Of a stretch of DNA of 64,000 nt, positions 1 to 64,000 are shown in pieces. Numbering within the stretch: position 1 is the stretch's first letter; each line of letters opens with the position of its first letter. A program made the position numbers and the translations under genes. A model generated the notes under the pieces. The model was not told the origin of the DNA. It searched no databases and was given only the letters and a program-made list of their open reading frames with translations. The stretch comes from Rugalucina vietnamica (lineage: Eukaryota; Mollusca; Bivalvia; Lucinida; Lucinidae), in assembly GCA_964017185.1 (NCBI GenBank), contig OZ024872.1, forward strand, positions 40,492,188-40,556,187, in the 5' to 3' direction.

Positions 1-516
1 TCAGCTGTTGTTTTAGTCTTGTCAATGACGCGACTTGCCCAGTATTTCTAGCCGCCGATATTACGTCGCATCAAATTTCTCAATAGACAATATAAGCATC
101 TTGCGTTTTATAACATTATAAGCAAAACAGGAAGGCAAAACGTTTCTAAAGTGATTTGGTCCCCAAGTAAGTTTATATTAATGACCGTTTCAATGCGATA
201 CTTCTGTTTTGGTTCTTTTTTATATTGTCATCAGGAAAACATGCCCGTGACATGTTAACCCCCTTGAACACCACTTTTATAAAACTGGGGTTTGCAGGTG
301 TACTGCTATTTTCTTAGTTTTACTCCAAAACATAGATTGTGGGTACTCGTTAGAACCGCCTCGCCTCGCAGTCTATGTTTTAAGCAAAACTATGAAAAAT
401 ATATAAAAAAAATCTACTGAAAATTTTCATTTTTTACAACTTTAAAAATCACTGTATAATGCATGGGCAAGTTTTCGTAAAATTTGGTTATCGATGTTTT
501 ACCACTTTTAGCTGCG
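1..516. other. Upstream flank or intron with a decayed foldback repeat
   Basis: No exon is recognised here. The next exon (938) starts in the middle of a codon, so this is probably intron of the C2 gene. Positions about 231-475 are a reverse-orientation copy of the foldback family best preserved at 44516-44782. It shares the CCCCAGTTTT-type tract, the 'acatagattgtgggtac' tract and the GAACCGCCTCG centre. One palindrome arm is largely deleted in this copy. Confidence 0.55.
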
Positions 517-682
517 TAGAAGCCTCCGTAGTGCAGTGGTTATGTCACTCGCCTTGTAAACCAGGGGTCGCAAGTTTGATCCCAGGCTTTTCCAGTCCGT
601 CGGATGGGACTATAAACCGAGGTCCAGTCTCCATTTGACCTTAGCTGTTGGTGGGACGTTAAATCCAAATCAACCAACCAAC
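517..682 (+). mobile_element. tRNA-derived SINE with 12-bp target-site duplication
   Basis: The 5' end looks like a tRNA gene. An A-box-like stretch (GTAGTGCAGTGG) is followed about 35 bases later by a B-box-like stretch (GTCGCAAGTTTGATCCC). An unrelated body follows and ends in a short CAAC-type simple repeat. The flanks carry an identical 12-base duplication, CTTTTAGCTGCG, at 505-516 and 683-694, which is the mark of target-primed retroposition. A second, interrupted member of the same family lies on the minus strand around 23623-27828. The perfect duplication suggests a fairly recent insertion. Confidence 0.85.
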
Positions 683-704
683 CTTTTAGCTGCGAATTCA
701 AATA

Positions 705-840
705 GTTAGTTAAGTTTGGGTATCTGAGTGGCCATCTTTAGGAAAATGGCTGCTCACTCAGCTTACTATATATTGTGAATCAGGACCTGAATTTACATTA
801 CCCACCTTAGTCTTAGGGTGGGGCTTTTGTTCTCATTGAA
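705..840 (-). repeat. Dispersed repeat fragment (family seen at 43.6-44.3 kb)
   Basis: The stretch around 725-775 (gagtggccat ... gctgctcactcagctta) matches, in reverse, the tract at 43695-43745. Related copies occur near 7048-7110 and 14585-14625. No coding potential is seen. Confidence 0.5.
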
Positions 841-937
841 CCGGTCATGAATAGTGTTTACATTTTACCTTTTCTAGAAGTTAAAATTATATTTTGGCAG
901 TGTGTATTTGATTTTTATTTCGAAACAAATTTTTCAG

Positions 938-1135
938 ACTTCTCCGACTCTGAGACGTTAGAAATGGATGAAATGTACACGGTGCCGGAAGTGACGCCCG
1001 AGGCCCGGAGGTCCAGTCTAGAAGAACCGGCTGACGTCAAAGCTGACGAGAAAAGACGGAAACGACCGAAACCTTACCGACGCAGCCACTCGTTAGCCGA
1101 AATAAGACGACCAACAGCAATATTCATTCCAGAAG
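938..1135 (+). CDS. C2 gene, first visible exon: acidic-to-basic linker
   Basis: The acceptor TTTTTCAG precedes 938 and the donor GGTAAG follows at 1136. The frame enters after one base of a codon and leaves with one base of a codon. The peptide starts acidic (DSETLEMDEM), carries ARRSSLEE, and then a strongly basic run, KRRKRPKPYRR, followed by SHSLAE. The basic run could be a nuclear-localisation or phospholipid-binding patch. The RRxS contexts resemble basophilic-kinase or 14-3-3 sites. These roles are inference. Confidence 0.85.
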
Positions 1136-1723
1136 GTAAGATCTAGATACACTAATTCACTTAAGTATATTGTCGCCGAAAGGTAGCGCTAAATATGCAA
1201 TTATTAGTCGTCGTCGGCCAACGGCCAGTTTGCTCTGGAAAGTGCACATGAAATGGTTTTGCATCTTCATGTGCCACAATTAGCTAAAAGCGGGCGCATT
1301 ATGTAATTGTGAAAGGTTTAAATGAGGTCTCGATCGATCTCGTGTGCTATTAAATGGACTTTCCAACGCATTGATAGGAACCGACAAAATCACTAGCAAA
1401 ATAAAGTTTTATAAAATTTGTGAAATGTCGCCTTTTTGTTGCAAAACGACTTTTCTCACATTTTAGCCCACCTGAGCCGTCAGGCTCACAAGGTGAGCTT
1501 ATAGCACAGGTATCCTCTCCGTCCGTCGGTCGTCCACCATCCGTCGTCGTCTTCAACCATTTTAAATGAGTTTCTTCTCCTAAACCACTTGGCCAAACAA
1601 AGCCAAATTTTATATGGAGCCTCTTTGGGTGGTGAGAACGAAAGAATCTTCGCGAAATTCCTGTCACATGTTCAACATGGACAGCATGCTCAAATATGCT
1701 CAAAATGCTCAAAAATCTTTTCC

Positions 1724-1772
<49 letters not shown>

Positions 1773-4700
1773 GTTTTGTAGCATGTGACTTGAAAGTTGG
1801 TAGATGCAGACAAATAGATGAGTTAGTGAGGTTATATAAGTATTCAAGGCCAAGGTCATTCGTTGACCTTGTACGAATTAAAATAAATTTAATTTTCTCA
1901 GAAACTGTTTGGCCAGTCAAAGCCAAATTTTATCTAGCTTTGCAAAGGGTGAACCAAAGTATGTATAAATGGTCCAAGTCATATGATCAAGATCGCAGTC
2001 ACGCCCTATACATATTGTGAAACCCTTCAAACATCTCCGATTTCAACAAAATTTGGTATGTAGTATCTATCAATGTCGTCCACCATGACCTTGGTTTGAC
2101 CATGACCTATTTTTACGACAAGGTCGATAGTTGATAGACACAGAGACACCTTTATGAGTTAAATGAGTTATGTGAGTATTCAATGTCAGGGTTATTTTAT
2201 GGCCTGGATCTAAGGTCATTTACATATTACTTTTTAAGAAATCTCTTGGCCACTCAAAGCCAAATTTTATAAGGACCCTTTTTGTACAGGAATAAAAGGT
2301 TGTACATGTATAACCGATATAGAGCACTTTACCAAGATGGCTGTCAATGCCATATACGGTAAAATCTCTTCAAAATTCTTCTTCTCGGAATTGGTGAACC
2401 AATTTCAACGAAACTTGACTGGTACGTAGCATCAGAAACTCGTGTCCATCATAGTTTATATAAATTATTACCTGGGTTTGACCTTAATCTATTTTATGGC
2501 AAAGTTAATCTTTAAGTCAGTGAAATGTGTAATCAATGGATCTGTCAGAAAGATTAGTAGCAAGTGACATGAAAATTTCTCGATACAGACAGTTTAATAC
2601 TGACTTAATGAAGTTACGTGAATATTCAAGGCCAATGTCATTTTGGTCAAATGTCATTAAAACTCAGGTGAGCTTTTGCAGGACCAATGGTCCTCTGGTT
2701 AAACCTTTACGTTTTAAAGTGTCATATTTTTCTCTGTGATAAAGAATTTAGGAAATACGCAAAATACATGTGCAGTTTAGATTTGTGTCAGTCAGCCATT
2801 AAGTTAAAAGTTGTATCGACTTTTTTAATTGCAAGCATGTCATTTTGTCATAATTATATTTTGTCTTCTATTCCCTTCCACTTATTGTTGTGATCAATAT
2901 ACAGCATTTCGTTTTCTTATCCATATTAGCATGTCTGGAATATTATAGATAGGAAATTACCGCGCCATTTTCTGGTTTGATTGTAATGCCGTATCAGCAA
3001 GACAGTGTAAAACTGTCATGATAACGATTCCATTTAATGTAGACGGTGTAAAGAAAAAGTGACCACCCGTACTTTTGAAGGTGGAAAATTGGTTGATTTA
3101 GTTCTTTTTATTTGAATCAAACTGAATCATTATGTTATTTGACAGAACAATTATTGCAGTCACATTCATTTGTACATTTGCGCTTATCTATGATAACGTT
3201 GAGTAGTTCTGTGACGGTAATTGCTAGCCTAGATACAGTACTTAACCCATATTTTACAAATGGACTTGCCCATTGGATGATATTTGGGGCATTTGGCTTT
3301 AATACATTTTTGATGGGATTCCTCTAAGCAAACAGAATAGTCCCAGATGTGACGCCGCATTCTGCGGCGTCACATCTGGGGCTATACTGTTTGCCTAAGT
3401 CCCACAAAAATGACGACAGGCTTAAATGAGTTAAGCTATTTCCAGTAAGCCAAAGTATCAAGAAATAATAACTGTATCGTGATGTCGTATTCTGAGAGAG
3501 TCTTATTATAAAAATGCACGTCTGGTAACTTATTCCATTAAGGTACATCAATTTTGCTTCAAACGAAAATAATTCTTACAGTATTTTCTCTATTCGACAG
3601 CCAACAAAGAATCGCGATTCAAACATGTTGTTTTGAAATGCTACCACTTCATTTTTAAAAATACACAAAAACCTTTTATTGATACATGTAAGCATTATTT
3701 AATAAGCATTTTTTTTTTACAATTCAAAGTGCTAGTAAAAGTAGTGTACCATTTGTGCATGTTAAGGAAATATGAGCAACTTTATGGATAAACACGTGCG
3801 CTACATGTCAAATGCGTGCAAATATACCATACATCACTCATTGTTGTCGGGCAATGAACGTAAGTTCATGGCCTACGGATACATGTAATAAGAAACTATA
3901 CGAAAATAAGCCAATTATAAACTTTGACGTGCCTACGTAAACATACATATCCGCTTTCCCTCTCAATTATTCATGATTTGGTTCAGTAAGTGTCTATTCT
4001 TTGACTGAATCTTGACGGATACATAATCTTTCTTCCCTTTTATATTGATATAGGGTAAAGTGTTTCTACTGTTTATTGACATTTTGCAAATCCAGAATCT
4101 TTTGTAGATAAATGTAGGCAATTATTAACCTACGTACGTCCGTTTTAATTATTTGCATTTGACATTTAACCATCACAGTGCAGTAGCCTTATAAGGCAAT
4201 GACTTATAAATAGCTGCAGCGTCGAGCGTGTACTTTCCAGGGACAGTGACAAACACCTTGGTTGGACTTAAAGTTAATATGGAACAAATGCCATGAGAAA
4301 TGGGAACCATCTGAAAAAAAATATAAATTCACTGTTCACATTCATGAGTTTATGCGGCATGGAAAATTACTACATATGGAAATTAGTTAGGAAACACCTG
4401 AAATAAGGTGAACACCAACGTTAGACTGCATATATCAATCTTTGTAAAACTTATGAAGTTAATTATTATAAGTTGTCAGAATCTACAGATATATGTAGTA
4501 TCAAAAGTTGATTTTATGTGATAATGGTGAATATCGAACGACCACCGGCCATCTTTGATTCAGAAAGTTTTTGCCAGGTTTTGTTAACACGCTGATATTC
4601 TGTGCGATAATTTTGTTCCATTAATTCAAATTGTCAAAATATTTCGCAAGCATCAAATTGACACATTGTTTGTTGAACTTTGCTCTTAAATTCCGTATTT

Positions 4701-5273
4701 CTGGACGACTGTCTGTGGTAGAGCCATACTTTTCCGGGGACAGGTTTCAAGGCCATATTTTCTTCTTTGTTTAAAGATTTTACAGATCTTACTGAATGTT
4801 TGGCCAGAAATTCAATATGACCTTTTTGAGGCTTTAAACATGCACGGTATTGTCATAGCAAATTTATTCTTGTACGGCTTTATTTTGAAAATATCCAAGA
4901 ATTTTGTTTTTCATAGAAATCATTGCAAAATGCAGATACTGTATAATTATGTTGTTTGGTGATGAGACACGATGTTTTAAATCCAATGCATTTATGCATT
5001 GAGAATGATCAGATTCGTCATTTCATGCCTGGTTTGCTTTACAAAAATGAGTTTTGTGAAGTGCAGCAGCAAACAGCAATACCATTTTCAGTGAAATTGG
5101 AGTTTTTCGTACATGGCATACTGCATACTCCGAAGCCCAAAGACAAACTGCTCTGAACTCTAATAATTTCTCCTGAAGCCAAACCATATAAAATGTGATA
5201 AAAGATTCACGAGAAAACGGGAAATCGATTTTTTTCTTCAAACTTTTCAAAAGAGCTAAAAGTGTTACCTGAT

Positions 5274-5306
<33 letters not shown>

Positions 5307-8300
5307 CATGTATATTTTAAGTTACTTATGTCATATTTAGTCTACGAATCACATGGAAAGAGGCATGGTCCAACTATTTTAGGGAATACTGTCATAAAAA
5401 TGACTTATCTGACCTATATACAATACAATGTGTCGTGATGATTAAGTTATATTCTCGCAATGCTTCAGTTTGTATATATACACATGGAAATAAGTTAGGG
5501 AACACCTGTAATAATGTGAATACCAACTCTGGACTGTATATATCTTTCTTTGTAAGAATTATGTAGAAAGTTTTGACAACTTGACAGAATCTGTAGTGTC
5601 AAAAGATGTTCCTATGTGAAAATCGTAAGCATCAAACATAAACTGCGGCGGAGAGCAGCCATCTTTGATTCAGAAATTTGTCGCTAGATTCACGGAACGC
5701 GCTGATATTCTTTGCGATAACTTCCTTCTGTGATATTTTTTTTCTTAAGCATCAAACTGAGAAATTGCTTGTGGATTCGTTATTTTCTGACCTACTGTCG
5801 GCGGTAGATCCATACTTTTCCGGGGGTAGATTTCATGATCACGTTTTGTTCTTTGGCTATACATTTTGCAGGTTGTAAACGTTGGACCAGATATTCGATA
5901 TGACCCTTTAGGAGTTTAAACAGTCACGTTCTGGTCATAGCACCATAGCGGAATAGTTCTTTTATGTCTTTATTTGCAAAAATTCGAACAATTTTGCTTT
6001 CCATATAGAAATCAATGAAACTGCAGATTTTGTATGATTAGCTGGTTTGGAGATGAAACACGATTTTTTTATACGAAGTCACTTATTCATTGAGAACGTT
6101 CAGATGCAACATTCTATTCCTGTTGCGCATTCAAAAGTTGAGTTTTTCGGAGTACAGAAGCAAAAAGGCAAACTCGTTTTCAGTAAAAGTGGAGTTTTTC
6201 ATATATGGCATATTGTGTCCTCCGTAGAACAAGGACAAACTATTGTGAATGTCCATAAATTGGTCTGTCGCTAGGCCAAGGTACATGTATGAAATACATG
6301 TGATAAAAATTTCAGAAAATAGGATAATAGATTTTTTCAATCTTTTCCCAAGAGCTAAAAGTGTTCCCTAACTTATGTCCATGTGTATATTTAATACTCA
6401 AACTAAATAAGAAAACTGACTACTGCTGTCACTTAACTTATAAAAGAAGGATTCGTTCGAACGAATAAGTTCGGAACAGTTAACAGCCAAATGGTGTGTG
6501 ATATCATGCAAACCATCTCAAATGTGGTAATCTGTTCCAATCATCGATCCAGTATCCCTTAAAGTTTGCATTTCGTGGGTACATGTAGTTGCATTGTCCC
6601 TGAGCATGCTGCCTTTACACCGAGTTCCACAGCCAACGCAACTCGTGAGTTAAACCTAAATATCTTGTTGTGGTTTCATGTAATTCAACTAAATTCTACA
6701 TAGACGTAGCCAAGTCATTTTCAAAGAGGGCTTGTAAAAATCAATCGCCACGCTGTTCTTGTTTGCCTACAATCGTTTAAGATCTGTCGAAGGGGTCATT
6801 TTGAAAAAAATGGAAACAAAATCAGTATTTTTGACGATTTTCTTGCAAAAACTGTACCAACAACCTTTTCCTTGAGCAGCAAGACACTTCAAAACGACTT
6901 CAAAAAGCCACCAGCAATTCTATAGTACTGATCGTTCAAAGGCCGTACTTCTGTTGTGTGATTCTATTTGTTTTATGTTTTGGAGTTGATTTTTTGTACT
7001 GGTTGCATCTAATGTACGTTTTCAAATATTTAATTCAGTCCGTGAAATTGAGTGGCCCCCTACTGGGAAATAGCTGCTCACTCGGCTTACGATATGTTCT
7101 CTCTGTGTTAGTGCCTGATTGTCAATTAAGTTTTTCCCACCTTTTTATATTTTTTTAGTTGTAATTGGAATGAAATTTCATTCTGATTGTACCCTCGTTT
7201 CCAGATCATTGCTTACTTTTACCTCTTCCTATGAATACCCATCATTGCTGCGCTCCGTAACTTTATTTCTCCAAAGTCGAGGTTTGAATGAACGTAGATT
7301 CGATTATTTTGCACGTAATTAAGCTGTCCATAACGTGTTGTATTCAGTGTTTTGTCTTCCTATACCAATCCACAGTTTTATACCATACGCCCTATCAAGT
7401 GTATTATCATTATTTTTCCTGCAACACGTAAACTATACAGAAGATGCACACCTCCACGAAGTCCGCCCATGTATGTATTATTCGTTGCATGCATAGCTCC
7501 ATATCTCTTTGAAAGGAACTGTTACCCCTGAATACAAGCTTCTTTCGAGAAGATTAGCATTTATCATTACATGACCATGTTTCATCATTTTCATTTCAGC
7601 TAAACAAGCAGTACCAACAGGTAAATCGACATTTTCTCACATTCATTCCCCTGAAAAAGTTCGAAAGTCTCAAAAATGGTACTCTGTAACTATGATATTT
7701 ATGGTTGTCTATGCTATCCATATTATCTTTGTAATTGTAATGAATGACATTTATCTCTATAGTGCATGTTTTGAATATTTCTTAAAGTAGTTTGCATTTT
7801 CAACAGTTACCATATATGCATATTTGCATGTCTAATATTTTAATATAGAAGCACTATTTTACAAATAATGCCACTTTTATACATTTTATTGTATTGGCGT
7901 AACAGAATGTTTGATTCCATTTATAGACTTTTGATAATCCGTTTACGACGAACAGGTCAATGTGTCCCTAGCGTTTGTTGTTTACAAACTACCCTCGTTT
8001 CTATACCTAAAGGGACAAGGCATTAAATTGTTATTTGATGCCGAGTGGATGGGACTTGAAATTCCAGAAAAAAGTTTCAAGAAATGTGACTCAAACTATT
8101 CTAAATATACGTATTTGCTTCTTTGAGTTTTTCTACTTTGCATGCATTAAACTTATACACCATCATTTTCAAGACTCTCGCAGCCACTAACTATTTATCT
8201 TTTTCACCAATAGGGCGATGCAGACCAGATGGGCGGAGAGTCACACTGTCATCACTGGTTGTTAGTAGCCTCAACGCTCTGGATAATACCCCTAACCCCG

Positions 8301-11300
8301 TGGGGCCACCATACCAGCGAAAGAAACCAAAATTAGTAAGTAAATAAGCTGACATCTCAGAGGTTGCTTAATTAAAATTTATTGTCTGCATGCATATCAT
8401 ACATGTTATTTCCGAACTTGCTGCTTACGTTGTGAAACAACAGCATAATCGTAGTAAAATTGAGTGCTACAATAAATATACTGGACAAATAAAGTTAGGG
8501 ATCAAACTTTGAATGTGCAATTTCTACAAGATTTCGAACAGCTGGTAAAATGAAACATATCTATCATCTATCATCAAGGTAATTCATTTTGAAACAATAG
8601 TCTTTGAATTCAACAAGACCAGACTTAATGTCAGACTACCCTTAAAATGAAAGTGGTTTGAAATTCCCATAGAGAATTGATGGTGTGTACGTTTGTTTGT
8701 GCAAAGCTTTTAAAATTGCTTAGAAATTTCCAATCTTTTTAAGCTGGCTGACCTTAGAAATGGTGAATCGTGATTACTATCGTGCAAATTCGCAATTTTG
8801 TCATGAATTGGCAAAATTGATTTTTGGTGGAATCAGTTTTTTATGGACTTTTTATCACTTTGGTTTTAAGGGTAGTGTGCTTTAAAGAAAAGCTGTGCTT
8901 AACTCAGATGATGCACAATTTCAAAACTGGTGGCATAAGAAAGTGCGATAAAACTGCTAATCTACCATATAAATGAAAGATTGATTAATTATCAGTTGGC
9001 CTAAAAATGCATCCTTAAAAGTTCGATCCCTAACTTATTTTGACCAGTATATACAAATCAGACAATTAGTTACTGATACTCAAAGGAGATATCGTAATAC
9101 GAGATAGCAACTATCGTAAATATCGACACCGAAACATAAAACAAGTAGACCCATAACTTGAACTTGAAATGGTGAGAAATAGAAAGCTAGCCTACGGGCG
9201 GGAGGAACCGGTTACGAAATTCCAACCTTGTCCTCAGGTTCTAAAGTGGATGAAATATTTAGTCTATTGTTCAGATCTCTACGATCTCGACGACATGCAT
9301 GCTTTTATGACACCGGTTGTCGTCCTTATGACACCGGTTGTCGTCCCAGTTTCGATCGTCGTAGTTGAAGTCCACTGGATGTAGAATCACAGCATCCACA
9401 ATCAGCCTGCCCAGTCGTTAGTAGCGGAAATGTCAGTCTGACGCATATGTTCTTATATGTACATGTACGTGACTCAATAGCTTGTAATACAAGTCAAATG
9501 CGGACACGAACTTATAAGAGGTAAACACATCGGCAGGAATCGAAACGGGAAGTTCTGTCTTCCCGAAAAAAATATATGGAAGTAATAGGCCATGCATATC
9601 TTTTGAAAAAAGATTATTTTGTTATGGCTTTATGTCTCAGTCAAACGCTTTCAGTCATGTCGGGACATAGCAGCCGCTTTCTGCTGGACACTTCGATGCC
9701 CCATAGTCCTAAAAGAAAAAAAAAAGATTTTTTTTTTCCAATAATTTATGACAATTTTGACAAAGTCAATTATCAATCTAGTCGACACATGGTAGTGGTT
9801 ATGTTTGGCCGTCCATGCATATGTTGCTTGCTTGAAAAGTGCTTCGATCATTGTGTTCACCACCGGGGTCCAAAATTCAGGTATGAACATACTTCTTTTT
9901 AATTGGATGCTAAACAACGGACAACTCGATGAAATTTCAAGTTGTGTTTGACAACGGTGGCTCTACCATGCATGTATCTTTTACTATTTTTTTTTCATTT
10001 GATCCAGTTTAGAAAACCCCCGATATCTTTAAGATATCATGTAATTTTCATCCCCCAAACAGTGCACGAATGGTAATATTTCTACGGACGCACCTATCTA
10101 CATCGCGCATGGTCAGAGCATGCTTTCCTCATGAACAAAACGTGAACACGATATGCTTTCCTCATGCACAAAACGTGAACACGATTAATTGATGATCAAA
10201 GTAAGCCACGCCGGCATAATTTTTGACCACTGACCATGCGCGATGTAGATAGTTCTGCACACTATGTGTTTACTTCTTAGTCTACATGTACATGTACTTC
10301 TTAACATCGATTTAGACCAGTTTTCGGAGAACAAACGATAACTTCTTAATCAGTACAAACTTACTTACGGATTCTACATGTAAGTAGGCTTTGTAGAACA
10401 TGGACAATGGTCAAGAAACGTTGGGGAAATATTGTACACTCACGTGGGTTCCGAAAGAGCTTGACACAACCTCTGCTCAGCGACAGTGGAAAAGCAAAAA
10501 CATGCATGAAATTAAATGTGTTTGTCCCAGTTTACAAAGGAGGTCGTAGTGACAAGATGAAAACGTTTGCATGCGTCTTCATGAAGTCGTAATTTAACAC
10601 AGCATGTACATGAGTGGGTACACAGCAAATTCCTCGCATTTTAGCATTGTTTAGCGGAAGATGTGATGTTCACTGCATCAAAATATGGATCCGGCAAACA
10701 TGATTTTTCCCTCATTAAAATTTGCGTAGCCCTCGGTTTTCGACACTCCCAGGTTGACCTTGCGAATGCTAATAAATGACAAAACCATTTTTGATCGCTA
10801 TTATTGCATAATTCTGCACAAAACGAAATAAATAATGGAGAGCTATACTTTACAGTATTGTCACATTATCAAATGCGTAAAACCTTTCATTCTTACATGT
10901 ATGCTCGTTCCGGGTGGACTTAAGTTAATCATTAGTAGCACGTGTTTTGCGTGGCGCCCGGTAACAGCACGTGTGCACGCAAATTGTCACATAATACACA
11001 GCTTTTTAATATACGCCTGTTAATATCGTATAAATAGATAGAGATTTCGAATCTTAACAATTTGACTTCCGACCGTACTCGTACATACAACAACAATTTA
11101 CGTACGCACACCACTGGACATGCTATGATTTTCCAACAAACATGCACGTCGTCTATAACGTTTAACCGCGATGAGCATTGACCTATCACACACCACTGGA
11201 CATGTTATGATTTTCCAACAAACATGTACGTCGTCTGTAACGTTTAACCGCAATGCTGACCTATCACAATCGATGTTACTCATGACTTCGATGTTCCGAC

Positions 11301-14300
11301 GTTATGTCGCAGGATTATACATGTATCTTGACTATATTCCATAAGGACGACGTCACGACATGAACATTCAACTAATCTAAAGAACCAAACGACCGAGTTA
11401 TGAGGGACACATGGAAATACACTTACTTCAAGTTTTTTGAAACTATATTCAGAAGTTTATAGACCGTAAGTGTCACTTTGACTTTTCATGCAACACATCA
11501 ATGTGTCAAAACATACTTCAAGTTCCATGTAATTTTCGTGCCATCCACGCGTGAACTTTTCCCGCCACACGTGAAATTTCCCCGCCACGCGCGAGCGTAG
11601 CGTGGAAAAGTCCCGCGACTGGCAACAAAATTTCTCGCAAAATTCATGCGAAATTCACGGATTTTCCGCGCGAGTTTTTTGTTTTTCTTGCGTGGAAAAT
11701 GTTCAAAATCCACGCGAGACGCGAGTATTATAGAACTATCGCGCCGTGTGTACTGTATCGTAGTCGATACCAGGTAACCAGATAGAAAGGAATTTCTATC
11801 AGCCAGAAAAGACAGAAAACAAGTAATCAACGGTTTTAACAACTGTTGCACAGAAAAGCCAGTTCGTTTTATTATCCGTTCAACTAGACTACAAAATGAT
11901 TTTATGCTTTGAACATTATACTTGATATCGTGTACTTCAAGACCTTAACTTAATGACCATGTCTATTTCTCATTATGAAAACTTGTCCATGCAATATATA
12001 AAGATTTTTTTCACCTTTAAAAACTGAAAATTTCATAAGAAAAATTTCGATATTTTTCTTAATTTTGCTCGGCGAGGCGGTTCTAACGAGTACCCACAAT
12101 CTATGTTTTGGAGCAAAAATAAGAAAAATAGGTATACCCCTGCAAACCCCAGTTTTGCTATATAAAAGTGGGGTTCAAGGGGTTATACATTTCACGGACA
12201 TGTTTTCCTGATGTACTGCTTAATACCTGTCTACCGCTAGGTCTCATATGCTATGATAATTAAAAGCCTTGATAATTAAAAGCCTCTTTGTTGGTTAAAT
12301 GAGAAGTTTTCCCTTTGTGCTAACCATTTCTTATTTTATGGAAGCTTTGGTTAACAATGAAAACGATATGGTAGGTGTTTTCAGACTCGAATAAGCGAAA
12401 CAGATGAGCAGTGTCATGTGAGTTTCACAATAAAACACAACCGATCTAAGTTATAAAAAAAAAAACGTCCAACTAAATTGCATTTCGACAATTATCGTGA
12501 AACTTAAAAGCGATTAACTTACTTTTAAACCAAACGTTTCACCCAGACCATTTTAGTAGCTGTTATTGGTCCAGTAGAAGTTAACCAAGTGCAAACATTA
12601 TGTTATGCACATGTTTTGCAAGGAGAAACATGCCAAGTTAATACAAGAGGGTAGTTGATTTCTTATTCTGCTTTGCTTTGTGTCTATGGTGCTTCTCCAT
12701 GTTTCTGACGGACATTAATCAAATTTTTTATATATATATGAAAAAAAGATGGGCCATACCGCGGTTTCGTCTACTTAAGCCTCTTTAGTGACCCCTTTAG
12801 ATTTGGCGTAATGAAGCCAAAGTGAGATACTGTAATTTTGCAATTTTCAACGGGATAGTCGATACAAAGACTAGTGTAATCCAAACAGAGCCAAATATAA
12901 AAACGAAAATCTTTTACCACAAAGTCAGATTTTTGTTTTGTTTTGTATGTGGAAGGAGCAAGCACACTTCGGTAATGGATATGCGCAAATTTGGAATATG
13001 ACAAAGAAGATTTGACCCTGCCTTAATGTTTAATGTGAGTTGAGGTTCGAAACGAAGTACAAAAATCATACCTTAGTTGTTCGGAATCCTGCAGTCAGCA
13101 ACATTTCTCAACTGAGGTAATGCCATTTACCGAATTACTTGAGCTGTCTGGACGACACTGTGTCCCGAAGGACATTTACTTTCGCAGACAAGTCTTGTAG
13201 CTTCCAGCCAAATCCATTAATTTAAGAGATGGACATAGTGGGGCAGTATTTATTATGTTTCAATCTCATGTCTTTCATCAAAAGCCGATTAAGGACAAGA
13301 TTATTTTTGTAATCGCAAGACTTATGCGTCTGTAACACGCAACCTTTGTAGGGTTGTTCATAGTCATGTCTTGTCATGTCAGAAACAATGGCAATAAAAT
13401 GAGTGACAAAGCAAACGTCTTTGTAATGCCTGGAGAATACACATATTAGCCTTCGTATCTGTACTATCTGGTTATATGTGTTCACATTTCCCTCCATTCG
13501 TGACTAAATTGCACAGCAACCCTTTCTTTAACTCTGGCCTGATGACAAGAACAAGCTTGTTTCGTAGCCTTAGCTGGATGCATAAACGGCATTATCGCTC
13601 TGTCGTGGCTTAAATATGACCAACCGCGGCTTTGATATGACCAACCAGCTTACAAAGTGATCTTCATCATGATAGAACTCGCATGACCAGTATTACAGAA
13701 GAATAGCAGCCGGTATTTAATTAATGTTTTGAATTAAAATTATCGATCTACTTGCGACCGCTCGGTAGCTATTGCATTTTTTGCGCAAGGTCATTTCCGT
13801 GCAAGACTTTTAATTTCATTCATTACGTTATTATGCATCACAATATCTATTTGAGAATTATTCAGTTAAACTGGGCTTCATGTCAACTTTTTACTGTAAT
13901 TTGAAATCCAAAGACTGGTCCACAGTAACCTTGAGGGTATTTTTATTTCGTACGTAGCAGTGACATCAATGTATAACAAAAATGAATAATAAAAATATAT
14001 GTTTACATCAATTTTTCAGCGACCTCCAGGGATCGGACTACCTGACACCCCTGTCATGATGCATGACCTTAACCTTGATGAAATGATGGCTCCTAGTTAT
14101 GCAGCTCCCTTACAATCCACGGGAAAATTGAAGGTCCAGATACAGTTCGGAGATAAAGCATTACATGTTATAATTATTGAGGTGAGAATCATTCACAAAA
14201 AGAAACGTTCACAAAAGAACTTTATCACAGACTTTAGCCACGGCAATGTTCTTTCAGAGATAGATCTTTCAAAATATTTTGAATAATGATAGTGAGAAAG

Positions 14301-17300
14301 AAAGGGAGTAACAGAACGTTTTAACCAATCCTCGTAAAACTATAAAACCTACAACTGATTAATAAAACGTTCAGCGTTTAATCATGATTTTGATTGTTTA
14401 TTTATCTGAATGGATATCTTAGTGCCTCAAAAGTACCGTAGTATTTTCCAAGCAACAGAAGAAGAGGAAAATGTGTGAACGATAGCAATGGCCAGGAACT
14501 GGTCCACTAAGCACCAAGGCCCAACCCAAAAACTAAATTGGAAAATCCAAAAAGATAATTAGGTACTGATAAAAGCCAGCACATCGCAAGCGGAGTGAAC
14601 AGCTATTTCTTTAAGGGTGGCTACTAAGTTACCTGAACTTAAATAATGTATATGAAAATGCACATTAAAAACACAAACAGCACAAAAATCGACTAAAACT
14701 AAAACGTGAAGCAAATAGAACCACAATAGGAGTCACACTTGGACATGATCAATAAATATACAGTTGCGCAGTTGAAAACAAAAAAAAACTTTTTCGTCCT
14801 CGACGGAGAAAACTAATACACCAGAGTCTAAAACTCGTAAGCGACCAACGAAAACTAAATACGAAATGCAACGCATAATCAAAAGAATATTAAGTAAAAC
14901 TTGTGTCTAAATTACCCCCTTAAGCTTTATGTGTAAATGTAAGAAATGACTTGTAAATGCAAGATAATAACGATTTCCTTGCTTAGAACAAATGAGCCAC
15001 CTCATGGGAAAACCAACAATTTGCATATGCGAAAACAAAGACGCAGATCAGCTTCGCGGTACAATTCCTCTTCTACTTAAATCCAAACTTCTAAGCTTCT
15101 AGCTATTTTCTGTGACTTTACAGGACGGGTTGTGTCGGACCTGTTAGGAAACCACAATATTTGTTTTCCCACGAGGCGGCTCAAATAATTTGAATTGCTC
15201 GATACAGGCTACACACAATATCGTTGCAGTCCCAATTGCAAGACGTTTTTCCTTGGTCAGTTGAGGCTTCAAAACGTGCACAATTAGCTTACTTTTGCGA
15301 ATTTTGACTTGTACATCGAATTTTAATTACATTCCACACCGCATCACAGTAAACATGTTTGTCTTTTCCAGGCTGGTGATCTCCGAATCGCAGGGTTACC
15401 TAGCAACACAGATGTTAATCCATATGTCAAAGCATTCCTGGTCCCAGGAAGGACGTTTAAATATAGAACAAAAACTATCAACAAATCTAGAGTAAGTGAA
15501 TATCTTAGTATTTTTCTTATTGTTTACTTGTATCCTTCTAACATGTTTAAAGGAGAGGGTGCTCGTTTGGGTTCAATCTTCAGCATCTTTGTCATTTTAT
15601 TGTTGCGTCGGAGTTGTTTCATTTATGTTTTAGGACACCATGTTTAAAACAGCTGATAGATTTGAAAGATCATGCAAATATTAAATTTGATCTTTATGGA
15701 AAATAGAAACTATTTGTCAGGTCAATGCTGTCAATCGGTGCCGATTATGTACAATGTATGTACTAAGGAGAAATACCAATAATACTAATTAGACTGGAAA
15801 AGGTGTTCACTATTGCGTGCAACTGCTGTAATTCATCTTAGGATATTTAAATATTTTTTTAAAAAAAGTAAGTAAAAAGTTGCTATAATTTTGTCTAATT
15901 GTTTTGTAGACACCAGTATTTTTGGAGAAATTCGCAATACAAGATATAACCAGAGAATCTGTTACGGAGGAATCGGCTCTAGAATTCCAAGTGTACTCAT
16001 CACATCACATGACCCGTCGCCATCTTGTTGGTATGGCGTCCATATTTCTGAAAGATGTTGATAAATTTGAAAATGGTCTTGCTGAATTAGTGATTCTTCC
16101 ACATAGTGTGTACAGGGTGAGTGCTATACCTTTACGCTTGTATTCCCTATTTTTAGAAATGAATAGACAAGGGGAGATAACGTGGGTTGATATAATGATT
16201 AAATTACAATCGCGAAAAAATCTACAAATCTACCAAAAATCATTATGTTATCGTGTTAATTAACATTTCTGATAGCTGTAAACATTCAAATACAAAAATA
16301 CAATGCTCAAAATATTTAAAGGAACACTGCACTGTTTTACATATATTGCAGTATACTGTATAGTACTCCAACTTTGACCTGATTTTAAAAGCATGCCCGG
16401 AAGACACCGGTTTCGCACAATTTGAATGATTCCTCGAAGTGTCTGATTACAGGACATATTTAAATGCAGATACTGCCCTGTTAATTAAGGTCCATGGGGC
16501 GTTCTTCGTATTTTGTTAAAAATGTGATTTTTGGCATTTTTCTGAAAGCCTACAGACAAGAGGACTTTAAGTGATTCTGATCTTCCTGTTAAATCAATTT
16601 TTAAATGCATTCTGGTGAATAATGACAGTGCCTGATTCAATGTTCCTTGCAACGGTCATGTTTGATGTTATTTTGGAAAAAAGACCATTTTTTGACAAAA
16701 TTGAAATTTTACTAATTGGCTCCAAGGACCGTGACTTGAAGCAGGACATTTTCCCTGACAAATTTACAATAGAAAGAAAATGATTAAAAGGTAGCGGAGA
16801 TCATGCTGGAGCCTATTTTGAAAAAAAAATGCTTATGACCACTTTTCACAAAACATGTTCCATGGACTGAAAAATTGCATTTCTCCACGTTACTACGAAA
16901 ATTATGAAAAAGACACAGACATCCTGAATCTTTGTGTGCTTGGGGACATATATATAACACCGTTCCTTTAAATTTTTTGGGCATTGTAGTTTACCAGTTA
17001 GACGAATACTTTACAAATTTTACTTAAAATATAAATCGTTCATAGATCTGTGAAAACCGTTATAAACAAAGACTATCGACTCGCCCGTGTTTTAGGGGTT
17101 ATAGATATGACGTATTTACTGCAAACTTTTAGATATTATTGCTTATTTCAATGTGCAACGCTATCCCAAGTTTTAGAGTTCGCCTTTACTGATTGCATTT
17201 ATTTACCGTTATTTACCTGTTCGTGCGAAAAATGGTATAGTCTTATTACCATGTATCTATGAATTGACTGTAAGTAAATGTTTGAAAGCAAAATAATATA

Positions 17301-20176
17301 TGAAGGATGACATTTATACAAGTAGGACGCATGGCTACAGTGTAAACTGGAATGTTAAAAGGCTGAAATAAATAAGGAAACAATTTATTATATCTTGGAA
17401 TATCATTGATTAATAGTCAAGCAGTTATGACAGAAACATTGATTCATCGATAACCATTCTCTTAATCAATTTAAAAAGCGAAGTATCCAGAACGACGCAA
17501 GATAATTTTCTTATGACATTAATAGTTACGATCATTCATCTCCAGAAATGGAAACGCTCATTAAACTGATAACCTACAAACCAATTGCCTTATTTAGAAC
17601 CTTTCAATTTTGCTTATGTAGAGAATGAACAAACTGTTTAAAACAACGGATCACAACTGAAGTCATAAAGGGCCAACTATTTACCCCTTTACACGCTTAA
17701 TCTACGTGGTTACGTCTCGGTGCTCCCCTAAACAATGACCGCATTTCTATCGTGCAAAGATGTTGGATCTGTGAAAACCTATAAAGCATGTGGATCATGG
17801 TTTGATCATTTTTAAGAATGCCTCCTACACAAGGCAACAAACAATATCCTTTGCGCATAAAACAGCACTGCATTAATCAATGTCGTAGACGCATGAGTTG
17901 CGTACGAGAATGGGCACTCACAAGCTTACACATTTCATTCGATAGTAATTAACTTTTCTCTAAAACAGATTATTTTAATATTACAAACTGTGATACATCT
18001 TACGTATAAACGATTATCTCATATATTTGTACATGAAGTGCAAGTGCACCATTTTAACCAAGTTCAGAGGGTTCGAGGAAACCAGAAAACTGTTTCTTAT
18101 AATTATATATAATAAATTACTAACGCAGAAATACAAAACCATTACAAACCGTCTAGCTAATCAAGGCATTGTCATAACCAGCCCACGTGATATATCCGCC
18201 ATTAAGTACAAGAACATTATCGAGATCTATTTCGCTTATGTTTGTTATGCAAGTTCATCTGTACCACAATTACAGTTATCTAAAGATACGAAATAGGATA
18301 GACAAGGCATAGTCTAGTTTATTAAGGCATTGTCATACATGTATGTAGGCCACGTAATATATCCATTCAGTAAAAACACAATTTAGAGATCTGCTTATTT
18401 ATTTACTTAAGTTCATCAGTATATACACAGATACAGGTCCGTTGTATAAGTTAAGTACAAAGAGACTTGTTTCATAACTAATGTCATACCAGTACAAGAA
18501 CTTGAACTTCGTCTAATTTCATTGGGAACGGGTTTCTCATAGTCTATCATTATACATAGAAAACTACTCTGATAAATATATCAAAATCAAAAATGTAACA
18601 TTTGATCAGTCAGAGCATATTGCTAGGTATCAAAATTGACTTAGCGAAATTTGTTCAAATCTGCAAATACCCGAAGCTTCAAGGTGTTGTACTGTGTTGT
18701 CATTACTTGTGAAACAAGCCGCCATTTACTGATCTTATTCAACGGACCCGTATAAACATACGAAATAAGATTGACAAGGAGTACACTGGCTGAGAAACCT
18801 TGTCACTCAAACGGGAAGTTATTTGTAGTTCTTCTTGTGTGTGCTTCAAGCAAAGGTTTGTGAAAATTTAATTCATCTCTTATCATTTTTAAGCGTTTAA
18901 TCCTCTTCTTTCAGTTACATCAAGGAGATATCCATATATCTGGTTGTTACCAACCTGTCGCAGGGAAAATTGTGTTTAACGTTGTAGAAGCTAGAAACCT
19001 TCCTCGGGTCTCTCTTCTTGGTGCTGTCAGTAAGTATCGAGTTTTGGAAGTTTGGTCGAATATCAAACATAAATAACACATCTTAAGATGGGCGCTACCA
19101 CATCCATTGCCATTTCTCTACAATGTTATTATTAGGAAGTTCCAAAACAAGGTCTAAGATATATTACAATGTATTGTCTTTTTGACCATGATCAGTGTAT
19201 ATTATCCCATATGTTGTATTGTACATACACAAACGGAGAGTTAATAAAGTTATTTTAGGTATTTTGATATGTTATACAATTCCATGCACATGCCTATTCA
19301 GACCTGCCTGATTTTTTTTTTTTTTTTTTTTGCTTATCGTCCTTTTTGTATCTTTAATCAATTTTCCAATTACCTCATTCTCAGAGTACACATTCTATAA
19401 TTTAGGCAACAAAAATTGAATATCATGTCTGTCCTTTCCGTGGCCGTTAAATACATTTATGGCAAAGGTAAAAATGACATTCCATTTCAGATCCCTACGT
19501 TAAGGTTGAGATGTATATAAATGGTATCCGTGAAGCCAAACATAAAACAAAAGTGCGCCAAAATACACAGGATCCTGTTTGGAATCAGCCATGTGTCTTC
19601 GATATTAACCGAGAGAATCCGAAGCTTCTCGGTCACGTGTTTGTGTTTCATATTATACATAAAGACATGATGATGGGCGTCCAGAAAATAGGGCAGGTAT
19701 GTGAATGCATTGCCCACCTTAATCATTGGGAATTCATTTAAATTCGCTTATCGTATATGGAATATGCTTACATGGTATATTGGTATTAAAGTACATCCGA
19801 TGTTCAAGTAGGCGTCCTCTTGGTGACTCCTTATTTGCCTGTTAATGGTTCTTGTCACGCAGCTGTCACGTTCAGACTGCATTAGTACCTTGTTTTGCAT
19901 AACAAACATTTCTTAAATGGCATATATTTTGTTTCATTCATTTGGTTTTACTAGGAAAACTTTACTTAAAGTAATGTGTATATTCTCTCCCTGTTCCGTT
20001 GATCAGTCCAATTATTTTAACACTTTGCATGATGTTTGTCAATATCGCTTCAGGTTGAGTTAGGCTGGTACAGTCACGGAGAACAGCTAGATCATTGGTA
20101 CGATATCATGGAACACCCACACAGACCCACTGACTACTGGCATCCTGTTATAAAGACGAGCAAAATACAAACGTGA
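938..20176 (+). CDS. Tandem C2-domain (synaptotagmin-like) protein; 3' part of gene, nine exons
   Basis: Joining 938-1135, 7600-7620, 8214-8335, 14020-14181, 15372-15491, 15910-16116, 18915-19029, 19491-19696 and 20054-20176 gives an open frame of 423 codons plus stop. Every junction is AG/GT with matching phase. Residues 1-145 form a charged linker with a basic cluster at 38-48 and RRxS-type sites at 23-26 and 47-51. C2A spans about 147-275. C2B spans about 279-400 and ends in a WHPV tail (412-415), resembling the WHxL motif of synaptotagmins. The usual DPYV loop motif reads NPYV in both domains (N183, N315). In loop 3, C2A has YSSHHMTR and C2B has IIHKDM where aspartates are expected, so calcium-independent membrane or protein binding is likely. 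The start codon lies upstream of the window. Candidate relatives are divergent synaptotagmins (12-17 group), synaptotagmin-like proteins, or TC2N. I cannot choose between them. Confidence 0.88.
1463..2702 (-). mobile_element. Element with AGCTCACCTGAG-type ends and internal tandem modules
   Basis: The left end carries CCCACCTGAGCC and a short GAGCC..GGCTC hairpin, then AAGGTGAGCTTATAG. The right end reads CTCAGGTGAGC, then the AGGACCAATGGTCCT hairpin and CTGGTT. The same two ends bound the elements at 35864, 48551, 52372 and 56088. Inside are degenerate repeats containing 'tggccaatcaaagccaaattttat'-like and 'gaccttg' modules. A 40-plus-base T run sits at 1727-1769. No transposase is recognisable, so the element is non-autonomous. 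Confidence 0.7.
1727..1769. repeat. Poly(T) tract
   Basis: An uninterrupted T run of over 40 bases sits inside the array element. Similar runs occur at about 5273-5306, 19312-19331, 40441-40479 and 45399-45422. An A-rich run interrupted by single G bases lies at 54313-54346. Confidence 0.9.
3236..3425 (+). repeat. Hairpin repeat with a 67-bp near-perfect palindrome
   Basis: 3328-3394 is a palindrome with arms GCAAACAGAATAG...CGCCGCA and TGCGGCG...TACTGTTTGC, about 32 bases each around TTC, with two mismatches. The flanks ('acaaatgg..ttgcccat' upstream, 'cccacaaaaatgacg' downstream) recur at about 28178-28400 and, reversed, at 55836-56060. Those copies have lost most of one palindrome arm. 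Confidence 0.75.
4373..5272 (+). mobile_element. Decayed TIR element, older copy of the 5481-6385 element
   Basis: It begins CATATGGAAATTAGTTAGG after TA and follows 5481-6385 along its whole length. Shared blocks include 'gtgaacaccaa', 'tttgattcagaaa' and 'ttttccgggg'. The right TIR is cut off by a poly(T) run at about 5273. Neither copy keeps a long open reading frame. Confidence 0.7.
5481..6385 (+). mobile_element. 905-bp Tc1/mariner-like non-autonomous TIR element
   Basis: The ends are CACATGGAAATAAGTTAGGG and, in reverse complement, CACATGGACATAAGTTAGGG. The inverted repeat continues through GAACAC with one mismatch over 25 bases. TA dinucleotides flank both ends (5479-5480 and 6386-6387), as expected for Tc1/mariner-type integration. 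No transposase motif is visible, so it depended on a helper. The TIR core ATAAGTTAGG is shared with the elements at 4373, 8481 and 39941. Confidence 0.85.
7000..7240 (-). repeat. Dispersed repeat fragment (43.6-44.3 kb family)
   Basis: 'gagtggccccctactgggaa' followed by 'atagctgctcactcggctta' is the reverse of 43695-43745. The similarity weakens downstream. Confidence 0.5.
7600..7620 (+). CDS. C2 gene microexon (21 nt)
   Basis: The acceptor TTTTCATTTCAG is followed by 21 bases and the donor GTAAAT. The exon enters and leaves in the same phase (one base carried over), so it adds seven residues (A K Q A V P T and the first base of the next codon) without shifting the frame. It could be skipped or included without breaking the protein, which suggests alternative splicing of the linker. 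It is predicted by phase and splice sites only. Confidence 0.6.
8214..8335 (+). CDS. C2 gene exon: linker
   Basis: The acceptor CACCAATAG precedes it and the donor GTAAGT follows. It enters with one base carried over and ends on a codon boundary. It encodes RCRPDGRRVTLSSLVVSSL followed by a proline-rich, lysine-ending stretch (NPVGPPYQRKKPKL). No folded domain is recognisable. The basic end lies about 30 residues before C2A. Confidence 0.8.
8481..9047 (+). mobile_element. 567-bp TIR element, TA-flanked
   Basis: The left end is CTGGACAAATAAAGTTAGGG and the right end in reverse complement is CTGGTCAAAATAAGTTAGGG. Both continue ATC, so about 30 bases are inverted with few mismatches. TA flanks both ends. 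There is no open reading frame of note, so it is a non-autonomous Tc1/mariner-type element related in its TIR core to those at 5481 and 39941. Confidence 0.8.
10095..10245. repeat. Inverted repeat enclosing a duplicated 34-bp segment
   Basis: CTATCTACATCGCGCATGGT at the left is repeated inverted at the right (ACCATGCGCGATGTAGATAG). Between them, a segment starting 'atgctttcctcatg' and ending 'acgtgaacacgat' occurs twice in tandem with one mismatch. Confidence 0.8.
11107..11275. repeat. Two tandem copies of an 84-bp segment
   Basis: 'caccactggacatg' starts at about 11109 and again 84 bases later. The copies share 'attttccaacaaacatg' and 'cgtttaaccgc' and differ at a few positions. Apparent open frames across both copies on the minus strand are a by-product of the repeat. 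Confidence 0.8.
11550..11720. other. CpG-rich patch of short CACGCG/CGCGTGG repeats
   Basis: Against an AT-rich, CpG-poor background, this patch repeats CCACGCG, CGCGTGG and CCCGCCAC several times in both orientations. A 117-codon minus-strand open frame crosses it, but its arginine- and lysine-rich, repetitive composition is not convincing as a protein. Confidence 0.5.
11985..12205 (+). repeat. Foldback-family copy lacking one palindrome arm
   Basis: It matches 44516-44782 through 'aaaaatttcgatatttttct', then jumps directly to GGCGAGGCGGTTCTAACGAG. The arm that would precede the centre is missing. The rest (CCCCTGCAAACCCCAG, AAAAGTGGGGTT) is retained. Confidence 0.75.
14020..14181 (+). CDS. 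C2 gene exon: end of linker and first strands of C2A
   Basis: The acceptor AATTTTTCAG precedes it and the donor GTGAGA follows. Both ends are on codon boundaries. After a proline-rich start and an acidic stretch (HDLNLDEMM), the segment STGKLKVQIQFGDKALHVII has the alternating hydrophobic pattern of the first C2 strands (compare GKLxxxLxY...LxVxIxxA in synaptotagmins). Confidence 0.88.
14580..14830 (+). repeat. Dispersed repeat copy (43.6-44.3 kb family)
   Basis: 'gcaagcggagtgaacagcta' followed by a tract containing 'cacaaaaatcgact' and 'gaaccaca' parallels 43695-43860 at moderate similarity. Confidence 0.6.
14993..15183 (+). mobile_element. TGAGCCGC palindromic MITE, internally deleted copy
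   Basis: It starts TGAGCCACCTCATGGG and ends GAGGCGGCTCA. After GCAGATCAGCTTCGCGGTAC the second half of the central palindrome is missing and the sequence moves straight to ATTCCTCTTCTACTTAAATC. The other copies (22447, 31034, 39516) keep both halves. Confidence 0.8.
15372..15491 (+). CDS. C2 gene exon: C2A calcium-loop 1 region
   Basis: The acceptor TTTTCCAG precedes it and the donor GTAAGT follows, with both ends on codon boundaries. It encodes AGDLRIAG...NPYVKAFLVPG, then basic residues (KYRTKTINKSR). NPYV stands where DPYV is typical, so a key calcium ligand is replaced. The basic strand resembles the polybasic face of C2 domains. Confidence 0.88.
15910..16116 (+). CDS. C2 gene exon: second half of C2A
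   Basis: The acceptor TTGTTTTGTAG precedes it and the donor GTGAGT follows. The segment runs TPVFLEKFAI ... LEFQVYSSHHMTRRHLVGMA. TPVFLEKF matches the NPVFNETF strand of C2 domains. QVYSSHHMTRRHLVG aligns with the loop-3 stretch that carries paired aspartates in calcium-binding C2A domains. Those are absent here. Confidence 0.9.
16301..16986 (+). mobile_element. 686-bp TIR element in the intron between C2A and C2B
   Basis: The left end CAATGCTCAAAATATTTAAA and the reverse complement of the right end CAATGCCCAAAAAATTTAAA match, continuing AGGAAC. TA lies on both sides (16299-16300 and 16987-16988). No open frame is convincing. It is probably a non-autonomous Tc1/mariner-type element of a family different from the ATAAGTTAGG group. 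Confidence 0.75.
17028..17262 (+). repeat. Intronic block duplicated at 37335-37565
   Basis: The stretch beginning 'ataaatcgttcatagatct' and containing 'gacgtatttactgcaaac' and 'cgtgcgaaaaatggtatag' recurs at 37335-37565 with roughly nine of ten bases identical by eye. The frame across it is not coding-like, because the second copy breaks it. Confidence 0.85.
17556..18914 (+). other. Intron tract with further duplicated blocks
   Basis: 17556-17620 ('aacctacaaacca..tgccttatttagaacc') recurs at about 34255-34310. About 18320-18410 recurs at about 37615-37690. 18790-18914 (the polypyrimidine tract of exon 7) recurs at 37786-37915. Nothing else is recognised. Confidence 0.65.
18915..19029 (+). 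CDS. C2 gene exon: first strands of C2B
   Basis: The acceptor CTTCTTTCAG precedes it and the donor GTAAGT follows. It ends one base into a codon. It encodes LHQGDIHISGCYQPVAGKIV, then FNVVEARNLPRVSLLGAV. This is the classic GxLxxSLxYxPxxxxLxVxVxEARNL pattern of synaptotagmin-type C2B. The first loop lacks the usual aspartate (serine in its place). A broken copy lies at 37915-37946 and about 39810-39876. Confidence 0.92.
19491..19696 (+). CDS. C2 gene exon: C2B core
   Basis: The acceptor CCATTTCAG precedes it and the donor GTATGT follows. The split codon gives N, so the loop reads NPYVKVEMYI. The basic stretch EAKHKTKVRQ matches the C2B polybasic strand, and DPVWNQPCVFDI matches NPVFNExFxFxI. 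Loop 3 reads FHIIHKDMMMG, so only one acidic residue remains where calcium-binding C2B domains have two or three. No copy of this exon was found in the duplicated region. Confidence 0.92.
20054..20176 (+). CDS. C2 gene last coding exon: C2B end and WHPV tail
   Basis: The acceptor ATCGCTTCAG precedes it. It starts on a codon boundary, encodes VELGWYSHGEQLDHWYDIM ... YWHPVIKTSKIQT and stops at TGA 20174-20176. DHWYDIMEHPHRP...WHPV matches the HWxxMLxxPRRPxxxWHxL C-terminal helix of synaptotagmins. A degraded copy with an in-frame stop lies at 41309-41616. Confidence 0.93.
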   Translation, partial: VELGWYSHGEQLDHWYDIMEHPHRPTDYWHPVIKTSKIQT

Positions 20177-20721
20177 TCCATACTCCTTAAGCTGACTTGT
20201 GAATTATCTTGAATTTATCACATAAAATAAGCAGTTATCACAAACACTCCTTATGGCTGAGGAACGCAGCAGTGTCAGAAAATGTGTCAGAAGCAACATT
20301 TTGGAAGGCGATTTGTCAATGTATCATGGATTGGCTACAACCTGCAAACAAGATGCGTTTCCTTTCAAAAGTTTGACTCACGTGTTTCGACCACAGCGGG
20401 TTTAAGATTACTTACGTTTTTTTAGTCTGGCAAAATATGCTCGTTGTTAGTAACGTACCAGGCAGTTTTCTATTAAGACACCGATAGTAGTTACGGTAGA
20501 AAACGACAATAACACAAAAAGATGAAAGAAGGAAACCAATAGAAATAATCGAAGGCTTTCTATTCATCCAAATTACTTGTGTTGGTGTGTTTGGAGCGTT
20601 TTATTATTCGATACATCTCAAGGATACATAATCAAAATCAAATTGAAAATGCCGATTATATCTTACTCTGACAGGGAACTAACTGTAGGTTATTTATTCG
20701 TCATTCTCTAAGGTTAATAAA
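20177..20721 (+). other. Probable 3' UTR with candidate poly(A) signal
   Basis: No splice donor or further coding sequence is apparent after the stop. The first AATAAA after the stop codon is at 20716-20721. Transcript data would be needed to confirm the end. Confidence 0.4.
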
Positions 20722-20979
20722 CATGGTTTCCTTTCGTTACTAGATCTTTATGTATAAAAGGTAAAAAATGAATTTTAAAATGGAACCAAAGGCAATCATT
20801 GAGACAGAAATATAGATGAAGATAATGCTTGCATAGACAGCGAGAATAGACAGACAGATTTCGAAGACGGAAAAAGTAATTTATTTGTATGCATACTCAA
20901 CATATAGCTCTGGGTCAGTACAAGTTTCCTATCGCACATATTTTTGCTTTTGACAGTTTTATACATAAATGTTAATGGT

Positions 20980-21760
20980 TTGCGCAGATTTGGAATCGGT
21001 ACAATTCCTGAGTTGCACCTTCGCAAAGTAGGAATGCTCACTTTGTCGGGCAAATTAAATATCCCGACTTTGCGCTCTTCGTTTTTCGGAATTTTCCGTG
21101 CGCCACCTAAGAATTTGGACAAAGTAAGAGTGTATTATTGTCCTTGTGTAAAGTGTGAATTTGGCGGCAAAGTAAGGAGTTTTAGGTTGAAGTTTGATCA
21201 GTACATTACTAAGGCTGTTTTTTTTTTCAAAGATGATGGTTATGATGTCGGTTCTGTCGTAGTGTTTATTTATTATTATTTTTTTTTTTTGGCATTGTAA
21301 ATCTTTGATTAAACTGTCCGGTTCTTATTGCACCAGTTTCTTGTCATTGCTTACTTTACGTATATCTTTGTTTTGAAAATCATTAAGTTGAGATGTGAAA
21401 ACTTCAAATTTTGTTTGAAAGCACCAACATTTTGGAAAGCCTTAAAAGAACAATGCTACGACTTTGATCCTTGATTCTTTGCAGGACGTTGGCTGTGCCT
21501 TAAGCAAAAGCCGGGAAATGTGCTGATAATATAACTTTGTAATTCCGAAATTACCCTATTGTTTTCTTTGGCTAGGTATAAATTTTTACTCTGCCCTAAT
21601 CGATACCTTTTTGCGTACATATTATACCAGCTAATATACATGCAATATGAAATATATCTTTTTTTGCAATTCTAGAATTGCCCGGCACAATTTTACTTTA
21701 AACGGCTGATAAAGTGAGAATTCCTACATTGTACAGGTGCAATTCCGGAATTTAACCTAT
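20980..21760. repeat. Loose foldback: inverted ends about 0.78 kb apart
   Basis: The tract near 20990-21055 (GGAAT..ACAATTCCTGAGTTGCACC, then GTAGGAATGCTCACTTTGT) is partly matched, inverted, by 21700-21757 (AAAGTGAGAATTCCTAC, then GGTGCAATTCCGG). The order of sub-blocks is imperfect, so this may be a decayed TIR element. Confidence 0.4.
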
Positions 21761-22446
21761 TCCTATTTTACGCCGAACATAACCATTCAGTATGTTAAGT
21801 AAGCAAACGAATGATTATGACAGAACAGCTGCTTGGAAATATAGTATGTATCGTACCTCATTGATTCGTGCAATAACATGTAATTAGATATGATTGTAAA
21901 CCCTCGTGGAACCCTGTGATATTACTACCTTATTATATTTTGCATGTGCTGTTTCCCGAATATTGTGAAATGAATGAATGATATCACATATGCACTGTAT
22001 ATTGAAGCATTAAGAATCGTGTCCTTCTAGGGATAAAATCGCTGGTCGACTTTGCAACAGGATACCCAATTTAAGTGTGTGACGTCCACATCGTCTTACA
22101 TTATATGCGCATGTGTTTTAAAGCTCTAGATTGAAGTTGGTTATCATTCTTAGTTGATAATTTCATTTTATACATGAATATCCGTGAGTTCGTTATATCC
22201 GATATCATGTTTTGGTGCATTAAATGTTGATCGAAATAATACACTTGTAATGTTTGTGAAGATTTTTAGTTGTTATTACAATGACATGCCTCTTGACAGT
22301 TCTTTAAAACCTAAAACTTGTCTCAAAAAGGTGATTCTTATTAAACATGTTAAATGGTACAGAAAATGCTCAGGTTTTTGTTTTAATACTGGCATTACTT
22401 GAGGAAAAAATCAATATCTATTTGTTATTTTTTTTAAATGTATAAA
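21761..22446. other. Intergenic, nothing recognised
   Basis: AT-rich unique-looking sequence. The short open frames are not supported by any domain or splice context. Confidence 0.4.
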
Positions 22447-22683
22447 TGAGCCGCATCGTGAGAAAACCGGATTATTGCCTATGCGAAAACAAAGGCGCAG
22501 ATCAGCTTCGCAGTAACTGCGAAGCTGATCAGCGCCTTTGTTTTCGCTACTCGGATAGTACAATTCCTCTTCTACTTAAATCCAAAATTTCAAGCTTCTA
22601 GCTCTTTTCTGAGCTTGTACAGGCCGGTTTGTGTCAGACCTGGTCGGAAACCCCGAAGACCGGTTTTCTCGCGTCGCGGCTCA
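22447..22683 (+). mobile_element. TGAGCCGC palindromic MITE, full copy
   Basis: 237 bp from TGAGCCGCATCGTGAG to CGTCGCGGCTCA. Near the left end is an almost perfect palindrome, GGCGCAGATCAGCTTCGCAG then TAACTGCGAAGCTGATCAGC, with flanks AAAACAAA and TTTGTTTT extending it to about 56 bases. A 3' domain follows (ATTCCTCTTCTACTTAAATC, CAAGCTTCTAGC, GGTTTGTGTC). At least six near-complete and five partial copies occur in this window. Confidence 0.85.
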
Positions 22684-23270
22684 TATCCGTAGTGAGAAAG
22701 TATCACCCTTGTTAGACTGGTGACGATTTTTCAACATTACACATGTACTACGATTATAGATGTATTTCTTTTGTGTTTGTGTTTGAATGAGTCTGCATAA
22801 CACCTTGCCGAAAGTTAGTTAAGTTCATTGATATTTTAGCTGCAACATTTTTAAATACGGTTTTGCATATAACAGAGAAAGTTTAAATGAGAATTGTATG
22901 TCATTTTAGAGGGTACCCGTTTTTTCTCTTCAGTGTATTTTGGTCCAGAGCATCGTTTAGGGTCATTATCAAACTTTCTGCACTAACATTACAGTTTCTT
23001 TGTCTCTAAAAGTACATTGTATTCAATGTCCAAGAACCGACATGGTCATAAACAAAACTATATGTCATCCAATCCAAGCTGTAAATGATTAGTACAATAG
23101 GACGCATGTGATACCGAGGACGCAGTACCTATTTTTCAAAATGTAGATGCTAAGTTTTCGAATTCAGTTATTATATACTCTGCACTAAAACAAGTAAACC
23201 ATGTCTGAAATATGAAAACGAAAAATCAATGCCACAGCACAAAATCACAAGCCTTTGAGCAGTATATAAT

Positions 23271-23506
23271 TGAGCCGGTGCATGGGAAAACCAACAATCT
23301 GCATAGGCAAAAACAAAGCCGCAGATCAGCTTCGCGGTAACCGCGAAGCTGATCAGCGTCTTTGTTTTTGCTACACGGATATTACGATCCCTCTCCTACT
23401 TAAATACAAAATTTCAAGCCTCTGACCATCTTCTGTGCTTGTACAGGCTGGTTTGTGTCGAACCTGGTCAGAAACCCAAATTGTTGGTTTTCTCACGCAC
23501 AGGCTA
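23271..23506 (+). mobile_element. TGAGCCGC palindromic MITE, full copy
   Basis: It has the same layout as 22447-22683. It starts TGAGCCGGTGCATGGG, the central palindrome centre is GCGGTAACCGC, and the right end is weaker (CACAGGCTATA). It lies 590 bp from the previous copy in the same orientation. Confidence 0.8.
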
Positions 23507-25157
23507 TAATAGTTAGTGGCATGATGGATGGATGTTACGGCGAACGTGTCATAGCAATTCTCTATCCACCTCTTCTGTGACTGTGAAGCCTGAATTGTGC
23601 CGGACCAGTCCGGAAATTAATTTTGGTTGGTTGATTTGGGGTTTAACGCCCCACCAACAGCTAAGGTCATATGAGCCTGTCCGTGAGAAAAGGTACAAGT
23701 TGGCACAAATCCTAATTTTCTGGAAAATTCATTTAAAAAAATTTAATGTCATTTATTGGTCATATATTTATCAAAACTACCTTTCAGCCTTTGAAATTAA
23801 TTCGCATTGATGCAAATATTGTTCAGCATATCAATCTGAGTGATATTAGGTCTGTTACTAATAGCAACACAAGATCATTTGTGTTGCCATGGCAACCAGT
23901 AGCACAATTTTAGAAGTGAAATCGCAAGTAGTAAACTGTGATATCTATACTTGTACTTAATGTATTTTCTTAAAAATAGTATCAAATAAAAGGTCAGTGA
24001 ATGCCCTTTATTATTTTGATAGTAGCGTTGAATTAGCTCATTTGCATATTCATGAATATTCATTAATAATCCATTTTTATTTAACTTTTTCCATATTATT
24101 TTGACTTTAGACTTAAAGGCAATGTCAAATACAAGGCGTCAGTACTTAAATACCAGCTATAAATATTTTAGAACATTGTCCATTGCAAAATACAAGAAAA
24201 TCAAGACAGGTAATATACCATATTTAAAGAATTATGTTTCCATGGTAACCAATGTATCCAAGACAGAGCTGACATAGCAAATGATTATTCAACCATAACT
24301 TACTTAATACTCAACTCACTTTAGCAAAACTGGTGTCGGATTAAAGAGAATAAATTTTCTATATCATTATATCACCATAAAGAAATAAACTCATTTGCAT
24401 AATGATGAATATTCATTGAAATATAGCACTTTTACCATTTTAGTCATGAGTTGAACATAAATATTATTAAAATGCAAAAATCATACCAAAATGTTATAGG
24501 TAATCGTCTAAATACCTTAGATGTAAAAGTTGATTATGATGCAAAACACGAGTAAGTATATTTGTGTTAGCAGTGTTAAAGCATTTCTGTTTCCATGGCA
24601 ACCAATGTTTCATAAGACGTGCTGACGATACAAACGGCTACTTGCTATTGTCATTATTTCACTTTGTATTACAAAGCAGATACAATATCACATTTTAATG
24701 AGTGTTTTTTTTCAATAGACTATCCAAATAAGTGAACTTACTGTTTCCTGAATTTTCAAAGACAAACATTTTATCTTTAATTCCTATGTATATGTGTATA
24801 GATACTACGGCATCCTTATCTCTGAGTATTATATGCTGTTATGTGTGCAAGTGAGTATGTAAATTTAAAATTAAAGCAAGACATCAAACTCCCACAACAC
24901 AAATTTGTATAAGTCATACGCACACACCCAAGAACATCTTACCTTGTTGGGGCATTACACTCAAAATATTCAAATTACAGAGAAATGTATGTAGGGAGAA
25001 ATGCATATACTTGGCTATAATAAAAGGTAGATGACATTCACGAAGCTATGAAATTTTGAAAATCATTGCCAGAGGGGCATGGCAACCATGTCTGTAACTG
25101 ATACCTTTTCACACCAGATTATGACAAGATGTGTTTTATAAATGAGCTGATCTAAGC

Positions 25158-25158
<1 letters not shown>

Positions 25159-25204
<46 letters not shown>
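25159..25204. repeat. (AAT)n microsatellite
   Basis: About 15 perfect copies of AAT inside the 4-kb element. Confidence 0.95.
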
Positions 25205-25206
<2 letters not shown>

Positions 25207-25597
25207 GCAAGACAGTTAATACCAAGATAAGACCTAGCCGATCCTGATCTATATACATGTCTGTTGATGCACAAACCTAACATAGATTTGCAAACATTCA
25301 GAAAAAAATGTTTTACCGGTTCATCAAATTTCCAAAGTTGTGTTTACTGTCCTTTTTGCTTTTGAAAACAAACATTGGTTGAATTTTCATTTTCGCATAC
25401 AATGTAAGGTGTTGCACCAACATTGAAGTTTTGACGTTTTCTCGGCAACCTAAGTCACACCGTTCTGAGTATCATGTTGTATGCAAGGCAAAGAACTGGA
25501 TTTGTAAATCGTAATTACACCGAAAGAAATGTTTCAGTCAATAAGAAGAAATTTGCATTGTATAAGTGTTGCGAAATGTTCGCGTTTAAGTATACAT

Positions 25598-25975
25598 GTA
25601 CTAAACATTAAGTGGCTATCGTTCAATGCCGTTATATGAAAACATACATACATGTAAGGTGCAAACAGCACAGCAATTAAACACCAAAGCATAAGACAAT
25701 GAGAACCACAAAAGAAGTATCGCCTTGGAACGATCAATAATATAAAATAACGGGGATTAAACCAGTTTCACAGGCCCTGACCTCACCCTCATCCTCTGCA
25801 ATGGTTCACAACATTTAGTTACTTGTTCAGTCCTCATGGTGAATCTCTAACTAGTCAATGAATCATCAAGGACAAACAAATCAATTATGATAACCACCAT
25901 GATGAATCAAAAACGAGGACTCACAGATACAAAAAGCTGACCGGCGATGGAGATCTCTGGGTGCCAAACTACATC
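25598..25975 (+). repeat. Dispersed repeat copy (43.6-44.3 kb family)
   Basis: It shares 'gaagtatcgccttgg', 'cctcatcctctgcaatggtt', 'ggtgaatctctaa' and 'catcaaggacaaacaa' with 43825-44030. It is embedded in the 4-kb element, either captured or nested there. Confidence 0.75.
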
Positions 25976-28177
25976 ACTGAAAATCTGAAGTTGCATTTTA
26001 ATTTGTCAATTTTAATACATTATATCTGCTTTGACATCAATTTGGACCTGAGAAATCACACAACAAAACGAATTGCGACAAATAATGCATGTTACACATA
26101 TAAACACATCTAAACATTTATCAATTATTCGCTTATATATGCAAGAGCACAGGGAATTAAGAAGTATACCAAGCACGCAAAAAAGCAACGCAAGTGATAT
26201 TGGCTTTGTGAAACACCATTCCTTTAGATTCTGGTGCGCATTAGACACTCAACAAAATATATTGCATATAAGCCATATATGTTTGGTTTATATTTCTAAG
26301 AGATTTACACCACATGCAAAGAATAAAAGTCACGTAAAACAAGCACCAAAAAGTGCAAATTTGCCTGGAATTAATGATCAGATTATATGTCTTGCTGACC
26401 TGTGCTACCAGAGTTTTGCATATTAATAATGAAAACCCTAGCCTATTTCTGAGGTCAAGTTGGATTTATCTATCTATTTTTTGGGAGATTATCAATCATC
26501 TCCGTGATAGGAAAAAGTCCAACAAAGTTATAGCCGGCTGGCCTGACATGACCTGATCTGTATCGGTGATGTTTAAGCAGCACCTCGCTATAACATTGAT
26601 TGCCATGGTAATGATGAGATAAAAATAAAACTGAGATGCTTTCAACAATAATGACAATACACATTTTTGCCACAAACCTCCATTAATTCAGTACGACGAA
26701 TGTTCTTCCAGTGCGTTTTGCATGTTCATATAATCTTTTCGTTACTATTTTTACATTTTAGCATTGTGATTTGTGTTAGTTCTTAAAAACATGTATTTGA
26801 ACACTTATATATGAATATTCAAATGAGCTTATTTACATATCGTATTTGCATATCTTGATTTTTGAGAGCATTATTAGCTTAAGTTTGGTATTAGTCTTGT
26901 AACTAAATACTAAGGGTGCTTTAAAATTAGATTACACTGTGGTACATTTACAACTTTCATGAGATTTTATTTTGAATAATGACAATCTAAGGTTACCATG
27001 GCGACAGCCAGGTTAAAAATCTATAAGTTAACCTTGTTGGCGTTGTTGCCTTCTTACTTGAAATAAGTGCTACCATTAGCATCATGTGTGCAGATAAAAT
27101 AAACACAAAAGTGTGCGCTCATGTGATCCAAGTATGATGTCATTTGTCAGAAAAACTGAGGTCGGAAAATCAATTTAATGAATATTAATGACATTACCTT
27201 TATGAATATTCAAATGAGTGTATTTGCATAAACAAAAATATCAACTGTGACAGTGGTGATGCTTGTGCAACTCGCTTTAATTCAATTCAAACGATGCTTA
27301 AGTATTGAACAGACACATAGATACCGATTTTATATCAAAAGTCATACCAATTTCCCAAAATTAACAAGTGTTGCCATGGAAACGATACAATTTCAAATAA
27401 AATTGTCAAATATGTCAATAGCTAATTGGTTCCAGCATTCACCTTGACATTCATAATACATCTTCTATGGTTTCAATGAGATCACTGACACCTGAAACGT
27501 ACTATTTTAAAGTATTCTTAAAAACTCACAAAATATTGTAAAAACATCACCATGGTGATCTCGTATGATGGCGTCATTTACTAGTTATATTGAAAATGTG
27601 GTTATAAAATTACCTAAAAATTAATCTTATGATATTTTACTACTGTTTTATGCAAAAAACTAAATTTTGAATTTTGTGACCAACTTGTACCTTTTCCCAT
27701 GGACAGGCTCATATGGTCACGGGACTTCGGTTTATAGACTTAGTCGACAGACTGGAGAAGCCCGGGATCGAGCCTGCCATCCCTTGTTTACAAGGCGGGT
27801 AACATTACCACTGCGCCACGAGGCTTCTAAAGTCAGAACGGAAATTACTTATTTCTGAATCTTACTCATTTCTGAATTTCTATTGGCTGACATAGCATTA
27901 TCTAATTAAAACTGTTAAAATAAATTGTTATGAATTTGTTATGAACTGTATATAAATGAATTACTTCAGCTGTTAAAATGATATCGTTTGTATGTTTAAA
28001 CTTATACAGAAAGTGTTATCTGATTAAATATTTTAGCTGAAATGTGTGTTTGTATTTTATAGCCTTGAGGTCCAATGGGGTTTGGGTATTGAATTTTGAC
28101 ATACTTCTCCGGTATTTCAGTCAATGTTTTAGTGTTGAGTCCTCGTTTTGCTCCACCACAGTGTTGTATTCTTTGAT

Positions 28178-28400
28178 CATTCATGAACCCATTTTTGACG
28201 AATGGCCTTTCCCATCATTATCATTTGGGTGTCCAAATTCATGCAAGAGACTTCAAGTGTGATTTTAAAATTTCATTTCATTTTTCGATGAAATGTTTTG
28301 ATGAAATTTATGAAAGCAAACAGAATAGCCTGAGATGGAGCGCCGCGTTCTGCTTGCTTATGTCCCATAAATGGACGTCAGAATTAAATGAGTTAATGAG
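28178..28400 (+). repeat. Copy of the 3236-3425 hairpin repeat with reduced palindrome
   Basis: It shares 'gaacccatttttgacgaatgg' up to its first 20 bases with related tracts, then GCAAACAGAATAGCC and CGCCGCGTTCTGC, but lacks most of the returning arm. It continues into 'cccataaatggacg' like the 3.4-kb copy. Confidence 0.65.
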
Positions 28401-28589
28401 CCAAACGACCTCTATTAGAACAGAACAACTTCTTGTTTTTAATTACATCAGCTAAAGGGTGTGGACTGGCGCATTTTTATTTTTGATGATAAAATGTAAT
28501 TGTTATACCCTTTGTATAAGCCATCGTGTTATTACTGTACTGACTACTCTTGTTTGTACAAAGAGTTTAAATGATATTTACGTATATGG

Positions 28590-29572
28590 TCCTTTGAGAT
28601 CAGCGAAGATATTCTGAGAAATCGGAAATTTATTATCGAATTATCGATTTATATTCATTTTCAAACCGACGTTTAATATGTTTGGCCCCATTTGGATAGT
28701 ATTTAATTTAGTCTTTGTATTGACTACCCTCTTTAAAGTTGCAAGTTTAAAGTAATTCTATTGTTGCCAAATCTAAAGGGTCACGATAAGGCTTAAGTAG
28801 CCGGAATCGCGGTATGACCCACCCTTTTCTCATTAATACGTTCACTGTTCTTAAAGGAGCTCAGTTTTAATTTCTATTTGCTATTACTGCAGCTTGTGTT
28901 GTGCCGTATGGCGATCAAAAAAAAGTCTCCCCGTTCATCATCCATAGTGCAGGTCCTATTTTCCTTTTGGTCCTTTGAGATCAGCGAAGATATTCTGAGA
29001 AATCAGAAATCTATTATCGGTTTAGATTCATTTTCTAATCAACGTTTGATGTGTTTGTGCCCATTTGGATAATGCTAGTCTTAGTATTGACTACCCTCTT
29101 GAAAGTTGCAAGTTTTAAGTAATTCTCATTGGCTCCATGTTGCCAAATCTGAGGCTTGAGTAGCCGAAACCGCGGTATGACCCACCCTTTTCTCATTAAT
29201 ATGCCCAATGCTTTTAAAGGAGCTCAGTCTAAATGTTTATTCATCTTAAAAAGTCTCCCCGTACATCATCCATAGTACAGATTATATTTTGCTTTTGGTT
29301 CTTTGAGAATTAGCGAAGATATTCTGAGAAATCGGAAATTTATTATCGGTATAGATTCATTTTCTAACCAACGTTTAATATGTTTGGCCCCATTTGGATA
29401 GTACTAGTCTTTGTATTCACTACCCTCTTGAAAGTTGCAAGTTTAAAGTAATTCTCTTTGGCTCAATGTTGCCAAATATAAAGTGTCGCTTATGAGGTTT
29501 GAGTAGCCAAAACCGCGGTATGACCCACCCTTTTCTCATTAATATGTCCACTGCTCTTAAAGGAGCTCAGTC
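28590..29572 (+). repeat. Three tandem copies of a 330-380 bp repeat unit
   Basis: 'tcctttgagatcagcg' or its variant starts at about 28591, 28972 and 29300. Each unit runs through 'tttggccccatttgga', 'gactaccctcttgaaagttg' and 'ccgcggtatgacccaccc' and ends 'aaaggagctcag'. Single or partial copies lie at 30290-30420 and 37950-38025 plus 39357-39515 (split), and reversed at 12740-12960 and 43140-43390. Confidence 0.85.
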
Positions 29573-30179
29573 TTAATTTTTATTCATCTTAAATTTCAAA
29601 GATACAGCAGTTACGACTACTGTGGATCATTTCTTCATGCGTAAATTTATTTTGTTTCAATTTATTTTTGTTTAGCTTGACTTCTTAATTTTACTCCATA
29701 AAACAAAGACAGAGTTTCTATACTCTCGCATCAGATAACGAAGTATTGGGTCGGCCGATACCTGTTAATTACCTTAAGTCCAATTCGCATGCGCAAAAAA
29801 TACACGCGTGTAAATATACTCCGGTGTGTATTTATACTCCGGTGTGCAAATCAACCTGAGAGTAAATTTAAATTGCGTTCGCATGGGTTTTATCGCCAGG
29901 AGTATTTTTGTAGGTAAATTTATCATTTCTGGATTAAAACCTGTTCATTTAAGTTTTCTCTATTTGCAAAACAAGAAGAGGCTGCTTCAAGGTGTTCATG
30001 TAGACTTTGGCAGCAGAGGGGAATCATGTAATGGTCAGGCATAACCTTAGCAGTTATACAGTTCCCTTTTTCATCCTTTTACAAAGGATTAATGTTAAAA
30101 TGCCCCAAGAATCCTAACTAAGAATGATGAAGAAATAGTGTGGCTGTTTGCACTCCATATGATCTAAAATGTTGGCTAT

Positions 30180-30900
30180 CGTCACCGGTTTATAAAGGGC
30201 CACTGATGGAAATTGCACAATATGACCCATACTACATCCCTTTGAAAGTTTTACTGCTTCCAAAGGATCAAGCTTTTATATTTTATTTTCTATTACTGTA
30301 ACTGGCGTTGTGCCGTGTGGCGGCCCTAAAAAGTCTCCCCGTACATCATCCATAGTGCAGATTATATTATTTCTTTCGGTCCTTTGAGATCAGTTAGAAT
30401 ATTCAGAGTAATAAAAATTGTACGTTTAGAAAGGTAAAAGTAAGCAATGATCAGGAAATGCCGCAATCAGAGCGAAATTCCCACTCCACAAACCGAGGGG
30501 TGGGAAAAAAACCAAAATGTCATTTAGGTACCTATACCATGAAAAAACAAAATGACATTCCCACTCCACAAACAGAGGGGTGGGAAAAACAAAATGATAT
30601 TTAGGTACCTGACCAAGAAAAACCAAAATGACATTTAGGTACATATGTACATGTACCTATACCAAGAAAACAATAAGAGCCATCTTCTAAACAATGTTTT
30701 AACCCCGTTAAGGTGTCTTTGGTTCAGACTTTGTGCAAATGTTTGAAATTCCAGTATATTTATCTGGCTTTTGTCGGCGGTTTATAAAGGGTCACTGATG
30801 AGGGTTCAGTAATTACGCAGTGTTGCCCATACTACATCCCTTTGAACGTTTTCACTGCTTCCAAAGAATCAAGCTTTTATATTTTATTTATTATATGTCA
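30180..30900 (+). repeat. Mixed repeat tract with GGTGGG/TTTAGGTAC minisatellite
   Basis: 30470-30660 repeats 'cccactccacaaac.gaggg' and 'atttaggtacct' two to three times. The same motif occurs once at 43625-43685. On both sides, 30185-30275 and 30775-30885 are two direct copies of a tract sharing 'ggtttataaaggg', 'actacatccctttgaa' and 'atcaagcttttatatttta'. Confidence 0.75.
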
Positions 30901-31033
30901 TTGCCGAACTTGTTGCTCATGATGCAAAAGCAACAGTGTAATAATATCTGAGTGGCATTTGTTGTAGCAATGCGTTTTCGTGTTCATTCGTATATTTACA
31001 CCAGTCAGGTAGGTAAAGGGAGTGTTACAATAA

Positions 31034-31269
31034 TGAGCCGCCTCGTGGGAACACCAATAATGTGTTTTCCGAACAGGTCCGACACAAACCGACCTGTACA
31101 GTCACAGAAAAGAGATAGAAGCTTGAAATTTCGGATTTAAGTAGAAGAGGAATTGTACTATCCGAGTAGCGAAAACAAAGACGCTGATCAGCTTCGCAGT
31201 TACTGCGAAGCTGATCTGCGCCTTTGTTTTCGCCTATGCAGATTGTTGGTTTTCCCATGTGGCGGCTCA
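31034..31269 (-). mobile_element. TGAGCCGC palindromic MITE, full copy (reverse)
   Basis: 236 bp, TGAGCCGCCTCGTGGG to CATGTGGCGGCTCA, in reverse orientation to 22447-22683. The central palindrome carries the GCAGTTACTGC centre. Minus-strand open frames across it are repeat-derived. Confidence 0.85.
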
Positions 31270-31838
31270 GTTAAAGTGCAACCTATCCCAGGTATGAAGA
31301 TGATAAGGAATTTCCGATCAGTCAGAAACTACAGACTACGAGTAACGAGTAATTCTCTTTTCGACAAAATGTTTTGACCATGCGTTGTGTCAAAATATAA
31401 ATATAAAATGAATCTTTAGCTTCAAGCGGCATTCAAAATGACGCAGTGTACTTCAAGACCCTTATTCAATGACAATTCATCTATTTGTACTACTAAATAC
31501 CTGTCTGTCGTTAGATCTGTAATGTTATTATATTTATAAAGTCTCTTTGATGGTTAAATAAGATACTTTCCCTTTGTGGCAGACGTCTCTTTTTTAATGA
31601 CAACTTTGATTACCTGTAACTCTTTACAATACAAAAAGGGTATGGACATGACGGGAGAAGCTTGAGACAAGAATAGAAACACAGTAGATTATTGTGTATG
31701 TCCAAAGTTTCCAATTAATTAATTAATTTTAACAAAAACAAAACTTCTTTAATTATAAGAGATCGCATTATATGCTCCGCTACAAGACTGTTTGTATGTG
31801 AACTGTGAACCAAAAACACTAGGTCCTTGGACTACCGT

Positions 31839-31840
<2 letters not shown>

Positions 31841-31880
<40 letters not shown>
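31841..31880. repeat. (GT)20 microsatellite
   Basis: Forty bases of perfect GT repeat. Confidence 0.97.
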
Positions 31881-31883
<3 letters not shown>

Positions 31884-32087
31884 ATAGTGTTTGGTGCGTG
31901 CCTCTTCTGATGTTGAAATGTTAAGTCACGTGTATTTATATGTAAAAAAGGTATATGTATGACAATATTACAATGCCTGTCCAAAGCAACCACTGTCAGA
32001 TTAAGGGCATTCCTGACAAAATACTAAAGATCAAACCCTAGTTTGTTAAAGTAAATGCATTCACTTCAACTTCAATTTTTTACCAGT

Positions 32088-32187
32088 AGAAATTTCAAGC
32101 TTCTAGCTCTCTTCTGTGACGGTACAGGTCGGTTTGTGTCGGACCTGTTCGGAAACCACATTGTTGGTTTTCCCACGAGGTGGCTCA
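32088..32187 (+). mobile_element. TGAGCCGC MITE, right-end fragment
   Basis: It begins at 'aatttcaagcttctagctct' and ends ACGAGGTGGCTCA. The palindromic left half is absent. Confidence 0.8.
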
Positions 32188-33029
32188 TTTATAGACATCC
32201 CCGAGTCTTGCGTATGGTAATATGTGACTCAAACGCAACATCTGTTCACACAATAAAGACTGATTTAGATTATGTTTGTTCCTACATTCAATGGAATTGT
32301 AGCAAGTTCATATGTACCGCTCAATGCATGTTACTGTTTTCCCATGTGCCTGACTATAGCCAGACAAATAAGGAGATATGTGTCAGACTTGTTATGAAGA
32401 TGATTGATTCAGTGGCAAAAGCTACTTAAAAGTAAATTGTTTTGGGCAGAAATATGCGCCTTATATAAATATAGCATTAGGCATTTGACCCTGCCTGAAT
32501 TAATCGCATGTTTACACTCGAAGTACAAAATTAAAGGGTATGGGTTCATTCAGCCTGCAGACTTCCACATTCTCAATTAAGTAACTTTGTAAACCGAATT
32601 ACTAAGCCATTCTTTTGGTGCCATTTTTACCCTATGGACTTTTACGTACACAGACAAGTCCAAGTCGATTGATTTAAGAGATTGACAGGCGAGGGCAGTA
32701 GTTATTGTGTTGCAATTCCATGTCTTTCAGCAAAAGCCGATTTAGAACAAGAATTGGCAGAACCTATGCGTCTATAACACGCACACCTTTTTGGATTGTC
32801 TCGTAGTCATGACTTGCAATGGCATTAATTAGTCATCATAGTCATGCCTTTGCCACGACATTGGTCTGGAACAATGATAATAAAACGCGTGACAAAATAA
32901 ACGTCTTTGTGATGTATGGAGAATACACATATTAGCCTTCATATCTGCTCTATCTGGTATGTATGTTCTCATTTTGCTCCATTCCTGACTCACCATGTTC
33001 AAACGCGCGCAGCAAACCACAGAACTCTG

Positions 33030-33077
33030 AAGTGAAGTGAAGTGAAGTGAAAGTCTTCACTTCACTTCACTTCACTT
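33030..33077. repeat. Inverted pentamer microsatellite forming a hairpin
   Basis: Four to five copies of GAAGT are followed, after a few bases (AAAGTCTT), by the same number of their reverse complement (CACTT). The whole could fold into a stem of about 20 bp. It lies 28 bp before the mariner-like element. Confidence 0.9.
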
Positions 33078-33105
33078 AAAATGATAATATACATGTAGTA
33101 TAGTA

Positions 33106-34127
33106 CGAGGTTTGGCAGAAAAGTTCGTAGACACCATTAGTATTTTCAACAGGAAAAGAAATTCAGTCAAAATGAATATAGCTGGGTTTGCAAAAAATAT
33201 TTCATGAGCAAATAGACGAAATTTTATGAAAATCTGGCCAACACGACATCTTCTACAGCCTTTTATGTGCACCTCCCTAACCGGGAGCGGGGCAAGGGTC
33301 AACGTCTCAGCGACGTTACTTGAAGTTTATTGCTGTCAGTGCTTTATATATTTGTAACAAGTTTAACCATGTTTCAGAGTTATTCCACATAGGGTCCTTG
33401 GATTTCGGTACATTTTTATTATGTCTGTCCAGCTGTCAAATGCAGATATGTGCCAACTGTCCACAGGTTCTCTGATGACCGGTTGAACATATGAAACCAT
33501 GTTCATTCGCTGAGAATGTAAGACGAGTGCCCTTCCGCCGCTGTTTATCATCTTAGATGATCTATCGAGCATTCAAAAATCAACTCTGCCACTTGTAAAC
33601 TGGTAACAGACAAGCTGATAGTTTTTATGTTGTTGTTTATATAATTTCCATCGTGTTTGTTGGCCATTTCCATAACAAAAACACACAATTTTATGGTTAT
33701 CGTCTGTTCTCCGACGCCAAAATTACACCATTTTTTTTCAAACATTTTTTGGACTGCATCTGAAATTTTAATCACAGATATCAAACTGTACTGCCGCCAA
33801 GGCCCAAACATTCAGAAAACGTTGTTGGTTGAACATTCTTTCAGGATCAAAATATTTTATCGTTACAGCACACTTCCGTGCCATTTCACAAACAAAAACA
33901 GAATGTAAAAATCGTCACATTTTATAACGTTTTCACACCTGCCCCGCACAGCCCTACCCGCAAACAGAAAAGTGGCCATACCAAGCGTGTTATTACTTCA
34001 AATTGCACAACATTTCTGAAATATACCCATAAGATATTGCTGCTTGAAATAATGCACAACGCTTCTTCAACATTGCGTTACTTTTTCCGATAGCTGAAGT
34101 GTCTACGAACTTTCCTGCCATACCTCG
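33106..34127. mobile_element. 1.02-kb mariner-like TIR element, non-autonomous
   Basis: The left end is CGAGGTTTGGCAGAAAAGTT and the reverse complement of the right end is CGAGGTATGGCAGGAAAGTT. Both continue CGTAGACAC, 27 of 29 identical. TA flanks both ends. CGAGG starts and TA duplications fit mariner-type elements. The body is shorter than an autonomous mariner (about 1.3 kb), and its broken minus-strand frames show no recognisable catalytic-domain signature, so it is decayed or never coded. Confidence 0.75.
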
Positions 34128-34234
34128 TATATTAAAATAATAATATAGTATAAAATAATAATAATAAAGTATAGAAGAAGTTTCTTGAAATCTAAAGCAA
34201 CTGTTTTCTATAATATCAATCTTTTCAATCATTA

Positions 34235-35863
34235 AACGCCTGAAATAGTAAAGCTCATTAATCTCATAACCTACAAACCAGCTGCCTTATTTAGAACCCT
34301 TCAATAATGCAAATGCAAAGAACAAACAAGAAGACTAGAACTGCGCTGACATTTTAATGCAAATTTTGGTTTAAACAGTACTTATTTATATTAATCTACA
34401 CATACAATTTACACGTTTTATTGTGCAGGATTTGATAAAAAGCTATAAGCTTATGAACACCAGCTCCTGAATAATTAAATAATGTTCAGATACAGTAGGT
34501 GAGTGATTGATGAAAAAGACAGTACATTGAACTGTTACTCGAGTAAAATACAAATTTCAAAACAGTTTAGATGATGAATAATTTTAAATTTCTAAGCTTA
34601 ACCTAAGCGATTATACAGTTAAAGATGATTGTCTGATTAATCACATGCAAAGGTTCTATCGGATCTGGGAAATTACGTGGATTAATTTTTAAAAGTGAGT
34701 TGACATTTCCTCCATATCTAGGCAATGTACAATATCTTCAGCACATATAATAACACCGCATTTATTTCATAGAGGCACGAAAAGTGTATGTTGTAATTCA
34801 AAGCTTACCTATATGCATTTCATTCGGAGGTGATTAATTCTACAGCGGAAATCAAATATTTAAAGAAGTCGTGATACATCTTACGTAACAGTGATTTTTC
34901 TAATATAGGAAGGTCATTCAATATAAGTAATGCAATATTGACAATAATTGTTTGTTTGAACACGTTATTAAAGTTTGATTTAGTTTTCTTGAAACATTTA
35001 TTCAATTCGCCCTCTGCGAGACAGGTCAACAACACCTAGTCACATGCTCGACTTCATGTTGCCTAACAACAATAGAACACTGGGAAAAGGCACTTGGCCA
35101 CGACTCTTAAAACCGTTGTCATGGTGACAGGAAAATTAAATTAAACATATTCACTTTAATTTTCTCACACCGAACTTAAAACCGTTGTGTTTTGTGCTCA
35201 AGATAGTGTAATATCATTGATATATTTTAAATGACACCTAATGAAAGTTGAAAAATTGACTAAAATTTCTCGATCGAAGGGTGAAAACTGGGGATAGAGA
35301 TACAATTTCTGCTACACTTTGTACGATTTGTTCAATCGAACATTTATACGCCTATTTGTTTCTGCAAGTGACGCTTTGTAAACTTCTTGCTATAAATTGC
35401 AATTTTCAGATAATATATTTCGTTGGCTTGCAACCAAAATCTATGGAAAATGCACGAAATTGCGCAGGCTCTGGCATTGCTAAGCAACAGTTGACACGCA
35501 TTGGGCTGTATAAAAGTTGCAGTTGCCTAGAAATTTCTGGCTAAGGTGACATCACAAAAACATGTAAATAGAAAGCTATTTAAAACACCATCAAAGAAAT
35601 ACCAAAGCTTTATATCCATTTGATTTTATAAAAGTGGTTTTCGCGGCCAAAACACCTTCGCTGCCATTCTATGGTTGCTAAGCAACATAAAGTGCATGGT
35701 CTGAATTCGTTGATGTTTCTTTTCCTGAATGCAGATTGAATCAAACTTTCAGAAATTAAAACCATTACCTCAGTGAGATAAAAAAAAATACACAAAAATA
35801 CGCCACATATTGCATTACTTTTTGAATGACCTACGTATTTATAGTGCATGAACACCTTTTAAG
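34235..35863. other. AT-rich spacer with a cluster of X-box-like palindromes
   Basis: No gene is recognised. GTTGCCTAACAAC (35058), GTTGTCATGGTGAC (35115), CATTGCTAAGCAAC (35475) and GTTGCTAAGCAAC (35674) lie within about 630 bp, in AT-rich flanks. Confidence 0.45.
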
Positions 35864-37291
35864 CTCACCTGTGCCGTTAGGCTCACAAGGTGAGCTTATA
35901 GTACGTCGTATACCCATGCTCCGTCGTCCGTCCTCATTGTCGTCGTTGTTCACACTTTTCAAACATCTTCTTTTCTAAAACCGCTTGGCCAATCAAATTA
36001 AAATTTCACTTGGAGCATCCTTAGGAAGGGTAAACCAAAGTTTGTACAAATGGTCCAGGTCACATGACCAAGATTGCCGCCAGGGCTATAAATAGCTAAA
36101 ACCTTAAATAATCTTCTTTCTCCAGAACCAGAAGGCCTATGATTTTGAAACTGGCATGAAGCATCAAGCAATAGAGATCTACAAAGTTTGTAATTAATCG
36201 TGAACCTGGGATAACCTTGACTTATTTTACGGCAAGGTCAACTTATATGAATGGGGAAAAAACAGAAAAATGTCATTTAATGGCAGAAATCTTGCTAGGA
36301 ATGAGCAAATGGACAGAGGATTTATGTTTAAGAAAATATTTTGGGCCCAGGGTGTTGTCTACCGCTGCCGCGGGGCTATATACATGTATATGGCCATAAT
36401 ATTTAAACATCTTCTAATCTGAAATCGCTTGGCAATTCATAGCCAAACTTTATGTGGAGATTCCTTAGCAAGAGGGATTTATGTATAAATGGTCATGGTC
36501 ACATGACCAAGATGGCCGACATGGCTATAAATAGCAAAACCCTTTAAAAATCTTCTTCTTCAGAACCAGAAGGTTTATGATTTTGAAGCTTGGCCTGAAG
36601 CATCAGGCAATAAAGCTCTACAAAATTTGCATAAATCATGACCCTGGGATGACCTTGACCTATTTTATGGCAAGGTCAACTTAGGTCGCCCATGCATTTG
36701 AATGGGTAAAAACACAGGAAAATGTCTTTTAATGGCAGAAATCTTGCTAGGAATTAGCAAATAGACAGAAGATTTATGTTTGTGAAAATATTTTGGGTAC
36801 AGGGGCCCCAGGGCTATGTACATATATATGACCATAATATTCAAACATCTTTTTCTCTGAAACCGCTTGGCCATTCAAAGCCAACATTATTTGGAGCATC
36901 CTTAGCAAGAGGGAATGAAAGTTTGTATAAATGGTCAATGTCATATGACCAAGATTTTGAAACTTGGTATGAAGCATCAAGAAATGAAGATCTACAAAAT
37001 TTGTATAAATCATGACCCTGGGATGACCTTGACCTATTTTACGGCAAGGTCAACTTAGGTCACCTATGCATTCGAATGGGGAAAATTGTTAAAATGTCAT
37101 TTGAAGGGTAAAGCTTGTCGTAAATTGGCAAATGAACTGAATTTTTATGATTTGAAAAAGACATTGACTCCAGGTGTTATTCTGACCCTGCCCTGGGGTT
37201 ATATGCATATTGCCATTCTAGTCAAACAAGTTTATTGGTATCTCAGGTCTCAGGTGAGCGTTTACAGGACCATTGGTCCTCTGGTTAGTGA
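35864..37291 (-). mobile_element. Element with AGCTCACC ends and internal array (GACCTTGACC type)
   Basis: It starts AAGCTCACCTGTGCC with a hairpin and AAGGTGAGCTTATAG, and ends CTCAGGTGAGCGTTTACAGG then the ACCATTGGT hairpin and CCTCTGGTT. Inside are about three 400-bp modules containing 'cgcttggccaatcaaa'-like, 'cacatgaccaagat', 'gaccttgacctattttac' and 'ggcaaggtcaacttagg' motifs. It belongs to the same family as 52372-53287. Confidence 0.8.
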
Positions 37292-38025
37292 GTACAGGCG
37301 GATCGCAGAAACAAACAAAAACAATGTTAAGGTATAAATCGTTCATAGATCTAAGGAAACCGTTATAAACAAAGAATATCGACTCACCCGCCGCGGTTTA
37401 GGGTTTATGACGTATTTACTGCAAACTTTTAGATATCATTGCTTGTTTCAATGTGCAACGCTATCCCAAGTTTTAGAGTTCCCTTCTACAGATCACATTT
37501 CTTTACCGTTATTTACCTGTTCGTGCGAAAAATGGTATAGCCTTATTACCATGCATCTTTGAATTATCAGTTTGTAATAAATTTATGATGCGGAAATGTT
37601 AAAACATAAAAAAATTGTCTACTTAATTAAAGCATTGTCATACGCAGGCCTCATCCTAAATACATTAAGATCAAATTCACTTATTTACTTAGCCAAATGC
37701 ATTATGATGGCACCGTAATGCATGATGGCACGACATGGAGTGCATTAATTTTATCTAATCAGTCGTCTTAAATTACCGTACACAAACTTAGAACTGAGGC
37801 ACTGCCTTGTTATTCAAACAAGTAGTTATAATTTGGTATTCTGTAAGCTTCTTGCAAAGACTGATGAAAGTGAAATTTATCTCATATCCTATTTAAGTAC
37901 TTCTTTCAGTTACATCAAGAATATGTCCGTATATCTGGTTTATTACTATTTGCTTTTACTGCCACTGGTGTTGTTCCTTGTGGCGGCACTAAGAAGTCTC
38001 CTCGTACACTATATATTTTCCTTTT

Positions 38026-39356
38026 CACGGCTAACAAACCTTTAAATGCGTAACCGCCGGTTAAGAAAGAAAATCCGATTCACGCCCTTCCGGTTCCGCA
38101 TATGAAGACCAATAAAAGGTAAACAAAACATACACTACTAGGATCGAATGATGATTATATTTTAGTACAGAAATATATCGATTATCTATGAATGCTATTT
38201 TGTCACTTATTTATTATTGTAACTCAGCACCAAAGTAGCTCGCAAAATAATTTGATGGTCTTTGAGTTATTTATTCCCTTCTTCGAACCTGGTGTTCCAA
38301 CAAGGCCAAAGTCGGCGAAATACAACTAAAAATTTGACAATTTGCTGGTAAATATCAAATTTTAGTGATTGTTCCACGACAAATTTACAGATATGTATTA
38401 ACTAAATTGCATCTGATGTCTGTGCCAGTATTTCGTTGTGTTAGTGCCCGTCATTATCGATTTGAAGGGAAGGAAAAGATGGGTACGCATTTAATCATTA
38501 AAATATGAAGGATATATTTCAAGATACGTTTGAAAACCTCAACCTGTTCAAGTTATGGTATTTATTTCCCTGTAAAGCGTTTTGAAAGACATAAAACCAA
38601 GACAAAACAAATTTAAGTATACAGAATGCTGTAAAATCGTCTTCATGAACAGGAATATCATGCATGTGAGCTATTGTATTACATGTATTTCATAGACAGT
38701 TTGTATTATTTTGTATCAAACATTTTTACTGCAAATATCACAAACAACTCAATTTGAGTAAGCAACTATTAAGAAAGGACGAGGGAATGTGACAATAATC
38801 TTCAGCGTAAAACAATTAACAAAAACAAAAACTTTAATACATGTGTTCCATAATGACTATATTGCTATCATTCTAATGATTAAATTCGTAACCGAAATGT
38901 TGACACAGCTTTTAACCATATATGCATAGAATGCATTGGCCATAGGCAACGAAACTGTCACCAGACCTCACACAATGTTAAAAACATCTGCGCGCGGTAT
39001 TGCTTTCCGTTAATATGGGCGTAATGAGCGGAAATCTAAAAATATCCCTGCGACTGACCCACATTTTCGTCGTGTACAATGCAATCCCAACATGTGTTTT
39101 GGGGTAGGGAATAAAAATCATGATTATAAAGAAACATTTCTGGAAATCCTTTGGGGTCCAAATATAGCAATGTCTAACTGATAAAATAGTATTAGAGAAT
39201 TATAATATTTGTCTTCGAATCGAAATATTTTACTCGGAAACACGAGCTGCAAAAGTTTGTTTACCTTTTGTTGGTCATCTGATGCGAAACCGGAAGGACA
39301 AGAATCGGATTTCTTTTCTTAACCGCGGTTACGCATTTAAAGGTTTGTTAGCCGTG
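38026..39356. mobile_element. 1.33-kb TIR element with about 95-bp inverted ends and 5-bp duplication
   Basis: The ends are CACGGCTAACAAACCTTTAA and, in reverse complement, the same 20 bases. The inverted match continues through ATGCGTAACCG, GGTTAAGAAA, TCCGATT, CCGGTT and AAAGGTAAACAAA over about 95 bases with gaps. CTTTT flanks both sides (38021-38025 and 39357-39361). It interrupts a 28.6-kb-type repeat. No transposase was recognised and the superfamily is unclear. Confidence 0.78.
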
Positions 39357-39515
39357 CTTTTGGTCCTTTGAGAACAGGTATGATATTTCTGAGTTATTAT
39401 TAAATTTATTACTGGTTAAGATTCACTTTCTAACCACATTTATACATGTTGCCACTGAAGACGGGTTCAATAGCCGAAACCGTAGTATGGCCGATCTCCC
39501 GGTTTCTCTTTAATA

Positions 39516-39752
39516 TGAACCGCGACGCGAGAAAACCGGTCTTCGGGGTTTCCGACCAGGTCCGACACAAACCGGCCTGTACAGTCTCAGAAGCAGGCTA
39601 GAAGCTTGAAATTTCGGATTTAAGAAGAAGAGAAATAGTACTATCCGTGTAGCGAAAACAAAGGCGCTGATCAGCTTCGCGGTTACCGCGAAGCTGATCT
39701 GCGCCTTTGTTTTCGCATAGGCAAAAATCCCGTTTTCTCACGATGCGGCTCA
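39516..39752 (-). mobile_element. TGAGCCGC palindromic MITE, full copy (reverse)
   Basis: It runs from TGAACCGCGACGCGAG to CACGATGCGGCTCA. The central palindrome reads GGCGCTGATCAGCTTCGCGG then TTACCGCGAAGCTGATCTGC. It interrupts the same 28.6-kb-type repeat a second time. Confidence 0.85.
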
Positions 39753-39940
39753 ATTATCTTCATTGCTCTTAAAAATCGCAGCTTTCTTATATTATCATTT
39801 ACATGGACATTTTTGTTTAACGTTGTTTAAGCTAGAAACTCTCCTCGGGTCTCTCGTCTTGGTGCTGTCAGATTTTTTTTAAATAATAATTAGTATCCAT
39901 TTGAGTATTTGTTTGTTGTAGCATGCCATGAATATATATA

Positions 39941-40446
39941 CAGTAAGACATAAGTTAAGCATCACCCTAACATTATTCTGGAGACGGTTTTGTGGTAACA
40001 ATTACTTCATAACAACAATTATTCTGTGATGACATTTTACTAGTGTCTTTTATTGATCTGTTAGAACTGTCAGAATGGTATTTGCCCCAATCGCTTCGAT
40101 TCTATGGGGTCATTTATACACTAACCCCTATTTGGGGGTATGTCCTAAGTAAATGTATAATTCACCAATAACTATTCGATTTGAATTTGTATAAGCTCGA
40201 AATTAAACTAGAGTTAAAAACAGACAACATCCAACAGACATTTTGTTATACTCAATGTTTAATGGAAGTTACAGGAAAAGCCATCCAAACTATTTCGTTT
40301 GTTATGTAAGCATTACGTTTTCACTATGTAACATGCCATTCCTGAAACTTTGATAGCTTTTGATATCAGAGATATCAGTTCGCTTCATGGTGGTTAGGAT
40401 GGATTTGACATGGTAACAAAATGACATTAACATTTTACGCTTTTTT

Positions 40447-40481
<35 letters not shown>

Positions 40482-40926
40482 GATTTGAGCATTTTAGATT
40501 TTTGGGCTATTTCAGGGTATGTTTTGCATAGTCAATTACCTTAATGTGTATCAAAGTTTGTTGACAATTATCATTGTATTATCAAATGGCATAAATGTCA
40601 CAAGTCGAATGGTTTGTCCAGTTAATTCTGGAACATATTCCAAGAGGTGTCGAAGTTGCAGTTAGATCATAAAGCACTCTACATTGAGTATAGAGGGTCC
40701 ATAAAAAGCAAGGTACAGTACACATACCAAAACTGTGTTTTGAAAACATGGAGGTTAGGGTTATGCATCCGCTCAGTACGACAAATGTTTACATGGCCTT
40801 GGCAGTTGCTAAATACCTCTTTACTCCTAAATAATCAGTTTCAAAACATACATGATGATGAAATGTCATCTATTAAAAAAGTTATGACACAATATGTTCA
40901 GGTGATGCTTAACTTATGTCTGACTG
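39941..40926 (+). mobile_element. 986-bp TIR element, TA-flanked (ATAAGTTAAG group)
   Basis: The left end is CAGTAAGACATAAGTTAAGC and the reverse complement of the right end is CAGTCAGACATAAGTTAAGC. Both continue ATCACC. TA lies on both sides. The body contains a 39-base T-rich run and a 100-codon open frame without recognised motifs. It is inserted where the intron between exons 7 and 8 would be in the duplicated locus. Confidence 0.85.
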
Positions 40927-41344
40927 TATATAATACCACATCCTGCTAATCAGTTGACAGTACACATTATTTTAACTTAATTTGAATTCGTTTTTCACAG
41001 ACAGAACATGCATATTTCGTATATTGATCCTAAAGTACATCACATGTTCAATTATGTGTCATTTCGAAGACTTTTTATTTGATTCTTTAATGGTTCTTGT
41101 CACGTTACTGTCACGTTCAGACTGCATTAATACATTGTTTTGCATACCAATTAAATCTCGGCATATCTTTTCACAATATTTGGTTTCAGATATTAGGTTC
41201 GATTTTGAAAAACATATTTAAGTCGTTTACATCGAATTTGCATATTCACTCTCTGTTCCGTTGAGTAAGTCAATTATTTCAGCTCTTTTTGTGACGCTTA
41301 TTGTTCAGGTTGAGTTAGGATAGTATAGTCACGGGGAACAGCTA

Positions 41345-41529
41345 CATGTAACTGCAGATCTACAAGTCGTCCGCCGCCTCCGAGCCGGGCACCATGCTCT
41401 CTGTCCGACTTGTAGATTGCTGTGTACAAAAATGGATCAAAATCAGTAGAGTTTACGACCGACAAAATATATGAAGTGAACGGAACGAAAGCCCGATTGT
41501 CGGACTAGGGAAACAGTTAGATACAGCTA
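41345..41529. mobile_element. Small insertion with 7-bp duplication in pseudo-exon 9
   Basis: ACAGCTA occurs at 41338-41344 and again at 41523-41529. The original exon has it once, so 178 new bases plus one copy of the 7-mer were added. The insert contains a short inverted repeat (ATCTACAAGTCG and CGACTTGTAGAT) and ends that suggest TAACTG/CAGTTA inverted termini. Confidence 0.75.
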
Positions 41530-41662
41530 GATCATTGGTACGATATCATGAAACACCCACACAGACCTACTGACTACTGGCATCCTGTAATAAAGACGAG
41601 CAAAATACAAACGTGATCAATACTCTTTTATCTGATTTCTGTTGGTTTGAATTAAGAAATAA

Positions 41663-41815
41663 TTTTACTTTACGGTGAATTATCGTGATTAATGCGGGAT
41701 GTTGGAGGGCAGATTGCGATGTATTTATTCACGACGGCGCAGCCGGAGTGAATTAAATATCGCATCTGTCCGACAACATCACGCGTTAATCATAGATAAT
41801 TCACCGTAAGGTAAA
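41663..41815. repeat. 150-bp foldback
   Basis: TTTACGGTGAATTATCGTGA at the left is answered by ATAATTCACCGTAAGG at the right. Inner blocks also pair (GATTAATGCG with CGCGTTAATC, and ATTCAC with GTGAAT near the centre). It lies about 50 bases after the pseudo-exon stop. Confidence 0.75.
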
Positions 41816-41819
41816 AACA

Positions 41820-42830
41820 CGACCAATAAATAAATGCTTTCATTTTAAAACGTATTCCACCAGTGGACTCATTCTCGACGGATATGAATGTTTATGTGCG
41901 ACGTCACAAACACGCCACGCGTTATTTTGTTTTCAGTGAATTATTGTTAATTTGTAAACGGTGACGTTACTATCAGGTTCAATGGGAAAGACGATAACGT
42001 CGTGTTAGAATAAACAGGTATCGTCATGTCGGGACGTTGACTCCATTCGTTGGAACTTTTACCCAAAATTGCAATGCCATGCTTTGTTGTCTTTTCAGGC
42101 ATTGGTGCTCATGTGCACGTGTAAAAAAGTGCGAGGGCATCATTCTTTCTAGTATTTTAGTATTTACATACGTTATTGATGGTTGATCTTTATGAAGCAT
42201 GGTCTGTCGAACTCAAATGTTCGATGTTTGGGTTTACAATAGCGATCATACGTTTCCCTAGGTTCAAATTCGACAAAGAAGAAACAAACAACGTACGGCT
42301 TCTATACAAATCCTACGATTCGCAAGTGTATCTTGCAATTCCTACTCGACCAACGTTCGGAAGTCTTACGCCTCGCTCGGCTGTCGCACGCTGACTGCTT
42401 TTTTGCGTTTTTCTTTCTCATACCTTCCTGCAAACGCCGTACGACACTCAAGATGGTATGCTGCTGCTTTGCGACGTCTACAGCCTACCGGAACGTTTGC
42501 AAAAGTGTCTACGATCCTTGACTTCATTTCTTTTCCAATGGAATTCTTCATAAATGAGCTAAGAAAGCTCCTACTGAAACCGAACAAAATTTTGTTTTAA
42601 ATCAAAACAGCCCAAGGGTGAGAATTGGTGCAATCGTACTTCGAATATTTTGTTGAATATCTATCGGCTTTGACGCGCCTTCGTATATGTGTTTTCTTAC
42701 AATAAACATATATACGTGTATGCGTTTCCCCTCATATTTCTCTTATTTATTAATGTATTAATTCTGCCATTGCTTGGCGATATACTGGCTTAGGCATCAC
42801 CTTTCATCTCTTTGAAGATATAACGTTTAA
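41820..42830. other. Spacer, no supported gene
   Basis: 42023-42090 resembles the 'gtcgggacg ... ttttaccca' tract of 47750-47815. Overlapping short frames on both strands near 42255-42600 show no domain. Confidence 0.4.
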
Positions 42831-42834
42831 TGTT

Positions 42835-43010
42835 TCTACTAATTGACATTTTACAAATCCTGTAGCTATTATTTTCGGATAAATACTAGTAATAATTATA
42901 TAAACCTACGCATATCCGTTTCCATTTATTCCATTTTGCTTTAAACATAATTGTGTAAAACCTTATATGGTAATAACAACATGTCATGGCCGGCGATGTT
43001 AAAAGTGCAC
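42835..43010 (+). repeat. Third copy of a 4.06-4.15 kb intronic tract
   Basis: 'gtttctacta.ttgacatttt', 'acaaatcc' and 'cctacg.atatccgttt' parallel 4057-4145 and 46495-46600. Confidence 0.55.
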
Positions 43011-43139
43011 GTTGGGTATAGTTTACAGACAGAAGAAAATATCAAATTATTCTAATAGCCTGGAAATACAAGTATTAGAACAAAACAACATTAAAACAAC
43101 TATAAGAAGTTGTAATACTTTTTCAATATATATAAAAAA

Positions 43140-43390
43140 TAAAATAAAAACTGAGATCCTTTAAGAGCAGTGAACACATTAATGAGAAAGGCGATGGGCC
43201 ATACCGCGGTTTCGACTATTAAAGTCTCGTCAGTGACCCTTTAGATTTGGAAACATGGAGCCAAAGAGAATTACTGAAATTTTGCACCTATCAACAGGGT
43301 AGTCGATATACAGACTAGTATTATCTAAATGGGACCAAATATGATAAACATTGGTTAGAAAATGAATCTTAACCGATAATAAAGTACGCA
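43140..43390 (-). repeat. Reverse copy of the 28.6-29.6 kb repeat unit
   Basis: 'gggccataccgcggtttcga', 'cctttagatttgg' and 'tagtcgatatacagactagt' are the reverse of the tandem unit. The copy at 12740-12960 is its counterpart near the gene. Confidence 0.75.
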
Positions 43391-43609
43391 TTTGTTAGCC
43401 ATTCACGGTGCATTCTTAGCAACTATTGCTTTTATTGTACTGACAACTACTGATTCATGCAACCAAAGTTTGTTGCTGTTTCGTGAGCAAAGGTTTTCTC
43501 GCAAACCAGGTAGAAATATCCATTGTTTTACCCTGGGTAAGAAATGCGCATCCTACCAAGTCATCCTACCTAGGCATGACCTCACCCTAAAGAACGATAC
43601 AATTAGGCA

Positions 43610-44260
43610 ATGATCAGGAAAAGGCGCACCCACTCCAAAAACCGAGGTGGAAAAAAAACTAAATTGACAATTAGGTACTTATACTTAGAAAACATATCGT
43701 AAGCCGAGTGAGCAGCTATTTCCAAAAAAGCAGCCACTCAGTTACCCGAACATGAATAAAACTATGAAAACGTACATAAGGTTCAAACAGCACAAAAATC
43801 GACTCCAAGACATAAAACAAATGGAACCGCAACTGAAGTATCGCCTTGGGACGATCAGTAATAAAAATAAAAAATAATGGGGGCTTAAACTAGTTTTACA
43901 GGCACCTAACCCTATTACCCTCATCTTCTGCAATGGTTCACAACATTAAGTTAGTTGTTCGGTCCTCGTGGTGAATCTCTAATTAGTCAATGTATCATCA
44001 AGGACAAACAAACAAATAAATCACGATAACCACCTTGATGGATCAAAAACAACGACTCAACAGATTCAGTAAGCTGCCCGACGATGGAGATCCCTGGGCG
44101 CCGAATAACTTACTGAAACCCGGAGCAAAAGAAAAAAAAACACCAGTTGAACATGGTTTTATCGAGCCTCAATTAACTTCGTCGCAGCTTTTAAGGTTTG
44201 CTAGAGTCTGCAAACGGCCAAACTTCTGCACAAGGGGACGCTTCGAAAAATAGTATAAAC
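43610..44260 (+). repeat. Dispersed repeat, longest copy of its family
   Basis: It contains 'gtaagccgagtgagcagcta', 'ggaaccgcaactgaagtatc', 'tggtgaatctctaattagtc' and a 72-codon open frame starting at 44035 (DQKQRLNRFSKLPDDGDPW...). Part of that frame recurs, broken, at 25912-25970, so it may be a remnant of a mobile-element protein or chance. No family is recognised. Confidence 0.6.
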
Positions 44261-44515
44261 TACGAATTGGTTTTGGCTTTACCACAAGGCCAGTCCTCGC
44301 TATCGACCACGCTGGATTCTAAACTAAACTTTGTATGGCCATCCTAACAACAAATAATCCAAAATAGTTAAGTACAAATGTTGAAAATTGTACCGTGTAC
44401 TTCTAACAAGTTTCTGAATTGGAATTTATTGTTCGGCATTCATATATGTATCTGCCGATACCATATGTCGTGTGCGTCATTTCAAATCTTGCTCGTCACG
44501 TTGCTCATTACGCAA

Positions 44516-44782
44516 ACTTGCCCATGCAATAAACAGAGATTTTTTGAGCTTTAAAAATTGAAAATTTTCAGCTGAAAAATTTTGATATTTTTCTTATTTT
44601 TGCTCAAAACATAGATTGTGGGTACACGTTAGAACCGCCTCGGCGAGGCGGTTCTAACGAGTACCCACAATATATGTTTTGGAGCAAAAATAAGAAAAAT
44701 AGGTATACCCCTGCATACCCCAGTTTTTCTACATAAAAGTGGGGTTTAAGGGGGTAAACATTTTACGGGCATGTTTTCCTAA
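44516..44782 (+). repeat. Foldback family, intact copy with about 115-bp palindrome
   Basis: 44585-44701 is a near-perfect palindrome. ATTTTTCTTATTTTTGCTC, then AAAACATAGATTGTGGGTAC, then TTAGAACCGCCTCG is mirrored by CGAGGCGGTTCTAA, GTACCCACAATATATGTTTT and GAGCAAAAATAAGAAAAAT. The flanks match the copies at 231-475, 11985-12205 and 48289-48538. Confidence 0.85.
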
Positions 44783-44869
44783 TGTGAAGCAAATGTATAA
44801 TATTTGAAAGATATTCATTGCAGACATGTCAATGGTCAGCAACCCGTCTCCCTGTGCAAACGAAAATTG

Positions 44870-47345
44870 AGGTAATGTCGTTATCCGATTTATCTGGATG
44901 TAAGTTTGTCCCTAAGGAACTTAACTGACGCAGACAAGTCTTGTAGCTTCCAAATCCATTAATTTAAGAGATGGACAGACGAGGGCAATATTTATTGTGT
45001 TTCAATCTCGTGTCTTATATCAAAAGCCGATTAAAGAAAATATTACGATTGTATTAGCAGAAATTATGCCTCTATGACACGCATGTCTGGATTGTTTCTC
45101 AGCTGCTACTACCTTGCATTGGTATGTGTCGGAAAGTTATTAAATGAAATGCATGATGCAATGTGACGTCTCATGAAAACACTAAAAAGCCCTTATGTCC
45201 GCCTTGTCTGGAAAGGGTGATCTCTTTTCTTTTGCTCAAATGGGGACATTATTTTTTCTGTTTGTTTGAATTTGTTTGAATTGATGCTTTACGTCCCAGT
45301 CAAAAGCAATGATCATGTCGAGACTTTGCCTCTATTTTATGGGAATTTTAGCCGGTGCTTCCTGTCTGTTGTTGCTTCGCTCACCGGGGTTCAACCTTTT
45401 TTTTTTTTTTTTTTTTTTTTTTGCTCCGGATTTACAGTAAGTTATTTGACGCCACACCTCCGTGTTTAGAGGGGGGAATTTCTTTCTGGTTGCGCCGTTT
45501 TCTGATCATTGCCTACTTTTTCCTCCACATGAAGTTTGGCTTTGATTGGTCAAGCGGTTCCAAAAGAAGATCTTTGAAAATGGTGGACGACAACGGACGC
45601 TGGACGGACGCCGGAGGATGCCTAAACTATAAGCTCCCCTTGTGTTACTGAATAGAAAACTTTCCGAAATAAATGAAAATCAACCCATTAGTAGAAGAAT
45701 ATTTAAGCTTTACTGCTAAAATTGCATGCAAAAAGGACTATTCAGTCAAAAGTTATAACAAAACATATAGAAAAATTTCAGCTGGTGCTTACTTATTTTG
45801 AACAGTTTATTAAAGCAACGTATCAAGAAATAATAACTAAATCGTGCTGGCGTGTTCTCTGACAGATTCCTATGATAAAAAGGCACGTCTAGTAGCTTAT
45901 TCCCTTAAGGTATAATTAATTTGCTTCCAAAGAAAGAACTATGGTATTTACTCTATTTTGTACTGACCTAAACGTATGTTCGAACATATTATTTTTCATT
46001 ATTGCTAGCATAAGAAAAGAAAGAACTGAAAACAGGTGCATGAGCAACGCTTCTCTTAGTACACCTTCGCATGCCACGGGTACAAGGAACGAAGTGGACC
46101 TAGTACCCTTGGCTTGCGAAGATGCTCTTGACTTAGTAAATTTGGATGAACTGTTTGCAATTTTTCATTCAATGGAAAGAGTATATGCAATTAAAAATAT
46201 AAAAGAGAGGGCTTACCTCTCTCTATGTTGAGGAAACATCATCAAATGTTTTGATAAATACGTGTGTTACATGAAAAATGCATGATTATACTGGGATTGT
46301 CAATGGATGTTAATTTTATTTGTGGCCATGCGGAACTTGATTTAAGCAAATACGTGATGGACTTTTACGCGCCCATGTTTTGCGTTCGCACGAGAAGCAC
46401 GTATATCAATTTTCCCTTTTAATCATTGTTGATTTAGTTATATTACTGCCTTCGACGAAATTTTGACCGAAGCATCACCTTTCTCCACTATGATAGGATA
46501 CATGTTTCTGACATTTTGCAAAATTTCCCGCAGCACTATTTTTGTATAGATACATACTGGCAATTATTATAGCCTCCGCGTGTCCGTTTTCCATCTGGCT
46601 ATTTTGATATGGCGATAATCTGTCATTTATAACCGTTTGGTGTTCAAAGAGCATGATGTTTGAAATTGTGCGTTGTAGTTGCTTTTGTAACCACAAAGGT
46701 CGTTTATGGTTTGTAAAACATTGAAACATAGAACAAAGATTGTTAGTGCATTAAGCTTACAACATTGTTTAGTTTCCCCATTTTGATCACTAGTCTAAGA
46801 TTAATTGACATTTATCACTCGGGATATATATTCGTCTCTGGCATGCGCCAAAGTCTTGCTGCTGGTGTTATACCCACCGCATTACGGAAACATCTCCGTT
46901 TGCACAAAGTATTCATACTAAAGCTAATTAAGTTTTTGTTGTATTTTTGCATGAATTACACTGCAGATCGTTTTTGTTTAAATTCCGGCACAAAAAGCAG
47001 TTATAGAAGGCGTATAATGACGGTCTTCCGAGTACACATCGTATCATAATGAACCTGCTGCGTGTGTGTGTGGTGGGGAGAGGGGGTGTCCTTTGACAAT
47101 GGTTTAGACACAACTCACCAGTAACCAAAGGCAGAAAACAGGTTCTTGTTCCGAGCAGATTCAATAACGTATTTTTAGGTTTCCAGTCTTGTACTTCACG
47201 ACTCTTAATAAATGAAACTGCCTTGGTTCTATGTTTAAATACATGAAACCGTCTTTGATCTATGTTTAAATACCTGCCTGTCTTAGATCTCTAATGAATA
47301 CTGTTACATCTCTAATTTTATGATAATTGAAAGTCCATATGGCGT
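44870..47345 (+). repeat. Further scrambled copies of gene-intron blocks
   Basis: 44870-45100 matches 13090-13330 ('gcagacaagtcttgtagctt', 'aatccattaatttaagagat', 'caaaagccgattaa'). 45810-46730 follows 3428-4260 in order ('tatcaagaaataataact', 'cttattcccttaaggtata', 'gacattttgcaaa'). 47190-47345 matches 12215-12290. A shorter piece at 51075-51220 again matches 13220-13350. The region has been copied several times and shuffled. Confidence 0.7.
45520..45650 (+). repeat. Fragment of the AGCTCACC-type element
   Basis: 'atgaagtttggctttgattg', 'tcaagcggttcc', 'gaagatctttgaaaatgg' and GGACGACAACGGACG match the terminal part of the elements at 52372-53287. The terminal hairpin is lost. Confidence 0.7.
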
Positions 47346-47367
47346 TTTTCTCTTTGAGTTGACCTTT

Positions 47368-47566
47368 GCGTGAGAAACCAACCGTGAATCTGTGTTTCCT
47401 ACTAGGCCAGACACAAACCTGGGTATTAAGCCGCAGAAAAACTCTAGAACCTTTAAATTTCGGATATAAGAAGATGGAGTTACTACATTTGTATCTGTAT
47501 AGCAAAAACATAAGCGCTGATTGTTTTCGCCTACGCATGTTACGAGTGTTTTTATGCAACGGCTCA
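47368..47566 (-). mobile_element. TGAGCCGC MITE, strongly decayed copy (reverse)
   Basis: 'cgtgagaaaccaacc' through 'ggccagacacaaacctggg', 'tttaaatttcggatataaga' and 'cataagcgctgatt' to 'gcaacggctca' follows the family order. The central palindrome is reduced to one half. Confidence 0.75.
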
Positions 47567-47715
47567 AAGGGCATCATTGATTGTCTATACTAAAACCAAG
47601 TCACAGGTGCAAAACTCTGTCTCAAAATGACCGAAACATTATTGACTGGGAAATTCCAAAATGAAAACGAACAAAACAGGTAAAAGCACTCGTGGGGAAA
47701 TGGACGCAAAGTCTT

Positions 47716-47945
47716 TCTGTTGTTTGTTGCATTGATGCTTAACGTCCCGGTCAACAGCTAAGGTCATGTCGGAACGTTGTCTACATTTTATGGGACTTTT
47801 TACCCAAAATGAGGATGTCGTGACATCCAACAAGTGCTAGAAATATAATCATCCCACTAAGCCACATTATACGCCACAAAAGGCTTATACATGAGTGGTT
47901 TGACTTGAACCATTTTTCCTGGGCATGCTCAGACCTGCGCCCAGA
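47716..47945 (+). repeat. Dispersed 230-bp repeat
   Basis: 'cggtcaacagctaaggtcat', 'cattttatgggactttt', 'tgacatccaacaagtgc', 'actaagccac' and 'ggcttatac' recur in order at 54763-54982. Shorter pieces occur at 42023-42090, 45262-45380 and about 9620-9720. The start resembles the 3' end of the SINE at 517-682 ('caacagctaaggtca'), which may mean a shared tail. Confidence 0.75.
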
Positions 47946-48288
47946 TGGGCGGGGGCCCATATTGTCCCATGGTTTTATCATTACGTGACATTTTGAAGAT
48001 GGCCAAGTGCAAGTTTTCTGTTATATTACAAGAACAAAATCTGACTGTAAGCTTTGGGTCAAGGTACTTGCTAAACAGGATGTTCCCGTCTAGTCGGTGT
48101 TCCGTGATACATGTACGTCTCACGAAAGTGGAGAAAGTTTACGAAGTGTAACGGGGTGTGGCTTAGCCAGCTGATCTACGTAGTTGCGTGCTTCTTAGTT
48201 TCCGAATATCGCGTGTTGGATGCTACTGGTAATTGTCCATGTTTGTATGCACGTCTGGGTCTTCTTGCTCCAGACATTATGAAATCTG

Positions 48289-48538
48289 GCCCATGCAAAT
48301 ATAAAGAGATTTTTCAGCTTTCATTTAAAATCTCTTCTTTTTAAAACAAAACAAGAAGATATTTTAATATTTCAATACAAAACATTGTGTGTACGCGTAG
48401 AGCCGCCTCGCTGAGGCGATTATAACGAGAACCCACAAATTATGTTTTGGAAAACGTTATTTGAAAAACGTTTACCCTTGACACTTAAGTTTTAGTCTGG
48501 GGTCAAAGTGGTTCATCGACGTGTATTCCTGATGGATG
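48289..48538 (+). repeat. Foldback family, decayed copy
   Basis: CATTGTGTGTAC..AGAGCCGCCTCGCTGAGGCG..ACGAGAACCCACAA keeps both palindrome arms with several mismatches, flanked by 'atgcaaatataaagagattt' as in the other copies. Confidence 0.7.
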
Positions 48539-48550
48539 TACGTGTGTAAA

Positions 48551-50132
48551 AACCAGAGGACCAACGGTCCTGTAAACGCTCACCTGAAATCTGATATGTT
48601 AACCAAATATTTATTTAAAAAAATGCCCTTTATGGGGCCCCACCAACCAATCAAAATAAATGATTAGGACAAAAGTCAGCCAAACTGTAGTGGACTACTT
48701 TATAAACATTTCTGCAAAAATAGAATTCAAATATCTGCGATTGGACCAGAAAAAATAGCCAATTTCCACTTTTCCCGTTTTAAGTCAAACGAAACTTCAA
48801 GTTGCCATAGCAACCAGATTTCTTATCCGACTGAAATAAAAAAACACAAATTATGTAGAGACTACTGTCAGGAACATTTATACAAAGTACAGGCTTCATG
48901 CCGTAGACAATTTCTGAAATGTTTTTCGAAATTTTACCCCTTATGTGGCCCAAGCAACCAATCAAAATAAAGGATTAGGAAAAAGGTCACATGAAACATA
49001 GAGATATACTCAATAAATATTTCTGCAAAGACAAAATTCAAATACCTACAATTGGTCCAGAAAAAATAGCTAGTTTCCACTTTTCCCATTATAAGTCTAT
49101 GGAAACCATAGCAACCAGAGTTCTTATCCGACTGGAATAAAAAACACAAATTATGTAGAGGCTACTGTCAGGAACATGTTTACAAAGTATAGGATTCATC
49201 CACTTGACAGTTTCTGAGGAGAAGAGTTTTGAATGTTTTTTGTTTTTTTTTTTGTTTGTTTTTTTTTTTGTTTTGTTTTTTTTTTTTCAAAATTTTGCCC
49301 TTTATGAGTCTCCAGCAACCAATCAAAATACAGGATTAGGACAAAACTCATAAGAAACGTCAAACACTACTCAATAAACATTTCTGCAAAAACAAAATTC
49401 AAATGTCTGCAATTTTAGCGGAAAAATAGTCGATTTCCACTTTGCCCATTATAAGTCTATGGAAACTTTAAGTTGCCATAGCAACCAGAGTTCTTATCCG
49501 CCTGGAATAAAAAACACAAATTATGTAGAGGCCAGGAACATGTATACAAAGTACAGGCTTAATCCCCTTGACAGTTTCTGAAAAAGAAGATTTTTGAATG
49601 TTTTTCGAAATTTTGCCCTATATGGGGCCCCTGCAACCAATCAAAATAAAGGAACATGTCAGGAACATGTATACAAAGTACAGGCTTAATCCCCTTGACA
49701 GTTTCTGAGAAGAAGATTTTTGAATGTTTTTCGAAATTTTGCCCTATATGGGGCCCCTGCAACCAATCAAAATAAAGGATTAGGACAAAAGTCACAGGAA
49801 ATGTAGAGAACTATTCAATAAACATTTCTGCAAAAACAAAATTCAAATATCTCCAACAAGACAGAAAAAACTGGCAATTTTCACTTTTTTCCATTATAAG
49901 TCTATGGGAAGCATAAGTTGCCATAGCAACCAGAGTTCTTATCCGATCAAAACAAAAGAACACAATTATTCTTTCCCCCTACCTGTAGATGGCATATGTG
50001 TAATATGAAAACAATCGGCCCAGCGGTTTCAGAGAAGAAGATCTTGGAAATTGTGGACGACGACGGACGGACGGACGCCGGAGCATGGGTATACTATAAG
50101 CTCATCTATGAGCCTTCGGCTCAGGTGAGCTA
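48551..50132 (+). mobile_element. AGCTCACC-type element with 310-360 bp module array (CCATAGCAACC type)
   Basis: It begins AACCAGAGGACCAACGGTCC and TGTAAACGCTCACCTGA, and ends GAGCCTTCGGCTCAGGTGAG then CTAA. Inside, 'accaatcaaaataaa' recurs at about 48647, 48957, 49317, 49636 and 49762, giving modules of about 310-360 bp plus one of 126 bp. Modules carry 'cattataagtctatgg' and GTTGCCATAGCAACC. The last part reads 'cggcccagcggtttcagaga', then GACGACGGACGG repeats. No open frame, so non-autonomous. Confidence 0.82.
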
Positions 50133-50961
50133 AAAACACAAATTATGTAGAGGCTACTGTCAGGAACATGTATACAAAGTACAGGCTTCACCCCTGTGGC
50201 AGTTTCTGAGGAGAAGAATTTTGAATGTTTTTCTAAATTTTGCCCTGTATAGGGCCCCAACAACCATTCAAAATAAAGGATTAGGACAAAAGTAACAATA
50301 AACGTGGAGCACTACTCAATAAACATTTCTACAAAAACAAAATTCAAATATCTGCAATTGGACCGCAAAAATAGTCAATTTCAACTTTTCCCATTATAAG
50401 TCTATGGACACTTTTAAGTTGCCATAGCAACCAGACTTCTTATCTGTCTGGAATAAAAAACAAAAATTATGTAGAGGCCACTGTCAGGAACATGTATACA
50501 AAGTACATGCTTCACCCTCTTGACAGTTTCTGAGAAGATTTTTGAATGTTTTTTTTTTTTCGAAATTTTGCCCTATATGGGGCCCCTGTAACCAATCAAA
50601 ATGAAGGATTAGGACACAAGTCACATGAAAAGTTGAGGACTTCTCAAAAAACATTTCTGCAAAAACAAAATTCAAATATCTGCAACAAGACAGCAAAAAC
50701 TGGAATTTTTCACTTTTTTCCATTATAAGTCTATGGGAAGCATAAGTTGCCATAGCAACCAGAGTTCTTATCCGATCAAAACAAAAAACGCAATTATCCT
50801 TTCCCCCTACCTATAGATGCTGTATGTGTAATATGAGAACAATCGGCCCAGCGGTTTCAGAGAAGAAGATCTTTGAAAATGTGGACGACGGACGACGCCG
50901 GAGCATGGGTACATGTATACTACATGTATAAGCTCAACTTTGAGCCTTCGGCTCAGGTGAG
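50133..50961 (+). mobile_element. Second, 5'-truncated AGCTCACC-type element in tandem
   Basis: Directly after the CTAA end of the previous element the sequence re-enters the module at 'aaacacaaattatgtagagg', runs two modules (about 328 bp apart) and ends with the same GAGCCTTCGGCTCAGGTGAG then CTAA. The two share the right end but only the first has the left end. Confidence 0.8.
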
Positions 50962-52371
50962 CTAAAAAACCTTAAAACTAAGTTCCTTTTAGGGCAACCA
51001 ATTACTTTGTGAACCAAATCAAGACCCCTGTATGATCGTCATTTTATCAGTATTGGTCACCACTAACAAAATATTTTAATTAAGAAGATGGACAGACGAC
51101 TGCAATATTTATAACGTTTCAATCTCCTGCTTTTAGCAGAAGCAGAAGCCGATTTAGGATAGGCTTAGAGCGGTAATTCGTAGAATATAGGCCTATGCGT
51201 CCATGACACGCACACCTTTGTAAGACTGTTTCCTCCAGGCGTTGACATATGTGACTCACATGTCAGACGCAGCACAGAGCAATGTCTGACAAATCAAATG
51301 ACTTCCATAACAGCTTTATTAGTAGGTCCCGTTCCATGTAACGTAATTACTATATTTGACTTCTGTATTCTTAATAATTAAACTTGTTTGAACCAAATGT
51401 TCAGGGTGGTGTTTACACAAACCAAAATGAGCAATAGCCATTTCTGGTCCGGTTCTTTCTTGTGCGTCAAAATTAATAGCACACAAATCCTATTTTCTAA
51501 AAACAGTAAACTTCAGTAAAACTCAGTTTTACTTCCATTCATAGATAATAGTACCACTTATGTCCTTACGGATGCTCTTTCGATGACTCATCGATGCTTG
51601 ATCATGTCTTGGATTAATATTTTTCGAGATCATGCTTATTGTTTCGAACAGGATTAGAATACAATAGAAACTTGGTTTGCATACAAAAGCATTGTCAGGA
51701 ATGCTATTTTCAGGCATTTTGTTCCATTTGAAAAGAATATAATATTCCCCATCACACTCCTGGTGAAACGTTAAATTAATTCAGTAGAGACAGTATGTAA
51801 AAGGGACCAATTGGAGACTGGTGAATTAGATTTCATCGGATTTTTTAACTTCTGATATATAATTCGGCAAATAGGTCACTGTATAGGCGACAACTTTATT
51901 ATTCATATCTGGGCGTGGTCGGCTAGTCCATCTGTTCAAGTAGGGAGATTATAGGAAAGCCGAACTCAGTCAGCTTAGAGTGCTGTCACATATTTACCGT
52001 TAGCGATCAGCTCCCTGTATTTTGTCCAATCCAGTGAATTAGACGGTCGTAGTTTATTCATACTTTCTGACGGAAAACATGTGAGTTGAATCTTTCAACT
52101 GTATACATTTAATTAAGCTTTCACCTAGGTCAAAAGTAGACCATACCCAATAATACCGTATTCATGAGGTAACGCCCATACAGTAACCTATTTGCCGAAT
52201 TATACCAACATGCAACTGTTTATCTCTACCCTGGCGTGGCGCCCATTTTGACAAAAACATATTCAGGTACCTTGTGTCATTGAATTATTATCAAGCTTTA
52301 GTCGAATGACTTTTGATGAAATTGTTGAACAATAATAGGAACAAATTCAAGAAAAAGTAGGAACTAGAGGA
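50962..52371. other. Spacer with a duplicated block, otherwise nothing recognised
   Basis: 51075-51220 is a copy of the 13.2-13.35 kb block. 51220-52371 holds no supported gene or repeat. It contains AT-rich unique-looking sequence. Confidence 0.45.
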
Positions 52372-53287
52372 CCAATGGTCCTGTAAACGCTCACCTGAGA
52401 TCTGGGATATATACCAATAATCTTGTTTGACTATTATGGTCATGGGCAACCTATATTAACCTTGCCGTAAAATAGGTCAAGGTCATCACAATGTCCTAAT
52501 TTATGTACACATTGTAGTACTCTAGTCCACAATGCTACATGCCAAGTTTGTTAAAATTGGTCCACCAGTTCCGGGGAAGATTTTTGAATGGTTTTTACCA
52601 TATATGGCCATGGCGGCCATCTTGGTCATATGACCTGGATTATTTATGTACACACTGGTTCCCCCTTCCTATAGATGATGCATACCTTTGATTGGCCAAG
52701 CGGTTTCAGAGAAGAAGATCGTTGAATATTATGGTGATATACGTGTATATTGCCCCAGGGTCGGGGCAGACCAGCCCCTGGGATCCAGATGTTCTCAGAA
52801 AATAAATCTTCATTCCTTCAAGTTTTTCCCTTCAAATGACATTTTTACAATTTTATCCATTCAATGCACGGGCGACCTAAGTTGACCTTGCCGTAAAATA
52901 GGTCAAGGTCATCCTAGGGTCATGATTTATATATACTTTGTAGAGCTCCTCTCCCTGATGCTCCATGACAAGTTTCAAAATCATAAGCCTTCTGGTTCTG
53001 GAGAAGAAGATTTTTGAAGGTTTTTGCTATTTATAGCCATGGTGACCATCTTGGTCATGTGACCTAGACCATTTATATAAACTTTCGTCCCCCCTTTCTA
53101 AGGATGCTCATCATGAAGTTTGGCTTTGATTGGCCAAGCGGTTTCAGAGGAGAAGATCTTTGAAATTGTGGACGGACGACGACGGACGCCGAGTGGTTTC
53201 AAAGAAGATCTTTGAAATTGTTGACGGACGACTGCGCATGGCCATCCTATAAGCTCACCTTGTGAGCCTTCGGCTCAGGTGAGCTAA
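52372..53287 (+). mobile_element. AGCTCACC-type element with GACCTTGACC-type modules
   Basis: It begins CTAGAGGACCAATGGTCCTG and TAAACGCTCACCTGAG, and ends GAGCCTTCGGCTCAGGTGAG then CTAA. It has two modules, each with 'aataggtcaaggtcat', 'ttctgg.gaagaagattttt', 'ggccatcttggtca' and 'gacct'. Its ends match 48551-50132, but its interior matches 35864-37291. Confidence 0.82.
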
Positions 53288-53934
53288 AAAGTGGAAAACT
53301 GCAATGCAACAATAGGGTGGACTTGATTTGGCAACTTTGGAAGCACTCTGACCAGCCGGTAAATCAAGAGGCATGGTGCACTAAAATTAAACTGTTGTAA
53401 ATCAAGAGCAATGTATACATTGATTTCGACATCTAGCATTCGCACATTTACACTTTTTGTTCTGCTCCAAATGCACCATCTCCGACACCGGGGGTGTACC
53501 CGTGCACTTTGGTAGCTTTATTGCACTTAATTACAAAATGGTGAGTGCTCGGCTCTGTCTAATCAAGTTCACCCAATTTTCTATCTAAACTGATGATTTG
53601 AAAATACAACTGTACAAACTCAAAATAATGCATCAGAACAAAACTTGAAAAATCTGGATGTCGAAATCAGGCAAAGAATGACAGCTCTTATCAGTGTTAT
53701 GATACAAATTATGTGTTGAACGGGGTCTGTGAGTTGCCTATGTCACAAGAGGCTCCATGGTAACTGCAGTATTCACCAAGTCACCCTTGATTTTAGTTTT
53801 TCCTGGTATCAACATCAATTTGGCCTTTGACAAAAGAGAAGTACTAGAAGTTTTGTAGTAGGTAAATGCATATATCGAATCAAGTAAACCTGCACTAGGT
53901 AAATTGAACAGCGTAGCTCGCCTGACTTGTGCTT

Positions 53935-54316
53935 TGCCACTATCTATTAAAATATATGATCCATTACCTTGATCTCAAGGTCACTCAGGTGCGTAGAAAT
54001 AGTACAGCAACAGACTTCACACCAATATCTACAAACATGCAAAGTATCAGCATGATCCATCAACATGTTCAAGTGATATAGACTTAAATAAACTTTAACC
54101 AAATGTTTTAACACATAATTTCTAAGTCCGTGACCTTCACCTCAAGGTCACCAAGGTGGGTCCTGTAGATACAGCATAAAAATTCAGACCAATATCTACT
54201 CACATGCAAAGTTTCAACTTGATCCATCTACACGTTCAAGAGGTATGGACTTATAAAAAAAAGTCCGTGACATTGACCTTAAGGTCATCCAGGTGGGTCT
54301 TGATAGTACAGCAAAA

Positions 54317-54347
<31 letters not shown>

Positions 54348-54650
54348 GCGAAAATACTACAGACCAATATCTACTCACATGCAAAGTATAAACTTGATCC
54401 ATCAGAATTTTCAAGAGATATTTTAGATAAACACATATAAAACCTTAACCAAAAAGTTTAATACAAAATTTCAGAAGTCCGTGACCCTGACCTCAAGGTC
54501 ACCCAGGTGGGTCATGATGGTACAGCATAAACCTTCAGACCAATACCTACCAACATGCAAAGTATCAATGATAAATCAACATGTTTAAGAGATAGAGATT
54601 TATAAAAACTTTAACCAAAAACTATTTGATCAACGGCAACGCCGACGCCA
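53935..54650. repeat. Degenerate tandem array of about 140-215 bp units
   Basis: 'ctcaaggtca.c.aggtg' motifs at about 53973, 54141, 54279 and 54493 are each followed by 'agtacagcat', 'agaccaatatctac', 'catgcaaagt' and 'tgatccatc'. One unit is interrupted by the A-rich run at 54313-54346. Each unit holds one TCAAGGTCA or TGACCTNAAGGTCA motif. Confidence 0.75.
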
Positions 54651-54762
54651 ACACCGGGGTAACTGCAATAACTATTCCTGTACTTTCGTATAGGCGAGGT
54701 AAAAACAAATTAAAAACTGAATCATGCAGTGGATAATGAACAACTTAAAATTAATTTGTTTG

Positions 54763-54982
54763 ATTTAGCAACCCAGTCAACAGCTATGGTCATGTCGGTC
54801 GGGACGTAGCCTCCATTTTATGGGACTTTTACCCGGAATTAGGATATCATGACATCGAACAAGTGCTTCAAATGGAATCAACTAAGCCACAAACGGCTTA
54901 TACGTATGGATGGCTTGACTTAAACCACTAACTTTTCCAAGGCAGACTCAGACCAGAGTGGTTAACCAAGAACCAGATGGTC
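54763..54982 (+). repeat. Dispersed 230-bp repeat, second long copy
   Basis: It parallels 47716-47945 from 'cagtcaacagcta' to 'aaccagatgg'. Confidence 0.75.
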
Positions 54983-55835
54983 AGTCAGTTGTGTTTAAGC
55001 TTTGCCAGGAGGCACAAGCAGCCCATCTATTTTCTTAGGCCCCAAAAATTAGAATTAAGGCCTCCGTCCCGCAATAAAATACAACTATACAATGGTAAAA
55101 TATAAGAGATGCCCGCATCAAATTTAATTATACTATATTGTCTATAAATGATTTATTATAACATCTTGCCTTTTAATGAGATGTTTTAACATTTAAGTCA
55201 AAAATGAAGAAACAGAAATGTCTTTTTTTATTTCAAGCAACATATTCCTCAGTTTATTTAGACTTGAAACGTCATTACAAATTGTTGTCATATGGAGAGC
55301 AAATTTACTTGCCTAAGCTCATGTTCCAAATTAGACCGGTTTCAAATTGGAAATTGCAAGAGCTTAAGGCAAAGAAACTCCATTAACAACATTCTTAGAT
55401 TAATCAAGGAAGGCTATTATGGGAATAAATTCTAATCCTTTCATTCATTCACAAACAAGATTATTCCGAGGAAAAAAACAGGTTACCGTAATACTCTAAA
55501 CAGCATGCTAACACCCGAATAAATTTCAGGTCCCCAATTATCATTTCGTTTGATCAGTATATATGGTGTTAATCTGTTTCATCTTTAAAACAAAAAAACA
55601 TCACATTTTTTTTTCAACAACACACATGAAGAGCAAGCTGACTAGCTCTTTCCCAACAATGTTGCCAATCTGGCCAGCATCAACCAATACCCAACGGAGA
55701 GAAAGACCGACAGAATAAACAGATAACATTAAGATGAATCATCGCAGAACTGTCTTAGAACAGATTGGTACATATCTATTTCAATGCTATTTCAAACCTG
55801 AATTCCATATGTAAAGAACTGACATTGCTTTAACA
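54983..55835. other. Spacer, no supported gene
   Basis: A 60-codon open frame at 55204-55386 has a lysine- and leucine-rich product without a recognised domain and no splice support. Confidence 0.4.
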
Positions 55836-56060
55836 CATGTATGTCTGGCGTTCCTGTTATGGGACATAGGCAAACAGTATAGCCCCAGATGTGATGTAGC
55901 AGAACGTGGTGTCCCAACTAGGGCTATTCTGTTTCCACAGAGAAATTTGAGAAAAATTAGATAAAAATTAAAAATCACTCCTAATGAAGTGGAAACACCC
56001 AAATGATAATGACTGGTGAATCCATTCATCAAAAAAATTTTAAAATGAGTAAACGGTCTA
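55836..56060 (-). repeat. Reverse copy of the 3236-3425 hairpin repeat
   Basis: 'gggacataggcaaacagtat', AGCCCCAGATGTGATG and 'gggctattctgtttcc', then 'caaatgataatgactgg', are the reverse of 28178-28400 and 3236-3425. The palindrome is partly degraded. Confidence 0.7.
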
Positions 56061-56087
56061 ACCAGCTTGATTAGGAAGTTGCATATA

Positions 56088-57710
56088 ACCAGAGGACCAA
56101 TGGTCCTGTAAACGCTCACCTGAGACCTGCTTCATATACCAATAAACATATTTGAATATTATGGTATTTAACAGATGAAGCCCTTGGGCCATTTTCTTTT
56201 TTCAGAATAATCAATACTCTGTCCATTTGTCAATTTCCTGCTGATTTTCCCCTTCAAATAACATTTTAAAAGCAGATGAGCCCCTGGGATTCATTTTTTT
56301 TTTCAGAATCATTAAATTTCAGTCCTACTGCCCTTTCACTTAAAATGACATTGTAAAAGGTTTCCCCATTCAAATGCATTGACGACCTTGCCATAAAATA
56401 AGTCAAGGTCACCACAGGGTCATGTTTTATACATACATTGTAGTACTTTAGTCATCCATACTTCATGCAAAGTTTCGTTGAAATCGGTTCACAGGTTCTG
56501 GAGAAGAAGATATTTTAAGGGTTTTTACCGTATATGGGCATGGCGGCCATCTTGGTCATGTGACCTAGATTATTTATATATACATTGGTTCCCACTTCCT
56601 ATAGATGCTTCATTATATAAAATTTGGCTTTGATTGGCCAAATGGTTTCAGAGAAAAAAATCTTTGAAAAGTGTGTATGGACGACAGACCGGCCAAGGTC
56701 AAGAGATGACCTTGACCTAAATTAATCATATACCTTCATCTAATCCATTAGTTGTTTGCATCTACCACTTTTCAGATCTCAGGCTGCAATATTTTTCAAA
56801 AAATAGCTAATTTCCACTTTTCCCATTATAAGTCTATGGAAACTTAAAGTTACCATAGCAACCAGAGTTCTTATCCGACTGGAATAAAAAAACACAAATT
56901 ATGTAGAGGCTACTGTCAGGAACATGCATAAAAAGTACAGGATTCATCCACTTGACAGTTTCTGAGGAGAAGATTTTTGAATGTTTTTTTCAAAATTTTG
57001 CCCTTTATGGGGCCCCAGCAACCAATCAAAATAAAGGATTAGAACAAAACTCGCAAGAAACATCAAACACTACTCAATAAACATTTCTGCAAAAACAAAA
57101 TTCAAATGTCTGCAATTCTAGCGGAAAAATAGCTGATTTCAACTTTTCCCATTATAAGTCTATGGAAACTTTAAGTTGCCATAGCAACCAGAGTTCTTAT
57201 CCGCCTGGAATAAAAAACATAAATTATGTAGAGGTCACTATCAGGAACATGTATACAAAGTATAGGCTTCATCCCCTTGACAGTTTCTGAGAAGAAGATT
57301 TTTGAATGTTTTTCGAAATTTTGCCCTATATGGGGCCCCTGCAACCAATCAAAATGAAGGATTAGGACAAAAGTCAAATGAAACATAGAGGACTACTCAA
57401 TAAACATTTCTGCAAACACAAAATTCAAATATCTCCAACAAGACAGCAAAAACTGGCAATTTTCACTTTTTTCCATTATAAGTCTATGGGAAGCATAAGT
57501 TGCCATAGCAACCAGAGTCCTTATCCGATCAAAACAAAAAACACAATTATTCTTTCCCCCTACCTGTAGATGGTGTATGTGTAATATGAGAACAATCGGC
57601 CCAGCGGTTTCAGAGAAGAAGATCTTGGAAATTGTGGACGACGACGGACGGATGACGGAGCATGGGTATACTATAAGCTCACCTATGAGCCTTCGGCTCA
57701 GGTGAGCTAA
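56088..57710 (+). mobile_element. AGCTCACC-type element with chimeric interior
   Basis: The ends are AACCAGAGGACCAATGGTCC and GAGCCTTCGGCTCAGGTGAG then CTAA. About 56160-56730 consists of the GACCTTGACC-type modules seen at 35864 and 52372. From about 56780 to 57545 it switches to CCATAGCAACC-type modules as at 48551. It ends with the GACGACGGACGG stretch. Confidence 0.82.
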
Positions 57711-57719
57711 CAAAACTAG

Positions 57720-57914
57720 TTGAGCCACCACATGAGAAAATCAACAATTCAATTTCCCTACAATGTCCGACACAAATTGGGCAGTACAGGTACATAAGCA
57801 GACTAGAAGCTTAAGATTTTGGATTTAAGAAGAGGGACTGTACTATCTATAGGTCGAAAACAAATGCCTTGTTTTTGCATATGCAGGTTGTTTGTTTTCT
57901 ACTGTGGCGACTCA
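57720..57914 (-). mobile_element. TGAGCCGC MITE, internally deleted copy (reverse)
   Basis: TGAGCCACCACATGAG to CTGTGGCGACTCA. The palindrome is reduced to 'aaaacaaatgccttgttttt'. It lies 9 bp after an AGCTCACC-type element. Confidence 0.78.
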
Positions 57915-58469
57915 ATTATAGATGTTGAGCGGTATTAACTTGCAACTGCACATATAAAAATAAAAGAAAATTAGTTACAGCCACTTTCATGTGAAAGAAA
58001 TATTTGAGAATAAATCCTATAACCCTGAATTTAAGGGATGGTGGTGTTAAGTTGCTTAAATTCTTTAATTTCTTAATAGAAAATTAGAAATGGTTAAGGG
58101 AATGAATTTGCTGCACTAAAACAATCCCATATGAAGAAATTGTTCAAAATTTTGTACACATTATCAGACAATTTTAAATTGTTTTAAAGTTTATACATGT
58201 ACATAAAGGTCCATAACAACCAATACAGCTCAATAAAATATAATGGTCAGTTCTTAAGGAAGCAGATTGAAAAAGTGGACCATATTGAACAATTTTGGGT
58301 ACCCTATAGTATAATAATTCCTCATCAGCTACCCTTTACAAACTGACAATGAAAGCCAGACACTTACACTGCAAATGACTGAGCCACTTTATGAGACAAC
58401 TAGAATTGTCAGAGGATCTGACTATAGCCCCGCTTCTGAGCACTTTTCCACGTAAGAAAAACAATGACA

Positions 58470-60060
58470 GGCAACATTCCCAAGCTAGGTCATGTTAATG
58501 TTGATGCATATAAAAAGACTAGTCAGATTCTGTCAATTTGTTTTCAAGATATTGAGCAGAAATGAAATTCTGACATCAGTCAAGAGCCAAGACATTGTCA
58601 AAAGTTTGCAAAAAATGACAGGCAACTATCCCAAGCTAGATCTTGTAGATATTGATGTGCATACAAAGTTTGGTCAGATTCTGTCAATTCCTCCGTACGA
58701 TATTGAGCTGAAACTAAATTCTGACGTAAATCAAGGACCGTAATTCCGTCAAAATTTTGCCAAAAAAGACGGGCAACTATCCCAAGCTAGATCTTGTCAA
58801 TGTTGATGTGCATACAAAATTTGGTCAGATTCTGCCAATTTGTTCTCAAGATATTAAGCGGAAACTAAATTCTGACGTAAATCCAAAGGCTGTAACTCCA
58901 TCAAAATTTTGCGAAAAATAACGGGCAATAATCCCAAGCTAGATCTTGTCAATGTAGATGTGCATACAAAATTTGGTCAGATTCTGTCAATTTAATCTCA
59001 AGATATTGAGTGGAAACTATTTTTTTATGTCAATCAAGGGCCGTTACTCCGTCAAACTTTTGCGAAAAATGACGGCCAACACTCCCAAGCTAGACCTTGT
59101 CAATGATGATGTGCATACAAAATTTGGTCAGATTCTGTCAATTGGTTCTCCAGATATTGAGCGGAAACTAAATTCTGACATCAACCAAGGACTGTGACTC
59201 TGTAAAAATTTTGCAAAATGACAGGCAACAATCCCAAGCTAGATCTTGTCAATGTTGATGTGCATACAAAAGGACTAGGGCATTTAACGCCTGATTTTGG
59301 CCTCAGATTTTTCCGTAAAAATAAATTTCGGAATTTAGGTGAGAAAACTATTCCTTAAAACAGTCATATGTCTCCTCTATTAAAAACAAGAAGAAGTACT
59401 TCATTTATCATACAAGCGTTGCCATGGCAATGTCCAGAAGAACCATAGATGCACATTTTGCACTTTTTGGTCTATTTTTGATCATTTCTGAACACATTTT
59501 TTAATTTTTAAGTGCCAGCCCACACAACGAACAAAATGATACTTAGCATACAATATCTCAGGATGATACTTCATAATTATTTCATAATAAATTGTTCGTC
59601 GCGTGGGCTGGTAGTTGAAAATCATGTTGGATGGTGAAAAAAGACCTAAAATTGCAAAAAAAGTGGTATTTCTATGCTTTCGGAGCGTTGCCATGGCAAC
59701 ATGTGTAATTTGAATGTGATAGTTGTGCTAGAATTTATAAGCAGGGACCTATACCTGCTATTAGCAATACTTCTCTCCTCAAATTTCCAAAATTCATTTA
59801 TTACCAACACATGAGGCCGAAATCAGGCCTTAAATTCCCTAGGCCTTTGGTCAGATTCTGTCAATTTGTTCTCAAGATATTCATCGGAAACAAAATTCTG
59901 ACATCAATCAAGGGCCATAGCTCCCGTCAAAATTTTGCAAAAAATGACGGGTAACAATCCCAAGCTAGGTATTGTCAATGTTGATGTGTATACAAAATTT
60001 AGTCCAATTCTGTCAAGCCATTCTCAAGATATTGAACAGAAACAAAATGTTCACGGAGTG
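58470..60060. repeat. Satellite-like array of 151-bp units, interrupted once
   Basis: 'cccaagctag' recurs at about 58489, 58630, 58781, 58933, 59084, 59233 and 59959. Units contain 'gtgcatacaaaatttggtca', 'ttctcaagatattgagcgga' and 'gacatcaatcaagg'. Removing the 576-bp element at 59271-59846 restores a 150-bp spacing for the last pair. Two open frames of about 80 codons across units are a by-product of a unit length near 151. Confidence 0.88.
59271..59846. mobile_element. Foldback element inside the satellite
   Basis: The left end is AGGACTAGGGCATTTAACGC and the reverse complement of the right end is AGGCCTAGGGAATTTAAGGC. Both continue CTGATTT and GGCCTCA. Farther in, GCGTTGCCATGGCAA occurs in both halves. 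A nested hairpin (CCAGCCCACACAACGAAC with GTTCGTCGCGTGGGCTGG) sits at about 59516-59612. No open frame. Confidence 0.82.
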
Positions 60061-60125
60061 ACGGAACCACGGAAGGACATGGTGAATCCAGTATAGCCCC
60101 ACTTTTCCAAAGCCAGGCTATAACT

Positions 60126-60285
60126 AGACTTTTGCCTATGCAAAAACAAAGGCACAGATCAGCTATGCTGTAATTGCACAGCTGATCAGCGCCTTTGCTT
60201 TTGCTGATTGGATAGTACAATTTCTTCCCTTCCTAAATCTGAAATTTCAAGCTTCTAGCCATCTTCTGTAGCTGCACAAATTATC
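60126..60285 (+). mobile_element. TGAGCCGC MITE, central fragment
   Basis: 'gcctatgcaaaaacaaaggc' then CAGATCAGCTATGCTG and TTGCACAGCTGATCAGCGCC, then 'tttcaagcttctagccatct'. Both terminal repeats are missing. The palindrome carries changes relative to the 22-kb copy. Confidence 0.8.
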
Positions 60286-60865
60286 AATTGTTTAACTGTC
60301 AAAATTTTCATATTTTCATCTGGTCGCTGAGAACACTTTGGAAACTCTTGTTGCTTTTTCAATTATTATGAAATCCAAACTGAAGAAAAAGCCTTAGCCA
60401 TTATTCTTGATATTATTCATAAACACATCTTTTCAAAATTACCTGACTTTAGGCTGAAAATGCAAACTTCCCTGACTGATGTCAAAATTCCCTGACAATT
60501 CCCTTCCTTGAAGAAATATCATTTTTCCCTGAGTTTTTTCCTGGAGCGTGCTTTACAGGCTTTCAATGACCAGATGCTTTTGGAAAAGCAAAAGGTGAAT
60601 TTCAGTTTAAAATGGATGGGACTTTGATAGAGAATTTCTATAACAAAATTCTAAATGCTTGCTTTAATGAAAGTCTACTGGTTTATTTTCTATCAATGAT
60701 CTACTGGGTATTAAAAATTACAAAAAGATAATACTGCTTTCACAATTTTAATACTTTATTGTTAAAATAATGTTAAAAATTAACTTAATCAAAAATGAAT
60801 CTTATGTAAAATATTAAGAAAAGCACAATGAGTGCTTTAAGCTGCTTATTACCTGGTATACAATG
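60286..60865. other. AT-rich spacer, nothing recognised
   Basis: No open frame or repeat was recognised by eye. Confidence 0.4.
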
Positions 60866-61105
60866 TGAGCTGCATAATGAGAAAACCAGCTTTTTACATA
60901 TGCAAAAACAAAAACGCAGATCAGCTGTGCAGTAAATGCACAGCTGATCTGCACCCTTGTTTTCCCTGCAGACATAGTACTATCCTTCTTCTTGTCAAAT
61001 CCAAACTTTCAATTTTCTAGCCCCTTTTTTTGTGATTGCACAAGCTGGTTTGTGTCTGACCTGGTTGGAAACCCCTGAAGACTGGTTTTCTCACGCCAGG
61101 GCTCA
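60866..61105 (+). mobile_element. TGAGCCGC palindromic MITE, full copy with altered palindrome
   Basis: TGAGCTGCATAATGAG to CACGCCAGGGCTCA. The palindrome arms read CAGATCAGCTGTGCAG and TGCACAGCTGATCTGC. Both arms differ from the CTTCGC/GCGAAG version, yet still pair. Confidence 0.85.
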
Positions 61106-61462
61106 TGTCAATAAGTATGTACTATTATGCTTTTCCATCATAGTCTAATCACAGTATGAGTTCATACAATGTTTACATATTACAGAAAATGAAAGTAGCA
61201 TATCTTTACATCATAATTATATAAAAAAGAATAAGAATGGTGAGCTTGAATAAGAATCTGAGACAAAATAAATTAAATGGACGGACCTACTAAATAGCAG
61301 AAAAATCATGTAATATGATCAACCTCATTATAATGATACCTTTGTGGTCACTGGAAACAGACCGCATTATAAGTGGACATGTGTTATAATGAGGTCATTT
61401 ACAACAGACATATAGCAAAATAATCATTTTGGGACCATGACATGTCTGAAATTCCCTCAATT

Positions 61463-61675
61463 CCTCATGAGGAAACCAAAAATTTGCATATACAAAACCA
61501 AAGGCGCAGATCAGTTTCGCAGTAACTTTGTTTTCGCTTCTCAGATAGTACAATTCCTCTACTTTCTAAATCTGAAATTTCAAGCTTCAAGCCATCTTCT
61601 GTGCTTGTACAGCTTGGTTTGTGTCGGACCTGTTCGGAAACCACATTCGGAAACCACATTTCCCATGAGGCAGCT
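61463..61675 (+). mobile_element. TGAGCCGC MITE, decayed copy
   Basis: 'ctcatgaggaaacc' start, GGCGCAGATCAGTTTCGCAG then a jump to TAACTTTGTTTTCGC (half palindrome lost), and the usual right domain with a 13-base direct duplication (TTCGGAAACCACA twice), ending GAGGCAGCTC. Confidence 0.8.
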
Positions 61676-62059
61676 CTTATGTTATTTCTGTACAGTAATT
61701 GTATAGGGGACAAAACTAGCACAATTTTTATGATAATGCCCCAAGTGCCTCATACCACGACTAATGTCTCACTGACTGGCATACTTATTACACCGGTGAT
61801 AATTGGAACACTTCTGTTTTCTTTCAACACATATACCTGAAATACATGTACCAAAAAAATAAAGCAAAAACTAATATACAGTACAAATTACTGATTAATG
61901 ATGGGTTAAAAATGAAATAAGTTAAAAACATTTTCTTTTTTTCTGGATTCATCCCTATGTGAATTTCCAACTTAGATTTGATTTGACAGATTTAAGGTCA
62001 TAAGTCCAAACACTAGTTCAAAATGAGCACCAATGTAATATCATTGGATTCAGATTTAA

Positions 62060-63112
62060 CCAGGACCTGAATTGCATGCTTTGGCCATGACCTAAACTGT
62101 ATGCTTTGGCCAGGACCTAAACTGTATGCTTTGTCCATGGCCTAAATTGTATGCTTTGGCCAGGACCTAAACTGTATGCTTTGGCCATAACCTCAGCTGT
62201 ATGCTTTGGCCATTACCTAAATTGTATGTTTTGGTCAGGATCTAAACTGTATGCTATGGCCATGACCTAAACTGTATGCTTTGGCCATGACCTAAACTGT
62301 ATGCTTTGGCCAGGATCTAAACTGTATGCTTTGGCCATGATGTAAATTGTATGCTTTGGCCATGACCTAAACTGTATGCTTTGGCCATGACCTAAACTGT
62401 ATGCTTTGGCCAGGACCTAAACTGTATGCTTTGGTCAGGATCTAAACTGTATGCTTTGGCCTGTATCTAAACTGTATGCTTTGGCCAGGACCTAAACTGT
62501 ATGCTTTGGCCAGGATCTAAACTGTATGCTTTGGCCAGGACCTAAACTGTATGCTTTGGCCAGGATCTAAACTGTATGCTTTGGCCAGGATCTAAACTGT
62601 ATGCTTTGGCCAGGACCTAAACTGTATGCTTTGGCCAGGACCTAAACTTTAAACTGTATGCTTTGGCCAGGATCTAAACTGTATGCTTTGGCCAGGACCT
62701 AAACTGTATGCTTTGGCCAGGATCTAAACTGTATGCTTTGGCCAGGACCTAAACTGTATGCTTTGGCCAGGACCTAAACTGTATGCTTTGACCATGACCT
62801 AAACTGTATGCTTTGGCCATGACCTAAATTGTATGCTTTGGCCATGACCTAAACTGTATGCTTTGGCCAGGACCTAAACTGTATGCTTTGGCCATGACCT
62901 AAACTGTATGCTTTGGCCAGGACCTAAACTGTGCTTTGGCCAGGACCTAAACTGTATGCTTTGGCCAGGATCTAAACTGTATGCTTTGGCCAGGATCTAA
63001 ACTGTATGCTTTGGCCAGGACCTAAACTGTATACTTTGGCCAGGATCTAAACTGTATACTTATTGTATGCTTTGGCCAGGACCTAAACTGTATGCTTTGG
63101 TCAGGACCTACA
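62060..63112. repeat. Minisatellite, 25-bp unit, about 42 copies
   Basis: The unit CTAAACTGTATGCTTTGGCC plus AGGAC, AGGAT or ATGAC is repeated for about 1.05 kb. Variants cluster: CATGACC types at the left and in one later block, and alternating AGGACC and AGGATC types in the middle. One unit has an 8-base internal duplication (near 62645) and one lacks 2-3 bases (near 62930). Confidence 0.97.
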
Positions 63113-63117
63113 TTCGA

Positions 63118-63174
63118 ACAGAGCTGTGTCTTTGTTTTCACCTACAATTTGCTAGTTTTCTGATGCGGTGGCTC
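63118..63174 (+). mobile_element. TGAGCCGC MITE, right-end fragment abutting the minisatellite
   Basis: GTGTCTTTGTTTTCACCTAC, 'tttgctagttttctgatgcg' and GTGGCTCA follow the family's right side. It lies 6-8 bases after the minisatellite. Confidence 0.6.
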
Positions 63175-63444
63175 ATTTCTTACCTTAACAGTATCTGAGA
63201 TTCCTTTATCATTTATACACTCCACAAAGGATTCAAACATATAGTTAAGACCAGGCACCAGCATTGGAACCTAAAACACAGAAAACATCAAAGTGACATT
63301 TAGATGACTGACATTTTCTTTGAAAGATAACAGTAAAGGTAGTATTTGAACTGACTATACTATCAAAAAAAAATACTGATCTTTAAGGAGAAAAATTCAT
63401 AGATAGGTAAATTATAATGAAATTTGTTGTGAAAATGATGTTGT

Positions 63445-63499
<55 letters not shown>
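63445..63499. repeat. (GAT)n microsatellite
   Basis: About 17 perfect GAT repeats. The open frame through it (poly-methionine) is an artefact. Confidence 0.95.
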
Positions 63500-63500
<1 letters not shown>

Positions 63501-63589
63501 GTGATGGTGGTTGCAACGATTGCGGTGATCGCTTTACTGTTTTATTTTATACTTTACAGTGAAAACCAATGTATATCAAAATTTGATAA

Positions 63590-63680
63590 AATTGGTATTT
63601 TCATTGATATGAAATTTCACTGATATCAAATCTCACTGATATCAAAAGTCACTAGTGACTGATATCAGCCTATATCTTCA
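63590..63680. repeat. Short palindromic repeats of CACTGATATCAAA
   Basis: TTCACTGATATCAAA-like units occur three times, followed by CACTAGTGACTGATATCAG, a compact self-complementary tract. Confidence 0.7.
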
Positions 63681-64000
63681 CTGTAGATTTTGGATTACTT
63701 CTGACGTTTCCATTTACTTGACGTCATTAAATGTGTCTCACTTCAGAAATTCAAACGCCTATAACTCCGTTATTAATGAACGAAAACATATAGTGTGGGT
63801 ATTCATTTTCTTAATTAGAACGTAAGGAACAATGTGGTACCAAAATTATTTGTGTTTTCAAAAATTTTGGTTTTTTGCATTTTCACCGCCTGCCTTGTGA
63901 ATTGGAAAATGCCCATGTATTGTATAAAATAAAAAGAAAATTTGCTTTTTTTTTGGTGAATACCAAATATATTTCATCTCGTGAGTTGAAAACATAAAAA

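Follow-up and report, generated by a model that had tools for sequence, protein, structure and literature searches.

A recently mobile transposon family with slowly diverging arm motifs and no recognised transposase gene in the bivalve Rugalucina vietnamica

Arrays of internal repeats, set in opposed orientation within inverted arms, are a feature of Foldback/Galileo-type elements, and the target duplication of Galileo is 7 bp long. A different point of comparison is offered by the Sola2 elements of dictyostelids, which combine short terminal inverted repeats (TIRs) with AT-rich 4-bp target duplications of the form AWWT (ATAT, AAAT, ATTT), with no mention of arm arrays in the portions of that report available to us (PMC3627910). 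From bivalves, Sola1-3 transposases have been reported (PMC10294476). The element described here interrupts a SINE in a 64,000-nucleotide stretch of the Rugalucina vietnamica genome (the window, to which all unprefixed coordinates refer). It resembles the Foldback/Galileo-type elements in its opposed arrays, but its arms are strongly diverged, only short motifs being conserved, and its duplication is 4 bp and not 7 bp. It resembles Sola2 in its short TIRs and in its duplication, which is of the AWWT type and identical on both sides in 15 of 18 copies, and differs from what the available text records of Sola2 in having arm arrays. ‘Sola2-like’ is used below as a lead and not as a statement of membership, as it rests on the published duplication pattern and not on a transposase comparison. 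The element is real and ordinary in kind, its duplication having been misread in the original prediction; its notable features are arm motifs that evolve slowly and the transposase role that is suggested for the Pfam domain DUF7869.

The insertion is confirmed by its host SINE (Table 1). The SINE remnants on either side join in order, as had been predicted, and the rejoined SINE matches a second copy at 517-681(-) without a break (83% over 166 columns); at the insertion site the unbroken copy reads AAGGTCAAATGG and the filled site AAGGTCATATGG. The element has the form 5'-GAGCCTGTCC...GGACAGGCTC-3'. Among 20 further copies, picked by left-arm similarity and read, the left end falls on the same base in all 20 and the right end is also shared by 17, while L018, L022 and L027 show no right end within the stretch read. 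The description of a DNA-transposon-like element with exact ends is upheld, its length being corrected from 4,036 to 4,038 bp. TIRs, put at about 38 bp in the original prediction, are indeed present (36 nucleotides if CATATG is included, 94% complementary), but strictly defined they measure about 31 bp. That there is no recognised transposase also held: 30 of the 42 stop-to-stop frames, scanned against Pfam with the exclusion of nine that run into the flanks or ends and three of an AAT repeat, gave no transposase-like match (best E 0.0059), and none was recognised in the fetched copies, whose large frames sit in flanks or nested inserts. The dispersed repeat inside the element has further family members in the window at 7028-6917, 216-148 and 14674-14760.

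Table 1. Features of the interrupted SINE and of the element within the window
Feature	Position	Strand	Basis or remark
SINE, part left of insertion	23623..23668		alignment to SINE copy 517-681
Left copy of 4-bp target duplication ATAT	23669..23672		flank analysis across copies
Complete non-autonomous element, 4,038 bp	23673..27710	+	ends common to 17/20 fetched copies, left end 20/20; flank analysis
Left TIR GAGCCTGTCCGTGAGAAAAGGTACAAGTTGG	23673..23703	+	genome TIR matches; substitution rate 0.7% in 24 copies
Palindrome GTTGCCATGGCAAC (X-box-like), left arm 1	23883..23896		motif scan, conservation
ATTTGCAT + TGAATATTCA block, left arm	24037..24064	+	motif scan, conservation
X-box-like palindrome, 2 mismatches, left arm 2	24236..24249		motif scan, conservation
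ATTTGCAT + TGAATATTCA block, left arm	24390..24417	+	motif scan, conservation
X-box-like palindrome, 1 mismatch, left arm 3	24589..24602		motif scan, conservation
Dispersed repeat inside element	25635..25982		also 43763-44118 (80%), fragments elsewhere in window
X-box-like palindrome, 3 mismatches, right arm 3	26599..26612		not individually conserved, 23rd percentile
Similar block, inverted, right arm	26810..26839	-	motif scan, conservation
X-box-like palindrome, 2 mismatches, right arm 2	26992..27005		not individually conserved, 33rd percentile
Similar block, inverted, right arm	27201..27230	-	motif scan, conservation
X-box-like palindrome, 1 mismatch, right arm 1	27370..27383		motif scan, conservation
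Right TIR, two mismatches vs left	27680..27710	-	genome TIR matches; rate 1.4% in 24 copies
Right copy of 4-bp target duplication ATAT	27711..27714		flank analysis across copies
SINE, part right of insertion	27715..27829		alignment to SINE copy 517-681

The element is no lone oddity. In the genome surveyed (1.09 Gb in 47 contigs) a left-arm query gave 40 scored matches, the window's own included, from 67 candidates, and a genome search for the TIR, which the original prediction had proposed, returned 125 matches to the 31-base sequence with up to three mismatches (62 + 63), against none in a reversed control. The 100 of these 125 that were listed form at least 36 convergent pairs, of which 23 measure 3.86-4.29 kb and four span 17.7-37 kb; 28 ends are unpaired, some only because the partner lies outside the listing. 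Divergence from the window copy ranges from 2% to 14% among the 24 copies compared. Two copies, L010 and L011, differ by no substitution and nine gap positions over 4,057 columns, although each lies on its own contig and neither flanks nor duplications agree between them, and thus the family has moved recently. At L032 the sequence reads N from about 2.1 kb on, so that its right part is out of view. A further locus (L029:246-7001, G000:C10) has a TIR with two mismatches and no 4-kb element behind it; its neighbouring frames, by inspection, resemble host-gene exons (RRM-like, MIB/HERC2-like), and the TIR is possibly a capture or a chance neighbour.

The length of the target duplication follows from comparing the copies. 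The window copy alone is compatible with a duplication of TA, ATAT or CATATG, because CATATG is palindromic. When the duplications were tabulated, as had been recommended, 15 of the 18 two-ended copies, the window included, proved to have an identical 4-bp AWWT duplication (ATAT 8, AAAT 3, AATT 3, ATTT 1), and AWWT occupies all 21 left and all 18 right flanks of the flank table. Shuffling the flank pairs 20,000 times gave a mean of 6.06 identical pairs and a largest value of 14, against the 15 observed. The other three copies (L012, L013, L017) have unequal flanking 4-mers, both nevertheless AWWT, perhaps through recombination between copies. Among the variant-TIR loci outside the flank table the left flank is AWWT in five of six, the decayed L033 having ACTT. 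Given a 4-bp duplication, the first base of the element is the G at 23673 and its last the C at 27710, and the appearance of CATATG arises because the flanking C and G happen to match the element's terminal C and G. The 6-bp duplication originally proposed fits 2 of the 18 copies, where about 1 in 16 would be expected by chance, and with it falls the statement that the element matches no family that could be named, which had rested on that duplication. In principle the duplication could still be one of 2 bp inside a fixed A..T target, the A and T being constant in the AWWT targets.

Duplications of 6 bp are stated for Polinton, IS3EU and GingerRoot (PMC10045372), and the window copy, with CATATG on both sides, would by itself suggest a Polinton-like, an IS3EU/GingerRoot-like or a new superfamily with such a duplication. 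Set against the two fitting copies and the lack of TA..TA ends in any copy of the flank table, this assignment is scarcely credible. Polinton/Maverick, which requires 6 bp, was rejected on the duplication count, as was IS3EU/GingerRoot, which combines 6 bp with TA..TA (occasionally TG..CA) ends; piggyBac/Kolobok was rejected since its TTAA duplication occurs nowhere among the flanks tabulated. If the element were of Tc1/mariner type, duplicating 2 bp (TA) and having the TIR TGAGCC, this would account for the eight of 15 matching duplications that are ATAT, the window copy among them, but the remaining seven (AAAT, AATT, ATTT) have no central TA, and the gene at the TIR-sharing locus L030, described below, belongs to a DUF7869-related family; we regard this assignment as very unlikely.

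The prediction of opposed subterminal arrays was sound. Each arm holds three X-box-like palindromes (GTTGCCATGGCAAC with 0-3 mismatches) and two TGAATATTCA blocks near a ATTTGCAT octamer, the order of one arm mirroring that of the other. The 353-bp modules that had been described at both ends apply to the left arm, where palindromes at 23883, 24236 and 24589 keep that period, but not to the right, where the spacings are 393 and 378 bp. The left modules are 61% identical over 187 columns, and the likeness of arm to arm is confined to short blocks. The window contains 18 X-box-like palindromes against 2.3 expected, six of them within the element. Satellite-like arrays with GTTGCCATAGCAAC lie at 48600-50800 and 56087-57550, with a period of about 325 bp in places, and the repeat that composes them recurs 3' of a DUF7869-related gene piece (L039:1928-3255).

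As a set, these motifs diverge slowly. Over 24 copies, 1.5% of positions vary in the six palindromes and 3.6% in the TGAATATTCA blocks (p 0.012), whereas stretches drawn at random from the arms vary at 6.3%, with none of 5,000 random sets as low as the palindromes. Here and in the tests that follow the copies are related, and the statistics count sites, not independent events. By a majority-base measure 1 of 20,000 sets of arm 14-mers was as low as the palindromes, and 0 of 20,000 when the 14-mers were G+C-rich. Individually, four of the six palindromes fall in the lowest 2% and two of the right arm do not. When all 14-mers between the ends are ranked, those of TGAATATTCA and the palindromes lead the list, interspersed with a few further sequences that include TGATGGCGTCATTT; the latter, at 27566-27579 in the right arm, is highly conserved and looks ATF/CRE-like. 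Because the palindromes diverge so much less than the arms around them, they are, as judged from sequence comparison, probably functional.

The X-box is the consensus site of RFX factors and ATTTGCAT the consensus site of POU factors, and the arrays could be transcription-factor sites, as an enhancer or a non-coding-RNA promoter, with no part in transposition, their slow divergence reflecting selection on expression or low mutability. This proposal is restricted to the arms and does not conflict with the element being a transposon; it gains from L030, which has nearly the same TIR and no array. It loses from the lack of a recognisable gene in the element whose expression such sites could serve, and from G+C-matched 14-mers, in which the low rate is not seen (0 of 20,000 sets). 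We give it appreciable weight while holding it to be the less probable account. A stronger version of a role in transposition, in which the mirror arrays are required cis parts, bound by the transposase or by host RFX/POU-type factors so as to join the ends or open chromatin, is in our view rather unlikely. The palindrome array is absent from L030 and from the gene-bearing loci, where single partial palindromes were found, the exception being one good site in the satellite-like repeat of L039; the RFX DNA-binding domain gave a sub-threshold match in three of ten scanned relatives of the transposase-like gene, that of L036 falling below the cut-off. If true, this stronger version would mean that a transposon exploits the site recognition of an established family of transcription factors, and might hint at the origin of the RFX DNA-binding domain.

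The search for a coding partner, which the original prediction had advised, covered six variant-TIR loci and succeeded in part, yielding one decayed locus and, among the TIR matches listed, no intact gene with the exact TIR. At that locus, L030, the TIR is two mismatches off (29/31), the left flank is ATAT, and a transposase-like gene lies in decayed pieces starting 0.7-1.0 kb inside the TIR; beyond the TIR there is no similarity to the 4-kb element, and no right TIR appears within the 7 kb read. Counting its own locus, the gene piece has 43 matches genome-wide, long open frames being present at several of them, and Pfam DUF7869 was matched at L044 (E 3e-16) and L043 (E 1.1e-12). A subfamily (L040-L042) has the 5' end GATGCGCAACGCGAGAAAAGG, and TIRs of this type occur 12 times in the genome, five convergent pairs bracketing relatives of the L030 gene. 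These pairs span 4.8, 5.2, 6.8, 7.6 and 15.2 kb, and all five have identical 4-bp flanks (ATGT, ATAT, ATAT, ATAT, AAAT). One of the five bracketed relatives is confirmed as DUF7869, at the cut-off: in the C3 coding element the frame downstream of the first exon scores 26.2 against 26 bits. One full-text search, limited to the literature available, returned no paper that mentions DUF7869 by name. Since DUF7869-type genes thus lie inside TIR elements with 4-bp duplications, a transposase role for these proteins is suggested.

These DUF7869-gene transposons (C3:81290891-81295690 and four others) are like the element in their 4-bp A..T duplications (5/5) and in their convergent TIRs, which start with GA and have GAGAAAAGG at the same offset. 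Between the element's TIR and the GATGCGCAACGCGAGAAAAGG TIR, 16 of 31 places are equal, and nine consecutive bases match in register (28 of 200,000 shuffles); the layout GA...GAGAAAAGG is common to both. The DUF7869-gene transposons are unlike the element in carrying a transposase-like gene, in the remainder of the TIR and, at L040-L042, in showing single partial palindromes and no array in the roughly 3.3 kb read of each. Among the 100 of 125 TIR matches listed, no intact transposase gene accompanies the element's exact GAGCCTGTCCGTGAGAAAAGG TIR, and two of the 56 places of the gene family lie within 25 kb of a TIR, namely L030 and C10:42510465. The latter gene sits outside its neighbouring element, and of the 56 only L030 is inside a listed TIR. 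Alternatively, a transposase from a different superfamily might mobilise the element, L030 being an accident in which a TIR end came to lie next to an old DUF7869-type gene. In favour of this, a single TIR was seen in the 7 kb read at L030, where the gene is decayed. Against it, the gene pieces of L030 begin 0.7-1.0 kb inside the TIR, and relatives of the gene are enclosed by TIRs that have the same layout and offset, with a duplication of equal length; we consider this account improbable.

The best reading, and the simplest, is that the element is a non-autonomous member of the DUF7869-gene (‘Sola2-like’) transposon group. It is likely a cut-and-paste DNA transposon moved by a DUF7869-type transposase made elsewhere in the genome, with arm motifs that act in cis. 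Such a transposase would recognise the TIR through the shared layout, excise the element and join it to an AT-rich target with a 4-bp stagger, leaving the AWWT duplication; its source would now be absent, decayed or outside the matches listed. The two arms probably derive from a single repeat array, of which they are inverted copies, now old and decayed, in which the palindromes and TGAATATTCA blocks were retained while the rest drifted. Since the motifs were kept as their surroundings changed, their most likely role is a cis-acting one in mobilisation, as accessory binding sites for the transposase or a host factor.

What was a one-off puzzle thus becomes a defined, recently mobile family. 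A Pfam domain, DUF7869, is linked to elements that have TIRs and 4-bp duplications, a link that points to its being part of a transposase, and the motif arrays offer a testable case of a non-autonomous element that keeps candidate internal binding sites besides its TIRs.
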